A DNA stretch of 47,748 bases from positions 1 to 47,748 of the IMG/VR virus record IMGVR_UViG_3300048922_000223. One strand, 5' to 3'. This stretch comes from a virus. The notes under the pieces are model-generated. The model searched no databases and had not been told where the DNA came from. It worked only from the letters and a program-made list of their open reading frames with translations. The translations under genes and the position numbers were made by a program. Shown in pieces: positions 1-47,748 of this stretch; position 1 is the stretch's first letter; each line of letters opens with the position of its first letter.

Positions 1-1034
1 AGTGCCCAGAAGATGCTGCCATCTGGCCTGACACGCCGGTGTTCCATATGTAGAGAACGGTTTCCTCTATAATAATGGTAAAGCAGTTGGTCTTTATTAA
101 AGAACTTCAGATACATTTCCTTGTCTTCTTCATAAATAAAATGTTCAGCCACATAACCCATGATTTCAGAAAAAGTGTTGGATGCATAATCTGGCAGCTT
201 GGTTTGTAATTCTCCAATGATTTCTTCGAATAAATCAAATTTAATGTTGTATTCATAGTAACCGATGCAGTTTCTTTTTTGCTCATTCATATACTCCATC
301 CATCTTTGGTAGGCCAGCTCTTTTTCATATTCATCCGTGATGTCCTGGTATGAAATAATACTACGAATAGGAGCTTTTTTATCAGTGAATACAAGAGAAT
401 AACGGGTTGAGAACCAGCAAAATTTTCCACCGGTTTTTAGACGAACAATGCATCTTCCTTCCGGGGTTCCAGATTCCATAGATTGAAAAAACTCAAGAAA
501 ATCATCAACACTTTCCTTATGTACAATATCGTTTTCAATAAGAAATTCAGGAGAGAGAGATTGAGCATAGGGAAAGGGGAAGTTCCTGGAAAATTCCGGG
601 GTAGGAGAGATGGTCCTGGAAGAAATATCGTAGATGCTAACAAGACAACTGGAATGCTGAGTTGCAAGGCGATATTGTTCTTCCTTAAGCCGTAAACGCT
701 CCTGAGACTTCTTTAAATCTGTAATATCTGTGACAGCACAATATAAAAGATCCTCTTCATGAATATAATTAGCATCAATGGAGAGACAGATGCTAGTTTC
801 TTCATTTCTTGCCTTAAATTCTAAATTAAATCGATTTATTGTACTTTTAAGTCGGCTTTTTATTTCATAAACAATTGTCTCATAATCCGCTTCACAGACT
901 AGATCTTCTAAAAAAGAATGTTGAATAAACCAGGTCTTGATGGTCTGGTTACAATAGAGGATTGAAAAAGGCTCCTGGGCTTTTAGCTTCAGTAAGCCGC
1001 AGGGAATGCGGTCTAAAAATAATTCTTCGTTCAT
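1..1034 (-). CDS. PAS-domain signalling protein, N-terminal part (runs off the left edge)
   Basis: An open frame of about 344 codons runs from an ATG at 1034 leftward to the window edge without a stop. A GGGAG site lies about 8 nt upstream of the ATG. The first ~115 residues form a PAS-like sensor domain ending in the typical VTDITDLKK linker. A second PAS-like domain ends in a similar YQDITDEYEK linker near residue 240, and a third seems to begin near the truncated end, where HRRVRPDGSIFWA is visible. No membrane segment is seen in this part. Such multi-PAS proteins usually end in a GGDEF, EAL, HD-GYP or kinase domain, but the output domain lies outside the window and cannot be named. This is host chromosome and not part of the prophage. 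Confidence 0.75.
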   Translation of the reverse strand, partial: MNEELFLDRIPCGLLKLKAQEPFSILYCNQTIKTWFIQHSFLEDLVCEADYETIVYEIKSRLKSTINRFNLEFKARNEETSICLSIDANYIHEEDLLYCAVTDITDLKKSQERLRLKEEQYRLATQHSSCLVSIYDISSRTISPTPEFSRNFPFPYAQSLSPEFLIENDIVHKESVDDFLEFFQSMESGTPEGRCIVRLKTGGKFCWFSTRYSLVFTDKKAPIRSIISYQDITDEYEKELAYQRWMEYMNEQKRNCIGYYEYNIKFDLFEEIIGELQTKLPDYASNTFSEIMGYVAEHFIYEEDKEMYLKFFNKDQLLYHYYRGNRSLHMEHRRVRPDGSIFWA

Positions 1035-1169
1035 TTTACTTGCTCCCATAGGTGCTTTTTAAAATAGAATAGGCTTTATTTAAAATATATGAGACATGCA
1101 GTAAAAAAATGCAAAAAATTATTACAAATATATAAAAAATGTTTTATTTTTAATTGGTGTTGAAACTCA

Positions 1170-1222
1170 AAAAGGATTGTACTCCCATCCATTTGATTAT
1201 GTAGTAGGAGTACAATCCTTTT
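1170..1222 (-). terminator. Intrinsic terminator of the phosphofructokinase gene
   Basis: Perfect inverted arms of about 15 bp (AAAGGATTGTACTCC at 1171-1185 and its complement ending at 1221) enclose a ~21-nt loop. On the leftward strand the stem is followed by TTTTTGAG. It lies 14 nt after the stop codon of the phosphofructokinase gene. The long A/T-flanked stem could also stop rightward transcription. Confidence 0.85.
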
Positions 1223-1235
1223 AATAATTCGTAGC

Positions 1236-2456
1236 TTAATTATGTCTGTAAAGGTAAACGGGAAGACCGTCCTCCATCCTTCTCTCAGGTTCGCCCTGAA
1301 TGAGAGGGAGTGCGTAATGGAAAAATTCTTCTGTAACATCAGCTCCGTTGCTACAAATCCATTCGTCAGGGAATAATTTTTCCTTGTTACATACTTCGTT
1401 TACGTCTACTGTAACGCATTCCATACCATAAGGCGAATGAGCGGTGCGATTGAAAGCAATCATCATTCCTGTAATGCCTTTTAACGCAGCGTTTACGCCT
1501 TCAATCCCTGCTTGTACGGATTCTTCAATGTCAATTGCGGATGCCAGCATGCCACTGCACCTTTGATTAACATTCAACTCTATGGAACGTACCTTAACGC
1601 CAAAGCGATCTCTTACAAAGTTCTCCAACATCTTTCCGCTTCCTGTTAGCATTTTGTGACCGAACGTATCTAAGCGGGCTTCATCTGCATATTCACAAAT
1701 AAACTTGCCATGGGAATCTGAGAGGCCTTCGGATACACAGATAATAACAGAATTTCTTTTTGCTAAGGCGGATTCAACGTCGGAAGCAAATTGTTCAAAA
1801 TCAAAATCTGATTCAGGAAGGTAAATAAGTACAGGGTTATCACCTACAAATTTTCTTGCCAAGGCACTGGCTGCAGTTAGCCAACCTGCATGGCGACCCA
1901 TTAATTCTATGATAGTAATTGATTTCTGCTGATAAACAGAAGCATCTAATACGATTTCCCGAACTGTATTCGCTACATATTTGGCAGCGCTGCCATAACC
2001 CGGAGTATGGTCGGTGAGTACCAAATCATTATCAATTGTTTTTGGAATTCCAATGAAACGAATATCACTCTGATGATGGGCGGCATAACGGGAAAGTTTG
2101 CTTACTGTATCCATGGAATCATTTCCGCCAATGTAAAAGAAGTATCCAATTTCCATAGTACGAAATTTCTCAAATAAAGCAGGGTAAAATGGAGAAGAGA
2201 GATCATCCGGAAGCTTATAGCGGCATGACCCCAAATAAGCAGCAGGAGTTAATTTAAGCAGCTCCAATTCTTCTGCGGTTAAGTCCTTTGATAAATCCAT
2301 ATAGTTACCGGACATGAAACCTTCGATGCCGTTAATCATGCCATAAACCCGGTCGATTTCTTCGTGAGCCATTCCTTCTTTAATGATTCCGTAAAGGCTT
2401 GCGTTGATTACAGCGGTGGGACCGCCGGACTGTCCTACGATTGCATTTTTCTTCAT
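1236..2456 (-). CDS. pfp: 6-phosphofructokinase, PPi-dependent type
   Basis: 406 residues. It phosphorylates fructose 6-phosphate to fructose 1,6-bisphosphate in glycolysis, in the cytosol. The N-terminal glycine-rich phosphate loop GQSGGPTAVINAS is at residues 8-20. The donor-site motif reads GGNDS (110-114) and the catalytic motif PKTIDND (138-144). In this family Asp and Lys at the positions that are Gly104 and Gly124 in E. coli PfkA mark PPi-dependent enzymes. Here those positions are D113 and K139, so pyrophosphate is the expected donor. The residue before D113 is Asn, where Asp is usual. The ATG has GGAGG 8 nt upstream. The gene is monocistronic, with a strong terminator. It is host DNA flanking the prophage. 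Confidence 0.93.
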   Translation of the reverse strand: MKKNAIVGQSGGPTAVINASLYGIIKEGMAHEEIDRVYGMINGIEGFMSGNYMDLSKDLTAEELELLKLTPAAYLGSCRYKLPDDLSSPFYPALFEKFRTMEIGYFFYIGGNDSMDTVSKLSRYAAHHQSDIRFIGIPKTIDNDLVLTDHTPGYGSAAKYVANTVREIVLDASVYQQKSITIIELMGRHAGWLTAASALARKFVGDNPVLIYLPESDFDFEQFASDVESALAKRNSVIICVSEGLSDSHGKFICEYADEARLDTFGHKMLTGSGKMLENFVRDRFGVKVRSIELNVNQRCSGMLASAIDIEESVQAGIEGVNAALKGITGMMIAFNRTAHSPYGMECVTVDVNEVCNKEKLFPDEWICSNGADVTEEFFHYALPLIQGEPERRMEDGLPVYLYRHN

Positions 2457-2928
2457 GTAATATATCCTCCAGATTTGCGTATGCTTTGGGCACGTCTCCT
2501 ATTCTATAATAGAACGTGTATCTTTGCAACGGTGATTTCCTTATAATTTCTAGCTATGGCAGCTAAGATACGAAAAATCCTTTGAATACGATTGTTTTTG
2601 GGAGATGGGAAATGGAGGAAGATAAACAGAAAAAACCCTTAAAAAAGGGAGGAGCCGGTGAAATGTGGGTTTCACCGGCGAGTTATGAAAAAAAGTTTTC
2701 ATTAAAACAAGTTTTGGGGTTGCTCTTGTTTATGTTTTAAGTATATAGGAGAGATATGAAAAAAGTTTGTAGAACTTGTAAATAAATTTTGTACGTCATG
2801 TGAAAAAACTGTGAAGTATAAATGATGGGATTTTATAAATGATTATAGCTGTTATATACACTTTGGCTGTTAATAGATGAATAAATATGAATTAAATGCA
2901 TTTAAAAAATGTGTTGGTAGTAACGTAC
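2457..2928. other. Host/prophage junction region, no convincing gene
   Basis: About 470 nt between the phosphofructokinase start and the repeats beside the integrase. It should hold the leftward promoter of the phosphofructokinase gene and the left attachment core. Neither can be placed because the right end of the prophage is not in the window for comparison. It contains one strong hairpin, listed separately, and is AT-rich near 2680-2920. Confidence 0.5.
2654..2679 (-). terminator. Perfect 10-bp hairpin, probable terminator of leftward integrase transcripts
   Basis: GCCGGTGAAA (2654-2663) and its exact complement (2670-2679) enclose a 6-nt loop. On the leftward strand the stem is followed, after seven nucleotides, by a T run. 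It is the first strong hairpin after the integrase stop, so it could end the lysogeny transcript. It could equally be a host structure. The gap before the T run lowers confidence. Confidence 0.4.
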
Positions 2929-2972
2929 TATGCAACAAACTATACAACACTATACAACAAACTATACAACAC
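2929..2972. repeat. Two tandem 22-bp direct repeats beside the integrase (arm-type site candidate)
   Basis: The 22-bp unit 2929-2950 is repeated at 2951-2972 with a single mismatch (position 2932 against 2954). Each unit itself contains two related CAACA(C/A) blocks. The repeats touch the 3' end of the integrase gene, where phage attachment DNA normally lies. Tyrosine integrases bind short direct repeats as arm-type sites, so this is the best candidate for the integrase arm sites. The crossover core itself is not identified. Confidence 0.6.
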
Positions 2973-4228
2973 TAAAAAATCCGTTCTATTTCTGTCCTAA
3001 ACCATTCTATATCCATGTGAGTGTAGACCCTGTCTGTTAGATCTTTTATGGAATGTCCCATAATTTTTTTTCGAGCATAATCATCAACTCCATATTCCTT
3101 TGCATATGTTGAGAAAGTATGCCTTCCGTCATGGAGGACATGTCCTAACAATCCAAGTTCAGCTTCTTTCTTTAATAAAGAATTCCTGAATGAATTTTCA
3201 ATGTATCTATATGAACCGTGGAATTTTTCTGTCCTTCCAAATAACATAGGCCGCCCTATGTTAATGGCTTCATGGTAATACTTCTGAATTATAGGTAATA
3301 CCTTCGAATGAATAGGGACTATTCTATTGATACCATTTTCAGTTTTAATACCACCAGTATACGTTCTGTTTTCAAGATCGATATTGTTAACAGAGAGAGT
3401 AATGACTTCGCCTGGTCGCCAACCAGAATAGCATTGAACAATAGTCATGTCGATGAAAATGTTGCCACTATTACTCCAAAGAAGTGCTAACTCATCTTTA
3501 GTATATGGCCTGCCTGCTCGGGATTTCATAGCTGCCTCTTTGCTTAGGTTTGTAGTAAAGGTTCTGGCGTAGTTCTGAGTAACTATTCGTCTGAAGACTG
3601 CGTAATCAAAAAGAAGATTATATAAAGTTTTAATATTTCCTTTTATTATGGCGGTTGCACTAATTTTTTTACCAGCCTCGTTCCCCTTTTCGCCTATTTT
3701 ATAGGCATTTTTAATGTGATCCTCAATCATTGCTGGCATAAAATTCACAACTTTTATGTTATACACCGGTCCGCAGTACTTAAATGTAGCGTCGTATGCT
3801 TTACGTCTATTATCATCTAATTTATTATCTTCAATATATTTGGGTAGCCATGCATCGTATAATTCTTTTACAGTCAAGTCGTTTTTCAAATCATAGGGAT
3901 TCTCTTGAAAACTGAGTATAGCTTTATATGCATCTATTTTATCAGAGTAGGAACCAAGAAAGTCGTATGTATAATAGCTTTTTCCTGTATATTCATTAAG
4001 CGTGAGCTTGGGATTAACCATTGCAGCAAATGGTTGACGACGGTTTCCAGTAAGTGATTTTATTGTGCCATACCCATTTGGCAAACGCATTAATGATTGT
4101 TGGTCTGATTTTTTTGGTCTACCTCTTTTTCCTTTCTCTGGGAGAAGAAGAGGGTACCCACAATGGGGACAGGTAGTTGCCTGTGTACTGATTTGTCCTT
4201 GGCATTCTGAACATTTTATTAATGACAT
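2972..4228 (-). CDS. int: Phage tyrosine integrase with N-terminal zinc ribbon
   Basis: 418 residues from the chosen ATG at 4228, which has AAGGAT 8 nt upstream; a longer frame begins 13 codons earlier but lacks a good site. Residues 6-23 hold a CxxC...CxxC zinc ribbon followed by a basic stretch (KGKRGRPKK). A SAM-like core-binding domain follows, then the catalytic domain with R271 (GWRPGE), H366 and R369 (HDGRH), H392 (MGHS) and the nucleophile Y402 (VYTHMD). It integrates and, with an excisionase, excises the prophage. It is first in the leftward strand from the left end and sits next to the 22-bp repeats, the classical position for an integrase. Confidence 0.93.
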   Translation of the reverse strand: MSLIKCSECQGQISTQATTCPHCGYPLLLPEKGKRGRPKKSDQQSLMRLPNGYGTIKSLTGNRRQPFAAMVNPKLTLNEYTGKSYYTYDFLGSYSDKIDAYKAILSFQENPYDLKNDLTVKELYDAWLPKYIEDNKLDDNRRKAYDATFKYCGPVYNIKVVNFMPAMIEDHIKNAYKIGEKGNEAGKKISATAIIKGNIKTLYNLLFDYAVFRRIVTQNYARTFTTNLSKEAAMKSRAGRPYTKDELALLWSNSGNIFIDMTIVQCYSGWRPGEVITLSVNNIDLENRTYTGGIKTENGINRIVPIHSKVLPIIQKYYHEAINIGRPMLFGRTEKFHGSYRYIENSFRNSLLKKEAELGLLGHVLHDGRHTFSTYAKEYGVDDYARKKIMGHSIKDLTDRVYTHMDIEWFRTEIERIF

Positions 4229-4275
4229 AAAACCATCCTTTCTTAAAAAAGAGTATAAAAATAACACTATACCGG

Positions 4276-4304
4276 TTTACAGTTTAGTGCCAGGATGATA
4301 CAAT
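4276..4304 (+). promoter_or_regulatory. Strong rightward promoter in the integrase-immA gap
   Basis: TTTACA (4276-4281) and TACAAT (4299-4304) are separated by exactly 17 nt, one mismatch each from the sigma-A consensus. No reading frame follows before the terminator at 4352-4393. It therefore appears to drive a short untranslated RNA. Confidence 0.6.
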
Positions 4305-4310
4305 GTCTTT

Positions 4311-4395
4311 GCAAGAATAGCATGTATCGGCACTGCCGGTATAATCTATGTGAAACCGTTCGGTGTTGATATCACCGGGCGGTTTTCTTTTTTTA
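4311..4395 (+). ncRNA. Candidate ~85-nt small RNA with its own promoter and terminator
   Basis: Predicted start about 7 nt after the -10 box. The RNA would end in an intrinsic terminator: a stem of at least 13 bp between 4352-4365 and 4373-4386 (two GU pairs), a 7-nt loop, and a T-rich tail (4383-4393). It lies between two leftward genes and runs against them, so it would be transcribed towards the 3' end of immA. No RBS-plus-ORF is seen. Its role is unknown. Candidates are an antisense regulator of the lysogeny transcript or a lysogen-expressed trans-acting RNA. The promoter and terminator are read directly; the RNA itself is inferred. Confidence 0.5.
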
Positions 4396-4426
4396 TAGAC
4401 ATAAGCTATTATGATTGGGTACTATT

Positions 4427-5086
4427 TTAGTAGGAATTATATCCATGTAAATGGTAATGCTCTGAACGTTCGAATATAAAATTGTCACCCATAATGTAAC
4501 GATAAGTATTAAAAAACAACAAATCACTTTCTTGATCTTCAGGTAAGTTATCTATTTGAACGCATAAATCATTATTCTTATTGGGAAAAAACCAATCACG
4601 AATACTCATATGTAATTTTTGGTTATATTGAAAATCAGTTGTATTGAAATCTTCTAATATTTTGTTTGCTGCCATACATGATACAAAAAATGTGTTATAT
4701 ATATCTTTAACTGTATTTCGCCCTAAATGCCAAATGAGCGATCTTGGGGCCAGTATGTGACTTGCAAAATAATCTGCTTCTTTTTCATTATTTATGCAAT
4801 CGCCAGTATGTTTGAGTACAATGTGCCCAACTTCATGCATTAAAGAGAACCGTTGGCGTTCTTCATGAGGGAATTTATCATTGAAAAAAATTGTCCCTTG
4901 AATAGTGAAAGCATCATTACTTATTTGTAGGCATTTTTTAATCTTTGCTTCTGGTAGATCAGAATATTTGTATAATGATATACCAAGACCAGTAATGATT
5001 TTAAAGCAGTCAATAGGAAAAGTTTTTACATCACACCTTTTATACACATCTAATGTTTTCTCAATTATTCCTGTTTGCTCCAACAA
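4427..5086 (-). CDS. immA: ImmA/IrrE-family metallopeptidase (anti-repressor protease)
   Basis: 219 residues with a TTG start and AAGGAG about 10 nt upstream. The zinc motif HEVGH is at residues 84-88 (H84, E85, H88) within LMHEVGHIVLKH, and a downstream EADYFA-type helix supplies the third ligand, as in the family. Family members cleave the partner phage repressor and trigger induction. It lies 9 nt after the repressor gene in the same leftward operon, the same arrangement as immR-immA of ICEBs1. The last ~70 residues are not recognisable and may sense an inducing signal. Confidence 0.88.
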   Translation of the reverse strand: MLEQTGIIEKTLDVYKRCDVKTFPIDCFKIITGLGISLYKYSDLPEAKIKKCLQISNDAFTIQGTIFFNDKFPHEERQRFSLMHEVGHIVLKHTGDCINNEKEADYFASHILAPRSLIWHLGRNTVKDIYNTFFVSCMAANKILEDFNTTDFQYNQKLHMSIRDWFFPNKNNDLCVQIDNLPEDQESDLLFFNTYRYIMGDNFIFERSEHYHLHGYNSY

Positions 5087-5095
5087 AATTTCTCC

Positions 5096-5410
5096 TTAAT
5101 CATCGGACAGAAGAGTTCTTATTATGTCCTGTTTTTGTTCGAGCGTGAGCTTCTTACCGTTTCTGGCAATGAGACTTTGGATGTCATCGTATGTAGGCTC
5201 ATATATAGTTTTACGACTACTATCATCAAAATCATCTAATGATAATCCTAATACGCGAGCTATAGCTTTTAAGGTTTCCAATTTAGGATCTTTTGTAGCT
5301 CCGCTTAAAATTTTATTTAAAGTACCAATAGGAACACCAGACTTCTCTGATAATTCTTCTGTAGTCATTCCTAATTTCTTTTTGTATTCATTAATTCTTT
5401 CTAATCCCAA
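5096..5410 (-). CDS. Xre-family repressor (CI/ImmR-like)
   Basis: 104 residues. The start is a TTG at 5410 with GGAGGTG 7 nt upstream. The helix-turn-helix spans about residues 15-37 (MTTEELSEKSGVPIGTLNKI), followed by the usual fifth helix and the LSLDDF motif. A C-terminal extension of about 35 charged residues could be the target of the ImmA-like protease. It is the first gene of the leftward lysogeny operon. Repeated TTTACCGTTAA-type half-sites in the adjoining control region overlap both divergent promoters and are the probable binding sites. Confidence 0.9.
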   Translation of the reverse strand: MGLERINEYKKKLGMTTEELSEKSGVPIGTLNKILSGATKDPKLETLKAIARVLGLSLDDFDDSSRKTIYEPTYDDIQSLIARNGKKLTLEQKQDIIRTLLSDD

Positions 5411-5436
5411 TTTTTCTCACCTCCTACTACGGTAAT

Positions 5437-5465
5437 ATCTTACCGCTTAGTATATGAAATGTCAA
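5437..5465 (-). promoter_or_regulatory. Leftward promoter of the repressor operon
   Basis: On the leftward strand TTGACA (complement of 5460-5465) and TAAGAT (complement of 5437-5442) are 17 nt apart. Operator O1 covers the -10 region, so the promoter is probably autoregulated. Confidence 0.75.
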
Positions 5466-5506
5466 TAATAATTTGCCTTTAACGGTAAAATAATTGAAAA
5501 ATCCAG

Positions 5507-5535
5507 TTGACATTTACCGTTAAAGGATATATACT
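5507..5535 (+). promoter_or_regulatory. Rightward early promoter (PR)
   Basis: Consensus TTGACA (5507-5512), a 17-nt spacer that is almost entirely operator O3, and TATACT (5530-5535). It drives the long early operon beginning with the Cro-like gene. A repressor bound to the spacer would block polymerase directly. Confidence 0.85.
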
Positions 5536-5575
5536 TGCGATATAAATAACCGTTAACGGTAAAGGAGGCGATGGT

Positions 5576-5785
5576 ATGTATTATCGGCTAAGAAATGAAA
5601 TTGACAAAAGAAACTATACAATAGGAAGGTTTGCAATTTTAGCCAATATGTCTGAAAAAAGTCTCAGAAATAAGCTAAATGGTATGACAGATTTTTCTTG
5701 GTCGGAAGTTCTGCTAATTCGGGAATTGCTTGATCCAGAATTATCTTTAGAAGATCTTTTCAAAAGAGAAGATAAAATAGCATGA
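5576..5785 (+). CDS. Cro-like helix-turn-helix protein
   Basis: 69 residues, first gene after PR, ATG with AGGAGG upstream. Residues ~16-40 (IGRFAILANMSEKSLRNKLN) form an HTH of the phage Cro/CI type, followed by LLDPELSLEDLF, a pattern seen in many Firmicute phage regulators. By position and size it is the counterpart of Cro, competing with the repressor for the same operators. The binding is inferred. Confidence 0.75.
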   Translation: MYYRLRNEIDKRNYTIGRFAILANMSEKSLRNKLNGMTDFSWSEVLLIRELLDPELSLEDLFKREDKIA

Positions 5786-5797
5786 GAACGCACGTTC
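5786..5797. promoter_or_regulatory. LexA (SOS) box candidate
   Basis: GAACGCACGTTC is a perfect match to the Gram-positive LexA/DinR core GAAC-N4-GTTC. It lies immediately after the cro-like gene and 7 nt upstream of a TATAAT (5805-5810). It may make a second early promoter inducible by DNA damage. No good -35 is seen, so promoter activity is uncertain. Confidence 0.5.
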
Positions 5798-5883
5798 GAA
5801 TAACTATAATATAACATTGTCTTAGAAACGTGTCAATAAAAAAGGGAGATAAGTAATCTCAATAATAACGGAGGTGTAAAGCA

Positions 5884-6102
5884 TTGAAAAAGAATCGTGT
5901 TAGAACTGCTACGGCAGCAAAGATCGTTGGAGTGGACCGGGGGTTTTTCATTGAAAAGGTACGAACTGGGAAATTCCCCGGATCTTATGAGAAAAATGGC
6001 TGTAAGGCAAATGTTGTAGTGCTTGCCGTAGAATTGGCCCAGTTTCTAGGAAGGAGTATAGAAGAAATAGATGCTGCGGTTGAGGAAATAGAAGGGAGGT
6101 GA
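5884..6102 (+). CDS. Small excisionase-like DNA-binding protein
   Basis: 72 residues with a TTG start, GGAGG 8 nt upstream. The N-terminal half (ATAAKIVGVDRGFFIEKVRT) resembles the winged-helix/HTH of MerR- and excisionase-like phage proteins, which read an 'A-x-x-L/I-G-V' turn and an arginine helix. A charged C-terminal helix follows. The position just after cro suits a directionality factor or early regulator. The family assignment is tentative. Confidence 0.5.
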   Translation: MKKNRVRTATAAKIVGVDRGFFIEKVRTGKFPGSYEKNGCKANVVVLAVELAQFLGRSIEEIDAAVEEIEGR

Positions 6103-6109
6103 ATCATAA

Positions 6110-6256
6110 GTGAAGAATTTTTCGGAAGCAGAACAAAAAGGAGTTAATTTAATGCCAGTTTCAGAATTGGACGAGCAGATTATGTCTGGCAATTGGTGTC
6201 CATTATGCATCAATGATGGCAGAGTTATTGGAATGGAAGATGAAGACAGAAAGTGA
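6110..6256 (+). CDS. Hypothetical 48-residue phage protein
   Basis: GTG start at 6110 with GGGAGGTG 6-8 nt upstream; ends with TGA at 6254-6256. The sequence contains a single CPLC pair (WCPLCIND), possibly half of a zinc-binding site that dimerises. Spacing to both neighbours (7 and 6 nt) fits an operon gene. Function unknown. Confidence 0.6.
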   Translation: MKNFSEAEQKGVNLMPVSELDEQIMSGNWCPLCINDGRVIGMEDEDRK

Positions 6257-6262
6257 GGGATT

Positions 6263-6457
6263 ATGAAATCAGGAGATAAGGTTATATACACTAGCGATGT
6301 TCACTCGGACTTCACAGGACAAGATGCTACAGCGATAGAATTTGATCTCGGCACTAAAATGGTAAATTTACAGTTTCGGAATGGGCAGGAACTATGGGCC
6401 TTTTGGGATGAAATCGCAGAAACCCCAGGAGGTGCAACTCCCAGGGAATCAAAGTAA
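6263..6457 (+). CDS. Hypothetical 64-residue phage protein
   Basis: ATG preceded by AGTGAGGGA. The sequence is mostly short beta strands (KSGDKVIYTS, DATAIEFDLGTKMVNLQF), in the style of small SH3-like or KOW-like folds. A C-terminal PGGATPRESK tail is probably disordered. No catalytic motif is seen. It sits between the early regulators and the SSB-like gene. Confidence 0.6.
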   Translation: MKSGDKVIYTSDVHSDFTGQDATAIEFDLGTKMVNLQFRNGQELWAFWDEIAETPGGATPRESK

Positions 6458-6509
6458 CTATTAAATACATTTCATCTCTATTATACGTAGAGAATCGGAG
6501 GAAATCAAG

Positions 6510-7148
6510 ATGGATACAAATATTACCAATAATACAGTCACATTAATCGGAGAAATTGTTTCTGGTTTTACTTTTAGCCATGATGCATATGGTGAAAGAT
6601 TCTATACAGTAGAATTGGCTGTTAAGCGACTTAGTGAGCAAGCAGATGTTATTCCGCTCCTTATCTCAGAGCGTTTGGTTGATGTCAGCCTTAACTACAT
6701 CGGTTCAAACATGGAAGTAAAAGGGCAGTTTCGTTCACGTAACGAGTTTGGAGAAAATAAAAAGCGACTTGTCCTTTCTGTATTTGTAAGAGAAGCATTT
6801 TTATTGACTGAGGAATTTAAGGATTATACCAAGTCGAATTTTATTTATTTGAATGGTTACCTGTGCAAACCTCCCATTTACCGGAAGACTCCACTTGGAA
6901 GAGAAATTGCAGACATACTTCTTGCAGTGAATCGTCCTTATGGTAAGTCGGATTACATTCCTTGTATCACATGGGGGCGTAACGCAAGATACGCTTCTGG
7001 GCTTGTAGTCGGAACTCCTCTGGAAATTTCCGGAAGAATCCAGAGCCGAGAGTATATTAAGAAGCTGAGCGAAACAGCGGAAGTAAAGCATACTGCTTAT
7101 GAAGTTTCTGTTTCAAAGTTGGAGGTACCGGAAGATGATAAAAGATAG
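6510..7148 (+). CDS. Two-OB-fold single-stranded DNA-binding protein
   Basis: 212 residues, ATG with CGGAGG upstream. Two successive OB-like units are visible. The first (residues ~8-100) has LIGEIVSGF...FYTVELAVKR. The second (~115-205) has YLNGYLCKPPIYRKTPLGREIADILLAVNRPYG, closely following the SSB pattern (G-x-L...P..R.T..G..I....LAV.R). The C-terminus is charged (EVPEDDKR) but lacks the PF tip of canonical SSB. It probably binds single-stranded DNA during phage replication or recombination. A canonical SSB occurs separately at 16.3 kb. Confidence 0.8.
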   Translation: MDTNITNNTVTLIGEIVSGFTFSHDAYGERFYTVELAVKRLSEQADVIPLLISERLVDVSLNYIGSNMEVKGQFRSRNEFGENKKRLVLSVFVREAFLLTEEFKDYTKSNFIYLNGYLCKPPIYRKTPLGREIADILLAVNRPYGKSDYIPCITWGRNARYASGLVVGTPLEISGRIQSREYIKKLSETAEVKHTAYEVSVSKLEVPEDDKR

Positions 7149-7614
7149 AGCCAAAGATGTGTTAATCAAGATGGGTATGCCAGCTTCTATTCTTGGTTTA
7201 AAGTACATAGCAGACGCAATGGCGCTGTTTGATTCAGGGCTTGAAGATGTCAAAATCACAGCTCTATATGAGGAAATTGGGAAGAAGTATAATGTATCCG
7301 GAAGTCGCGTGGAAAGAGCTATTCGCCATGCATTTGGTCTTGTGATTACAAAAGGGAAACTTTCAGAAGTAGAAAAGTATTTGTCTTTTAATTGCACGAC
7401 TAATTCCAACCAATTAAATCTTCTTTATTATCGATTGAAGTGGGAGGAAAAGGATCAGGGCACCAATGAACCATCAAAAATAATAGAGGTTATAAAACCC
7501 AGTGAAAGTTCTGATCCATATCAGACTTTGGAAGATGATATGATCCTGGCTGTCCAGAAATTTATTAAGGGTTTGAGGGAGGTAAGTACAGATGCATGTA
7601 GTAAAGTTGGTTAG
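7135..7614 (+). CDS. Stand-alone Spo0A C-terminal (effector) domain protein
   Basis: 159 residues. The ATG at 7135 has GGAGG 9 nt upstream and overlaps the SSB-like gene by 14 nt, so the two are probably translationally coupled. Residues ~5-95 match the Spo0A DNA-binding domain in order: IKMGMPASILGLKYIADAM, LYEEIGKKYNVSGS and the recognition-helix signature SRVERAIRHAF. The receiver domain of Spo0A is absent, so it would bind DNA without phosphorylation control. The last ~65 residues are charged and unrecognised. Known Spo0A binds 0A boxes at sporulation genes. A phage copy could mimic or block it, or regulate phage genes. Role inferred; domain identification is solid. Confidence 0.85.
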   Translation: MIKDRAKDVLIKMGMPASILGLKYIADAMALFDSGLEDVKITALYEEIGKKYNVSGSRVERAIRHAFGLVITKGKLSEVEKYLSFNCTTNSNQLNLLYYRLKWEEKDQGTNEPSKIIEVIKPSESSDPYQTLEDDMILAVQKFIKGLREVSTDACSKVG

Positions 7615-9595
7615 CGCACACTGCGAGAACTTCAAGGGTTTCAAAAACTTTGATGTGCAGTTTGGGGACAAGATGACCCATATTAAAGGTGCAAATGGTT
7701 TGGGTAAATCAACCACTGCAGAATTACTCATGTGGGTTCTTCATGGGGTAGGTAATGATCTGACTAGTAACCCAAAGGTAAGACGAGAAGTTGAAAAGAT
7801 CCCCGTAGCAGATGTCCCTGTGGTGGGTGAAATCACTATGGAAGTTGATGGTAAAGAAATCATTGCAAAGAAAGTACAGAAACGGACTACCAAAAAAGAC
7901 AGTAGCTATTCTGATGACAATACATATTCCATCAATGGTGTAGAAAAGAATCTCAAAGACTTTATTGCCTATTTTGACTTTGATTTTGATGATCTGCTCA
8001 TGTGTATGAACATTGGATCATTCCTAGCTAAGAAACCAAAGGAGATGAGAGATTTCCTTTTTAAACTGCCACAGGATATTTCCGTTAAAGACATTGTGGC
8101 TAAGTATCCGGATTTTGCGGAGCTGGTGCCGTTGCTTGAGAAGTACGACATTGAAGAGATTTCTTCTATGAATAAGGCCAGCGTACTGAAACTAAATAAG
8201 GAAATTGCTGGCTATCCTGGTCGGATAGATGAGGTAAGCCGCCAAATTGTGGAAGATATTGATACAGCTGAATTGGAACTGCAGAAAAACGATCTGCAAC
8301 GCCAGATTGCTGATGTTGAGAAGCAGGAAGATGATTCGCTAACACAGTCCAAGCAGCTTGACTCTATGTCCAAAGATATCATGGACTTGCAGTTTAAACG
8401 TTCTGGTGTCGAGCAGGCTGCAAACGCAACTCTGGTAGAGAAAAAGAAAGAAATTCAGAAGCGAATTGATGAAGCAGAGATTCAATTTCGTCAGGCCATG
8501 AATAATTCTTCTATGGCAGAAACGGATAAGCAGAGATTACTGGAAGCTATAGACCGAAAAAAAGAACATAAAGCCAGTTTATTAGAGGAATATACAAACA
8601 CTTCGCAGAGAATTTTCTCCCAATATTCACCGCTTCCTGAATTGGGCTCAGATGTATTTGTTTGCCCAACTTGTGGGCAGGAATTGCCAGAAGTAGTTAA
8701 GACCCAAAAGCAGGACCAGTATGAAATAAACAGCCAGAAGCACCGTGAAATGTATGAGAGTGAAAAGAAGAAATGGGAGCAGCAAAGATCAGACCTTGTG
8801 ACTACCATTTCTGAAAAAGGACGTACATTAAAAACGGAAATTGAGAAACTGGAAAACGAAGAGTCTCTTGCTATTGAGGAACGTCTCAAATTAGCTAATG
8901 AGCAGAAGGTTAAAGCCAATGGTTCCAAAAACAAGGCAAAGGATGAAATGGATTCTCTTCCTGCTCACGTTGATCTATCTGATAACCAAGAATATGAAGC
9001 CCTGTGTCATGAGATTACAAAAAAGGAAGAAGCCTTAAAGGCAATGAATGCTGGAGCTGACTACCGGGCTACGCTGCGGAATAGAAAAGCGGAAATTCAG
9101 GCTGAACTGGATGCCGTAAAAGAGAAGATTTCCAAAACAGCTAAAAATGTGGAACTAGAAGAGAGATTGACTTTTTTAAGGAATGAACAGCTGCTGAAGG
9201 AGCAGTCAAAAGCAGACTGTGAGAAAATTCTTGACCTGCTGGATCAACTCGATCAGAGAAAGAATGAACTTCTGGTTGATTCAATCAACAGCTACTTTGG
9301 TGGTAGGGTGACATGGGATTTATTCGCTTTTGCCAAGAATGGTGGATATAAGAAAGATTACTGTGTACCTAGAATTGATGGATACGAGATTCATGATAAT
9401 ACGGCAAACCATGGCAGAAAAATAGAAGCTATGATGATTATTGCTTTGACTATTCAAAAGATCGTGGGCATTCAGTGTCCAGTCATACTTGATGATGGGG
9501 AAAGCCTTGACTCTTGGAGGCTTCCTGTATGTGATTGTCAGCTAATTGTAATGAGCCGGGCAGATAATAAAGAGTTGAAAGTTGAGGTGGCGTAA
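7592..9595 (+). CDS. SMC/SbcC/Rad50-like ATPase with zinc hook
   Basis: 667 residues. The start ATG (GGGAGG upstream) overlaps the previous gene by 23 nt. Walker A GANGLGKS is at residues 33-40. Two long coiled-coil arms flank a zinc hook CPTC at C358-C361. The C-terminal Walker B-like strand PVILDDGESL is near residue 632, followed by a VMSRAD strand. The architecture is that of SbcC/Rad50 and T4 gp46. No SbcD/gp47-type nuclease gene is recognisable nearby. The likely role is DNA end processing or tethering in phage recombination or replication, with the RecT annealing protein downstream. Confidence 0.88.
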   Translation: MHVVKLVSAHCENFKGFKNFDVQFGDKMTHIKGANGLGKSTTAELLMWVLHGVGNDLTSNPKVRREVEKIPVADVPVVGEITMEVDGKEIIAKKVQKRTTKKDSSYSDDNTYSINGVEKNLKDFIAYFDFDFDDLLMCMNIGSFLAKKPKEMRDFLFKLPQDISVKDIVAKYPDFAELVPLLEKYDIEEISSMNKASVLKLNKEIAGYPGRIDEVSRQIVEDIDTAELELQKNDLQRQIADVEKQEDDSLTQSKQLDSMSKDIMDLQFKRSGVEQAANATLVEKKKEIQKRIDEAEIQFRQAMNNSSMAETDKQRLLEAIDRKKEHKASLLEEYTNTSQRIFSQYSPLPELGSDVFVCPTCGQELPEVVKTQKQDQYEINSQKHREMYESEKKKWEQQRSDLVTTISEKGRTLKTEIEKLENEESLAIEERLKLANEQKVKANGSKNKAKDEMDSLPAHVDLSDNQEYEALCHEITKKEEALKAMNAGADYRATLRNRKAEIQAELDAVKEKISKTAKNVELEERLTFLRNEQLLKEQSKADCEKILDLLDQLDQRKNELLVDSINSYFGGRVTWDLFAFAKNGGYKKDYCVPRIDGYEIHDNTANHGRKIEAMMIIALTIQKIVGIQCPVILDDGESLDSWRLPVCDCQLIVMSRADNKELKVEVA

Positions 9596-10116
9596 TGCAA
9601 ATTATCAAAGTGCAGTTTTTAAAGGGAGAAATCCCAAACGGTAAAGCTTATACATATCTTTCGGAGGAAACGGTTTCTATCGAAGATCTGGTTCAAATAA
9701 ATTCTTCTGCAAAAGGCGTTGTTACCGAAGTTGATGTACCGGAAAGTGAGATCGAAGCTTTCCGGGATAAGGTAAAAACTATTATTGGGTTAGTTGATGA
9801 AAAAGAATTCGTAGCTGAATACGGCGAATCAGTTGATAAAATGGAGAGATACAAAATTATTGGAATCTACCATAAAGATGGCACACCAAGAACTGATGGG
9901 AGATATCCGTTACGGGTCGGCCGAATTTGTGAAGAGCCAAAGGCACACTTTGGGCTTCCTATGACCATCAATTACATTGCTAAAGCTGATGGTACCGATT
10001 ACCGGGGATTCTCTTTGAGAACGAGTCCTGTAGCAGACATTGGTAAAAGAGATAACCGGATTCAAATTGAGACCATGAACAGTGTTTATGAATTCGAAAA
10101 AGTGGAGGAAATATGA
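9595..10116 (+). CDS. Conserved hypothetical phage protein
   Basis: 173 residues; the ATG shares its A with the TAA stop of the ATPase gene. The N-terminal half (KVQFLKGEIPNGKAYTYLSEETV...) looks like a small beta barrel. The C-terminal half (residues ~100-165, RYPLRVGRICEEPKAHFGLPMTINYIAK) contains many short strands. No catalytic residues are recognisable. Tight coupling to the SMC-like ATPase and the HD protein suggests a shared recombination or replication function. Confidence 0.65.
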   Translation: MQIIKVQFLKGEIPNGKAYTYLSEETVSIEDLVQINSSAKGVVTEVDVPESEIEAFRDKVKTIIGLVDEKEFVAEYGESVDKMERYKIIGIYHKDGTPRTDGRYPLRVGRICEEPKAHFGLPMTINYIAKADGTDYRGFSLRTSPVADIGKRDNRIQIETMNSVYEFEKVEEI

Positions 10117-10700
10117 ACCAGGAATTAGTTGAAAGATTTGAAAAGTTGTTGTTGGAAACAAAGCGTCCGGGAATTGAAAATCTTCTTGAATTTATCCGTA
10201 AGAGTGATTTTTATATGGCTCCGGCAAGTACTAGATTCCATGGAGCATATGAGGGAGGCCTATTGGAACATAGCCTTAATGTCTATGACTGTCTGGCAAA
10301 TAAATGGGAACTAGAAAGTGGCGCATGGCACAAGCACCTTGAAAAGGTAAAGGAAGAATCCATTGCAATTTCAGCATTGCTTCATGACCTTTGCAAGACG
10401 TTTTTCTATACCACGGAAATGCGTAACAAAAAAGATGAATCCGGCACCTGGGTACAGGTTCCCTTTTATACAGTGACTGACTTAATTCCTTACGGACATG
10501 GTGAGAAGAGCGTCATGATGATTGAGGAATACATAAAGTTGTTACCGGCTGAAAGATATTCCATTCGCTGGCACATGGGTTCTTACGAGCCAAAAGAACT
10601 TTGGAATACTCTGGGAACAGCCATGGAAAAGTATCCTCTGATTCTGGCATTGCACGAAGCGGATATGGAAGCAACTTATTTATTGGAAAAGGAGAAATAG
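10113..10700 (+). CDS. HD-domain phosphohydrolase
   Basis: 195 residues, with an ATGA 4-nt overlap with the previous stop. Metal-binding signatures are H in GGLLEHSLNVYD (about residue 51), the HD pair in ISALLHDLCK, and further histidines in GHGEKS and RWHMG. This matches HD hydrolases acting on nucleotides or nucleic acids. In phages such proteins may trim nucleotides or act as 3'-5' nucleases. The substrate cannot be told from sequence. Confidence 0.82.
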   Translation: MNQELVERFEKLLLETKRPGIENLLEFIRKSDFYMAPASTRFHGAYEGGLLEHSLNVYDCLANKWELESGAWHKHLEKVKEESIAISALLHDLCKTFFYTTEMRNKKDESGTWVQVPFYTVTDLIPYGHGEKSVMMIEEYIKLLPAERYSIRWHMGSYEPKELWNTLGTAMEKYPLILALHEADMEATYLLEKEK

Positions 10701-10702
10701 AG

Positions 10703-10891
10703 ATGGCAGGAGCATTAAAGCATAAACAGAGAAGTCACCGGAGTTTTTATCAGGATCGTAAGGTTCTGGGTAGCGTAGCAACAGCGGCAGCTTACCGCAG
10801 TAATTCATTGAATATTGCCAGACAGGCAGCAGGTGTAAATTGGCTGGAAAGATTCAAGCAGATGTTCAGAAGTCAGAAAGGAGATAAATAA
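10703..10891 (+). CDS. Small basic hypothetical protein
   Basis: 62 residues, start ATG at 10703 with AAGGAG 8 nt upstream; a longer frame overlapping the HD gene is not preferred. The protein is strongly basic (KHKQRSHRSFYQDRKV, RFKQMFRSQKGDK) with an alanine-rich middle helix, suggesting nucleic-acid binding. Nothing else recognisable. Confidence 0.6.
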   Translation: MAGALKHKQRSHRSFYQDRKVLGSVATAAAYRSNSLNIARQAAGVNWLERFKQMFRSQKGDK

Positions 10892-10893
10892 TT

Positions 10894-11175
10894 ATGGCAC
10901 AAACAACAATTTTTACTTGCGATATTTGCAAGCAGAGCAAGAGTCAGGGCGATTTGGCAAAAATCACTATAAAAACAGATGGAATCCATATTAAAGGGCT
11001 TTCACCGTATAACAACTTGGTAATTGATGTGTGTTCTTCTTGTTTAAAGAAGAAAGGCTTTGTTGTTGAATACAAGAAAGAAGAGGAAGAACAGGCAGCT
11101 ATGCAGAATAAACAGACCCTTGAAGATAAAATCTATGATTTCTTATCTGATATGGGCGTTGTGTTTCAGGAATAG
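10894..11175 (+). CDS. Small zinc-finger-like protein
   Basis: 93 residues, GGAG upstream and a 2-nt gap from the previous gene. CDIC at the N-terminus (residues ~9-12) and CSSC near residue 47 form a four-cysteine zinc site. The C-terminal half is an acidic helix. It lies immediately upstream of recT. Probable accessory DNA-binding protein; function unknown. Confidence 0.65.
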   Translation: MAQTTIFTCDICKQSKSQGDLAKITIKTDGIHIKGLSPYNNLVIDVCSSCLKKKGFVVEYKKEEEEQAAMQNKQTLEDKIYDFLSDMGVVFQE

Positions 11176-11190
11176 GGAGGATAGATAATC

Positions 11191-12117
11191 ATGGCAAAAC
11201 AGGAAGTAGCTACAACCGCAAATCAGCAGGCAGCATTAATTGTAAATAATGCTCTTATTGATGGCTTAAATGCACAGTTAAAACAGAAGCAGGAATACGG
11301 ACTTACGTTTCCTGCAGATTACAATCCGACAAATGCTTTAATGGGAGCATATCTCATTCTAAAGGAAACAAAGGACAGGAACGGTAAATATGTTATTGAA
11401 ACCTGCTCTCAGGCAAGCATTGCAAATTCTCTTATGGATATGGTAACAATGGGCCTGTCAATGCAGAAGCGACAGTGTTATCCGATAGCTTATGGCGGTA
11501 AGTTACAGTGTCAGGTTTCCTATCATGGACATAAAGCTATGGCACATAGATACGGGGCGAAAGATATCAATGCCGAGGTCATCTATGAAGGGGATACTTT
11601 CAAATATCATATTGAAAATGGTCGAAAGATTCTTGACGAGCATATACAGGATTTTGAGAACATTGACTTGACAAAAATCAAGGGGGCTTATTGCATAGTT
11701 ATCCTCGATGATTGCAGTACATACATGGAAGTAATGAACATTCATCAGATTAAGACGGCATGGAAGAAAGGCTACGGCTACAAGGAAAACAGCGGTACTC
11801 ATGCTGAATTTACAGACATGATGGTTAAGAAAACAGTAACTTCCAGGGCTTGCAAGCAGATTGTTCAGCAGTATGGTGATGTGTTTGCCATTGAAGCAGC
11901 TGATAAGGCAGAAGATGTTGATTCGGTAGATGTTATAGCTGAAGATGTGGCCCATGATGTCCAGAGTTATGCTAATGCCCAGGAATTTCCAATGCCAGAT
12001 GAATCTGATCCGGTTGAGCAGGAGGAATTACCTGCAGGTGAAGGGGAAGTTCAAGAGCCGCAGACAGAATCCGAGCCAGAGCCAGCACCTCAGCCACAAT
12101 CACCTGATTGGGCATAA
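11191..12117 (+). CDS. recT: RecT-family single-strand annealing recombinase
   Basis: 308 residues, GGGAGG upstream. The core is characteristic of RecT: ALMGAYLILKET, SIANSLMDMVTMGLSMQKRQCYPIAYGGKLQCQVSYHG, then MVKKTVTSRACK. It pairs single-stranded DNA with complementary strands during phage recombination. The last ~60 residues are Pro/Glu/Gln-rich (EPEPAPQPQSPDWA) and probably flexible. RecT partners usually include a RecE/YqaJ-type exonuclease. None is seen here, although the SMC-like ATPase and the ERCC4 nuclease are candidate partners. Confidence 0.93.
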   Translation: MAKQEVATTANQQAALIVNNALIDGLNAQLKQKQEYGLTFPADYNPTNALMGAYLILKETKDRNGKYVIETCSQASIANSLMDMVTMGLSMQKRQCYPIAYGGKLQCQVSYHGHKAMAHRYGAKDINAEVIYEGDTFKYHIENGRKILDEHIQDFENIDLTKIKGAYCIVILDDCSTYMEVMNIHQIKTAWKKGYGYKENSGTHAEFTDMMVKKTVTSRACKQIVQQYGDVFAIEAADKAEDVDSVDVIAEDVAHDVQSYANAQEFPMPDESDPVEQEELPAGEGEVQEPQTESEPEPAPQPQSPDWA

Positions 12118-12126
12118 GGAGCCTCT

Positions 12127-12396
12127 ATGACAGATAAGGAAAAGATTGAGTATATTGCCAATAACTATGGCTTGGATAAACAGCTTCCTATTCTGGCAGA
12201 GGAATGTTGTGAACTGGGACAGGCAGCTTTGAAGCTGACCAGATACCCGTTTGATCCTACCTGTAAAACTCATCTGTATGAGGAACTGGCAGATGTGAAA
12301 ATAATGGTTGATCAGATCACTCATTTGATAGGAGCAGAGAATATTCAGCCGTATATTACTGCAAAATTGAATCGCCAGTTAGAAAGGATAAAGTGA
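12127..12396 (+). CDS. MazG-like nucleotide pyrophosphohydrolase
   Basis: 89 residues. The all-alpha NTP pyrophosphohydrolase signature is present: ILAEECCELGQAALKL (EExxE) and EELADVKIMVDQI (ExxD), the metal-binding acid residues of the MazG/dUTPase-like fold. Single-domain length is typical of phage forms. It probably hydrolyses a (d)NTP or an alarmone-type nucleotide to condition pools during replication. Confidence 0.85.
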   Translation: MTDKEKIEYIANNYGLDKQLPILAEECCELGQAALKLTRYPFDPTCKTHLYEELADVKIMVDQITHLIGAENIQPYITAKLNRQLERIK

Positions 12397-12701
12397 TAGG
12401 TATGAGGATTGTTTCGCAGAATGGCCTAATTGATGTTCCTTACGAAATGACCGCATTACATGCAACAGATAATCATATCAGAATGTGTATGGCTGGAGAT
12501 ACCGGAAAAGGTTCATTGATGGCAGAGTATTCTTCCCTGGAAAAGGCTAAGAAAGTGATGGGCATGATGCAGCAAGTCTATGAAAGCAGCTTATATTATG
12601 ACCACGTGTATGACAATGCGGCACAGGTGCAAAGACCATACATATTCATGCAGAATACCGTCTTTCAAATGCCGCAGGATAGTGAGGTGGGAGTGTCATG
12701 A
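12393..12701 (+). CDS. Conserved hypothetical phage protein
   Basis: 102 residues from a GTG that overlaps the previous stop by 4 nt and has AAAGGA 5 nt upstream; an ATG three codons on (12402, MRIVSQNG) is an alternative start. The sequence RIVSQNGLIDVPYE at the front is typical of a small family found in Clostridia phages. It is mixed alpha/beta with no catalytic motif. Function unknown. Confidence 0.65.
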   Translation: MIGMRIVSQNGLIDVPYEMTALHATDNHIRMCMAGDTGKGSLMAEYSSLEKAKKVMGMMQQVYESSLYYDHVYDNAAQVQRPYIFMQNTVFQMPQDSEVGVS

Positions 12702-13009
12702 TAGCCCTTATTACTAAATCGGGAGCATTTCTACATGACTTATCAGAAGAGCAAGCAGATGGTTTTGCTAGAACAAAAGGGTTCGATAATTTTAGGCCAT
12801 ATCAATCTGTAAAAGGGTGGCTCTTTTATGACAGCAATATTCCGTACCTGCTCTTACAATTAGGGATATCAACCTGTTATATAGATTTGGAAAGTATCAG
12901 GTTGAAGCGGAAAGGCAAGAAAGATTACTTGAAATTAAGCACCATGAAGCTAATGGAAATATGGGAAGAAATGTGTACAATAAAAGACTACATAAAATCA
13001 AAGGGGTGA
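12698..13009 (+). CDS. Hypothetical phage protein
   Basis: 103 residues, ATGA overlap with the previous gene, GAGGTGGGAG upstream. No motif is recognised. The C-terminal third is lysine-rich and helical (RLKRKGKKDYLKLSTMKLMEI). Conserved spacing within the operon supports translation. Confidence 0.6.
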   Translation: MIALITKSGAFLHDLSEEQADGFARTKGFDNFRPYQSVKGWLFYDSNIPYLLLQLGISTCYIDLESIRLKRKGKKDYLKLSTMKLMEIWEEMCTIKDYIKSKG

Positions 13010-13013
13010 TTAA

Positions 13014-13745
13014 GTGTTCTTGAAATGTATCGCCTCTGGTTCAAAAGGGAACGCCTATGCATTACAGGGCAAAGATGAAATTCTCCTGTTTGAATGCGGA
13101 AAACCTTTCATTGAAGTAAAAAAGGCCATTGACTGGCAAATCCTAAAGATAAAAGGCTGTTTGCTCACACATGGGCATTTAGACCATTCTAAATATACTA
13201 AAGATTTTCTAAAAGCCGGAATCCCGGTATTTACCAATGAAGAAACAAAACAAGCCGTGGGAGAAATCCCTGGAGCACAGCTTTACAGCGTCCCAGAGTT
13301 TAAATCGGTTCAAATAGGAGGATTCAAAGTTATTCCTTTCTACGCTCCGCATAATGGAACACCAAACTTTGGATATCTCATTGAACATAAGGAAATGGGA
13401 AGATTGCTGTTTGCCACAGATTATGAGTACATTCCATACAATTTAAAAAAACAGCAGATTCAGCATTTTCTTATTGAAGCAAATTACCAGGAGCAGTTCA
13501 TTGATAAGGATATTCCAAACTATGAGCATAAGCTTCTGGGACATGCTTCCCTAGAAACTTGTATCGGAGCCATTAAATCAAACCAGTCACCTAACCTCAG
13601 AAACGTCATAATGTGTCATCTGGGAGCCGGTTCGAGTTCTGGCAAGTATTTTATCAGTGAAATGCAGAAAGTGACGGGTAGAAACGTTAACGTGGCTTGT
13701 GCGGTACCGGGGCTTGCTGTTGAGATAAATAAAGATCCGTTTTGA
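13014..13745 (+). CDS. Metallo-beta-lactamase-fold hydrolase (YycJ/WalJ-like)
   Basis: 243 residues with a GTG start, AAGGGGTG upstream. The HxHxDH motif is THGHLDH at residues 52-58. The further metal-ligand region ATDYEY and a late histidine in CHLGAGSS complete the site. The N-terminal CIASGSKGNAY matches the YycJ/RNase-Z-like branch. These act as nucleases or phosphodiesterases. It directly precedes a radical SAM gene in the same operon, so the two may act in one pathway, but this is inference. Confidence 0.87.
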   Translation: MFLKCIASGSKGNAYALQGKDEILLFECGKPFIEVKKAIDWQILKIKGCLLTHGHLDHSKYTKDFLKAGIPVFTNEETKQAVGEIPGAQLYSVPEFKSVQIGGFKVIPFYAPHNGTPNFGYLIEHKEMGRLLFATDYEYIPYNLKKQQIQHFLIEANYQEQFIDKDIPNYEHKLLGHASLETCIGAIKSNQSPNLRNVIMCHLGAGSSSGKYFISEMQKVTGRNVNVACAVPGLAVEINKDPF

Positions 13746-13758
13746 TGAAAGGAGTTTC

Positions 13759-14325
13759 ATGAAAAAAGTAGCGAGAGTAATTGTTACATACGATTGTCCC
13801 CGGGACTGCCCGAATTGCTGTAATGAGCATATAGGCAATGTACCGGAAGTTAAATTTGAGGATTTATTAAAATATAAAGAGCTTGTTATTACTGGCGGCG
13901 AACCCATGGAAATTGCCCCGAGAGTGGTAGAAATGATTCACCGGCTCAGGGAGAGTGGTTATAAGGGAAAGCTTTGGCTATACACTTCCTGCCTTAAGAC
14001 TGCCAGATGGGCAGATAGGGCAGTATTACAAGCGGTGAATGGAATTACATATACCTTACATCATAAGCCATCACAGAAAGATTTGAGTGATGTCCGGAAA
14101 TTGAATAAATTTCTTCTGGATAATCTTAATAATCAGGCGCATGACCGTTCAGATCGCTTGCTGATTGACAGTCGGTGCTATACCGAGGAGGTGCTAAGCA
14201 TTATCGGTTTGCATGATACAGGTGTAAAGCACTGGTCGAGCATTAAATCTTTGGTATGGAAAGATAATGAATGCCCACTACCTGATAATGAAGAATTGGT
14301 TTATTACGATTTGGAAAAGGAGTAG
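13759..14325 (+). CDS. Short radical SAM enzyme
   Basis: 188 residues, AAAGGAG upstream. The 4Fe-4S motif CxxxCxxC is C13-C17-C20 (CPRDCPNC) and the SAM-binding GGEP motif follows at residues 46-49. The length is close to minimal radical SAM proteins such as NrdG activases and QueE. The substrate is unknown. QueC, QueD, FolE and anaerobic ribonucleotide reductase are all absent from the window, so neither assignment is supported. The neighbouring metallo-beta-lactamase-fold gene may be functionally linked. Confidence 0.82.
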   Translation: MKKVARVIVTYDCPRDCPNCCNEHIGNVPEVKFEDLLKYKELVITGGEPMEIAPRVVEMIHRLRESGYKGKLWLYTSCLKTARWADRAVLQAVNGITYTLHHKPSQKDLSDVRKLNKFLLDNLNNQAHDRSDRLLIDSRCYTEEVLSIIGLHDTGVKHWSSIKSLVWKDNECPLPDNEELVYYDLEKE

Positions 14326-14383
14326 ATGCACTCTTTTAGAAAAGGAGTTGATTACTACGATTTGCAGTGAGAAAAGCATTCCC

Positions 14384-14971
14384 ATGTTTAATAAAGATCA
14401 AAATGATATTGAAACACTTCGTTCCATGGAACCTCAGGACAGAAGAGAGTCCTTAATCAAAAATAATATAAGGCTGGCTATTTCAGTAGCGCAGAAGTTT
14501 AGCTATGAAGAGGATTATGAATCAGTTGCCATGATTGGTCTGATTAAAGCAGTGGATACTTTTGATTTAGACAAAGAAATCCAGTTTGCAACTTACGCAT
14601 CAATGGTAATTCGTAATGAAATTTTAATGTATGTACGAAAAATGAAAAAGCATTCTTCCAATATATCATTCGAAACCATAATAAATTGTGATTCAGATGG
14701 AATTACACTAACGATAGCAGATGTGTTGGAGTATGAAGATGAATCATTTGATAACCTTGAACAGGTTGAGCAGAAGGAAAAACTTTATGATGTAATATGT
14801 TCTCTTCCGTATAGAGAATGTAAGATCATTTGCTTGCTTTATGGTCTTGGTGAAAAAGTGCACACTCAAAAACAAGTGGCTGAACGGCTTGGAATTTCTC
14901 AATCGTATATCAGCCGATTGGAAAAAAGCATATTAAAAAAGATGAAATTAAGGTTGAAAAACTACAGATAA
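14384..14971 (+). CDS. Sigma-70-family factor resembling sporulation sigma factors (SigE/SigK type)
   Basis: 195 residues from the ATG at 14384. The open frame extends upstream to overlap the radical SAM gene, and a TTG at 14347 directly behind AAGGAG is a possible but badly spaced start. Region 2 reads NIRLAISVAQKF, SVAMIGLIKAVDTFD, FATYASMVIRNEILMYVRK, the pattern of SigE, SigF and SigK. Region 4 is an HTH (TQKQVAERLGISQSYISRLEKSILKKMK). No region 1.1. It probably redirects host RNA polymerase to phage or sporulation-type promoters. The position late in the early operon suits a middle/late-gene activator. Confidence 0.85.
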   Translation: MFNKDQNDIETLRSMEPQDRRESLIKNNIRLAISVAQKFSYEEDYESVAMIGLIKAVDTFDLDKEIQFATYASMVIRNEILMYVRKMKKHSSNISFETIINCDSDGITLTIADVLEYEDESFDNLEQVEQKEKLYDVICSLPYRECKIICLLYGLGEKVHTQKQVAERLGISQSYISRLEKSILKKMKLRLKNYR

Positions 14972-15062
14972 ATATGACCGGAATGTCTTTAAACTATAAG
15001 ATGCTTTTAACCCGGGTTGAAATATATGTAACTGTTAATTAGTGCCTATGGAGGGAAATATC

Positions 15063-15497
15063 GTGGCAAAGGTAAATTTGGAAGAACTGGCAGATGGAGG
15101 ATTACAGGAACTGTATACAGCCGCACAAGAAAAAGTGTTACAAAACATGCAGGATCCCAATACTCCCTATAAAAACAAAAGAGCTGTTACTATTAAGCTG
15201 ACATTTGAGCAAAATGAGGACAGAGATGATACTCAAGTAAACATTTCTGTTGAAACAAAACTGGCTCCTGTTAAGCCAATTGTCACCAGAATGGCTATTG
15301 GCAAGGATCTAAAGACTGGAAAAGTTTTTGCTCAGGAGTATGGCGGACAGCTTCGTGGCCAGATGTCTATGGAAGATTATCAGACACCGCAGGGAGATTT
15401 AAAGGTTGATGGTAAGACTGTTGATCCTGAAACAGGGGAAATCAAGGAAGAATCAGATAGCAAAGTAGTAGATTTGAGAACAGCCAAACAGGCTTAA
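15063..15497 (+). CDS. Phage protein of the 'replication terminator protein' family
   Basis: 144 residues from the GTG at 15063, which has GGAGGG 6 nt upstream. The sequence runs AKVNLEELADGGLQE..., then a conserved beta region (KRAVTIKLTFEQNEDRDDTQVNISVETKLAPV) and an acidic C-terminus. Proteins of this pattern in Clostridia phages are commonly labelled replication terminator protein. That name is annotation tradition and not a demonstrated function, and no resemblance to Tus or Rtp is evident. Confidence 0.65.
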   Translation: MAKVNLEELADGGLQELYTAAQEKVLQNMQDPNTPYKNKRAVTIKLTFEQNEDRDDTQVNISVETKLAPVKPIVTRMAIGKDLKTGKVFAQEYGGQLRGQMSMEDYQTPQGDLKVDGKTVDPETGEIKEESDSKVVDLRTAKQA

Positions 15498-15511
15498 GGA
15501 GGATTTGACTT

Positions 15512-16228
15512 ATGGATATGACAAGAGATGCTTTACAGTATGTAGTTGGTTTAAAAGAAGCAACACTCCTTACTATCAATGGAGATACATATGCCGACAA
15601 AGATATTTATCGTGTTGATAATGAACTTCGTGCTGCAGCAATTGAAATGAACACGCTGTCAAGTCTGGTTGATTATGCCAAAGCATTTACTGGTGAAATG
15701 TCAGAACAGATGTTAGTGCAGGTGGTTTCTCCTACAGAAGTTAAATTAATTTCCTGTCTTGATGCAGATCGCAAGCGTGAATTTCTAGTAAGTGTGAAAG
15801 CTATGATTCCTGAATTCAGCTATGGCAGATACATCGACCATGAAAGTTTTATCATTGCTTTACAGTCAAAGTTTATTGACAACAAAGATCGTGAGTTGCT
15901 TTTAAAATTTGCCGGTACCGTGAAAGATGAGTCTATTGCACAGTACGGTGATGATGGAGTGACGCAGAAAGCCACCATTAAAACAGGAATTACTTCCGTT
16001 GGAGAAGCAATTGTTCCAAACCCGGTTCACCTACGCCCGTTCCGAACCTTTATTGAGGTAGAACAACCAGAAAGTGCTTTTGTATTCCGCATGCGCCAAA
16101 ATAATGGTGTAGAGTGCGCTGTCTTCGAAGCTGATGGCGGAGCATGGAAGAATGAAGCAATGAGAAACATCCAAAAGTATCTTGGGTTTGCCCTAGAAGA
16201 ATTACCGCAGTTTACAGTGATTTCATAA
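15512..16228 (+). CDS. Conserved phage protein, possibly YfdQ/DUF2303-like
   Basis: 238 residues, AAGGAGG upstream. The first 70 residues are helical. A later segment (SAFVFRMRQNNGVECAVFEADGGAWKNEAM) and the phrase LRPFRTFIEVEQP resemble the C-terminal half of the YfdQ/DUF2303 family of phage early proteins. The match is by eye and weak. It sits between the terminator-like protein and SSB in the replication module. Confidence 0.6.
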   Translation: MDMTRDALQYVVGLKEATLLTINGDTYADKDIYRVDNELRAAAIEMNTLSSLVDYAKAFTGEMSEQMLVQVVSPTEVKLISCLDADRKREFLVSVKAMIPEFSYGRYIDHESFIIALQSKFIDNKDRELLLKFAGTVKDESIAQYGDDGVTQKATIKTGITSVGEAIVPNPVHLRPFRTFIEVEQPESAFVFRMRQNNGVECAVFEADGGAWKNEAMRNIQKYLGFALEELPQFTVIS

Positions 16229-16280
16229 CATCAATGCCGCAGGTTCAGTAATGGACCTGCGGAGAAAGAAGGACATAAGT

Positions 16281-16727
16281 ATGAATCGAGTGATTTTATG
16301 TGGAAGATTAACCCGCGATCCAGAAGTGAGATACTCTCAGGGTGAGAGATCAATGGCAATTGCAAAATATACTCTTGCGGTAGAACGTAGAAAACGCAAG
16401 GGACAAGATAATAATGAACAGACAGCAGATTTTATCAATTGCATAGCTTTTGATAAAGGTGGAGAGTTTACAGAGAAGTATTTTCGCCAGGGTATGAGGG
16501 TGTTAATTTCTGGTCATATCCAGACAGGTAGTTATACAAATAAGGATGGTGTAAAAGTTTATACAACTGATGTCATAGTTGACGATCAAGAATTTGCTGA
16601 TAGTAAGAATAATTCTTCCAGTGGAGGAAACCAACCTACAAATACACAGGGAACTTCTGGTACCATTGGTAATGATTTTGTTAATATCCCAGATGGAGTT
16701 GAAGATGAAGGCTTGCCTTTTAACTAA
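16281..16727 (+). CDS. ssb: Single-stranded DNA-binding protein
   Basis: 148 residues from the ATG at 16281 (GAAGGA upstream). Canonical SSB OB-fold: MNRVILCGRLTRDPEVRY, AKYTLAVERR, ADFINCIAFDKGGEFTEKYFRQGMRVLISGHIQTGSYTNKDG. A low-complexity Ser/Gly/Asn/Thr linker leads to an acidic tip ending in DEGLPFN, the docking peptide for replication proteins. It coats single-stranded DNA during phage replication. Confidence 0.95.
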   Translation: MNRVILCGRLTRDPEVRYSQGERSMAIAKYTLAVERRKRKGQDNNEQTADFINCIAFDKGGEFTEKYFRQGMRVLISGHIQTGSYTNKDGVKVYTTDVIVDDQEFADSKNNSSSGGNQPTNTQGTSGTIGNDFVNIPDGVEDEGLPFN

Positions 16728-16742
16728 CGGGAGGTGTCGCAT

Positions 16743-17129
16743 GTGAAAAAGAGAAATAAACCGAAACCATCCGAAGTTATAAAGGACTTCCTTGATTATA
16801 TGGCTAACTGTCAGAAAGAGTATCAAACCGCTTGTACAGATATGTTTGCAGAGGATAAAAAACATCAGGATTTTGTACATGCTATTGAGTTTGCAAATAA
16901 CGCCAAAGAGCGGAGCAAAATAGCCACTCAGTTTAATATCAGCAGAAATAGACGGAGAAAAGCAAAAGACAGATCCCTTGAATACGAGCGAACTGCAAAG
17001 TTCTATACGGACAAGGCCAATAAACCGTTCTTTGATAAATTACGCAGTATGATTAAGGACCAAAAGGAAGAAGAGAAATGGCTTGAAGGTGAGCGTGTTT
17101 ATTATCCCCGAGGAGGTGGTTCGGTTTGA
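16743..17129 (+). CDS. Basic hypothetical phage protein
   Basis: 128 residues from the GTG at 16743 with GGGAGG 8 nt upstream; an earlier in-frame GTG lies inside the ribosome site. Almost entirely helical and highly charged (SRNRRRKAKDRSLEYERTAKFY). It overlaps the ERCC4 nuclease start by a few bases. Possibly a nuclease partner or DNA-binding protein. No family recognised. Confidence 0.6.
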   Translation: MKKRNKPKPSEVIKDFLDYMANCQKEYQTACTDMFAEDKKHQDFVHAIEFANNAKERSKIATQFNISRNRRRKAKDRSLEYERTAKFYTDKANKPFFDKLRSMIKDQKEEEKWLEGERVYYPRGGGSV

Positions 17130-17863
17130 TAATCCTGGAGGATACCAGACAACAGGAAAAGAAACATGAGGTAAAACATGAATACTTCCGGTCAGTAGGC
17201 ATTCATTGGAATCGCACGGCCTTGTATTGCGGAGATTATACTCTCCCGGCAAATCAGAGTATCTGTGTTGATACTAAAAAGGACATAGCTGAACTTATAG
17301 GAGATGTCCAGGTTAAGCAAATGCCAAAAAAAGAAGTCAAAGAAAAGGTAAATGAAATCTTTGAAAAAGAACAGATTCGCACTAATTTTTCAGATGATAT
17401 CTTTCATGCGATTTGTGACGATGATACTGATCGGTTTGCTGAAAAGGAAATTAACGACATTTGCTATAAACATTCTGTTTCCGAGAGCGCAATAAGTTCT
17501 TTTCAGGCTCTTTATGTCAAGAGACACGGATTCTTCCACCGAGGACTGAAACGGGCGCAGAATAGCGGAATACGGCTTAACATATTGGTTGAAAACGAGG
17601 ACAGGGTAAACTGCACGGCTGATTTGTTCCGTTGGCATAATCCTAGGCTTGATATTTTGATAAATAGTAATCAGATGATTGGATTCTGGAGGAACGGGAA
17701 GCCCCGGTATAAAAAAGTCCAGAAACATCCATATGCAGCTACCGGAGAATGGCTAGCAAAGGCCTGCCTGACTATGGAACTAAAATATGGCTGCAAGTTT
17801 CTTTTCTGCAAGCCAGATGAATCTGGGGCTAAGATTTTGGAGTTGCTTGGAGTAAACCTGTAA
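17126..17863 (+). CDS. ERCC4-domain nuclease
   Basis: 245 residues, TTG start with GGAGG upstream and 4-nt overlap with the previous stop. The N-terminus has the ERCC4/XPF-type signature: IILEDTRQQ, then the GDYTLP turn, then VDTKKDIAELIGD, in which Asp and Lys of the DTKKD segment form the catalytic site. A later portion repeats the fold with LNILVENE. It probably cleaves branched or flapped DNA in phage recombination, and could supply the nuclease activity that RecT normally works with. Confidence 0.8.
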   Translation: MIILEDTRQQEKKHEVKHEYFRSVGIHWNRTALYCGDYTLPANQSICVDTKKDIAELIGDVQVKQMPKKEVKEKVNEIFEKEQIRTNFSDDIFHAICDDDTDRFAEKEINDICYKHSVSESAISSFQALYVKRHGFFHRGLKRAQNSGIRLNILVENEDRVNCTADLFRWHNPRLDILINSNQMIGFWRNGKPRYKKVQKHPYAATGEWLAKACLTMELKYGCKFLFCKPDESGAKILELLGVNL

Positions 17864-17873
17864 GTGTTTATTA

Positions 17874-17901
17874 GCTGGCCGAAGTCACGGCTTTGGTCAG
17901 C
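17874..17901. other. Intergenic hairpin after the ERCC4 gene
   Basis: GCTGGCCGAAG (17874-17884) pairs over 11 bp, including two GU pairs on the rightward strand, with CTTTGGTCAGC (17891-17901). No T run follows, so it is more likely an RNA processing or stability element in the early transcript than a terminator. Confidence 0.45.
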
Positions 17902-17927
17902 GTTATATTGGGAATTTTGGAGGATAA

Positions 17928-18305
17928 ATGATGATTGATTTATATCCAACAAAATGCAATTTGTGTGGTGGTAAAGTAGTTTACATATCGAACGCTAAAA
18001 TATATGGCAAGCAGTATGGAAGTGGATACTGTTATCACTGTACAGATTGTAACGCTTATGTTGGAACGCATGAGCCACGGCCAAAAGAGGCCCTTGGGAT
18101 TCTTGCGAACAAGGAAATGAGGGAGTGGAAAATGAAGTGTCATGGACTATTTGACCCCTTATGGAAAAACAAGAGAGAAAAACGAAGTAAACTCTATTCA
18201 ATCTTGGCGTTCCAAATGGGAATACCAATACGTCAGTGTCATTTTGGATATTTTGATTTGGCCGCTTTGAAAAAAGCATACGAGATATTAAAAACATGGG
18301 TTTAA
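17928..18305 (+). CDS. DUF3268-type zinc-finger protein
   Basis: 125 residues, GGAGG upstream of adjacent ATG codons. It has CNLCGGKV near the N-terminus, CYHCTDCNAYVGTH near residue 38, then an MREWKMKCHGLFDPLWK segment and a C-terminal CHFGYFD. This order matches the zinc-finger-containing phage family DUF3268. Function unknown; nucleic-acid binding is likely. Confidence 0.78.
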   Translation: MMIDLYPTKCNLCGGKVVYISNAKIYGKQYGSGYCYHCTDCNAYVGTHEPRPKEALGILANKEMREWKMKCHGLFDPLWKNKREKRSKLYSILAFQMGIPIRQCHFGYFDLAALKKAYEILKTWV

Positions 18306-18321
18306 AAGGTGGTGTTTTGAT

Positions 18322-18759
18322 ATGGATTGTCCTGTTATTCCAACAATACAGTGTCAATTGAATTGTCCTTATCGTGAATGTAAGAAACTTATTACAGCTG
18401 ACGAAATGCGCTTGTCAGATCAGATTGAGAATGATATAAATTCTGACCCTCTTCCTGACGATCGTAGAGCCAGGTGGGTAAGGATTAACCCAGAACGGAA
18501 TAAGGCTAATAAACATAGGCATTACATAGAAAATGATGATACTTATAAGGCAAGAAGAACTGCTTATTATCAAGCCAACAAAGAAGAAATATTGGCTAAG
18601 CGGCATGAATATTACCAGCAGAATAAGGAACTTATAAATGCCCGGGATCGTGATAAAAAACGTGAAAGATGGGCTGAGGATCCAGAATATTACAGGCAAA
18701 AACAGAGAGATTACCGGGCAAGAAAGAGAGCGAAAAAAATGGCGAAATTGGGGTGCTAA
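18322..18759 (+). CDS. Cys-containing, tyrosine/charge-repeat hypothetical protein
   Basis: 145 residues, AAAGGTGG upstream. The N-terminus has four cysteines (CPVIPTIQC, NCPYREC), likely a small zinc fold. Residues ~65-140 are a charged helix with a recurring pattern: YIENDDTYKARR, YYQANKEEILAKR, YYQQNKELINARD, YYRQKQRDYRARK, about 15-18 residues apart. Each repeat starts with a Tyr pair or single Tyr and ends in basic residues, suggesting a nucleic-acid-binding helical rod. It may be related to proteins near phage HNH or integrase genes. Function unknown. Confidence 0.6.
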   Translation: MDCPVIPTIQCQLNCPYRECKKLITADEMRLSDQIENDINSDPLPDDRRARWVRINPERNKANKHRHYIENDDTYKARRTAYYQANKEEILAKRHEYYQQNKELINARDRDKKRERWAEDPEYYRQKQRDYRARKRAKKMAKLGC

Positions 18760-18760
18760 A

Positions 18761-19585
18761 ATGGCTGAGAAAAGAATGTTTTCTATGAAAATTATTGATA
18801 GTGATGCGTTTTTAGAAATGCCCTTATCAACTCAAGCTTTATATTTTCATTTATCAATGAGAGCAGATGATGATGGATTCTTAAACAATGCAAAAAAGAT
18901 TATGAGAAATATAAGTGCTACACAAAATGATTATGATTTGCTTCTAATGAAGCGTTTTATAATTAGTTTCCCTGATGGAATTTGTGTAATTAAGCATTGG
19001 AGAATTAACAATTATTTGCGAAAAGATCGTTATACAGAAACTTTATACAGTGAAGAATTGGCAATGCTTGATGTTAAGGAAAATGGTACTTATTCTTTAA
19101 AAGAGGAATCAGGTATACCCAATGACAACCAAGAAGATACCAACTTGTTACCAATCAACAACCAAGGTGTACCAGTTGGGAGCATAGAGAAGAATAGAGT
19201 AGAGAAGAGTAGAGAAGAAAAGAGTAGTAATACAGTATCTAACGATACTGTTCGTAGCACTGACGTGCAACGTATTATTGATGCTTGGAACTCTTTACCT
19301 GGATTAAGCCGTATTACAAAACTCGTTTCAGGTTCTCAACGATATGAATGGTTAAAAGTTCGAATCAGGGATTACGGAATTGATAGTGTTCTAATGGCCA
19401 TTGAAAATGTTCGGTATAGTCCATTCCTACTCGGGAAAAGTAAAGGAGGCTGGACAATAACATTTGACTGGTTTGTAAGACCAAACAACTTTCCCAAAGT
19501 GCTTGACGGTAATTATCTTAATGATGATAATTCAGAAATTGTTAAATCGGATAACCCAGAAGGCGGTGGCAAGAAATGGCAGTAG
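18761..19585 (+). CDS. DnaD-like phage replisome organiser
   Basis: 274 residues from the ATG at 18761, two bases after the previous stop; the ribosome site is weak and coupling is likely. The N-terminal ~110 residues match the replisome-organiser winged helix (KRMFSMKIIDSDAFLEMPLSTQALYFHL...DDDGF, WRINNYLRKDR). A disordered linker follows (KNRVEKSREEKSSN). The C-terminal ~80 residues contain the DnaD-type helices (IIDAWNSLPGL...ENVRYSPFLLG...GWTITFDWFVRPNNFPKVLDGNY). It binds the phage origin and recruits the helicase. Iterons are not obvious in this gene. Confidence 0.87.
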   Translation: MAEKRMFSMKIIDSDAFLEMPLSTQALYFHLSMRADDDGFLNNAKKIMRNISATQNDYDLLLMKRFIISFPDGICVIKHWRINNYLRKDRYTETLYSEELAMLDVKENGTYSLKEESGIPNDNQEDTNLLPINNQGVPVGSIEKNRVEKSREEKSSNTVSNDTVRSTDVQRIIDAWNSLPGLSRITKLVSGSQRYEWLKVRIRDYGIDSVLMAIENVRYSPFLLGKSKGGWTITFDWFVRPNNFPKVLDGNYLNDDNSEIVKSDNPEGGGKKWQ

Positions 19586-21615
19586 CAGGACAAAAGTTAT
19601 TTGAACCTGCGGAAATCCTTAAAACAATTAATTTCTTAAAGCCAGACGGAGAATTGTTTGAGGTTCGTTGTTTGGAAGCTAATGGACGCAGGGTATATAG
19701 TGGTTATTTTAAATCACCTGAAAGCCTAATTGATCAACTCTGCAGGCTGAATACTTCAGACAGTAATATTTACATAACACTTGGTTGTGTGAAAGATGAA
19801 TGTTATTCCCGGGAGCAGCGAGAAAAATTTGTTCTGAACGCAAAAAACACAACTAATGATAACGATATCGTAGGTTATGAATGGCTTTTCGTAGATGTGG
19901 ATCCTCAGCGGCCAGCTGGCGTTTCCAGTTCTGATGAACAGTTGAATAAAGCCAAGGAATGTGGCAATCAGATTTATGTATTTATGAAGAACCTTGGATT
20001 TAATGATCCGTTAACGGCTTTGAGTGGTAACGGGATTCATCTGCTATATCGGATTCAGATCGCCAATAACGAGGATAACAAAGCACTAATCAAAAAGTCT
20101 TTAGCAGCCCTGGATATGTTTTTCAGTGATGACGTGCTTAAAATTGATACCACAAACTTTAATCCTTCCCGTATTTGCAAGCTGTATGGGACCATGGCTA
20201 GAAAGGGCAGCAATACGGAGGAGAATCCTCACAGGCTTAGTCATCTGCTTACTGAGGGCAATACAGTGCCAACAGATAAGATTTATCTGGAAAAGCTAAC
20301 GGCAATGATCCCTGATAAGCAGGAAAAGCCGCAGAAGTATAACAATTATAATCCCAAGGATTTTGATTTAGAAGAATGGTTGCAACGATACAATATTCGG
20401 TACCGAAGAGGTAGTTACAGTGATGGTACTAAGTTCATTCTGGACGAATGTCCGTTTGACAGCAACCATAAGGGTAAAGATGCTTGTATATTTCAGGACC
20501 GGTCTGGAGCTATTGGATTTCACTGTTTCCATAATTCTTGTTCCGATAAAACATGGCAAGACGTAAGAAAACTATTTGAGCCAGATGCTTATGAAAAGCG
20601 GCAGCAGGAGTACGAGAGAAAGATTTATTCCCAACAACCGGTACAACAGAGACCAATACAAAGTATAGTTCCTGTCCAAGGTAATCCGGTTTTCTTCACG
20701 GCGAGAAATATACTGGATCTCCAGGTGCCAGAGGAGCGTTTTGTAAAAAGTGGAATTGCTGATATAGACAAGAAACTGAGGGGGTTAAAAAAAGGATATG
20801 TAACTGTTATGTCTGGCTTAAGAGCTTCAGGAAAGTCAAGTGTCATTTCAGAGATTACCTTGGATGCAGTAGAGTCTGGAAATAATGTGGGCATATTCTC
20901 CGGGGAGTTGGCTCCAAAGAATTTTATGAGATGGATGGATCTGCAGGCAGCAGGTAGAGGATATACAGAACCTACGCAGTTCGAGGGATATTACAATGTC
21001 ACACGAAAATATAAAGAGCAAATTGCAGAATGGTTAGGGCAACATTTTTTCCTGTACAACAACGATTACGGTAATGATTACCGTGCGGTAGCAGAACAGT
21101 TTGAAAAGGCTATTGAGGAAAAGAAGCTGGATTTGTTGATTCTGGATAACCTGATGGCTTTCAATATACTTTGCCTATCAGATAACAAATTTGAAGCGCA
21201 GACAGCATTTATTCTGGATATGCAGCGGATTGCTAAGAAACACAATGTCCATGTGCTATTTGTAGCACACCCGAGAAAGGCAATGGGATTCCTCCGGTTG
21301 GACGATATTTCCGGTACTGCGGATCTGGGCAATGCCGTTGACAATGCCTTGATAGTACACAGAGTCAATAATGACTTTAAAAGACTTGGTAAGCAGATGT
21401 TTGGATGGAATGATAATAACCCCTTATTTGAATCCACCAATGTAATTGAAATAGCAAAGGATCGTGACGGCGGCACTATGGATTATTTTGTTCCCCTGCA
21501 CTACGAAACAGAAACCAAGCGGTTAAAAAATTTCCCTGCTGAAAACAAAATCTATGGCTGGAACAAATCTGATGATGGATTTTACAATGTGGAGCAGGGA
21601 GAAATTCCATTTTAG
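19576..21615 (+). CDS. Primase-helicase fusion (AEP-like primase + zinc motif + RecA-fold helicase)
   Basis: 679 residues, overlapping the organiser gene by 10 nt. Residues ~1-240 resemble an archaeo-eukaryotic-type primase: WLFVDVDPQRP supplies an Asp-x-Asp site and LSGNGIHLLYRI the Ser/His site, with a later DTTNFNPSRICKLYGT. A zinc motif begins at C292 (CPFDSNHKGKDAC...CFHNSC). The C-terminal part is an SF4/RepA-like ATPase with Walker A SGLRASGKSS (413-422), Walker B LDLLILDNL and VLFVAHPRK. It should prime and unwind phage DNA as a single polypeptide, with the DnaD-like protein as loader. Confidence 0.88.
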   Translation: MAVAGQKLFEPAEILKTINFLKPDGELFEVRCLEANGRRVYSGYFKSPESLIDQLCRLNTSDSNIYITLGCVKDECYSREQREKFVLNAKNTTNDNDIVGYEWLFVDVDPQRPAGVSSSDEQLNKAKECGNQIYVFMKNLGFNDPLTALSGNGIHLLYRIQIANNEDNKALIKKSLAALDMFFSDDVLKIDTTNFNPSRICKLYGTMARKGSNTEENPHRLSHLLTEGNTVPTDKIYLEKLTAMIPDKQEKPQKYNNYNPKDFDLEEWLQRYNIRYRRGSYSDGTKFILDECPFDSNHKGKDACIFQDRSGAIGFHCFHNSCSDKTWQDVRKLFEPDAYEKRQQEYERKIYSQQPVQQRPIQSIVPVQGNPVFFTARNILDLQVPEERFVKSGIADIDKKLRGLKKGYVTVMSGLRASGKSSVISEITLDAVESGNNVGIFSGELAPKNFMRWMDLQAAGRGYTEPTQFEGYYNVTRKYKEQIAEWLGQHFFLYNNDYGNDYRAVAEQFEKAIEEKKLDLLILDNLMAFNILCLSDNKFEAQTAFILDMQRIAKKHNVHVLFVAHPRKAMGFLRLDDISGTADLGNAVDNALIVHRVNNDFKRLGKQMFGWNDNNPLFESTNVIEIAKDRDGGTMDYFVPLHYETETKRLKNFPAENKIYGWNKSDDGFYNVEQGEIPF

Positions 21616-21632
21616 AAAGTAAGGTGGTAATT

Positions 21633-21953
21633 ATGACATTAAGCATTACAAAGCCAACTCGGGAAGAACGTGCGGCAATGACCAAAGATGAATTGATTAG
21701 AGCAGTCTGGCTCCTTGATGATGTGCTTGAATCCTTAAAATGGAAACCGATTAAGGAGGGGGCGCCTAAATATGACGGGGAGTATGAAGTAACGGTAAGG
21801 ACTTTGCCTGGATTCAATATGGTTGCTCCTGGTGTTGTCTTAAATATCAGAATGGTTTATGTATCTAGCAAATGGAAGAGTCAATGGTTTCAGGAGATTC
21901 CGTACTACGAAGTACTGGCATGGCGTGAAGTTGCAGAACCGTTTAAGGAGTGA
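21633..21953 (+). CDS. DUF551-like small protein
   Basis: 106 residues from the ATG at 21633 (AAGGTGG upstream). The pattern LKWKPIKEGAPKYDGEYEVTVRT...YEVLAWREVAEPF matches DUF551-type phage proteins, which share W-x-P...P..DG.Y.V and an AW.P..EP ending. Function unknown. Confidence 0.65.
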   Translation: MTLSITKPTREERAAMTKDELIRAVWLLDDVLESLKWKPIKEGAPKYDGEYEVTVRTLPGFNMVAPGVVLNIRMVYVSSKWKSQWFQEIPYYEVLAWREVAEPFKE

Positions 21954-21960
21954 ATAAATT

Positions 21961-22644
21961 ATGAGCGTAAAGTCAATTTTATTTAATACAGATATGGTCA
22001 GGGCAATACTTGACGGAAGGAAGACGGTGACAAGGCGAGCGGTTAAGCCACAGCCGGTCTGTTATGGTCCGAATCTTACACTTAAACAGCATAATGCAGA
22101 TTTCTTTCTTTCAGCAGAAAAAGGCTGGCTTAGATGTAGAACGTGTGGACATGACCCTAAATATTCTCAGGAGGGGTCAAACACAGCACATCATTGGCGA
22201 CCACCATATCACCCAGGAGATGTCCTTTATGTCAGGGAAACATGGCAAAGTATAAATCCCTACAGTGAAAAAGAATATGTATATAAGGCGAGTTGTGACG
22301 CTGATTTTGCAAGCGATATAGGAAAATGGCTCCCATCAATCCACATGCCAAAGGAAGCTGCCCGTATTTGGTTAGAGGTCACGGACGTGAGGGTGGAACG
22401 ACTACACAGAATGTCCCATGAAGCTGCAAAACAAGAAGGAATACATTATTGTGAATCTCCGGACGGTTTTACATGGAAAGCTGATGCAGACATGAATTGT
22501 TGCTATGTCACACCTTCAGGAGCGTTTGATGCTTTATGGAATGGCACAGTAAATAAAGATGATATCGACCGTTACGGTTGGGAAAGTAATCCGTGGGTGT
22601 GGGTAATTAAATTTGAGCGGTGCGAGAAGCCAGAGGAGTTATAG
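21961..22644 (+). CDS. ASCH/PUA-like phage protein
   Basis: 227 residues. The start ILFNTDMVRAILDGRKTVTRR is the ASCH-like signature found in phage 'morphogenetic' or early proteins. The HPGDVLYVRETW motif and the late WESNPWVWVIKFER complete the fold. CRTCG supplies a possible metal-binding pair. ASCH proteins bind or hydrolyse modified nucleosides or RNA. The role in the phage is unknown. Confidence 0.82.
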   Translation: MSVKSILFNTDMVRAILDGRKTVTRRAVKPQPVCYGPNLTLKQHNADFFLSAEKGWLRCRTCGHDPKYSQEGSNTAHHWRPPYHPGDVLYVRETWQSINPYSEKEYVYKASCDADFASDIGKWLPSIHMPKEAARIWLEVTDVRVERLHRMSHEAAKQEGIHYCESPDGFTWKADADMNCCYVTPSGAFDALWNGTVNKDDIDRYGWESNPWVWVIKFERCEKPEEL

Positions 22645-22646
22645 GT

Positions 22647-22982
22647 ATGACAGAATATTTAGCGGAAAGGACCCTTGCAAATATGAGATTCGGCTTGTCC
22701 ATAACGAGGCCGGGATTCGCATTTAGTGAAAAAATAGCCCTTGAAATGGCTATCAGCGCATTAGAAAAACAGATTTCCTCCCAGCTAGTAATTGACAGTG
22801 CATTTGGAAAATGCCCGGATTGCGGATATGAATTTAATTCGGAGCTTCTGGAAGAGTACAATTTGAAGTTTTGCCCGAATTGTGGAAAGAAAATCAGTAC
22901 GACAGCGCAGGGGCCGGAACGGGAGAAAAAGGAAGCCAGCTGGAAGAACCATTTAATGGATCGGTTTGGGAGGTGCGAATGA
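22647..22982 (+). CDS. Zinc-ribbon hypothetical protein
   Basis: 111 residues from the ATG at 22647 (GAGGAG upstream). A helical N-terminus is followed by a classical zinc ribbon, CPDCGYEF...CPNCGKK. It overlaps the next gene by 4 nt. Probably a DNA- or RNA-binding accessory protein. Confidence 0.68.
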   Translation: MTEYLAERTLANMRFGLSITRPGFAFSEKIALEMAISALEKQISSQLVIDSAFGKCPDCGYEFNSELLEEYNLKFCPNCGKKISTTAQGPEREKKEASWKNHLMDRFGRCE

Positions 22983-23185
22983 TTAAACTATCAGATGCAA
23001 ACAAAAAAGCGAGTGCTATTATAAAGCAGCTTGCACAAAATGAAATCAACAAAGGGAGTGACAGCCAGTATAAGGATTCTATGGACATTCTCTTCTTGAT
23101 TCGTGATGGCCTGCACAGTAGGCCCTTAGATCCTTGGGAATTAGAGAATTATGATAATTGTTATGGCGTTGATTTAAGCCAGTAA
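22979..23185 (+). CDS. Hypothetical 68-residue phage protein
   Basis: ATGA overlap with the previous stop and GGGAGG upstream. Helical, acidic C-terminus, no known motif. It is the last gene of the early operon before the accessory insert at 23.2-25.6 kb. Confidence 0.6.
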   Translation: MIKLSDANKKASAIIKQLAQNEINKGSDSQYKDSMDILFLIRDGLHSRPLDPWELENYDNCYGVDLSQ

Positions 23186-23225
23186 ATTAGTATTTAATGA
23201 ATTAACGTACATTGAGAACTTAATA

Positions 23226-23254
23226 TTGATAGTTAGTAGTGGTTGGTGTATCAT
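23226..23254 (+). promoter_or_regulatory. Promoter of accessory cassette A
   Basis: TTGATA (23226-23231), 17-nt spacer, TATCAT (23249-23254). It is embedded in the element AATATTGATAGTTAGT (23222-23237), whose reverse complement reappears, with one change, as the left arm of the terminator of the same gene at 23750. Equivalent elements precede the genes at 24798 and 41718. Confidence 0.6.
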
Positions 23255-23290
23255 AAATTTATAAATCAGAATTTGTAAGAGGTGTAGCTA

Positions 23291-23713
23291 GTGAAAAAAA
23301 GAATTATACTTATTGTCGCTATGATATTTATTATTGTTATCATCGCAAGACTATTTTTCTGGAATAATGACGGGGATGTTAGCAGTGTTAAGAGAACAGT
23401 TACAACATCAGAAGTTTATAGTCAACAAGATATAAATGGTGCAATGGATATTGTTGTAAATTATTTTAAGAAAAACTTTAAAGGTTGTACATTAACGAAT
23501 TTGTGGTATGAAGAAAGTGTTTCCGTTCCCGTATCAGAAGACTGGGCAAAACAATATAACGCAGATGAGTGTATCATTTTATTTTCAAGTTTTGATGTTG
23601 ATTCTTCTGGTGGAGATGGTAGCCTTAATCCTAATGATACATATTCAAACTGGCAATGGATTCTTGTTCGGGATAAAAGTAGTACATGGGAACTAAAAGA
23701 TTGGGGATATTAA
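23291..23713 (+). CDS. Single-pass membrane/exported accessory protein (cassette A)
   Basis: 140 residues with a GTG start, AGAGGTG upstream. Residues 4-23 are a strongly hydrophobic segment (ILIVAMIFIIVIIARLFF) after KKR, an uncleaved signal anchor. The outside domain of ~115 residues has a helical part (DINGAMDIVVNYFKKNFKGCTL) and a WQWILVRDKSSTWELKDWGY ending, the style of small extracytoplasmic NTF2-like domains (DUF4829-like). Monocistronic with its own promoter and terminator, hence probably expressed in the lysogen. Possible superinfection-exclusion or conversion gene; unproven. Confidence 0.65.
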   Translation: MKKRIILIVAMIFIIVIIARLFFWNNDGDVSSVKRTVTTSEVYSQQDINGAMDIVVNYFKKNFKGCTLTNLWYEESVSVPVSEDWAKQYNADECIILFSSFDVDSSGGDGSLNPNDTYSNWQWILVRDKSSTWELKDWGY

Positions 23714-23752
23714 AAAATTCAATTTTATATAGATAATTTGCAATGAATTACT

Positions 23753-23781
23753 AACTATCAGTATTAAGCTGGTAGTTTTTT
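23753..23781 (+). terminator. Terminator of cassette A
   Basis: AACTATCAG (23753-23761) and CTGGTAGTT (23769-23777) form a 9-bp stem with one GU pair and a 7-nt loop. T6 follows. The left arm extends as ACTAACTATCAGTATT, the reverse complement (15 of 16) of the promoter element of the same gene. Confidence 0.8.
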
Positions 23782-23880
23782 ATTGTTGCAAATCAGTTAA
23801 ACTGAGATTGGCCGGGATTAATAACCCGGCCAGGAAGTTAGAATTCAATTGCAAACTTGAAAGCGCATAAGAAAAGTCTG

Positions 23881-24552
23881 CTAATCACTTTTATTTCGCT
23901 GATCTTGTTTTACAGCATTGGTTGAGATGACTTTTCCTATAAGTTGATTGCGATTTTCCCGATTTATATACCATTCATTCATTAGTAGTTCAACAAGATT
24001 AATTAGTGTAGTGGCCTCGCCTGAATCAATATCGACGATTACATCAGTGTTTTTTTCCATATGAGCACCAATATTTCCTAGCTCACGTAAAGAATCAATG
24101 GCGCTCCATAGGTCAGGATCGACTTTATCTTTAAGTGCGGTGATTTCATGATTTAAGTTCTTTAATTTTATATCCCAATAGTCATGAATCATCCCTTGTA
24201 GACAACGACGAGACAATGTTGCAGAAGCTTTAGGACTTAGATTTACAATTGCATACGCTTCTTCATAATCGTTACGAATTTTTATTGGTATGTATTCTGG
24301 AAACTGTTTTGCTAATGATCTTGGAAGTATGTTAACAGATATGTGTTTAGTTTCGTCTCCTCTGCCTTCGCAGTGAATTATGTGCTTGTTGCATTGGGGA
24401 CATTTATAAAAATCGATTCTTAATGCAGATTCCTCATAGTCTGGATACTGAGTAAGACAATCATCTTCATTAAATGAAGGATGGCGAGATTGATGGGTTT
24501 CTCTTGTTATTGCAAATACTGTTGAGCAAAATGGACAGTTAAAACTTGACAT
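23881..24552 (-). CDS. DUF4145-domain protein with N-terminal zinc ribbon
   Basis: 223 residues from the ATG at 24552 (GGAG 8 nt upstream; a GTG two codons earlier is possible). CPFC at residues ~6-9 and CPQC near residue 52 form a zinc ribbon. The C-terminal helical domain has KASATLSRRCLQGMIHDY and LRELGNIGAHMEKN, the DUF4145 signature. DUF4145 often accompanies restriction or defence genes. It is leftward between two rightward accessory cassettes, so it is an independent accessory gene. Function unknown. Confidence 0.8.
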   Translation of the reverse strand: MSSFNCPFCSTVFAITRETHQSRHPSFNEDDCLTQYPDYEESALRIDFYKCPQCNKHIIHCEGRGDETKHISVNILPRSLAKQFPEYIPIKIRNDYEEAYAIVNLSPKASATLSRRCLQGMIHDYWDIKLKNLNHEITALKDKVDPDLWSAIDSLRELGNIGAHMEKNTDVIVDIDSGEATTLINLVELLMNEWYINRENRNQLIGKVISTNAVKQDQRNKSD

Positions 24553-24739
24553 ATACACATTTCTCCTTTAGTTATTTGGTTTTATTTTATCATGTTATTA
24601 AAAAGTAGCAAGGTTAAATATTATCAATTTATTGAAGATTATCAGTATGAATAGGATTTTGATGAGGAATGATAACCAACGTTTTTTGAATGTGCAAACT
24701 AAAAAACTGAGATTTGAAAGATATATTGTCCTTTGATAA

Positions 24740-24768
24740 TTGAATATTGATAGTTGGTATGTTAAAAT
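24740..24768 (+). promoter_or_regulatory. Promoter of accessory cassette B
   Basis: TTGAAT (24740-24745), 17-nt spacer, TAAAAT (24763-24768). The spacer holds ATTGATAGTTGGT. The 16-mer ACCAACTATCAATATT, its exact reverse complement, is the left arm of the terminator of the same gene. Confidence 0.75.
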
Positions 24769-24797
24769 GTTCAAGAAAGATGAAAGGTGATTTTGAT

Positions 24798-25535
24798 ATG
24801 GTATATACAGAAGAACAGTGCAAAAGACTATTAGAAGAGTGTGGAATGGAAAATACTATACGAAAACCCACAAAGAAGTTATATCAATATAGAAATGGGA
24901 AGAGTGAAGATGGGCATATATATGACATTGATAACTTATATGATAATAAAGTTTGGGCATCAGCAGCATGCTATTTTAATGATCCATATGATTGTAGCCT
25001 TTTACTTAATACAGATATTTATGGAGAAGAAGATAGAAATTATTTACAAGAATGCATGAAAACAACATCAAGAAGTATTGCGAAATATTGCTTTGTTTCA
25101 TGTTTTAGTGAAAAAAACAAATCTCTATGTATGTGGGCATATTACGCTAATAATCATCAAGGCTTTTGCGTAGAGTATGAAAAAAAATCACTAAAAAATG
25201 TATTTCCGATTAATTATAATAATGAAATTTTACCTTTTAATTGTAATTTGTCTTTTGATAAACTAGTTTTTAAAAGTGCATTAAATAAATCAGAAGATTG
25301 GGTTCATGAAAGAGAATGGAGAATGTTATCATATAGAAAAGTAACAGAAGTCCCCCAAAAAGGCATACTATTAGAGTCATGTAAGCCAACAAAAATCTAT
25401 CTGGGTTGTAAAATTAATAATAATTTAGAAGAAGCCATTAGTCAGTATTGTAAAAAAGAAAAAGTGGACTTAGACAGAATGGAAATGAGTACAACTAGAT
25501 ATGAATTGATTCCCCAAAAAGTATTTAAATTTTAA
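24798..25535 (+). CDS. DUF2971-domain protein (cassette B)
   Basis: 245 residues from the ATG at 24798 (AAAGGTG upstream). The DUF2971 pattern is clear: LYQYRNGK, WASAACYFNDPYDCS, FVSCFSEKNKSLCMWAYYANNHQGFCVEYE, and VHEREWRMLSY. The family is common in defence islands and prophages, but no activity is established. AT-rich compared with the early operon, with its own promoter and terminator: a typical moron. Confidence 0.85.
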   Translation: MVYTEEQCKRLLEECGMENTIRKPTKKLYQYRNGKSEDGHIYDIDNLYDNKVWASAACYFNDPYDCSLLLNTDIYGEEDRNYLQECMKTTSRSIAKYCFVSCFSEKNKSLCMWAYYANNHQGFCVEYEKKSLKNVFPINYNNEILPFNCNLSFDKLVFKSALNKSEDWVHEREWRMLSYRKVTEVPQKGILLESCKPTKIYLGCKINNNLEEAISQYCKKEKVDLDRMEMSTTRYELIPQKVFKF

Positions 25536-25541
25536 TATGTC

Positions 25542-25574
25542 ACCAACTATCAATATTCGGTAGTTGGTTTTTTT
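25542..25574 (+). terminator. Terminator of cassette B
   Basis: ACCAACTA (25542-25549) pairs perfectly with TAGTTGGT (25561-25568) around an 11-nt loop, and T8 (25567-25574) follows. The left arm plus loop (ACCAACTATCAATATT) is the exact reverse complement of the promoter element upstream of the same gene. Confidence 0.85.
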
Positions 25575-25662
25575 GTACCCAAAACCAAGAAATTAATCAG
25601 GTAAACGAATATTTAGCGAAGTTGACAAGGTTAAAAAGCGACCTTTGAAAGGAGAAATAAAT

Positions 25663-25776
25663 TTGTATAGTTGGGTTAAATGGGCAAGCGTAGCAGCTGC
25701 TGTATCAGTGGGATTGTATTATACAAGAAATCCAAATTGCTTATGGGCATTTTTGATTTGTATTATGGGTTCATAA
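25663..25776 (+). CDS. 37-residue membrane peptide
   Basis: TTG start at 25663 with AAAGGAG 8 nt upstream; TAA at 25774-25776. The sequence is mostly hydrophobic: WVKWASVAAAVSVGLYYT, then a short NPNC turn, then LWAFLICIMGS. Two short membrane segments or a hairpin. It precedes the next gene by 12 nt, so it is probably co-transcribed. Similar tiny membrane proteins occur at this point in early operons of related phages. Function unknown. Confidence 0.6.
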   Translation: MYSWVKWASVAAAVSVGLYYTRNPNCLWAFLICIMGS

Positions 25777-25788
25777 AGGTGGCTTAGT

Positions 25789-26193
25789 ATGAGTGAAGAT
25801 GAACTTAGAAAATACTGGTCCGCTTATACGGACGCATGGAAACTTATGAAGAATCGCCAGATGGTAAAGGCGGAGCATGTAGCACAGATGATAAAGAAGC
25901 ACGATAATCCCATGATGGGCAGGTTGTTCTGTCTGGTAGTTTGGCCGGAGATAAAACGGATTCAATTTGGCGGTACTCCTCTTCAGGACAAGCAGTATGA
26001 GGAGTGTCTTACTGGAGCATGGAAACTGTTTAAGCAGTACAGCGAACCGAATGATACAGATGAATATTGGAATGGCCTTGTAGACATGATCGGGGCCATG
26101 TCCAAAGAATATGGCAATTGTAGTTTTGTAAGTAATCTCCTGATCCATGTAACTCTGGAAGAACTGGAACGGATTTGGAGAACAGGAAAGTAA
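25789..26193 (+). CDS. Helical hypothetical phage protein
   Basis: 134 residues, AAAGGTGG upstream. All-helical prediction by eye (ELRKYWSAYTDAWKLMKN, EECLTGAWKLFKQYSE, TLEELERIWRTGK) with two related W-K-L/F-K/M segments. No motif known. It lies directly upstream of the cytosine methyltransferase. Confidence 0.6.
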   Translation: MSEDELRKYWSAYTDAWKLMKNRQMVKAEHVAQMIKKHDNPMMGRLFCLVVWPEIKRIQFGGTPLQDKQYEECLTGAWKLFKQYSEPNDTDEYWNGLVDMIGAMSKEYGNCSFVSNLLIHVTLEELERIWRTGK

Positions 26194-26251
26194 ATATAAT
26201 GAAAGGAGCCAGCCTCCTGCAGGGGTAAGGGTATACCGGGCTTCTTTGAAT

Positions 26252-27640
26252 ATGAAAGATGTAATAATAGACGATTTTTGCGGGGGCGGGGGCGTTAGTG
26301 TAGGTGGAGAAATGGCATGGGGCAGGTGTTTTGATTATGCTATTAATCATAGTTCTTCAGCTATAGCAATGCACAAATATAATCACCCGTACACGCACCA
26401 CTTTACAGAAGATATTATGAAAATAAAAATAGATAAATACCTTTCTTGGGGGCAGAAAGTCAGTTTTGTCTGGGCAAGTCCTGATTGCACCTCCCATTCA
26501 AACGCAAAAGGGAAAGCACCGATCAAACGTGGATTGAGGATTCTTCCTATGGGAGTTTGGAGGCAATGTAAACTAATTCTGAAAGCAACAGGTAAAGTTC
26601 CAGAAGTTATTATGATGGAGAATGTTAAGGAGATCCAGAAATGGGGGCCGTTAGATAAGAATGGTAATCCAATAAAGGCTCGTGAGGGTGAGTATTATAA
26701 TAAATTTATCCGGCTTATGAAAGATTTTGGTTATGAATTTGAATGCCGAGTTTTAATTGCTGCCGATTATGGGGCTCATACTACCAGGGAACGCTGGTAT
26801 GGTCAATTTCGATGTGATGGAAGGCCTATTGTATGGCCGGAGCAGACACATTCAAAAGGTGGTGTAAATGAATTGAAGCCTTGGGAGCCGTTCAGCCAGG
26901 ATATTGATTTTACCGATTTAGGAAGCTCTATATTCACAAGAAAAATTCCACTTAAGGATAAGACATTGAACCGTATAGCTGCAGGGATTAAAAAGTTTGT
27001 TCTTGACGATCCCAACCGCTTCATTCTTCCAGACAAGGTGGCAGCCCCGTTTTTGATACAATACCATTCTGAAACAGTAAAGGGAGGAGTCCGGGGCCAG
27101 AGTTTAAAGGAACCAATACAGACAATTGATACTGCGAACCGTTATGCTCTTGTAACCTGTTTCCTGTCAAAATTTTATAAGACAGGAACGGGTCAGACAA
27201 TCAATGAACCCATGCATACGATAACCACTTCTCCAGGGCCTTTTGCATTGGTATCAGCTTTCTTGATTAAATATTACAGCGGAGACATCGGACAGAGTTT
27301 AAACGAGCCAATCCATACGATTGTCACAAAAGACCGGTTCGGGCTTGTCCTTGTAGTAATAGATGGAGTTACATATCAGATCGTTGATATCTGGTTCCGG
27401 ATGCTGAAGCCTGAAGAACTTAAACTGGGACAGGGCTTTCCAAAGGATTATATCATTGATTTTAAAATGCCGAATGGAAGACCTTACCCGAAAACAATGC
27501 AGGTAGAGAAAATTGGAAACAGCGTTGTTCCTTTGATGGCAGAGAAGCTTTGCTATACGGCGTGTCCATATCTTAAGGTGGGAGAGCGAATGCCGAACAT
27601 GAGGATTGATGATAGTCAGGATCAGCTTAGGTTTGCCTGA
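26252..27640 (+). CDS. Phage DNA (cytosine-5) methyltransferase
   Basis: 462 residues from ATG 26252; a TTG two codons earlier is an alternative and neither has a well-spaced ribosome site. Motif I is DDFCGGGGVSVG. The catalytic loop reads ASPDC (C79), where most enzymes have PPC. Motif VI MMENVKEI, motif VIII around HTTRERWYGQFR, and motif X QVEKIGNSVVPL are present. The variable region has three imperfect repeats of the form GQSLKEPIQTI, GQTINEPMHTITT and GQSLNEPIHTIVT, as in other phage enzymes. It should methylate phage DNA against host restriction. The recognition sequence cannot be read from the protein. Confidence 0.9.
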   Translation: MKDVIIDDFCGGGGVSVGGEMAWGRCFDYAINHSSSAIAMHKYNHPYTHHFTEDIMKIKIDKYLSWGQKVSFVWASPDCTSHSNAKGKAPIKRGLRILPMGVWRQCKLILKATGKVPEVIMMENVKEIQKWGPLDKNGNPIKAREGEYYNKFIRLMKDFGYEFECRVLIAADYGAHTTRERWYGQFRCDGRPIVWPEQTHSKGGVNELKPWEPFSQDIDFTDLGSSIFTRKIPLKDKTLNRIAAGIKKFVLDDPNRFILPDKVAAPFLIQYHSETVKGGVRGQSLKEPIQTIDTANRYALVTCFLSKFYKTGTGQTINEPMHTITTSPGPFALVSAFLIKYYSGDIGQSLNEPIHTIVTKDRFGLVLVVIDGVTYQIVDIWFRMLKPEELKLGQGFPKDYIIDFKMPNGRPYPKTMQVEKIGNSVVPLMAEKLCYTACPYLKVGERMPNMRIDDSQDQLRFA

Positions 27641-27776
27641 AATGGACGGATCTAACAAGATTGGAGGTAATTCTGATGTGTGTACTCTCTAAGAATCACA
27701 AATTAATATATGTTTTACTAAATTAAGTTTTAAATCTGACGATTAAATTAATAGTAGGTATTGAGAGGAGATTAAG

Positions 27777-29390
27777 ATGAGTGAGTTAACAGATTGTTAC
27801 ACGGATAAAGATATAAAAAGACCCAATGATGAATATCCGGAATTTTTGAACGCTTTAATTAAACAGTTTACTTCTATTACCAATAAAGAGAATGCTAGAC
27901 TATTTACGACCGATGCTGACGGTCTATATGATAAGTTTTTAGATAATCTTACAGAAGAAGCAAGGCAACACTACAAATGCGGAGCCTGTAAGCATTTCGT
28001 AGATCGTTTTGGAGGGTTGGTAACAATAAAAGAAAATGGAGAAATCGAACCAGCTATTTGGGGTGATGTTCCTCAGTTTTTCGCACCTGCAGTAAAGGTT
28101 ATAATAGAAAAAATTGTTCATTCAAAGGTTACCGGAGTATTTTTTTCTAATTTTTCAATATTAGGACTACCCATAACTGGAATCTGGCATCATATGTCAG
28201 TTGAATTACCGTGTTCAATGGTGTCTGATTCAAAACTTAGAACGTCTCATCAGCTAAGAGCTGAGAAGTCAGAAGATTATAAGATATTAATTAGCGCAAT
28301 TAATAAGTATCCGATTGAAGCAGTAAATCAGGCTATAACTTTATTAAAAACAGATTCATTGTATCGTTCTGAAAAATGCTTAGGGGTCGCTGAGTGGTTT
28401 AGAGACTTACATAGTAAAATTTCCTGTGTTAGTGATAACAGAAAAAAGAATAATGTTATTTGGCAATCTGTTGCTATGGCACCACCAGGGTTTTGCCATA
28501 TAAACAGTAGCATGATTGGAACGCTGTTAGATGATATCGTGGATGGTTTATCGTTTGAAAGTGTTAGTAAAAGATTCGCAGAAAAAATGAATCCCTTGCA
28601 ATACCAGAGACCGCAGGCAAAACCGACAGTAGGAAATATACTGCAAGCGGAAAAAATCATAGAAAAATTAGGCATTGAAAAGTCCCTGCATCGAAGATTT
28701 GCAAAACTTGATGAATTAAATTTATTATGGGAACCAGTTGAAAATCAAGATATAAAAGAAACTAAGAGAGGTGTATTCTCTCACCTATTAACCAAAAATA
28801 AAGTCAGTAAAGATATAGAGATTCCGCCAATATCTATCACTTGGGAAAAATTCTTTAGAACAGTTTTACCTTTAGCAAAAGATATTCAATACTTAGTAAA
28901 TTCTGGGAAAAAGAATTATTCTGCTATTTTAACTGCAGAATTTGATGATGCACCTCCTATTATTCAGTGGGATACAGATTGTCAAAGAAATCCCTTTTCT
29001 CAATATGTCTATACAAGTGGTTCGAATTATGAGGAGTGGAATTTGACTGAGGGGTATTGTATAGTAACAGGCATATGTTATCAACCTTCAATGTGGTATG
29101 GAGATTTCAGACATCATGGTAAGGCGGTGCATTTTATACTGAAAGGTGCAAAGGATATTCACTATGTGAATGGTGGCGTAGGTAATGCATTATTTCCAGA
29201 AATCTTAAAATCAGAATTATTTGAAATCAGAGCAACTATTGAAGCTTATTCAAAAGAAGAAAAGGTTAGCGGATATAGTAGTTCATCTGCTTGTGGTATA
29301 AAGCTTCAAAGCGGTAATGAATGGAATGAGATATTTAAAGTAATAACTGATACTGGAACTATATTATATAAAATAGATAGATGGGATTGA
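27777..29390 (+). CDS. Large conserved hypothetical phage protein
   Basis: 537 residues, GAGAGGAG upstream. CGACKHFVDRFGGLVTI near residue 64 with a CxxC pair, and a late WNLTEGYCIVTGICYQPSMWYGD segment, are the most conserved-looking parts. Proteins with this HY-C-x-x-C-x-x-F...RFGGLVTI beginning occur in many unrelated phages without known role. No Walker motifs, nuclease signature or membrane segments are seen. It is preceded by an untranslated gap of 136 nt, so it may have its own promoter. Confidence 0.7.
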   Translation: MSELTDCYTDKDIKRPNDEYPEFLNALIKQFTSITNKENARLFTTDADGLYDKFLDNLTEEARQHYKCGACKHFVDRFGGLVTIKENGEIEPAIWGDVPQFFAPAVKVIIEKIVHSKVTGVFFSNFSILGLPITGIWHHMSVELPCSMVSDSKLRTSHQLRAEKSEDYKILISAINKYPIEAVNQAITLLKTDSLYRSEKCLGVAEWFRDLHSKISCVSDNRKKNNVIWQSVAMAPPGFCHINSSMIGTLLDDIVDGLSFESVSKRFAEKMNPLQYQRPQAKPTVGNILQAEKIIEKLGIEKSLHRRFAKLDELNLLWEPVENQDIKETKRGVFSHLLTKNKVSKDIEIPPISITWEKFFRTVLPLAKDIQYLVNSGKKNYSAILTAEFDDAPPIIQWDTDCQRNPFSQYVYTSGSNYEEWNLTEGYCIVTGICYQPSMWYGDFRHHGKAVHFILKGAKDIHYVNGGVGNALFPEILKSELFEIRATIEAYSKEEKVSGYSSSSACGIKLQSGNEWNEIFKVITDTGTILYKIDRWD

Positions 29391-29705
29391 TTTTAGTGCA
29401 TTTGCACTGGTATTCTTGTTTTATGCAGTTAATTTCTGAAAACCATGCTTCTATGTATTCCACATGCTGATAGGAGGATAAGGCAGAAAAGTTGATATTA
29501 GTCAGGATACTAAAACATATATAAAAGCCGGGGCATAGACCCCGGTAAAAAAATAGATACAAAAGAACATACATTCGGTTTTAAAACAATAAATAAGCGG
29601 CAGAGTCCCCGACCAAAGTTCTTCTACCGCTTCACGCTTAAGGATATTATAAAATAAATTATCTCCTTAAGCAACTGAAATTTAAAGAAAAGGAGATTAC
29701 ATATT
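29391..29705. other. Gap with three strong stem-loops before the second recombinase
   Basis: CCGGGG/CCCCGG at 29528-29533 and 29540-29545 is flanked by A/T runs, giving a usable terminator on the leftward strand (TTTTATAT). AAGCGG/CCGCTT pairs 29595-29600 with 29627-29632. GCTTAAGGA/TCCTTAAGC pairs 29636-29644 with 29664-29672. The last two are back to back and end 27 nt before the recombinase ribosome site, so they look like a structured 5' leader or a protein-binding site. No gene is seen. Confidence 0.5.
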
Positions 29706-30743
29706 ATGAATGGACAAACTGTTAAGGCTCAGATAATTAATGATATAATTGTTGCCATGGCAGAGCATGTGGCTAAGGACGTTTTAGAGATTCTTCATCA
29801 GACAATTATAAAGGAATTTGTCAATGTCAATATGGAAGAAATAACAACCCTCCCTGCAGAGTATCAGAATGACACAGATACGAAAAATAAATATATTATT
29901 CAACTTTTTATCGTAAAGAAGAAAATTAAGGGCAACACAAAAAAAGATTATCTTAATGCTGTTAAGCGATTGATCACTCTCATTGATAAGCCATTGGACA
30001 AGATAGAGGAATCGGATATCAGTTATTATCTGTCATGGTATGAGAAGCGAAATATTAATACTAAAGGCAAGAAGAATCAGGCTGTCACTGTGAATAATGA
30101 AAGACGCTTTCTGTCAGCGTTCTTTACGTGGCTGCGAAAGGAAAAATTAATTAGCGACAATCCAGTAGAAGCTACGGATCCGCTGAAAGCGATTAGGAAG
30201 CCTATTGATTATTTCAAACCAGAAGAAATGGCAAAGATGAGGGACGCATGCAAAAATCTCCGAGAACGGGCATTAATTGAAGTATTGCGAAGCACTGGTG
30301 CTAGAGTGGGGGAACTGGTGGAAATTACCTTGGACCAGATAGATTGGAGCACCGGGGATATTATAATTCAAGGAGAAAAGAATGATAGGTATGAACCTAT
30401 ATTCTTAGATGATGATGCTCGTTATTATTACCGGAAGTATTTGGATTCAAGGAACGATGACAGCCCGTTTATGTTTCCTCAATGCAAAGCTCCTCATGAT
30501 AAAATGTCAACTTCGGGGGTCCGGAGCGTTTTAAGAACCATTGGTAATCGAGCAAAATTAAAATGCCGGGTTTATCCTCATAAATTGCGTAAAACTTTGG
30601 GAATGAACCTTAAAAATAAAGGAGTTGATATTGGCACCATTCAGGAAATTTTGAGGCATGCCAGTCCTTCAGTAACAGCTATCTATTATGCCCAATCAAC
30701 ACCGAGTACTTTAAGAAGTGTGAGAGAGAGGTGTTCTGCATGA
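29706..30743 (+). CDS. Tyrosine recombinase (second, XerD-like)
   Basis: 345 residues, AAAGGAG upstream. An N-terminal extension of ~60 residues precedes a SAM-like domain (TKKDYLNAVKRLITLIDKPL). The catalytic domain has RSTGARVGELVEI (Arg I), a lysine in IIQGEKNDR, HKLR in YPHKLRKTLGMNLKNKGVDIG, RHASPSVTAIYYAQS with the usual GH replaced by RH, and the nucleophilic Tyr. It is distinct from the left-end integrase and placed between early and late genes. It may resolve phage DNA multimers, invert a segment or act as a regulator. The role is unproven. Confidence 0.9.
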   Translation: MNGQTVKAQIINDIIVAMAEHVAKDVLEILHQTIIKEFVNVNMEEITTLPAEYQNDTDTKNKYIIQLFIVKKKIKGNTKKDYLNAVKRLITLIDKPLDKIEESDISYYLSWYEKRNINTKGKKNQAVTVNNERRFLSAFFTWLRKEKLISDNPVEATDPLKAIRKPIDYFKPEEMAKMRDACKNLRERALIEVLRSTGARVGELVEITLDQIDWSTGDIIIQGEKNDRYEPIFLDDDARYYYRKYLDSRNDDSPFMFPQCKAPHDKMSTSGVRSVLRTIGNRAKLKCRVYPHKLRKTLGMNLKNKGVDIGTIQEILRHASPSVTAIYYAQSTPSTLRSVRERCSA

Positions 30744-31099
30744 TGGAAAAAAAGACAAGAGATCAATTGAAAAATCTGGTTGCACTCAATGCTGCCATTA
30801 CTGAGGCGGATGAAGAAATTCAGTTGGTACAGAAAGAGATGGCTTCCCATGGTTACGATAAGAGATATATGATTAACTTGAATGAACTGAAGCAGAAAGT
30901 TGTATATTACCGGTATCAGAAAGTCAAAATCTGTACAAATCTGTATGAAAAGATTGAGATCTTGGATGATGAACAGGAAAAGCGCCTGTTGAAATACCGG
31001 TACATAAGAGGATATCGATGGGAAGACATAGCTGATAAAATGGGATACAGTGTCAGACAGGTGTATAATATACATAATAAAGCTATGAATATTATTTAA
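30740..31099 (+). CDS. ArpU/sigma-like phage transcriptional regulator
   Basis: 119 residues, ATGA overlap with the recombinase stop, GAGAGGTG upstream. The N-terminal half is a coiled coil. The C-terminal ~45 residues are a region-4-like helix-turn-helix (RLLKYRYIRGYRWEDIADKMGYSVRQVYNIHNKAMNII), as in ArpU/RinA-type late activators. Candidate activator of the packaging and structural genes. Confidence 0.8.
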   Translation: MMEKKTRDQLKNLVALNAAITEADEEIQLVQKEMASHGYDKRYMINLNELKQKVVYYRYQKVKICTNLYEKIEILDDEQEKRLLKYRYIRGYRWEDIADKMGYSVRQVYNIHNKAMNII

Positions 31100-31109
31100 A
31101 ATTTGAAAT

Positions 31110-31143
31110 ATATCAAGCCGTATAGATAGATACGGCTTGATAT
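31110..31143. terminator. Bidirectional hairpin between convergent genes
   Basis: ATATCAAGCCGTA (31110-31122) and its perfect complement (31131-31143), 13 bp with an 8-nt loop, separate the rightward regulator gene from the leftward reverse transcriptase gene. A/T-rich flanks on both sides suit a shared terminator, although the T runs are short. Confidence 0.65.
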
Positions 31144-31153
31144 TAATTTAAGA

Positions 31154-32701
31154 TTAATAAAGCTCTAATTCCTCAGCAAAGCGTAAATCTAAGTATTCAT
31201 GAATAGTCATTTTTACATCTTCTATTTGTTGTATAAGAGCATTGTGTGCACATAAATTATCTTTATAAAATGTTGAATACGTAGTTCTTCTGTTAATATT
31301 TGTGAGAGACTCTCCGGGATATGATAAACATTTCTTGGGCAAAAGGTAGTTATCGATACTGCTATCAATATCTGCTAATAAATCTGGAGAATATAATATC
31401 AAATGATAATTTTGGAACCAATAACATTCATCAGTAAAATCTTTTAATATATTGATATCTTGCGGAGTAAATATATTGTCTTGTAAATAATAGGAAATAA
31501 GTATTTGATTACACGAATTTAGGACTTGTTCTCTATTATTTTCTATGATATCACTGAAATTCAAAACTTTAATAGAATAGTAAAGATAAAGTTGTACATC
31601 GTTAAAAGGTTTTTTTAAAGATTCGCTATAGCGAATACTAAAAAATTTCTTGACTTTTAATTTATCAAAATTACTCATGTCTACGAATTTGTCTATACAA
31701 TATAATAGGGATTCAGGAGATGTTCTAAATATATAACAAAGTTGATGATAATCATACTCTTTCATAATAAATTTATTCATGTCTAATGTCCTGAAATATC
31801 GACCTTTAAAAAAATTATTTATAAAAATTTTCTTTTGTCTTTCATCTCCAAGTTTAGAAGAACGATAAACAAGTTGATTAATGAAAACCAATTTATTAAA
31901 ATCGCTATCTGAACTATAATGTGTATTGCAGTGATAATTTATTTTTTTCCAAAACCTTGTAATTAGATTATTTGAATTATAAGATTCGTAATCCCATATT
32001 TCAATTTTATTTTCATTACGATCTAAATCAAATTCTTCAAGTATATTATCAAAAATTTCAATTATTTTATCATTGTCATGTTTGTTACAAAAGAAATAGA
32101 AGTCATCTGAAAAATAAAAGAATTCACATGATAAATTATTTGAAATAATTTCAGATTCGATTCTGGAACTTATTTTTGCTAAATGTTGTTCTGCAAAGTA
32201 GAGTGATAAATAATTACCCATGATTAATCCATTTGTTGCACCAAAATTTAGATTTGTTATGTATCGATCACTTAGTGATTGGAAGTCAAGATAATGTGTA
32301 TATAATCTTCCATAAAATTCTTTTATATCTAATTTAATTAAATTATCATATATACACAGATTGTTAAAATCCGTTTCTAACTGTTCATCATATGCTCCAA
32401 TTTCAAAATCTCCAGTATTTAACTTAACTGAGAGCCTTTTATGATTTGGATCCAGTTCTTGAGGATTATCAAAGTTAGGAAATAATTTGAAATGTTCATA
32501 ACCACAAACTAATGCAATTATGTTAGGTAATTTAAGAGTTCTAAATATATCCCCGGATTTTTGTATACGAAATTTGATTGGGGTTGTCCAGCATGTGTGA
32601 TCAATATCAAGTGTGGACATATTTGTAGTAAATATTAAATTATCAATATAAATAAAATGTTTTATAGGATTTTTGAAATTATATATATTATTATAATTCA
32701 T
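31154..32701 (-). CDS. Abi-type reverse transcriptase (AbiA/AbiK/Abi-P2-like)
   Basis: 515 residues. Reverse-transcriptase motifs in order: an N-terminal block TTPIKFRIQKSG...RTLKLPN; motif A LDIKEFYGRLYTH (D125); motif B GATNGLIMGNYLSLYFAE (154-171); motif C FSDDFYFF (D199, D200). The ~300-residue C-terminal part is helical and without a recognised nuclease, as in AbiA, AbiK and Abi-P2. The xxDIxxFYxxxYTH form of motif A is diagnostic of this class. These proteins act in abortive phage defence, several by protein-primed or untemplated DNA synthesis. Very AT-rich, single gene, opposite to its neighbours: a moron. It could not be assigned to one named subgroup. Confidence 0.87.
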   Translation of the reverse strand: MNYNNIYNFKNPIKHFIYIDNLIFTTNMSTLDIDHTCWTTPIKFRIQKSGDIFRTLKLPNIIALVCGYEHFKLFPNFDNPQELDPNHKRLSVKLNTGDFEIGAYDEQLETDFNNLCIYDNLIKLDIKEFYGRLYTHYLDFQSLSDRYITNLNFGATNGLIMGNYLSLYFAEQHLAKISSRIESEIISNNLSCEFFYFSDDFYFFCNKHDNDKIIEIFDNILEEFDLDRNENKIEIWDYESYNSNNLITRFWKKINYHCNTHYSSDSDFNKLVFINQLVYRSSKLGDERQKKIFINNFFKGRYFRTLDMNKFIMKEYDYHQLCYIFRTSPESLLYCIDKFVDMSNFDKLKVKKFFSIRYSESLKKPFNDVQLYLYYSIKVLNFSDIIENNREQVLNSCNQILISYYLQDNIFTPQDINILKDFTDECYWFQNYHLILYSPDLLADIDSSIDNYLLPKKCLSYPGESLTNINRRTTYSTFYKDNLCAHNALIQQIEDVKMTIHEYLDLRFAEELELY

Positions 32702-32748
32702 TGCACACTCACACCCTTTCTATTTTGCAATTTTACCACTTTATAAAA

Positions 32749-32777
32749 AGTATACAACGTATAATGCCAAGAGTAAA
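32749..32777 (-). promoter_or_regulatory. Promoter of the reverse transcriptase gene
   Basis: On the leftward strand TTTACT (complement of 32772-32777), a 17-nt spacer and TATACT (complement of 32749-32754). The start codon is about 50 nt downstream, after an AAAGGGTG site, leaving no room for an associated upstream RNA of the DRT2 or DRT9 kind in this leader. Confidence 0.6.
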
Positions 32778-32845
32778 TAATAATATTACATAGAATTACA
32801 GCCATCTATTGTGATATGCTCCAAGTTATAAAGGAGGCTTATTGT

Positions 32846-33598
32846 ATGAACAGTTTTATAAGTTGGATTGGTGGAAAAAAGATATTACGAAAGCAGATAC
32901 TTGAGCAGTTCCCGGATCAGGATTCCTATAACAGGTATATTGAGGTGTTTGGTGGAGCTGGTTGGGTATTATTCTCTAAAGACAAACATGCTTCTTTGGA
33001 AGTATTTAATGATGTGAACGGAGAATTGATTAATCTATACCGAGTGGTAAAATATCACCCAGAGTCGCTGCAGAATGAATTAGAATGGCTTCTTATGTCC
33101 CGGGAACAGTTTTTTGATGAGTTAAACAGAAACACCAGAGGAATGACAGATATCCAGCGGGCTGCCCGGTTCTTCTGCCTGATCAGGGAGAGTTTTGGGA
33201 CAGACTGCAGATCGTTTGGAGTAAGTTCCAGGGACATACATAAGGCAGTTGATTATCTGAAAGACGTTTCGGACCGGCTCAATAAAGTGGTGATAGAGAA
33301 CCAGGACTTTGAACGGCTGATAAAAACATACGACAGACCAGACACTTTATTCTATCTGGACCCTCCATATTACGATGCAGAGAAGTATTATCCAGACAGG
33401 TTCAATCCAGAGGATCATGAAAGATTGAAAAATTGCTTGGGTAGTATAAAGGGAAAGTTTATCTTGTCCTATAATGATTGCCAGCAGATACGGGATTTGT
33501 ATGAGGGATATACTATTATTGAAGTCGATAGAATGGATAACTTAGCGAATAAGGCTGAGAGCAGGAGATACAAAGAACTCCTAATTAAAAACTTTTGA
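32846..33598 (+). CDS. D12-class DNA adenine N6-methyltransferase (Dam-like)
   Basis: 250 residues from the ATG at 32846 (AAAGGAGG upstream). Motif I region is FISWIGGKKILRKQIL and FGGAGWVLFSK. The catalytic motif IV is LDPPYY (D172-P-P-Y175). The target-recognition region lies between. It methylates adenine, probably to shield phage DNA from restriction or to regulate expression. No partner endonuclease is beside it. GC content is higher than the flanking accessory genes, so it seems to belong to the phage backbone. Confidence 0.9.
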   Translation: MNSFISWIGGKKILRKQILEQFPDQDSYNRYIEVFGGAGWVLFSKDKHASLEVFNDVNGELINLYRVVKYHPESLQNELEWLLMSREQFFDELNRNTRGMTDIQRAARFFCLIRESFGTDCRSFGVSSRDIHKAVDYLKDVSDRLNKVVIENQDFERLIKTYDRPDTLFYLDPPYYDAEKYYPDRFNPEDHERLKNCLGSIKGKFILSYNDCQQIRDLYEGYTIIEVDRMDNLANKAESRRYKELLIKNF

Positions 33599-33696
33599 TA
33601 TAAATTTCTGTATATGTAGTTTTATAAAGTATTTTAGTAGAAACCACATAAGACATATGATATAATATTTTAAATTAAACTAAAGAGGAATGGACA

Positions 33697-34542
33697 ATGG
33701 CAAACATATTATTTTGGAATGCCGGGATAAACAAATGCAAAGACGAGGGTAAGGTTAAATTGGATCATATTGATAATTGCATAATTGATTTAATCACTGA
33801 AAATAATTGTGATTTTATCATTTTGGCCGAATATCAAAATAATCTTGATGATCTATGCAATAAATTATCTCTTCATGGGAGAGACTTTAAAATTGGTCTT
33901 ACTATTCAAGAAACAAGGAATAAATTAATTTATGATACTAGATTTAATGTTGAGATTATAAGAGACAATCCCTATTTTTTTATTTATAATATAAGCTTTT
34001 TAGAATGGGAATGTTTACTTTCAGGAGTTCATCTGCCGAGTAAAATACGTGCGGATGATAATGATCAAGAGCTTGTTGGTTTTCAATTTAAGAAGTTGAT
34101 TGAGGAGTCTGAAAAAGAGGTTGGACATAATAAAATAATTATTGTAGGGGATTTTAACGCTAATCCTTATGAAAATATTATGACAAAGGCCAATATGTTT
34201 CATGCAATACCTAATGCAAGTATCGTTGAAAACAAAAAGAGCCGGATAGCATTATCTGGAACATGGCATATGTTTTATAATCCCATGTGGAATTTTCTTG
34301 GAGATAAAAGTGAGCCTAACGGAACAATAAAATATGATGCAGGAGGAGCAATTAATTTATATTGGAACTTGTTTGATCAATCTTTATTTAGTGCCGATAT
34401 GATTAAATATTTGGAAGATGATTCTTTACAAATAATTACGAGTGTTAAAGATTACTCATTATTAGATAAGAGTGGATCTCCAAATAAAAAATTGTACAGT
34501 GATCATTTACCCATTTTTTTTAAAATCAAGGAGGAAATATAA
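33697..34542 (+). CDS. Endonuclease/exonuclease/phosphatase (EEP) family protein
   Basis: 281 residues, AGAGGAATGG upstream. All family motifs are present: FWNAG with N8, LAEYQ with E45, a GVHLPSK His, IVGDFNAN at 149-156 (D152, N154), FDQS, and SDHLPIFF (S268-D269-H270). It is a metal-dependent phosphodiesterase acting on DNA, RNA, lipid or a nucleotide. AT-rich with an upstream TATAAT (about 33660). It shares its last base with the following gene, so the two work as a pair. Candidate defence effector with the next gene as partner; inferred. Confidence 0.85.
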   Translation: MANILFWNAGINKCKDEGKVKLDHIDNCIIDLITENNCDFIILAEYQNNLDDLCNKLSLHGRDFKIGLTIQETRNKLIYDTRFNVEIIRDNPYFFIYNISFLEWECLLSGVHLPSKIRADDNDQELVGFQFKKLIEESEKEVGHNKIIIVGDFNANPYENIMTKANMFHAIPNASIVENKKSRIALSGTWHMFYNPMWNFLGDKSEPNGTIKYDAGGAINLYWNLFDQSLFSADMIKYLEDDSLQIITSVKDYSLLDKSGSPNKKLYSDHLPIFFKIKEEI

Positions 34543-35051
34543 TGGATAGTATGTGGAACATAGACTGCGAAATACAAGATATTAAGCCAGCAAATGAACT
34601 AATCCAAATTCAGTGTGAGAAATTGGCTGAGATAACGAACAATAAAGTATTAGCGAGAATAAGTGAATATAAAGAGGAGGATTTTAGATCACATACAATT
34701 GTACCTGAACTCAAAGGTTTTCACTTTTTAGATGAAAAAGTGATAGATCCTCAAGATTCCCTCGGAGAAAAAGGTGAGAATGATGAATTTGTATACGAAT
34801 TTTATATTACATCTAAAAAAACACCTAAATATAAATATAGAATATGTTTTATTTATTTTTCAATTACGCTATATCCAGTAGGGCTGACCATTGATAAATC
34901 CATTGCAGACAGTGCTGGTTTGGAATATACAGAATTAGATATTGAAGCTGAAGATGACTTTGAACAAATATTAAGCGAAATATTAGGCTGTAAAAAAGTG
35001 GCAAAGATTATTCAAAACTTGTTGAGTATTAACAAAGAGTCAATATTTTAG
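34542..35051 (+). CDS. Partner of the EEP nuclease, unknown family
   Basis: 169 residues, ATG overlapping the previous TAA by one base and with AAGGAGG upstream, so translation is coupled. The protein is acidic, without membrane segments or cysteine motifs. Recognisable only as mixed alpha/beta (YRICFIYFSITLYPVGLTIDKSIADSAG). Strict coupling suggests an inhibitor, sensor or subunit of the EEP protein. No known family is recognised. Confidence 0.7.
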   Translation: MDSMWNIDCEIQDIKPANELIQIQCEKLAEITNNKVLARISEYKEEDFRSHTIVPELKGFHFLDEKVIDPQDSLGEKGENDEFVYEFYITSKKTPKYKYRICFIYFSITLYPVGLTIDKSIADSAGLEYTELDIEAEDDFEQILSEILGCKKVAKIIQNLLSINKESIF

Positions 35052-35359
35052 TTTTTAATATGTTTTGGTATATACTAGTTGCTTTTATCGACGGCTTGTT
35101 TCCTACGCTCTTTATGCCAAGGCCCCCTTCTGGAGCTTGTAACATCTGCTGCGCATATTCAGTTGCATTAATAGGGTAGCGTAGCCTAGTTGATAAGTGC
35201 CAGAAATAGTAAGGTTCTATGGGATAACAATTAAAATATTCTTAAAACTAATGGAACATGAGCCAAGTAATATATATGCTCTGTATGGTGAACGTAATGG
35301 GATTATTGACTTATTTATCGTGGAAATGACCTAAAGCGATTATTGATAACGGAAAAGGA

Positions 35360-35506
35360 TTGTTGTATGACGTAAAGGAGGATATTGGTAGCATAGCACA
35401 GCACAGTTATCGGATCTGGGAACAGTTTCTGGACCATTCCAGCAGGTTTAGGTTGACGAAAGACGTACCTGTGTATATTGGAACCATAAGATTGATTGCT
35501 AAATGA
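35360..35506 (+). pseudogene. Remnant of a small phage gene
   Basis: A 48-codon frame from TTG 35360 encodes LLYDVKEDIGSIAQHSYRIW... and ends QVYIGTIR-like with VYIGTIRLIAK. The frame continues upstream for only ten codons (PKAIIDNGKG) to a stop. An overlapping frame upstream (about 35240-35333) ends in LFIVEMT, as if a frameshift had split one gene. GGAAAAGGA precedes the TTG, so a short protein could still be made. The flanking 35052-35350 has nothing else recognisable. Confidence 0.4.
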
Positions 35507-35545
35507 TAAGATTTATTGATATGGAATAGAACAAAAGTAATTTAG

Positions 35546-35570
35546 GAGCCGGCAGTTGCTGGCTCTTTTT
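35546..35570 (+). terminator. Rightward intrinsic terminator
   Basis: GAGCC (within 35546-35550) and GGCTC (35561-35565) close a stem that continues inward with GGCA/TGCT pairing; T5 (35566-35570) follows. It closes the EEP accessory segment. Confidence 0.75.
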
Positions 35571-35603
35571 AGTATAATAGATATAAAATTGATGGAAATT
35601 CTA

Positions 35604-35633
35604 TTGACATTAATAAAGAAAAAAATATATATT
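35604..35633 (+). promoter_or_regulatory. Promoter of the 36-kb membrane protein gene
   Basis: TTGACA (35604-35609), an 18-nt spacer and TATATT (35628-35633). It lies 52 nt before the preferred TTG start, which argues against the longer upstream reading of that gene. Confidence 0.6.
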
Positions 35634-35684
35634 ACCATTAGATATCTATTATTAAGCATTTTGATTCATACTGGGGGGATAAGG

Positions 35685-36224
35685 TTGATTAATTTCAATG
35701 AAATGAGCAAAAGAGAATATGATGAACTGGGCTTCTTATATGAGCAGAGGTATGGACCCTATAAGCCATTTAGAGAGGGGATAATTGTTGACGGTGACAT
35801 AAATCCTTACATAAGGCAGCTTATGGATATTGCTTTTGAGAATAAAGTAGAAAAAATCAAAATAGATACTGTAGAAAAATTTTTGTTCAACAAAATATCT
35901 AGAGAAGAATCACGTAAAATTTTGTCGTTACTCCTGAGGAATAAAATTATATCCGAACAAGGAAATTTGCTTATGAGCAACGAAGAATATTCAGAATTTA
36001 CTCATAAAATATTAGATGAAGTGATGCAAAAAGTAAAGTCAGCAGAACAAGTATGTGAAGTTAAAGAAGCAAAAGAGCTTGATTCAGGGTTGTTAACCTT
36101 TTACTTGTTGTTGCTAGTTACATCAATATTTTTGTGTGCGTTAACATTTAGAGTTTTTGGTTTTGCTTTAATGATTCCGGCATTTGTTATGACCGTGGCA
36201 TTAGTGTATAAATTTACAAGATGA
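35685..36224 (+). CDS. Accessory protein with two C-terminal membrane helices
   Basis: 179 residues from the TTG at 35685 (GGGGGATAAGG upstream; an ATG six codons later is an alternative). The N-terminal ~120 residues are cytoplasmic, charged and helical (NPYIRQLMDIAFENKVEKIKIDTVEKFLFNKISREE), resembling a small winged-helix unit. Two hydrophobic helices follow at the end (LLTFYLLLLVTSIFLCALTF and FALMIPAFVMTVALVYKF). Own promoter, AT-rich. Possible superinfection-exclusion protein; no family recognised. Confidence 0.65.
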   Translation: MINFNEMSKREYDELGFLYEQRYGPYKPFREGIIVDGDINPYIRQLMDIAFENKVEKIKIDTVEKFLFNKISREESRKILSLLLRNKIISEQGNLLMSNEEYSEFTHKILDEVMQKVKSAEQVCEVKEAKELDSGLLTFYLLLLVTSIFLCALTFRVFGFALMIPAFVMTVALVYKFTR

Positions 36225-36303
36225 TTAATAAATGTGGCTTTTTACTCGAATAACGAAAGTTAAAATAATTGTCGAGAACAAGTAAACCCTTGTGAATTAA
36301 AGC

Positions 36304-36416
36304 AAAAGAAAAGCCCTGCAACATCTGCAAGGCTGAACCTCTCCGGCATACCGTTTGGGGGCAGCCATGCCGGTGACTGTTATAATACAAATAGCACAAA
36401 GGAAATTTCATGTCAA
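36304..36416 (-). ncRNA. Candidate leftward small RNA with promoter and terminator
   Basis: On the leftward strand TTGACA (complement of 36411-36416) is 17 nt from TATTTG (complement of 36388-36393), which carries an extended TG. A 7-bp CCGGCAT/ATGCCGG hairpin (36343-36373) follows. Then comes a perfect 9-bp terminator stem between 36326-36334 and 36312-36320, with TTTTCTTTT behind it. The RNA would be about 75-80 nt. The layout (short antisense-type RNA with divergent promoter) recalls type I antitoxin RNAs, but no toxin peptide is visible next to it. Confidence 0.5.
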
Positions 36417-36419
36417 GGG

Positions 36420-36571
36420 TTGATTTGAGATTTATTTTATGCTAATCTGAAAAAGCCGAGGGGGCTCTACAAGAAATACTCAAGGGTATATCTTCCGGAC
36501 ATTGAGAATTTAACATGGTGATTTTATCAGGCAGGCAGAAGAGCAGATAAAGCTTTGAAGCCTGCTTTTTG
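36420..36571 (+). other. Rightward short transcription unit without a gene
   Basis: A weak promoter (TTGATT, 17-nt spacer, TAATCT with extended TG, about 36420-36448) is followed by ~80 nt without a credible frame. It ends in a terminator: GCAGGC (36531-36536) pairs with GCCTGC (36560-36565) and T5 follows. Function unknown. Confidence 0.4.
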
Positions 36572-36719
36572 TATTCAAAAATATGCATTTTTTAGCCCTA
36601 TATATTATAAAATATATATAGACATATTGTGTTATTAATAATATACTCTTAGGCTTTCTGTATCCCCTGAGGTAAGTATAATACTATATAGGGGATAAGA
36701 TAAAAATAATATCCAGATA

Positions 36720-36748
36720 TTGACAGATAATTAAATATCTGCTAGAGT
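36720..36748 (+). promoter_or_regulatory. Promoter of the leader RNA ahead of the packaging genes
   Basis: TTGACA (36720-36725), 17-nt spacer, TAGAGT (36743-36748). A perfect -35 with a moderate -10. Confidence 0.55.
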
Positions 36749-36754
36749 GTAAAT

Positions 36755-36897
36755 AATTAAATATTAAAGCGTGTATATGCTAGCCTGGTTGGTCTTGACC
36801 ATATACAATGTCCCCGTAATAGGCGGGAAAGAACCAATGACTTCCAGTCCTTGTGTTGTACGGTATTCACTCCGTATAGCGCAGGGACTTTTTATTT
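36755..36897 (+). ncRNA. Structured leader RNA ending in a terminator, upstream of the terminase genes
   Basis: The predicted transcript contains GTATATG/CATATAC (36773-36779 with 36800-36806), CCCCG/CGGG hairpin pairing around 36812-36827, and a final terminator. That terminator has 10 bp between 36846-36855 and 36880-36889, an inner TACGG/CCGTA stem, then TTTTTATTT. No ORF is seen. The position just before the late (packaging) genes is like the constitutive pR' leader and terminator of lambdoid phages, where an antiterminator opens the late operon. That function is inferred from layout only. Confidence 0.5.
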
Positions 36898-37059
36898 ACC
36901 CGTAAATCGATTTTAATTTGGTAGATGAGAAAATCTCCATGGAAGACATTTGGAGGAGCGTATGGGGCGAATTTGAACGTCAGAATGAGTTTTAAATCTA
37001 TTGGTCATAGCACAGATAGAACAGAACCAGAATGAATCTAAAATCAAGGAGTTGATATC

Positions 37060-37230
37060 ATGCAGGGAATAAGTGATAAGTGTAGCCGGGAAAGCTGCAG
37101 GTTTAATGACACAGGGAAATGTACGAATACGGAGCAACGGAATGAATGTCTTAAACTGCTGAATCAAATCATTCCTGATCCTGTTGACCGGATAACCCTG
37201 GCATTATCAGATCAGGTAATTAAAGATTAA
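37060..37230 (+). CDS. 56-residue cysteine-containing protein
   Basis: ATG at 37060 with AAGGAG 8 nt upstream, TAA at 37228-37230. Four cysteines (C8, C13, C21, C30) are spaced like a small zinc knuckle, followed by a helical C-terminus (DPVDRITLALSDQVIKD). It lies at the head of the packaging region after the leader terminator. Function unknown. Confidence 0.6.
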   Translation: MQGISDKCSRESCRFNDTGKCTNTEQRNECLKLLNQIIPDPVDRITLALSDQVIKD

Positions 37231-37315
37231 TAAATCTGTGGTATCTACCCAGATAATAAATATATAAAGCTTTTATATACACCTGTATAAGAGCCAGAAA
37301 GGAGATATAAATACA

Positions 37316-37942
37316 ATGTCTAAATCAGATGATTACACAGTTAATAGCTTTAATATAGAGCTCAATACAGATGATAAAGATACAGACGATAGAGATTATA
37401 TTAATAATATTACAGCTACCATTATGGATATCTCTAATGAGTTTATTAAAAGACATAGTAATATTAATCTATGTTCTTCTCAGGGATTATCTGAGTTATT
37501 AAAAGATATTGGTCGTAAGTATAAAGCTGATATTAATAATATAAAAGAATTAGATATACTTTGGGATATTTATACTATCATCTGTTGTACCTGTAGAATT
37601 AAACCTACGTTACTTAGATTCTGTATGATGATAAGCATTAACAGAGATACACTTAATAGCTGGTTAAAAGGGGAATTTGAGAGCCGAGTCACTTCTGGCC
37701 ATTCCGTCACGGTGCAAAAATGGAAGTCAGAATGCGAGTCAAGTCTGTACGATGAAGTGATCCAAACCGGCAACATTGGGTGTATGTTTGCCCTTAAAGC
37801 AAATTACGGTTACCGGGACAATGTTCAGATCATAGCCTATGATGACAAGGCAGGACAACCGGAATATAGTCGGGCAGAGATAGAAGAACGGGTTAAGGCG
37901 GCGGACCTGCTGCCGGGATTAGCTGAAGAGTTGCCGGATTAA
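37316..37942 (+). CDS. Terminase small subunit-like DNA-packaging protein
   Basis: 208 residues, AGAAAGGAG upstream. The central helices and an HTH-like part (MISINRDTLNSWLKGEFESRV) are followed by the diagnostic GCMFALKANYGYRDNVQI segment found in small terminases of Clostridia phages. The C-terminus is acidic. It would recognise the packaging site and bring in the large terminase, which is 6.3 kb downstream. The intervening genes look inserted. Codon use in the first 110 codons is more AT-rich than in the last 90. Confidence 0.75.
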   Translation: MSKSDDYTVNSFNIELNTDDKDTDDRDYINNITATIMDISNEFIKRHSNINLCSSQGLSELLKDIGRKYKADINNIKELDILWDIYTIICCTCRIKPTLLRFCMMISINRDTLNSWLKGEFESRVTSGHSVTVQKWKSECESSLYDEVIQTGNIGCMFALKANYGYRDNVQIIAYDDKAGQPEYSRAEIEERVKAADLLPGLAEELPD

Positions 37943-37948
37943 GGGCAT

Positions 37949-37976
37949 AAGAAAAGCCCCGGCGATTGCCAGGGCA
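37949..37976 (-). terminator. Leftward terminator of the third recombinase gene
   Basis: GCCCCGGC (37956-37963) and GCCAGGGC (37968-37975) form an 8-bp stem with one mismatch and a 4-nt loop. On the leftward strand TTTTCTT follows. It lies 5 nt beyond the recombinase stop codon. Confidence 0.7.
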
Positions 37977-37980
37977 GTGA

Positions 37981-38559
37981 TTATATCAAGAATAGATTTT
38001 TTTGAATAGCTTCTTCAATTTGCTTCGGCTGAATGCCAATGTATCGTTGAGTAACAGCAGCGCTTGAGTGTTGCAGGAGTTGCCGAACGAGCTCAATATT
38101 GTATCCATTGTCATTGTAAAGGTTAGTCGCATAAAATTTGCGGAAACTGTGGGAGCCGATGTTTTCAAGACCTAGAGCTTCACAAACCAGTTTTAAATGC
38201 TTTTGAATTGCTCTTTCGCTGATATCAAACAGTTTCGCACGACTGGATATGTTATTATCAAGCGCATATTGCAAGATGTAATTATACAGTTCGACCGGCA
38301 CAGTAAAGTTTCTTTCCTTTTTGGTTTTCCCCTCTGTGATGTTAAGGCGATAACGTTCGCCATCTTTGATAATGTCACAGGCATGGAGTTGCATCACATC
38401 GCCAATACGTAAGCCTAGGTTGGCTTCCAGTACCAAGGCGGTAGCAATTCGGTTGTTCGGCTTACAGACTGTCCCGTCCTTGGCCATGAATCCAGATCGG
38501 ATAGTGTTAATGATAAGCTGATATGTTTCACGGGTTAGTGTCACGGTTTTTTTATTCAT
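37981..38559 (-). CDS. Short tyrosine recombinase (third)
   Basis: 192 residues from the ATG at 38559, AGGAGG upstream. It contains only the catalytic domain: LRIGDVMQL (Arg I), KTKKERNFTVP (Lys), HSFRKFYATNL (HxxR), LLQHSSAAVTQRYI with the Tyr nucleophile. The usual N-terminal SAM-like DNA-binding domain is missing, a form known for small Xer-like phage and plasmid recombinases. It lies opposite to the surrounding genes. A dif-like 28-bp site and GTTCGT boxes lie just upstream. Role: site-specific resolution or inversion, inferred. Confidence 0.88.
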   Translation of the reverse strand: MNKKTVTLTRETYQLIINTIRSGFMAKDGTVCKPNNRIATALVLEANLGLRIGDVMQLHACDIIKDGERYRLNITEGKTKKERNFTVPVELYNYILQYALDNNISSRAKLFDISERAIQKHLKLVCEALGLENIGSHSFRKFYATNLYNDNGYNIELVRQLLQHSSAAVTQRYIGIQPKQIEEAIQKNLFLI

Positions 38560-38575
38560 TCTGTACTCCTCCTTG

Positions 38576-38690
38576 AAAGTTCGTAAAATACTTCTGAAAA
38601 GTTCGTATAATCTATTAACACCATCATACCACACGACAAAGCCATTGTAAATACGTGATAGTTCGTTTTTGAACTGTTTTACGAACTTGA
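38576..38690. repeat. Four GTTCGT boxes with a dif-like core site
   Basis: AAAGTTCGTA occurs as direct repeats at 38576 and 38598, 22 bp apart. A further pair is inverted: AGTTCGTTTTT (38660-38670), a 6-bp centre GAACTG (38671-38676) and TTTTACGAACT (38677-38687). The 11-6-11 layout is that of a tyrosine-recombinase core site. The direct pair overlaps the probable promoter and leader of the recombinase gene, so the boxes may also autoregulate it. Confidence 0.6.
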
Positions 38691-38807
38691 AAATACTAAT
38701 AGAAAAGATACCCGGGATGGGGTCTGGTGGTCGGTAGTTCAGGGACCAGTTAGCTACCTGAGTAATGAAAAATAATTACTTTTGTACCACATAAGGAGGT
38801 CTTCTTC

Positions 38808-39377
38808 ATGGTTTACGGTGTAGGATATAGTTCAACTCAGGTGGGGCATTATAGCAACCCTACAGATAAATGCTTTTTAGCTTGGAGGAATATGCTAAAG
38901 AGGTGTTATTCCAATGAGGAAAAGTATAAGAATTACCGAGATCAAGGGATTTTCGTCTGTGATGAGTGGTTCGACTTTGATGTGTTCGAAAAATGGTTTA
39001 ACAGAAATTATTATGAGATTGATGGTGAAGTAATGAATCTTGATAAAGACATACTCAAACATGGTAATAAGATTTATTGTCCAGAGTATTGTATATTTGT
39101 TCCTCAAACTATAAATTCAATATTTATACGTAGTGCAAATAGGAGAGGAGATTTACCAATCGGTGTACAAAGGGATAGAAAAGGGAAGTACATTTCGAGC
39201 TGTAGCGTGTATGGTAAAAATATTAAAAATAAACATAGCGATCTAATAAGCGCCTTTGAAAAATATAAGCAAGTAAAGGAATCTTATATCAAAGAGATAG
39301 CACTCAAATACAGGAATATAGTTCCGGAACAATTGTACAACGCAATGATGATGTTTGAAGTTAGAATTTCTGATTAG
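38808..39377 (+). CDS. HNH/homing-endonuclease-like phage protein
   Basis: 189 residues, AAGGAGG upstream. It has the pattern common to free-standing phage HNH-like proteins: LAWRNMLKRCYSN, YRDQGIFVCDEWFDFDVFEKWF, LDKDILKHGNKIYCPEYCIFVPQTINSIF. The C-terminal part resembles an AP2-like DNA-binding unit. A complete HNH catalytic triad is not evident, so it may be a DNA-binding relative. Probable selfish or accessory gene. Confidence 0.72.
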   Translation: MVYGVGYSSTQVGHYSNPTDKCFLAWRNMLKRCYSNEEKYKNYRDQGIFVCDEWFDFDVFEKWFNRNYYEIDGEVMNLDKDILKHGNKIYCPEYCIFVPQTINSIFIRSANRRGDLPIGVQRDRKGKYISSCSVYGKNIKNKHSDLISAFEKYKQVKESYIKEIALKYRNIVPEQLYNAMMMFEVRISD

Positions 39378-39389
39378 GAGTGAGAAATT

Positions 39390-39548
39390 ATGAGACATGG
39401 TAGACCAACAATGGACAAGAAAGAATCAACAATTAAACTCCGTATAAATGAAGATATGCGTTCATGGATTGAAGGAAGAGCGGATAGAGAAAAGATCTCA
39501 ATGTCGGAATATCTGCGTAAGCTAATTCTAAATTATATGCCTGATTGA
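39390..39548 (+). CDS. Ribbon-helix-helix (CopG/Arc-like) regulator
   Basis: 52 residues, ATG at 39390 with TAGGAG upstream, TGA at 39546-39548. A basic arm (MRHGRPTMDKKES) is followed by the strand TIKLRIN and two helices (EDMRSWIEGRADREK, SMSEYLRKLILNYM), the RHH fold. It binds DNA as a dimer, and the target is unknown. It follows the HNH-like gene by 12 nt and is probably co-transcribed. Confidence 0.75.
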   Translation: MRHGRPTMDKKESTIKLRINEDMRSWIEGRADREKISMSEYLRKLILNYMPD

Positions 39549-39641
39549 TGGTTTTTGAAAAATTTTAAAATATAAAAAGGACAACGTTCCAGAAGATGGG
39601 GTTCGATTTTTCTCAAAAAATATAAAAAAGCGTTGGTTGCT

Positions 39642-39818
39642 ATGAAGCAGAAGTTGTACATGGCAGTAGATAACGATAAATATGAGTTGTAACTTTATGT
39701 GGCTGACACATCAAGAGAATTGGCGTACTGGTACGTGTTTAGTATTGGATATGGGTTAGTGCTATATCAGATCCTTATTTTGGAAAGAAACCGGGAATTA
39801 GTTTCTTATGGATTGTAG
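39642..39818 (+). pseudogene. Small phage gene broken by an in-frame stop
   Basis: ATG 39642 starts MKQKLYMAVDNDKYEL, then a TAA (39690-39692). The same frame continues with LYVADTSRELAYW, the expected continuation of a well-known small phage protein of the type 'YELPLYVADTSRELA'. So a single codon, normally Pro or similar, has become a stop. The frame ends at 39816-39818 after a degraded C-terminus. Upstream 39549-39641 and downstream to 39870 hold nothing else recognisable. Confidence 0.6.
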
Positions 39819-39877
39819 CTGACTAGTAGTATTAATTTGAATACATAAAGGCTGAGTAATAACAGAATATAAAAAAA

Positions 39878-39900
39878 TCGCGATCATTAAGAGATCGCGA
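39878..39900 (-). terminator. Leftward terminator
   Basis: TCGCGATC (39878-39885) and GATCGCGA (39893-39900) form an 8-bp stem. On the leftward strand a run of seven T follows (39871-39877). It ends the leftward membrane-protein gene 8 nt after its stop. Confidence 0.85.
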
Positions 39901-39908
39901 GACAAAAC

Positions 39909-40451
39909 TTATAAATTCTTTTGGATTAATTCCTGTAGAGTATATGATATATTTCTTAATTCTTCTTTTTCGCTTTTTGCATCACTTTTTGCGACTAACA
40001 TTGCAGCACCAGCTTTTAAATCTACAGTGATTTCATCATTATAAGTTTTGGTAGAGGACTTGTATTCTACTGTAAATGTAACGGGTTGGTTAATAGTATT
40101 ATAATCGAGAGCACAAATCTTTGATTGACCTGGTGCAAGAATGGCACCCCTCAATGTGCTTAACCAGTCACGATTGGTGTTTCCTGCATATGCATGATTA
40201 ATTGAAAAATCATAACTAGATGTAAATTTAGTTATTGTAGTAGGCGTTTGACCAAAATTCTTAATCACAAAATAAAACTGTTGTGAACCGAAATTCGTCA
40301 TAGATCCATAGATAGATATAATTGGCCTAGTGGATTCTTCTAACATTTTAGAATTTTGTCGTAAAGAAATCACAGAAATAATTATTGATACAACTCCTAC
40401 AGCTAAAGCAACAAAAATACCACCTAATTGTATTACATCTGATTGAGACAT
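39909..40451 (-). CDS. Membrane-anchored accessory protein
   Basis: 180 residues. One N-terminal membrane helix (VIQLGGIFVALAVGVVSIII) leads into a ~100-residue beta-rich domain (STRPIISIYGSMTNFGSQQFYFVIKNFGQTPTTITKF) and a C-terminal helix. Monocistronic, leftward, with its own TATAAT (complement of 40476-40481) and a strong terminator. Proteins with this helix plus 'RPxIxIY...NFGxTPxxI' are common in prophages and gut Firmicutes. No function is established. Confidence 0.72.
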   Translation of the reverse strand: MSQSDVIQLGGIFVALAVGVVSIIISVISLRQNSKMLEESTRPIISIYGSMTNFGSQQFYFVIKNFGQTPTTITKFTSSYDFSINHAYAGNTNRDWLSTLRGAILAPGQSKICALDYNTINQPVTFTVEYKSSTKTYNDEITVDLKAGAAMLVAKSDAKSEKEELRNISYTLQELIQKNL

Positions 40452-40830
40452 AAAATAGCTTCCCCTTTTTGTTTAATTATAACACAAACAACAAAATGAT
40501 ATATATAAATTAGTTTTGCTAAGTAATAATTAACTTTATAGGGTTACTAATATCTCGCCATATACAGTAAAGAAATTTTTTTTAAAATAGCAACTAAAAA
40601 GGTGCATTAAAACAGATGAAGTTAAGGGCAACAGTAAATTATTAATAACATCAGCATCATAGATCATTATTGCAGCCTCCAATCAATAAAATTATAGCAC
40701 TACGAGAACAACTAATCAATATTTTTGGTGCAAAATAGCTAGCAAAAGGAGAATGGAATATATGAGGTCAAAAATAGAAATTAGACAATTGGAAACTTGA
40801 GGATTCTCGATAAAGGTAGATGATAAATAG
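40452..40830. other. AT-rich gap, no complete gene
   Basis: It holds the leftward promoter of the preceding gene at about 40476. An ATG at 40761 with AAAGGAG upstream gives only 12 codons (MRSKIEIRQLET) before a stop and may be the broken start of a gene once fused to the next frame. Nothing else is recognised. Confidence 0.4.
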
Positions 40831-41166
40831 ATGCGCGGAATTGTCTCGCGAGCATATGTACACATTGATTCTACTATGATTTATGAGGGCGTAGAGCCGT
40901 ATTGCAGGGGTATAGTGTTTGATTTGGAAGATGTTAGGGGTGAGGGATTTGGAAGTATTAAAATGGTTTGTATCAGTCTGGAATATATTCATGGTGATTT
41001 TCATTCTTTGGTTTTCCAGAGGTATGACTTGGCAAAGGGAGAAAGCTGTTATGACCGGATTTGGAATTATGACGGTTATGTATATTCTGGCTTTGGTGCC
41101 AATGTGGAGGTAATGAAAGATGAAGTATTAGAAGGTTTTAGTAATTGGAGAGAGAGGTTCTCATGA
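40831..41166 (+). CDS. Hypothetical phage protein
   Basis: 111 residues, ATG with AAAGGTAG about 12 nt upstream. Mixed alpha/beta, rich in aromatic residues, no motif known. It overlaps the next small gene by 4 nt, which supports translation. The broken 12-codon frame just upstream suggests the N-terminus may have been lost. Confidence 0.5.
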   Translation: MRGIVSRAYVHIDSTMIYEGVEPYCRGIVFDLEDVRGEGFGSIKMVCISLEYIHGDFHSLVFQRYDLAKGESCYDRIWNYDGYVYSGFGANVEVMKDEVLEGFSNWRERFS

Positions 41167-41297
41167 TTTTTACATATTTCGGAATTGTCCTGTTCTTCAT
41201 CACAGAATGGGTGCGATTCATAAAGGAGCGGCCACGTAAGACTTCACAGGGGTATACGCTATCCTATGAAGCAGACAGGTCGAGGCACCCAGTATAG
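41163..41297 (+). CDS. 44-residue membrane peptide
   Basis: ATGA overlap with the previous stop; GAGAGAGG upstream. MIFTYFGIVLFFITEWVRF is one membrane helix, followed by a basic tail (IKERPRKTSQGYTLSYEADRSRHPV). The end overlaps the first hairpin of the structured RNA region. Function unknown. Confidence 0.5.
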   Translation: MIFTYFGIVLFFITEWVRFIKERPRKTSQGYTLSYEADRSRHPV

Positions 41298-41576
41298 ATG
41301 GTGCCAAAAGCGGAAGACGTGTAACTGTAAATAATGTATGATATTTTGTATACCAAACAACATTAAGCGCCTAGTAATAAAAAATATTCTTCTGTAGGCC
41401 AATAGCAACGCAATAATGGCAGTAAGTTGCTGAAAAGACTGCCAGAGTAAAATGTCAAGGACTGAGAGGACCTTGTGGATTGAAATAAACGACTCTGTGA
41501 TAAACGGTAGTGAAACAGGCGTTTACGACCGGCGGTAGTGAAGCTCCGACCTTGTACGGAACAAGGGAAAACTACA
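41284..41576 (+). ncRNA. Structured non-coding RNA next to tRNA-Met
   Basis: No gene fits, but consecutive RNA helices are visible. GGCACC/GGTGCC is at 41284-41305. GCCTA/TAGGC is at 41369-41399. An H-type pseudoknot has stem 1 AGCAAC/GTTGCT at 41404-41409 and 41426-41431, interleaved with stem 2 TGGCAG/CTGCCA at 41417-41422 and 41439-41444. CAAGG/CCTTG is at 41456-41475, TAAACG/CGTTTA at 41501-41525, and CCTTGT/ACAAGG at 41550-41566 inside GTAGT/ACTAC at 41535-41575. Large phage RNAs such as GOLLD and ROOL also lie beside tRNA genes, but this one is shorter and identity is not claimed. Confidence 0.55.
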
Positions 41577-41578
41577 CT

Positions 41579-41651
41579 GTACCTTTAGCGCAGCGGTCAG
41601 CGCACCCGGCTCATAATTGGGCGATTCTGGGTTCGAATCCCAGAAGGTACA
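41579..41651 (+). tRNA. tRNA with CAT anticodon (Met, or Ile2)
   Basis: Complete cloverleaf: acceptor GTACCTT/AAGGTAC with discriminator A at 41651, D arm GCGC/GCGC, anticodon arm CCCGG-CTCATAA-TTGGG (two GU pairs), T arm CTGGG-TTCGAAT-CCCAG. CCA is not encoded. The anticodon is CAT. Elongator Met is likeliest, but a lysidine-modified Ile tRNA cannot be excluded by eye. It is immediately downstream of the structured RNA and close to rtcB, suggesting a link to tRNA repair. Confidence 0.95.
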
Positions 41652-41667
41652 TTATGCACATTGGAAA

Positions 41668-41696
41668 TTGAATATTGATGGTTGGGGTGTTATAAT
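41668..41696 (+). promoter_or_regulatory. Promoter of accessory cassette C
   Basis: TTGAAT (41668-41673), 17-nt spacer, consensus TATAAT (41691-41696). The spacer contains ATTGATGGTTGG. Its reverse complement CCAACCATCAAT starts the terminator of the same gene. It lies 17 nt after the tRNA end. Confidence 0.85.
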
Positions 41697-41717
41697 ACCC
41701 CTATTGGGAGGTGTTAT

Positions 41718-42668
41718 ATGACAGGTGATTATACAGGCGATATGGTTAAAAAGATTTATCTGGATTTATTACAAGAAAAGGCAGTTGAAGGTTTGACAGA
41801 AGAAGAATTAAAAAAATTGATGAATCCGGAAAACATTAAAAAGGTTTATAAAGAGACTATAGAAATGATTGCGTCTAGTTCTGTTAAAACAATTGAACAA
41901 ATAATGTATGAGAAAGTCCAAGTAGAAAGAGCCTATGTAGATGAATTTTTAGCTAGGCAAAATCAAAAATGGGGAAAAGCCTTTGTTGCCTCGGATGCCC
42001 TATACATTTGCGTACTGGAATCTGCTGAAACATATTCGGCTTATGTAAATGAGATTCATGGTGAAGAAGTAAGCTTTTTATATCATGCTTTGAGAAATAT
42101 ACACGGAAGAGCATTGCAAGTTTATCTAGAAATTATTTGTTTAATTAAGAATGGTTTTGCAGATGGTGCATATGCGAGATGGCGCTCTTTATATGAATTA
42201 AGCGTGATTTCTTCATTTATTAGCGAAAATGGTGAATTAGTTGCAAAGGCTTTCGTGGAATCAGCAGATACGAATGATAGATATGAGTGGGCTAGAACTG
42301 CTAAGTGTCTTAAGAATTATAAAAAGCCATATATAACTTTTTCTTTAATACAATCAAATTGTGAGCTTGCAACTAAAGAGTGGAAAAAAGAGTATGATTT
42401 TGTGAATCAATTAGTTCATGCTTCGCCCCAAGGCACGATGTATAGACTAGGTGCTGATACCTCTATAACCTTACCTGTAGGACGTACAGATATGGAAATG
42501 GGAATATCGGCGATACATTCAGCTATTTCCTTAGTTCAAATAACTGCGGACTATTTTACTGTATTTACGCATGGTGATAGTCTTGTGGCTATGTTGACTT
42601 TTCATAAGTGGGTTTCAACAGTTGTAGAATACTATAAAACTGTTAAAGAAAATTGTTTTGATAATTAA
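41718..42668 (+). CDS. DUF5677-like accessory protein (cassette C)
   Basis: 316 residues from the ATG at 41718 (GGGAGGTG upstream). All-helical. The core ALRNIHGRALQVYLEIICLIKNGFADGAYARWRSLYELSVIS matches the DUF5677 pattern (helix...G..D.A...WRSL.EL). Later QLVHASPQGTMYRLG and a long C-terminal helix. DUF5677 proteins occur in mobile DNA and defence contexts, activity unknown. Own promoter and terminator: a moron between tRNA-Met and rtcB. Confidence 0.75.
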   Translation: MTGDYTGDMVKKIYLDLLQEKAVEGLTEEELKKLMNPENIKKVYKETIEMIASSSVKTIEQIMYEKVQVERAYVDEFLARQNQKWGKAFVASDALYICVLESAETYSAYVNEIHGEEVSFLYHALRNIHGRALQVYLEIICLIKNGFADGAYARWRSLYELSVISSFISENGELVAKAFVESADTNDRYEWARTAKCLKNYKKPYITFSLIQSNCELATKEWKKEYDFVNQLVHASPQGTMYRLGADTSITLPVGRTDMEMGISAIHSAISLVQITADYFTVFTHGDSLVAMLTFHKWVSTVVEYYKTVKENCFDN

Positions 42669-42703
42669 AGTGAGGAATTAAAATATATTATGATTTGTAT
42701 TTG

Positions 42704-42730
42704 CCAACCATCAATGGTGGTTGGTTTTTT
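42704..42730 (+). terminator. Terminator of cassette C
   Basis: CCAACCA (42704-42710) and TGGTTGG (42718-42724) form a 7-bp stem with a 7-nt loop, then T6. The left arm plus loop CCAACCATCAAT is the exact reverse complement of the spacer of the promoter of the same gene. Confidence 0.85.
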
Positions 42731-42751
42731 ATTGCGAAAATGAGGTGAAGC

Positions 42752-43006
42752 ATGAGCATTAGTAAAGTAATTGAATCGATAGAGCATGACGCATTCAGCC
42801 GTGTCATGAATCCTCCCGAAGATGGATTTAACGGGCAGGCAGATATAAGAACAAATGCCCAGGGCCAGAAATGGGTATACTGCCCTTGGTGTGATAAGAA
42901 ACACTTTCCTTTAAATCAGGAGGCTGTAATTAAGGATTTCCATTATCAATGCCGAAATAGTAAATGTAAAAGGATTTTTATTGTAAATACGGAGGGGCAA
43001 AAATGA
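42752..43006 (+). CDS. Zinc-ribbon protein upstream of rtcB
   Basis: 84 residues, ATGAGGTG upstream. CPWC (about residues 44-47) and CRNSKC (about 67-72) form a zinc ribbon: VYCPWCDKKHFPLN...YQCRNSKCKRIF. ATGA overlap with rtcB implies coupled translation and possibly an RNA-binding partner of RtcB. Confidence 0.7.
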   Translation: MSISKVIESIEHDAFSRVMNPPEDGFNGQADIRTNAQGQKWVYCPWCDKKHFPLNQEAVIKDFHYQCRNSKCKRIFIVNTEGQK

Positions 43007-44199
43007 GTGACTTAAAAATCTTTACTGAAAATATAGAGCCTGAGGCATTGAATCAGATTTATATGCTGATTAAACAGCCGGCATTTGCTGAATGCAAAGT
43101 GAGGATAATGCCTGATGTCCATGCAGGAAAAGGCTGTGTAATTGGCTTTACTGCAGACTTGGGGGATAAGGTGATTCCAAACATCGTGGGTGTGGATATT
43201 GGCTGTGGAATGCTGACTGTAGGCCTGGGTAATATCAATATTGACTATGAAAAATTGGATTCGGTGATAAGGGGAAATATTCCTTCTGGTCGTAATGTTC
43301 GGAAAGAAGAAATTCCGTTCAAGAATATTGAAGAACTGTATTGCAGATCCGAACTTAATAATATCAGTTGGCTACGCTGCAGCATGGGAACACTGGGCGG
43401 AGGAAATCACTTCATAGAAGTCGATGAGGATTCTGATGGAAACAAATATTTGATTATTCATACCGGGAGCCGTAATTTGGGCAAGCAGGTAGCAGAAATA
43501 TATCAGCAAGTCGCCATAGACAGTATGCAAGGGGCCGGTAAACTGGAACAAGCTATTCAGGATTTAATTCAGGAATATAAGACTACTGGCCGGGCAAAGG
43601 AAATTCAACCTGGTATTCGAGAATTGAAGCGTAAATTTCAGCCTGATAAACTGAACATTCCAAAAGAACTTTGCTATTTGACAGGAGAAAATAGGGAACG
43701 TTACTTACATGACATGAAAATATGTCAGAGTTTTGCTGGAACTAATCGTGAATGGATTGCTTCTATCATTTGTCAGAAGATGGGATGGGAATATTCTAGG
43801 GAAAAGTCATTTCAAACGATTCATAACTATATCGACCATGATACGAACATTGTGCGAAAGGGTGCGATCTCAGCCAGAATGGAAGAGTTGCTGTTAATAC
43901 CAATCAATATGCGTGATGGTTGCATTATTGGGAGAGGAAAAGGGAATGACGACTGGAACAGCTCCGCCCCTCATGGAGCTGGCCGGATAATGAGCCGGTC
44001 CAAGGCGAAAGAAAATGTCTCACTGGAAGAGTTTGAAACCTCTATGGCTGGCATCTTTACAACTTCTGTAAACAGCTCAACTATTGATGAATCTCCTATG
44101 GTTTATAAGCCAATGGAAGAAATAATCCAGAACATAGAGCAGACCGTTGATATTGAAAAAATCATAAAGCCAGTATATAATTTTAAAGCAAGTGAATAA
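43003..44199 (+). CDS. rtcB: RtcB-family RNA ligase
   Basis: 398 residues, near the usual length. All metal and GMP-binding motifs are seen: MPDVHAGKG (D38, H40), GVDIGCGM (D65, C68), GTLGGGNHFIEV, HTGSRNLG, and the guanylylated His in SSAPHGAGRIMSRS (H324). It joins 2',3'-cyclic phosphate or 3'-phosphate ends to 5'-OH ends, as produced by anticodon nucleases. It sits with a zinc-ribbon gene directly after a tRNA, a structured RNA and an accessory gene. A role in repairing phage or host tRNA cut by host defence nucleases is likely but unproven. Confidence 0.95.
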   Translation: MSDLKIFTENIEPEALNQIYMLIKQPAFAECKVRIMPDVHAGKGCVIGFTADLGDKVIPNIVGVDIGCGMLTVGLGNINIDYEKLDSVIRGNIPSGRNVRKEEIPFKNIEELYCRSELNNISWLRCSMGTLGGGNHFIEVDEDSDGNKYLIIHTGSRNLGKQVAEIYQQVAIDSMQGAGKLEQAIQDLIQEYKTTGRAKEIQPGIRELKRKFQPDKLNIPKELCYLTGENRERYLHDMKICQSFAGTNREWIASIICQKMGWEYSREKSFQTIHNYIDHDTNIVRKGAISARMEELLLIPINMRDGCIIGRGKGNDDWNSSAPHGAGRIMSRSKAKENVSLEEFETSMAGIFTTSVNSSTIDESPMVYKPMEEIIQNIEQTVDIEKIIKPVYNFKASE

Positions 44200-44202
44200 C
44201 CA

Positions 44203-44231
44203 GAGCCGAGAGCCAAAGAGCCGAGAGCCGT
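44203..44231 (+). repeat. Tandem GAGCCGAGAGCC repeat
   Basis: The 12-mer GAGCCGAGAGCC occurs twice, about 15 nt apart, in the 63-nt gap between rtcB and the large terminase gene. It may be a simple slippage repeat or a small packaging/terminase-binding motif. There is no further evidence. Confidence 0.4.
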
Positions 44232-44262
44232 TGTAATTTTAGCGGAAGGAGGCTCTTTTTCT

Positions 44263-45978
44263 ATGGATTTCCATGAACATCGGGAAATAATAAAAAAATT
44301 AAAGCGGCAGATTGAATCGCCGCCTTCTTACGACATTCTGAACATTCTGTTATCAGAACTCCAATATACAATGCAAGATAATCCGGAATTACCTGTTGAG
44401 GACCGGGATTTCATCATGACCTATTCCGGGTTTATCAAGAAATGGGCTGTCACAAGGTTTGTCCAGACAATGGATACCAGATGGGATGATTTGTACTGGA
44501 AAACTTTGCTCTTTGAAGCTCCATTCCTGTTTGAATCGTTTTTGATTTACATGGAGAAGGACCGGAAGCCAGATAAGCGTTTTTATCTTCCACGGCGTAA
44601 CACATTAAAAATTGTTGCCGATGATCTTCAGGATCTGGAAAATAACAAACTTGACTTCTATGGACTGTCTATGCCAAGCCGTGTTGGTAAGAGTACGATT
44701 TGCATTTTCTTCATGGCATGGATAATCGGGAAGCGCCCTAACAGCCATAATGCCATGGGCGGTCACTCCGGAAAACTGGCAAAAGGCTTCTATGGAGAAG
44801 CAATAAACCTTATAAACACAAAGGAATATACCTTTGCGGAGATATTCCCAGATTCTAAGTTACAAAAGACAAGTGCAGAGGATTTTGAAATCAACCTGGA
44901 CGAGCCTGATCGCTTTGCCAGTCTAACATGTCGTGGTATTGATGGCACCTGGACGGGAGCTGTTGATATATCTGCAGATGGTTACCTTTATGTAGATGAC
45001 CTTATTCGTGACCGCGAGCATTCTTTAAACCCAATCCGTATGGAAAATACCTATCAGGAATACCTAAACAAGATGGTTGACCGTAAAAACGATGGGGCCA
45101 GGGAACTAATGGTGGGTACTAGGTGGTCCATTTTAGATTGTTTGGGAAGAATCGAAAAAGAAAATTCTCATAACCCACGATATAGGTTTAGAAAAATACC
45201 AGCATTAAACGAAGATGATGAATCAAACTTTCAGTACGAAATAAAAGGATTTTCAACAAAATATTATCGTGACATGAAGGATAGGTTAGACAAAAACGAA
45301 TGGGAAGCAAAATACCAACAACGGCCATTTATTCGTGAAGGATTGTTGTTCCCAGAAGATGAACTTCGATTCTTTTATGGAATATTACCGGAGAGTGGAT
45401 TTATTCGTGTTGTGACGGCGGGTGATGTGGCCTGGGGCGGCGGAGATAGTTTCTCTATGCCTATTGGATTTGAATATGAGAACGGTGATGTCTATATTGT
45501 AGACTGGGTATTTAACAAAGGGGTAAAAGAGATTACCATACCAATTGTCGAAGGAAAAATCGTAGGAAATAAAATTCAGCAGATAAATTTTGAAGCAAAC
45601 AACGGTGGTGAGATGTACGCCAAATATGTGAATGATGATTTAATTCGTCAAGGATATAAATGTTCTATAACATCAACTAAAGCCCCAGCAACTATGGCAA
45701 AGCTGGCAAAAATTATTCAGTATTCTGGCGATATTAAGAGACGGTTTATTTTCCTTGCACCAAACTCCTTGATAAAAAGACATGCACAGAATGATCCAAC
45801 AGATATAAAGAGATATATGCGTACAAGGGAATACGATGATGCAATGGAAGAGCTTACGTTATTCGTTCAAATTGGCAAGAATGAGCATGATGACAGCCCG
45901 GACAGCTTGAGTCAGCTGGAAAGATTCTTAGAAGGTGGTTTTACTGCAGAAGTGAAGCCTATGAAACGACCATTTTAG
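44263..45978 (+). CDS. terL: Terminase large subunit
   Basis: 571 residues, GGAAGGAGG upstream. The ATPase has Walker A MPSRVGKST (137-145) and Walker B YLYVDDLIRD (D245, D246). The C-terminal nuclease has VVTAGDVAWGGGDSFSMPIGF with the first Asp of the RNase-H-like site, FEANNGGEMYAKYV and a late DDSPDSLSQLERF Asp. The motor packages phage DNA and cuts it. It is the marker for the packaging module, and portal and capsid genes would normally follow directly. Instead a homing-like gene, a regulator and an IS element come next. Confidence 0.95.
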   Translation: MDFHEHREIIKKLKRQIESPPSYDILNILLSELQYTMQDNPELPVEDRDFIMTYSGFIKKWAVTRFVQTMDTRWDDLYWKTLLFEAPFLFESFLIYMEKDRKPDKRFYLPRRNTLKIVADDLQDLENNKLDFYGLSMPSRVGKSTICIFFMAWIIGKRPNSHNAMGGHSGKLAKGFYGEAINLINTKEYTFAEIFPDSKLQKTSAEDFEINLDEPDRFASLTCRGIDGTWTGAVDISADGYLYVDDLIRDREHSLNPIRMENTYQEYLNKMVDRKNDGARELMVGTRWSILDCLGRIEKENSHNPRYRFRKIPALNEDDESNFQYEIKGFSTKYYRDMKDRLDKNEWEAKYQQRPFIREGLLFPEDELRFFYGILPESGFIRVVTAGDVAWGGGDSFSMPIGFEYENGDVYIVDWVFNKGVKEITIPIVEGKIVGNKIQQINFEANNGGEMYAKYVNDDLIRQGYKCSITSTKAPATMAKLAKIIQYSGDIKRRFIFLAPNSLIKRHAQNDPTDIKRYMRTREYDDAMEELTLFVQIGKNEHDDSPDSLSQLERFLEGGFTAEVKPMKRPF

Positions 45979-45989
45979 GAGGGAATAAA

Positions 45990-46739
45990 ATGTCACGATA
46001 TTTGAAGAATCCGATAAGAGAAAACCGAAGACTTTGGAACATATATCATGGAATGAAAAAGAGATGCCTCACCCCCAACTGTGATAGATATAAGGATTAT
46101 GGTGGAAGAGGGATTACAATTTGTCATGATTGGCTTTTAAGCTTTGATAATTTTGCTGTTTGGGCAAAGGAAAACGGTTATGCAGCGGGTCTCACAATTG
46201 AAAGAATAAACGTAGATGGAAATTATGACCCTGAAAATTGTGAGTGGATTACTTTGAAGCAACAGGCAAGAAATAAGAGAGAAACGATAAAGGTGAAATA
46301 TCGGGGGAAAGAGAAAGCTTTAATTGAATGGTGTGAAGAGTTATGCCTAGAATATGATACTATGCATGATAGAATAATTACCCGAGGTTGGGATATAGAA
46401 AAGGCCTTTACAACACCCTCACAACAAGAAAACTCATTTCTAAGCATGTGTAAGGCACATGGTATGAATCCTGCAACGGTCCATGATAGAGTTCATAAGT
46501 TTGGCTGGTCATTAGAGAAAGCACTGTCCACACCATGCTTGGGCAGAGGTGCAAATTCAAAATCATATAATCCGAAGCAGTTTGGATATGGGAAATGCGT
46601 TGTTTGTGGGTCAAGTTTTTTGCGTAACAGTGGTAAGCAGATATATTGCGGTGAACGCTGCAGAAGCATAACTAAGCGTACCAGCTACAAAAGAACAGGT
46701 TTGATATATGACGGGCGAACAAGTAGGGGAATGAAATAA
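45990..46739 (+). CDS. HNH/homing-endonuclease-like protein with tandem NUMOD-like repeats
   Basis: 249 residues, AGGAGGG upstream. The N-terminal ~100 residues have the free-standing phage HNH pattern: LWNIYHGMKKRC, YGGRGITICHDW, FAVWAKENGY, GLTIERINVDGNYDPENCEWIT. Two similar ~38-residue DNA-binding repeats follow, IEWCEELCLEYDTMHDRIITRGWDIEKAFTTP and LSMCKAHGMNPATVHDRVHKFGWSLEKALSTP. A zinc ribbon closes the protein (CVVCG...CGERCR). Its place right after terL is a favourite homing site in phages. Confidence 0.82.
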   Translation: MSRYLKNPIRENRRLWNIYHGMKKRCLTPNCDRYKDYGGRGITICHDWLLSFDNFAVWAKENGYAAGLTIERINVDGNYDPENCEWITLKQQARNKRETIKVKYRGKEKALIEWCEELCLEYDTMHDRIITRGWDIEKAFTTPSQQENSFLSMCKAHGMNPATVHDRVHKFGWSLEKALSTPCLGRGANSKSYNPKQFGYGKCVVCGSSFLRNSGKQIYCGERCRSITKRTSYKRTGLIYDGRTSRGMK

Positions 46740-46763
46740 ATTTATAGGTTGGAGGATTTGATT

Positions 46764-47216
46764 ATGAAATTAACGAGGGAATATTTGGCTACTTATACAT
46801 ATCTGGAATCCGAAATTAAGCGTCTTAGGCGCAGAATGAAATACTATGAGGATAATCCTTTGCGGACTGAATATGGGATCACGAAAGGGTCATTGAAACA
46901 GTTTCCCTATACGGAGTGTCATTTCGTGGTATCCGGGGCAAACGTGAAATCAAATGAAGAAAGAGAAAAGATGGTACGGCAGCTCCTGATTGATTTAAAA
47001 GGAAATGAGCAGCTTTTTGAAGACATGAAACTGGAAATAGAATGCTTTCTTGAAAAGCTTCCTTCTGAAGAAGTGGAGATAAAGCATATCTTGGCTTTAA
47101 AATATGTTGATAGGATTTCGGAAAATGAAATAGCAAACAAACTGGGATACGAAAGACGGGCTATTGGAAAAAAAATTGATAGGTTTCTAATAAGGCAGGT
47201 TGACACAAAGATATAG
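46764..47216 (+). CDS. ArpU/RinA-like phage regulator
   Basis: 150 residues from the ATG at 46764 (GGAGG 9 nt upstream). The N-terminus is a charged coiled coil (LESEIKRLRRRMKYY). The C-terminus is a region-4-like HTH (HILALKYVDRISENEIANKLGYERRAIGKKIDRFL). Similar to the regulator at 30740 in design, without obvious close identity. Probably a late-gene activator. Being downstream of terL is unusual, so this may be a displaced or duplicated module. Confidence 0.75.
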   Translation: MKLTREYLATYTYLESEIKRLRRRMKYYEDNPLRTEYGITKGSLKQFPYTECHFVVSGANVKSNEEREKMVRQLLIDLKGNEQLFEDMKLEIECFLEKLPSEEVEIKHILALKYVDRISENEIANKLGYERRAIGKKIDRFLIRQVDTKI

Positions 47217-47518
47217 CAATTTTACTATTCTAGAAAATAACAAATCAACATATTATGAATAATTGAAAATTAGTTATTACTTCAGGGATTGCTAAGAGGG
47301 CTTTAGTCGCTGTAATGTATTGAGGTACATTATACTTAAATCTTTTCTTGTAGTAAAGACATTTGTGTATAACCTGTAGAAATAACTAACAAAGTCATTT
47401 TCTGAGAACTCTGTGATCAGTTCCGGGTCTGATAATGTTGTAAAGGCCAATTTATAGAACATTATCACAAAGGCAAAAATTATTTCATTGAGACGGGGGT
47501 GCGGACATAATGTTGGAC
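47217..47518. other. Gap between the regulator and the IS element
   Basis: About 300 nt with no gene. The last ~40 nt, including a run GACGGGGGTGCGGACA near 47493-47508, should belong to the 3' end of the insertion sequence, as it directly follows the transposase stop. The IS boundary and target duplication cannot be fixed without the other end. Confidence 0.4.
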
Positions 47519-47748
47519 TTATATTGCTAATCCAAGATTATGTCTATATTCCACTGGACTCAGGCCACCAAGTGAAATCTTTATTCGTTTTTCATTATAC
47601 CACTTAATGTAACTATTTAGATACTGAACGAAGTGTTCTATGGGAACGCCAATCCACGATTTTCCATAGAACATTTCATTTTTTAATCTGCCAAAAAAAC
47701 CTTCGCAGGCCGAGTTATCAGGTGAGCATCCTTTTCTTGACATAGAAC
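47519..47748 (-). CDS. IS3-family transposase (OrfB), C-terminal part
   Basis: The frame runs from the right edge of the window leftward to a stop at 47519-47521, so the N-terminal and central parts lie outside. The visible 76 residues contain SMSRKGCSPDNSACEGFFGRLKNEMF, which holds the final Glu of the DDE site in the form DN-x3-E, and YNEKRIKISLGGLSPVEYR, the standard C-terminal signature of IS3/IS150 transposases. It marks an insertion into, or rearrangement of, the prophage just after the packaging genes. Confidence 0.9.
   Translation of the reverse strand, partial: SMSRKGCSPDNSACEGFFGRLKNEMFYGKSWIGVPIEHFVQYLNSYIKWYNEKRIKISLGGLSPVEYRHNLGLAI

Follow-up and report, generated by a model that had tools for sequence, protein, structure and literature searches.

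A UG31-type class 1 UG/Abi reverse transcriptase encoded in a prophage cargo site

Introduction

The class 1 UG/Abi reverse transcriptases (RTs) that have been studied synthesize DNA without a nucleic-acid template (PMC13174585). Such synthesis has been reported for AbiA (PMC11077055) and, as template-independent synthesis, for AbiK and Abi-P2 (PMC9508834), and the product of DRT4 is random ssDNA (PMC13213688). Triggers have been described for two of these enzymes: phage Sak proteins for AbiK (PMC9508834) and ORF55 for DRT4 (PMC13213688). Abi-P2 is found in a variable region of prophages (PMC9508834), and anti-phage hotspots exist in P2/P4 prophages and also at Vibrio and Bacillus sites (Rousset et al. 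2022, PMC9122126). Searches of the open literature turned up neither activity data for any UG31 protein nor an experimental study of the group.

We analyzed an IMG/VR virus record of 47,748 bases from a gut-type bacterial host; this whole stretch of DNA is called the window. The gene under study is the following:

31154-32701, minus strand: UG31-type class 1 UG/Abi RT, 515 aa, ATG start, intact open reading frame; fingers/palm at about residues 1-240 and helical repeat domain at about residues 246-514, according to the AlphaFold model

Sequence and family of the reverse transcriptase

An intact open reading frame lies exactly where the original prediction, made from the sequence, had placed an RT of the abortive-infection class on the minus strand. 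Motif A is LDIKEFYGRLYTH and contains D125, motif B is GATNGLIMGNYLSLYFAE, and motif C is YFSDDFYFFCN, with D199 and D200; all three are present as claimed, and the numbering given for D199/D200 was right. In the family alignment, which consists of the window protein and 24 relatives (two of which are truncated at contig ends), the catalytic triad D125/D199/D200 is invariant in 25 of 25 members, the window protein included, and so is the whole YFSDDFYFFCN block. K48 and R54 of the fingers hairpin, equivalent to K90 and R96 of AbiK, are also invariant. Two further relatives (L007 and L024) have broken reading frames. The gene had been described as AT-rich, and its GC content is 25.2% vs 37.1% for the window.

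Searches of Pfam, NCBIfam, and PHROGs with the RT protein assigned no family (nothing was significant in PHROGs), and a PDB search with the single sequence gave no match; a profile search of PDB sequences matched DRT6 (9wy8) and Drt3b (9z6y) over the palm. The best PADLOC model was RT_UG31 (PDLC03770), with 290 bits and an E-value of 7.5e-87 over residues 1-489 of the protein and 3-451 of the model. The next models were far lower, with 58 bits for Drt6 and 50 bits for AbiK. Membership in the AbiK sequence family was rejected on that score and on the separate clade formed in the tree. A chance open reading frame is ruled out by the full-length family match and by 26 relatives at 34-68% identity. 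The subgroup, which the original prediction had left blank, can now be given as RT_UG31, where "UG31" is the label of a PADLOC model and not a proven clade. The protein is a further member of a known, experimentally uncharacterized class 1 group, and is not categorically new.

Predicted structure and class

The AlphaFold model built from the family alignment (pLDDT 92.5, pTM 0.91) predicts a fingers/palm domain followed by an all-helical C-terminal half, with helices from about residue 246 to 514 at high confidence, in agreement with the long helical C-terminal part anticipated from the sequence. When the model was compared with the PDB by Foldseek, the first 20 matches were all AbiK, DRT4, UG15, Abi-P2, DRT6, or AbiA, over nearly the whole chain, with E-values of 6e-12 for AbiK and 1e-11 for DRT4 (TM 0.64/0.66). 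This bears out the AbiA/AbiK/Abi-P2-type class of the original prediction. The model has a C-terminal helical repeat (alphaRep) domain instead of a thumb and a full-chain likeness to AbiK, DRT4, and Abi-P2. Since these full-chain matches come far ahead of those to other RT types, the predicted fold places the enzyme in class 1 of the UG/Abi RTs.

DRT9, group II intron, retron, and DGR enzymes trailed at E-values of 1e-5 to 1e-3 and TM of about 0.3, against about 1e-12 and 0.6 for the Abi enzymes. The palm motifs are common to both kinds of protein, but these differences, and the lack of an Rfam match for intron or retron RNA, leave virtually no chance that the protein belongs to the retron, group II intron, or DGR RTs. 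A placement among retrons or group II introns, which had been named beforehand as the contrary outcome, did not occur. Both the retron and the class 2 (ncRNA-templated) readings were ruled out on the fold.

Compared with individual enzymes, the protein shares with AbiK of Lactococcus (PDB 7r06, 7r07, 7z0z) the whole-chain fold, the catalytic triad, the Lys/Arg pair of the fingers, and the single-gene arrangement, but the identity is 17%. DRT4/UG15 (PDB 9vdo, 9l9s) and DRT6 (9wy8) are likewise single-gene class 1 RTs and gave the best TM values, 0.60-0.66, whereas their identity is 14-16% and the PADLOC Drt4 and Drt6 models score 32-58 bits vs 290 for UG31. Abi-P2 (PDB 7r08) has the same fold and is also a prophage-carried class 1 RT in a variable region; however, it comes from P2-like E. 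coli phages, is 15% identical, and its priming residue Y61 is not identifiable in the window protein.

Relatives and phylogeny

The 26 relatives were obtained by a scan of representative genomes and occur only in Firmicutes or metagenome bins. Scans of viral contigs, by the protein sequence and by the family alignment, revealed no second virus-borne copy, and phage and plasmid collections contained no copy of the RT. RT_UG31 was also the best model for the four relatives scanned with it (4/4; 278-405 bits). In 200 sampled genomes of Lachnospiraceae, the family of L001, 94 matched this model at 1e-3; about nine reached 1e-39, including at least two outside the window clade (L032 and L033), and the others were far lower. 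The RT_UG31 scores of L051 (450 bits), L032 (397), and L033 (356) are above that of the window protein, with which they share about 25-29% identity over 100-130 residues only.

In a maximum-likelihood tree of 34 sequences, the window family formed a fully supported clade whose stem is very long, at 4.05 changes per column. L051 paired with L061 (support 100/100), for which RT_UG30 was the best among the models tried on it. L032 and L033 joined the window clade weakly (48/65), the deeper forks were weak, and the proteins recognized by the RT_UG31 model did not come out as one clade. Because L051 groups with L061, away from the window family, and the deeper forks are weak, the model appears from these sequences to lump several deep lineages, with the window family as one deep clade among them. 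RT_UG31 is the best, whole-length match for the window protein, but it also takes L051 and L032, which have about 27% identity over about 130 aa and lie elsewhere in the tree. This tree gave the window family a clade of its own, and the branching among class 1 groups was not settled by it.

Candidate priming residues

By the alignment of K48/R54 with AbiK K90/R96, Tyr44 of AbiK falls near window residues 1-3, a stretch without a conserved tyrosine (Y3 is Tyr in 5 of 24). The window protein starts about where the priming loop of AbiK lies, so Y44 has no clear counterpart. Neither the AbiA-type linker between palm and helical domain nor the DRT3b-type C-terminal tail (Y666 in DRT3b) has an invariant tyrosine in the family alignment, and Y515 of the window protein is not conserved. 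Other positions are better kept: position 7 holds Tyr in 23 of 24, with Phe in L020, and Y475 and Y479, both in the helical domain, do not vary. For the window family, protein priming is plausible; since the tyrosines of AbiK, AbiA, and DRT3b lack an invariant counterpart, no site is predicted with confidence from the alignment.

Genomic context of the relatives

The all-against-all comparison of the genes neighboring the 26 relatives revealed no partner gene recurring across lineages. What did recur was integrases, general elements, and, at no more than four loci, an XRE regulator accompanied by guaA and integrative-element genes. At four loci (L001, L007, L011, and L022), an XRE-type regulator gene runs up to the start of the RT gene or overlaps with it; three of these loci adjoin guaA, named from its sequence, with integrative-element genes, which suggests regulated expression in those integrative elements. 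No shared flanking RNA was found in the 400-nt flanks. Flank conservation was limited to closely related elements and therefore gave no sign of a cis-encoded ncRNA, and Rfam had no match at the RT locus. The expectation of a one-gene system fits, because distant relatives share neither a neighbor gene nor flanking DNA.

This context bears on the possibility that the protein itself sets a defined DNA product, protein-templated as in DRT3b, instead of making random DNA. DRT3b is also a class 1 enzyme with an RT plus helical repeat architecture and a weak match to the window RT, and protein-templated chemistry may be widespread among uncharacterized class 1 RTs (PMC13174585). We consider a defined product unlikely for the window RT, given that neither a DRT3a partner nor an ncRNA was found to recur near the 26 relatives and that the nearest solved folds, AbiK and DRT4, have products reported as random.

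Defence genes lay beside or within a few kb of the RT at 10 of the 26 loci, a count of neighbors that were selected by eye, with no background rate, and then tested:

L003: Gabija (GajA and GajB)
L005: Kiwa (KwaA and KwaB)
L006: DRT2
L008: type I R and PDC-S11
L012 and L014: AbiL
L013: Wadjet III (JetA/B/D)
L018 and L024: Dodola (DolA and DolB)
L020: LmuA-like

It is unlikely that paired neighbors such as GajA with GajB, KwaA with KwaB, DolA with DolB, and JetA/B/D occur there by chance.

The prophage and its cargo site

The position of the RT gene in the phage genome was established from these features:

1236-2456, minus strand: host-type phosphofructokinase
2972-4267, minus strand: integrase
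4427-5410, minus strand: ImmA-like peptidase and Cro/C1 repressor genes
44263-45978: terminase large subunit-like, by sequence appearance (no Pfam match at 0.001)

That the left end is a prophage end can be seen from the integrase, ImmA-like, and Cro/C1 genes and the host-type phosphofructokinase gene beside them; with the terminase-like gene on the other side, the RT gene is well inside the phage genome. It is oriented opposite to nearly all lytic genes. The early region encodes RecT and SSB.

Several other genes of the window were recorded. Besides the integrase at 2972-4267, there are two tyrosine-recombinase-like genes, at 29706-30743 (plus strand) and 37981-38634 (minus strand), the latter named from its sequence only. 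Two adjoining AT-rich genes at 33697-35051 (plus strand) are a possible second cargo cassette; one is weakly endonuclease/exonuclease/phosphatase-like (phrog_24714, 8.5e-9) and the other, of 169 aa, has no match. Another cargo region is likely in the AT-rich stretch that holds a DUF4145 gene (23881-24558, minus strand) and a DUF2971 gene (24747-25535, plus strand). The phage also has a tRNA-Met gene (41578-41652) and an RtcB RNA ligase gene (43003-44199), which possibly serve in RNA repair against tRNA-cutting defences.

The immediate surroundings of the RT gene are as follows:

29706-30743, plus strand: tyrosine recombinase/integrase-like, 345 aa, upstream of the arpU-like gene (Pfam Phage_integrase 5.5e-31)
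30731-31099, plus strand: left anchor, arpU-like sigma-70 region 4 protein, 122 aa (Pfam Sigma70_r4 3.3e-6)
31110-31143, no strand assigned: 14-bp perfect hairpin where the arpU-like and RT genes converge (-20.7 kcal/mol, z -4.0)
32749-32777, minus strand: predicted leftward promoter TTTACT-17-TATACT, 47 nt upstream of the RT start (consensus match and conservation)
32816-33598, plus strand: right anchor, D12-class adenine methyltransferase, 260 aa (Pfam MethyltransfD12 1.9e-34)

The RT gene is the only one on its strand between the arpU-like and D12 methyltransferase genes, and had rightly been called alone. The hairpin is a probable transcription terminator; the consensus terminator scan called none there, because it has no clear T-run. 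Standalone DRT2, DRT9, and DRT10 require a cis-encoded ncRNA, and this strong hairpin lies directly 3' of the RT gene, so that an ncRNA in or near the gene might have been overlooked. An RNA-templated, class 2-like system is nevertheless very improbable: the hairpin is terminator-like, between convergent genes, and not common to the relatives, the conservation of flanks and the Rfam search point the same way, and the fold is that of class 1 and not of DRT2/DRT9.

Ten related IMG/VR contigs (L071-L079 and L084) share both flanks with the window, at identities of 83-90% for the integrase, 65-73% for the arpU-like protein, and 86-91% for the D12 methyltransferase. The RT is absent between the anchors in 10 of 10. 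The site is empty in L072, with 29 nt between the anchors, and the others carry different genes:

L071, 7251-7940, minus strand: AT-rich membrane protein, 229 aa, INTQIEGNNNTVNIVQ-type motif, no confident family match
L076, 7869-8492, minus strand: AT-rich membrane protein, 207 aa, INTQIEGNNNTVNIVQ-type motif, no confident family match
L073: Cap4-nuclease-like protein and a second gene
L074 and L075: cytosine methyltransferase alone
L077, 9498-10580, minus strand: 360-aa protein of no known family, with a cytosine methyltransferase
L078: AbiJ_NTD3-kinase fusion with a cytosine methyltransferase
L079, 9468-9911, minus strand: 147-aa protein of no known family
L084, 1103-2188, minus strand: 361-aa protein of no known family

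Except for the methyltransferases, this cargo is on the minus strand, and it is mostly AT-rich; the membrane protein of L071 and L076 is a candidate defence gene in the same slot. A promoter-like TTTAC[T/A]-17-TATA[A/C]T precedes unrelated cargo in L071, L073, L076, L077, and L078. As one leftward promoter-like element is common to most sites and the cargo is interchangeable, the slot between the arpU-like and D12 methyltransferase genes (31100-32815 of the window) is a prophage cargo hotspot, and the moron position proposed earlier is thereby seen to be a variable cargo site. It resembles the P2/P4 prophage hotspots, in which diverse anti-phage genes occupy a small locus of high turnover flanked by two conserved phage genes, but it belongs to another phage family and has different anchors. 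Nor does it correspond to any of the Vibrio or Bacillus hotspots reported in PMC9122126.

The RT gene is prophage-carried in this record, and the XRE-type regulator at the RT start of four relatives could suit a phage gene with a role other than defence, in lysogeny control, replication, or superinfection exclusion by another route. Such a role is quite improbable, given that ten prophages of otherwise similar make-up lack the gene, one of them having an empty site, and that many relatives adjoin defence systems and not phage genes.

Discussion

Our results are best explained, and with fair probability, by a prophage-carried, single-gene abortive-infection DNA polymerase that makes untemplated DNA. 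The family, the fold, the intact catalytic residues, the lack of a conserved partner or flanking RNA, the defence neighborhoods, and the cargo hotspot are shown here and support this explanation. The steps of its action are drawn by analogy with AbiK, DRT4, and Abi-P2. In the lysogen, the leftward promoter of the RT gene would probably drive its expression, against the direction of the lytic genes. Infection by another phage would be the trigger, maybe by way of a phage protein that anneals or binds ssDNA, as in AbiK and DRT4. The RT domain would be braced by the helical repeat domain that replaces the thumb, probably in a trimer or hexamer, and would polymerize ssDNA without a nucleic-acid template. 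The build-up of ssDNA, the loss of dNTPs, or the capture of phage or host ssDNA-binding and annealing proteins may then abort the infection, and the host population of the resident prophage would be protected. RecT and SSB are also encoded by the home prophage, which raises the question of how it avoids self-triggering.

A more far-reaching interpretation, which we hold to be possible but rather doubtful, is that the window family forms a deep class 1 antiviral lineage of its own, with a novel way of starting DNA synthesis (from Y7, from Y475/Y479, or with no protein primer), maybe with a defined product, in a previously undescribed defence hotspot of Firmicutes prophages.

The interest of the locus lies in a group for which no experimental study was found, in the priming site, and in the hotspot. 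The window family offers a compact, single-gene, naturally mobile representative of UG31, together with a high-confidence structure model and an alignment of 24 relatives. The slot, with its standing promoter-like element, is a source of more candidate defence genes in gut-type Firmicutes prophages.
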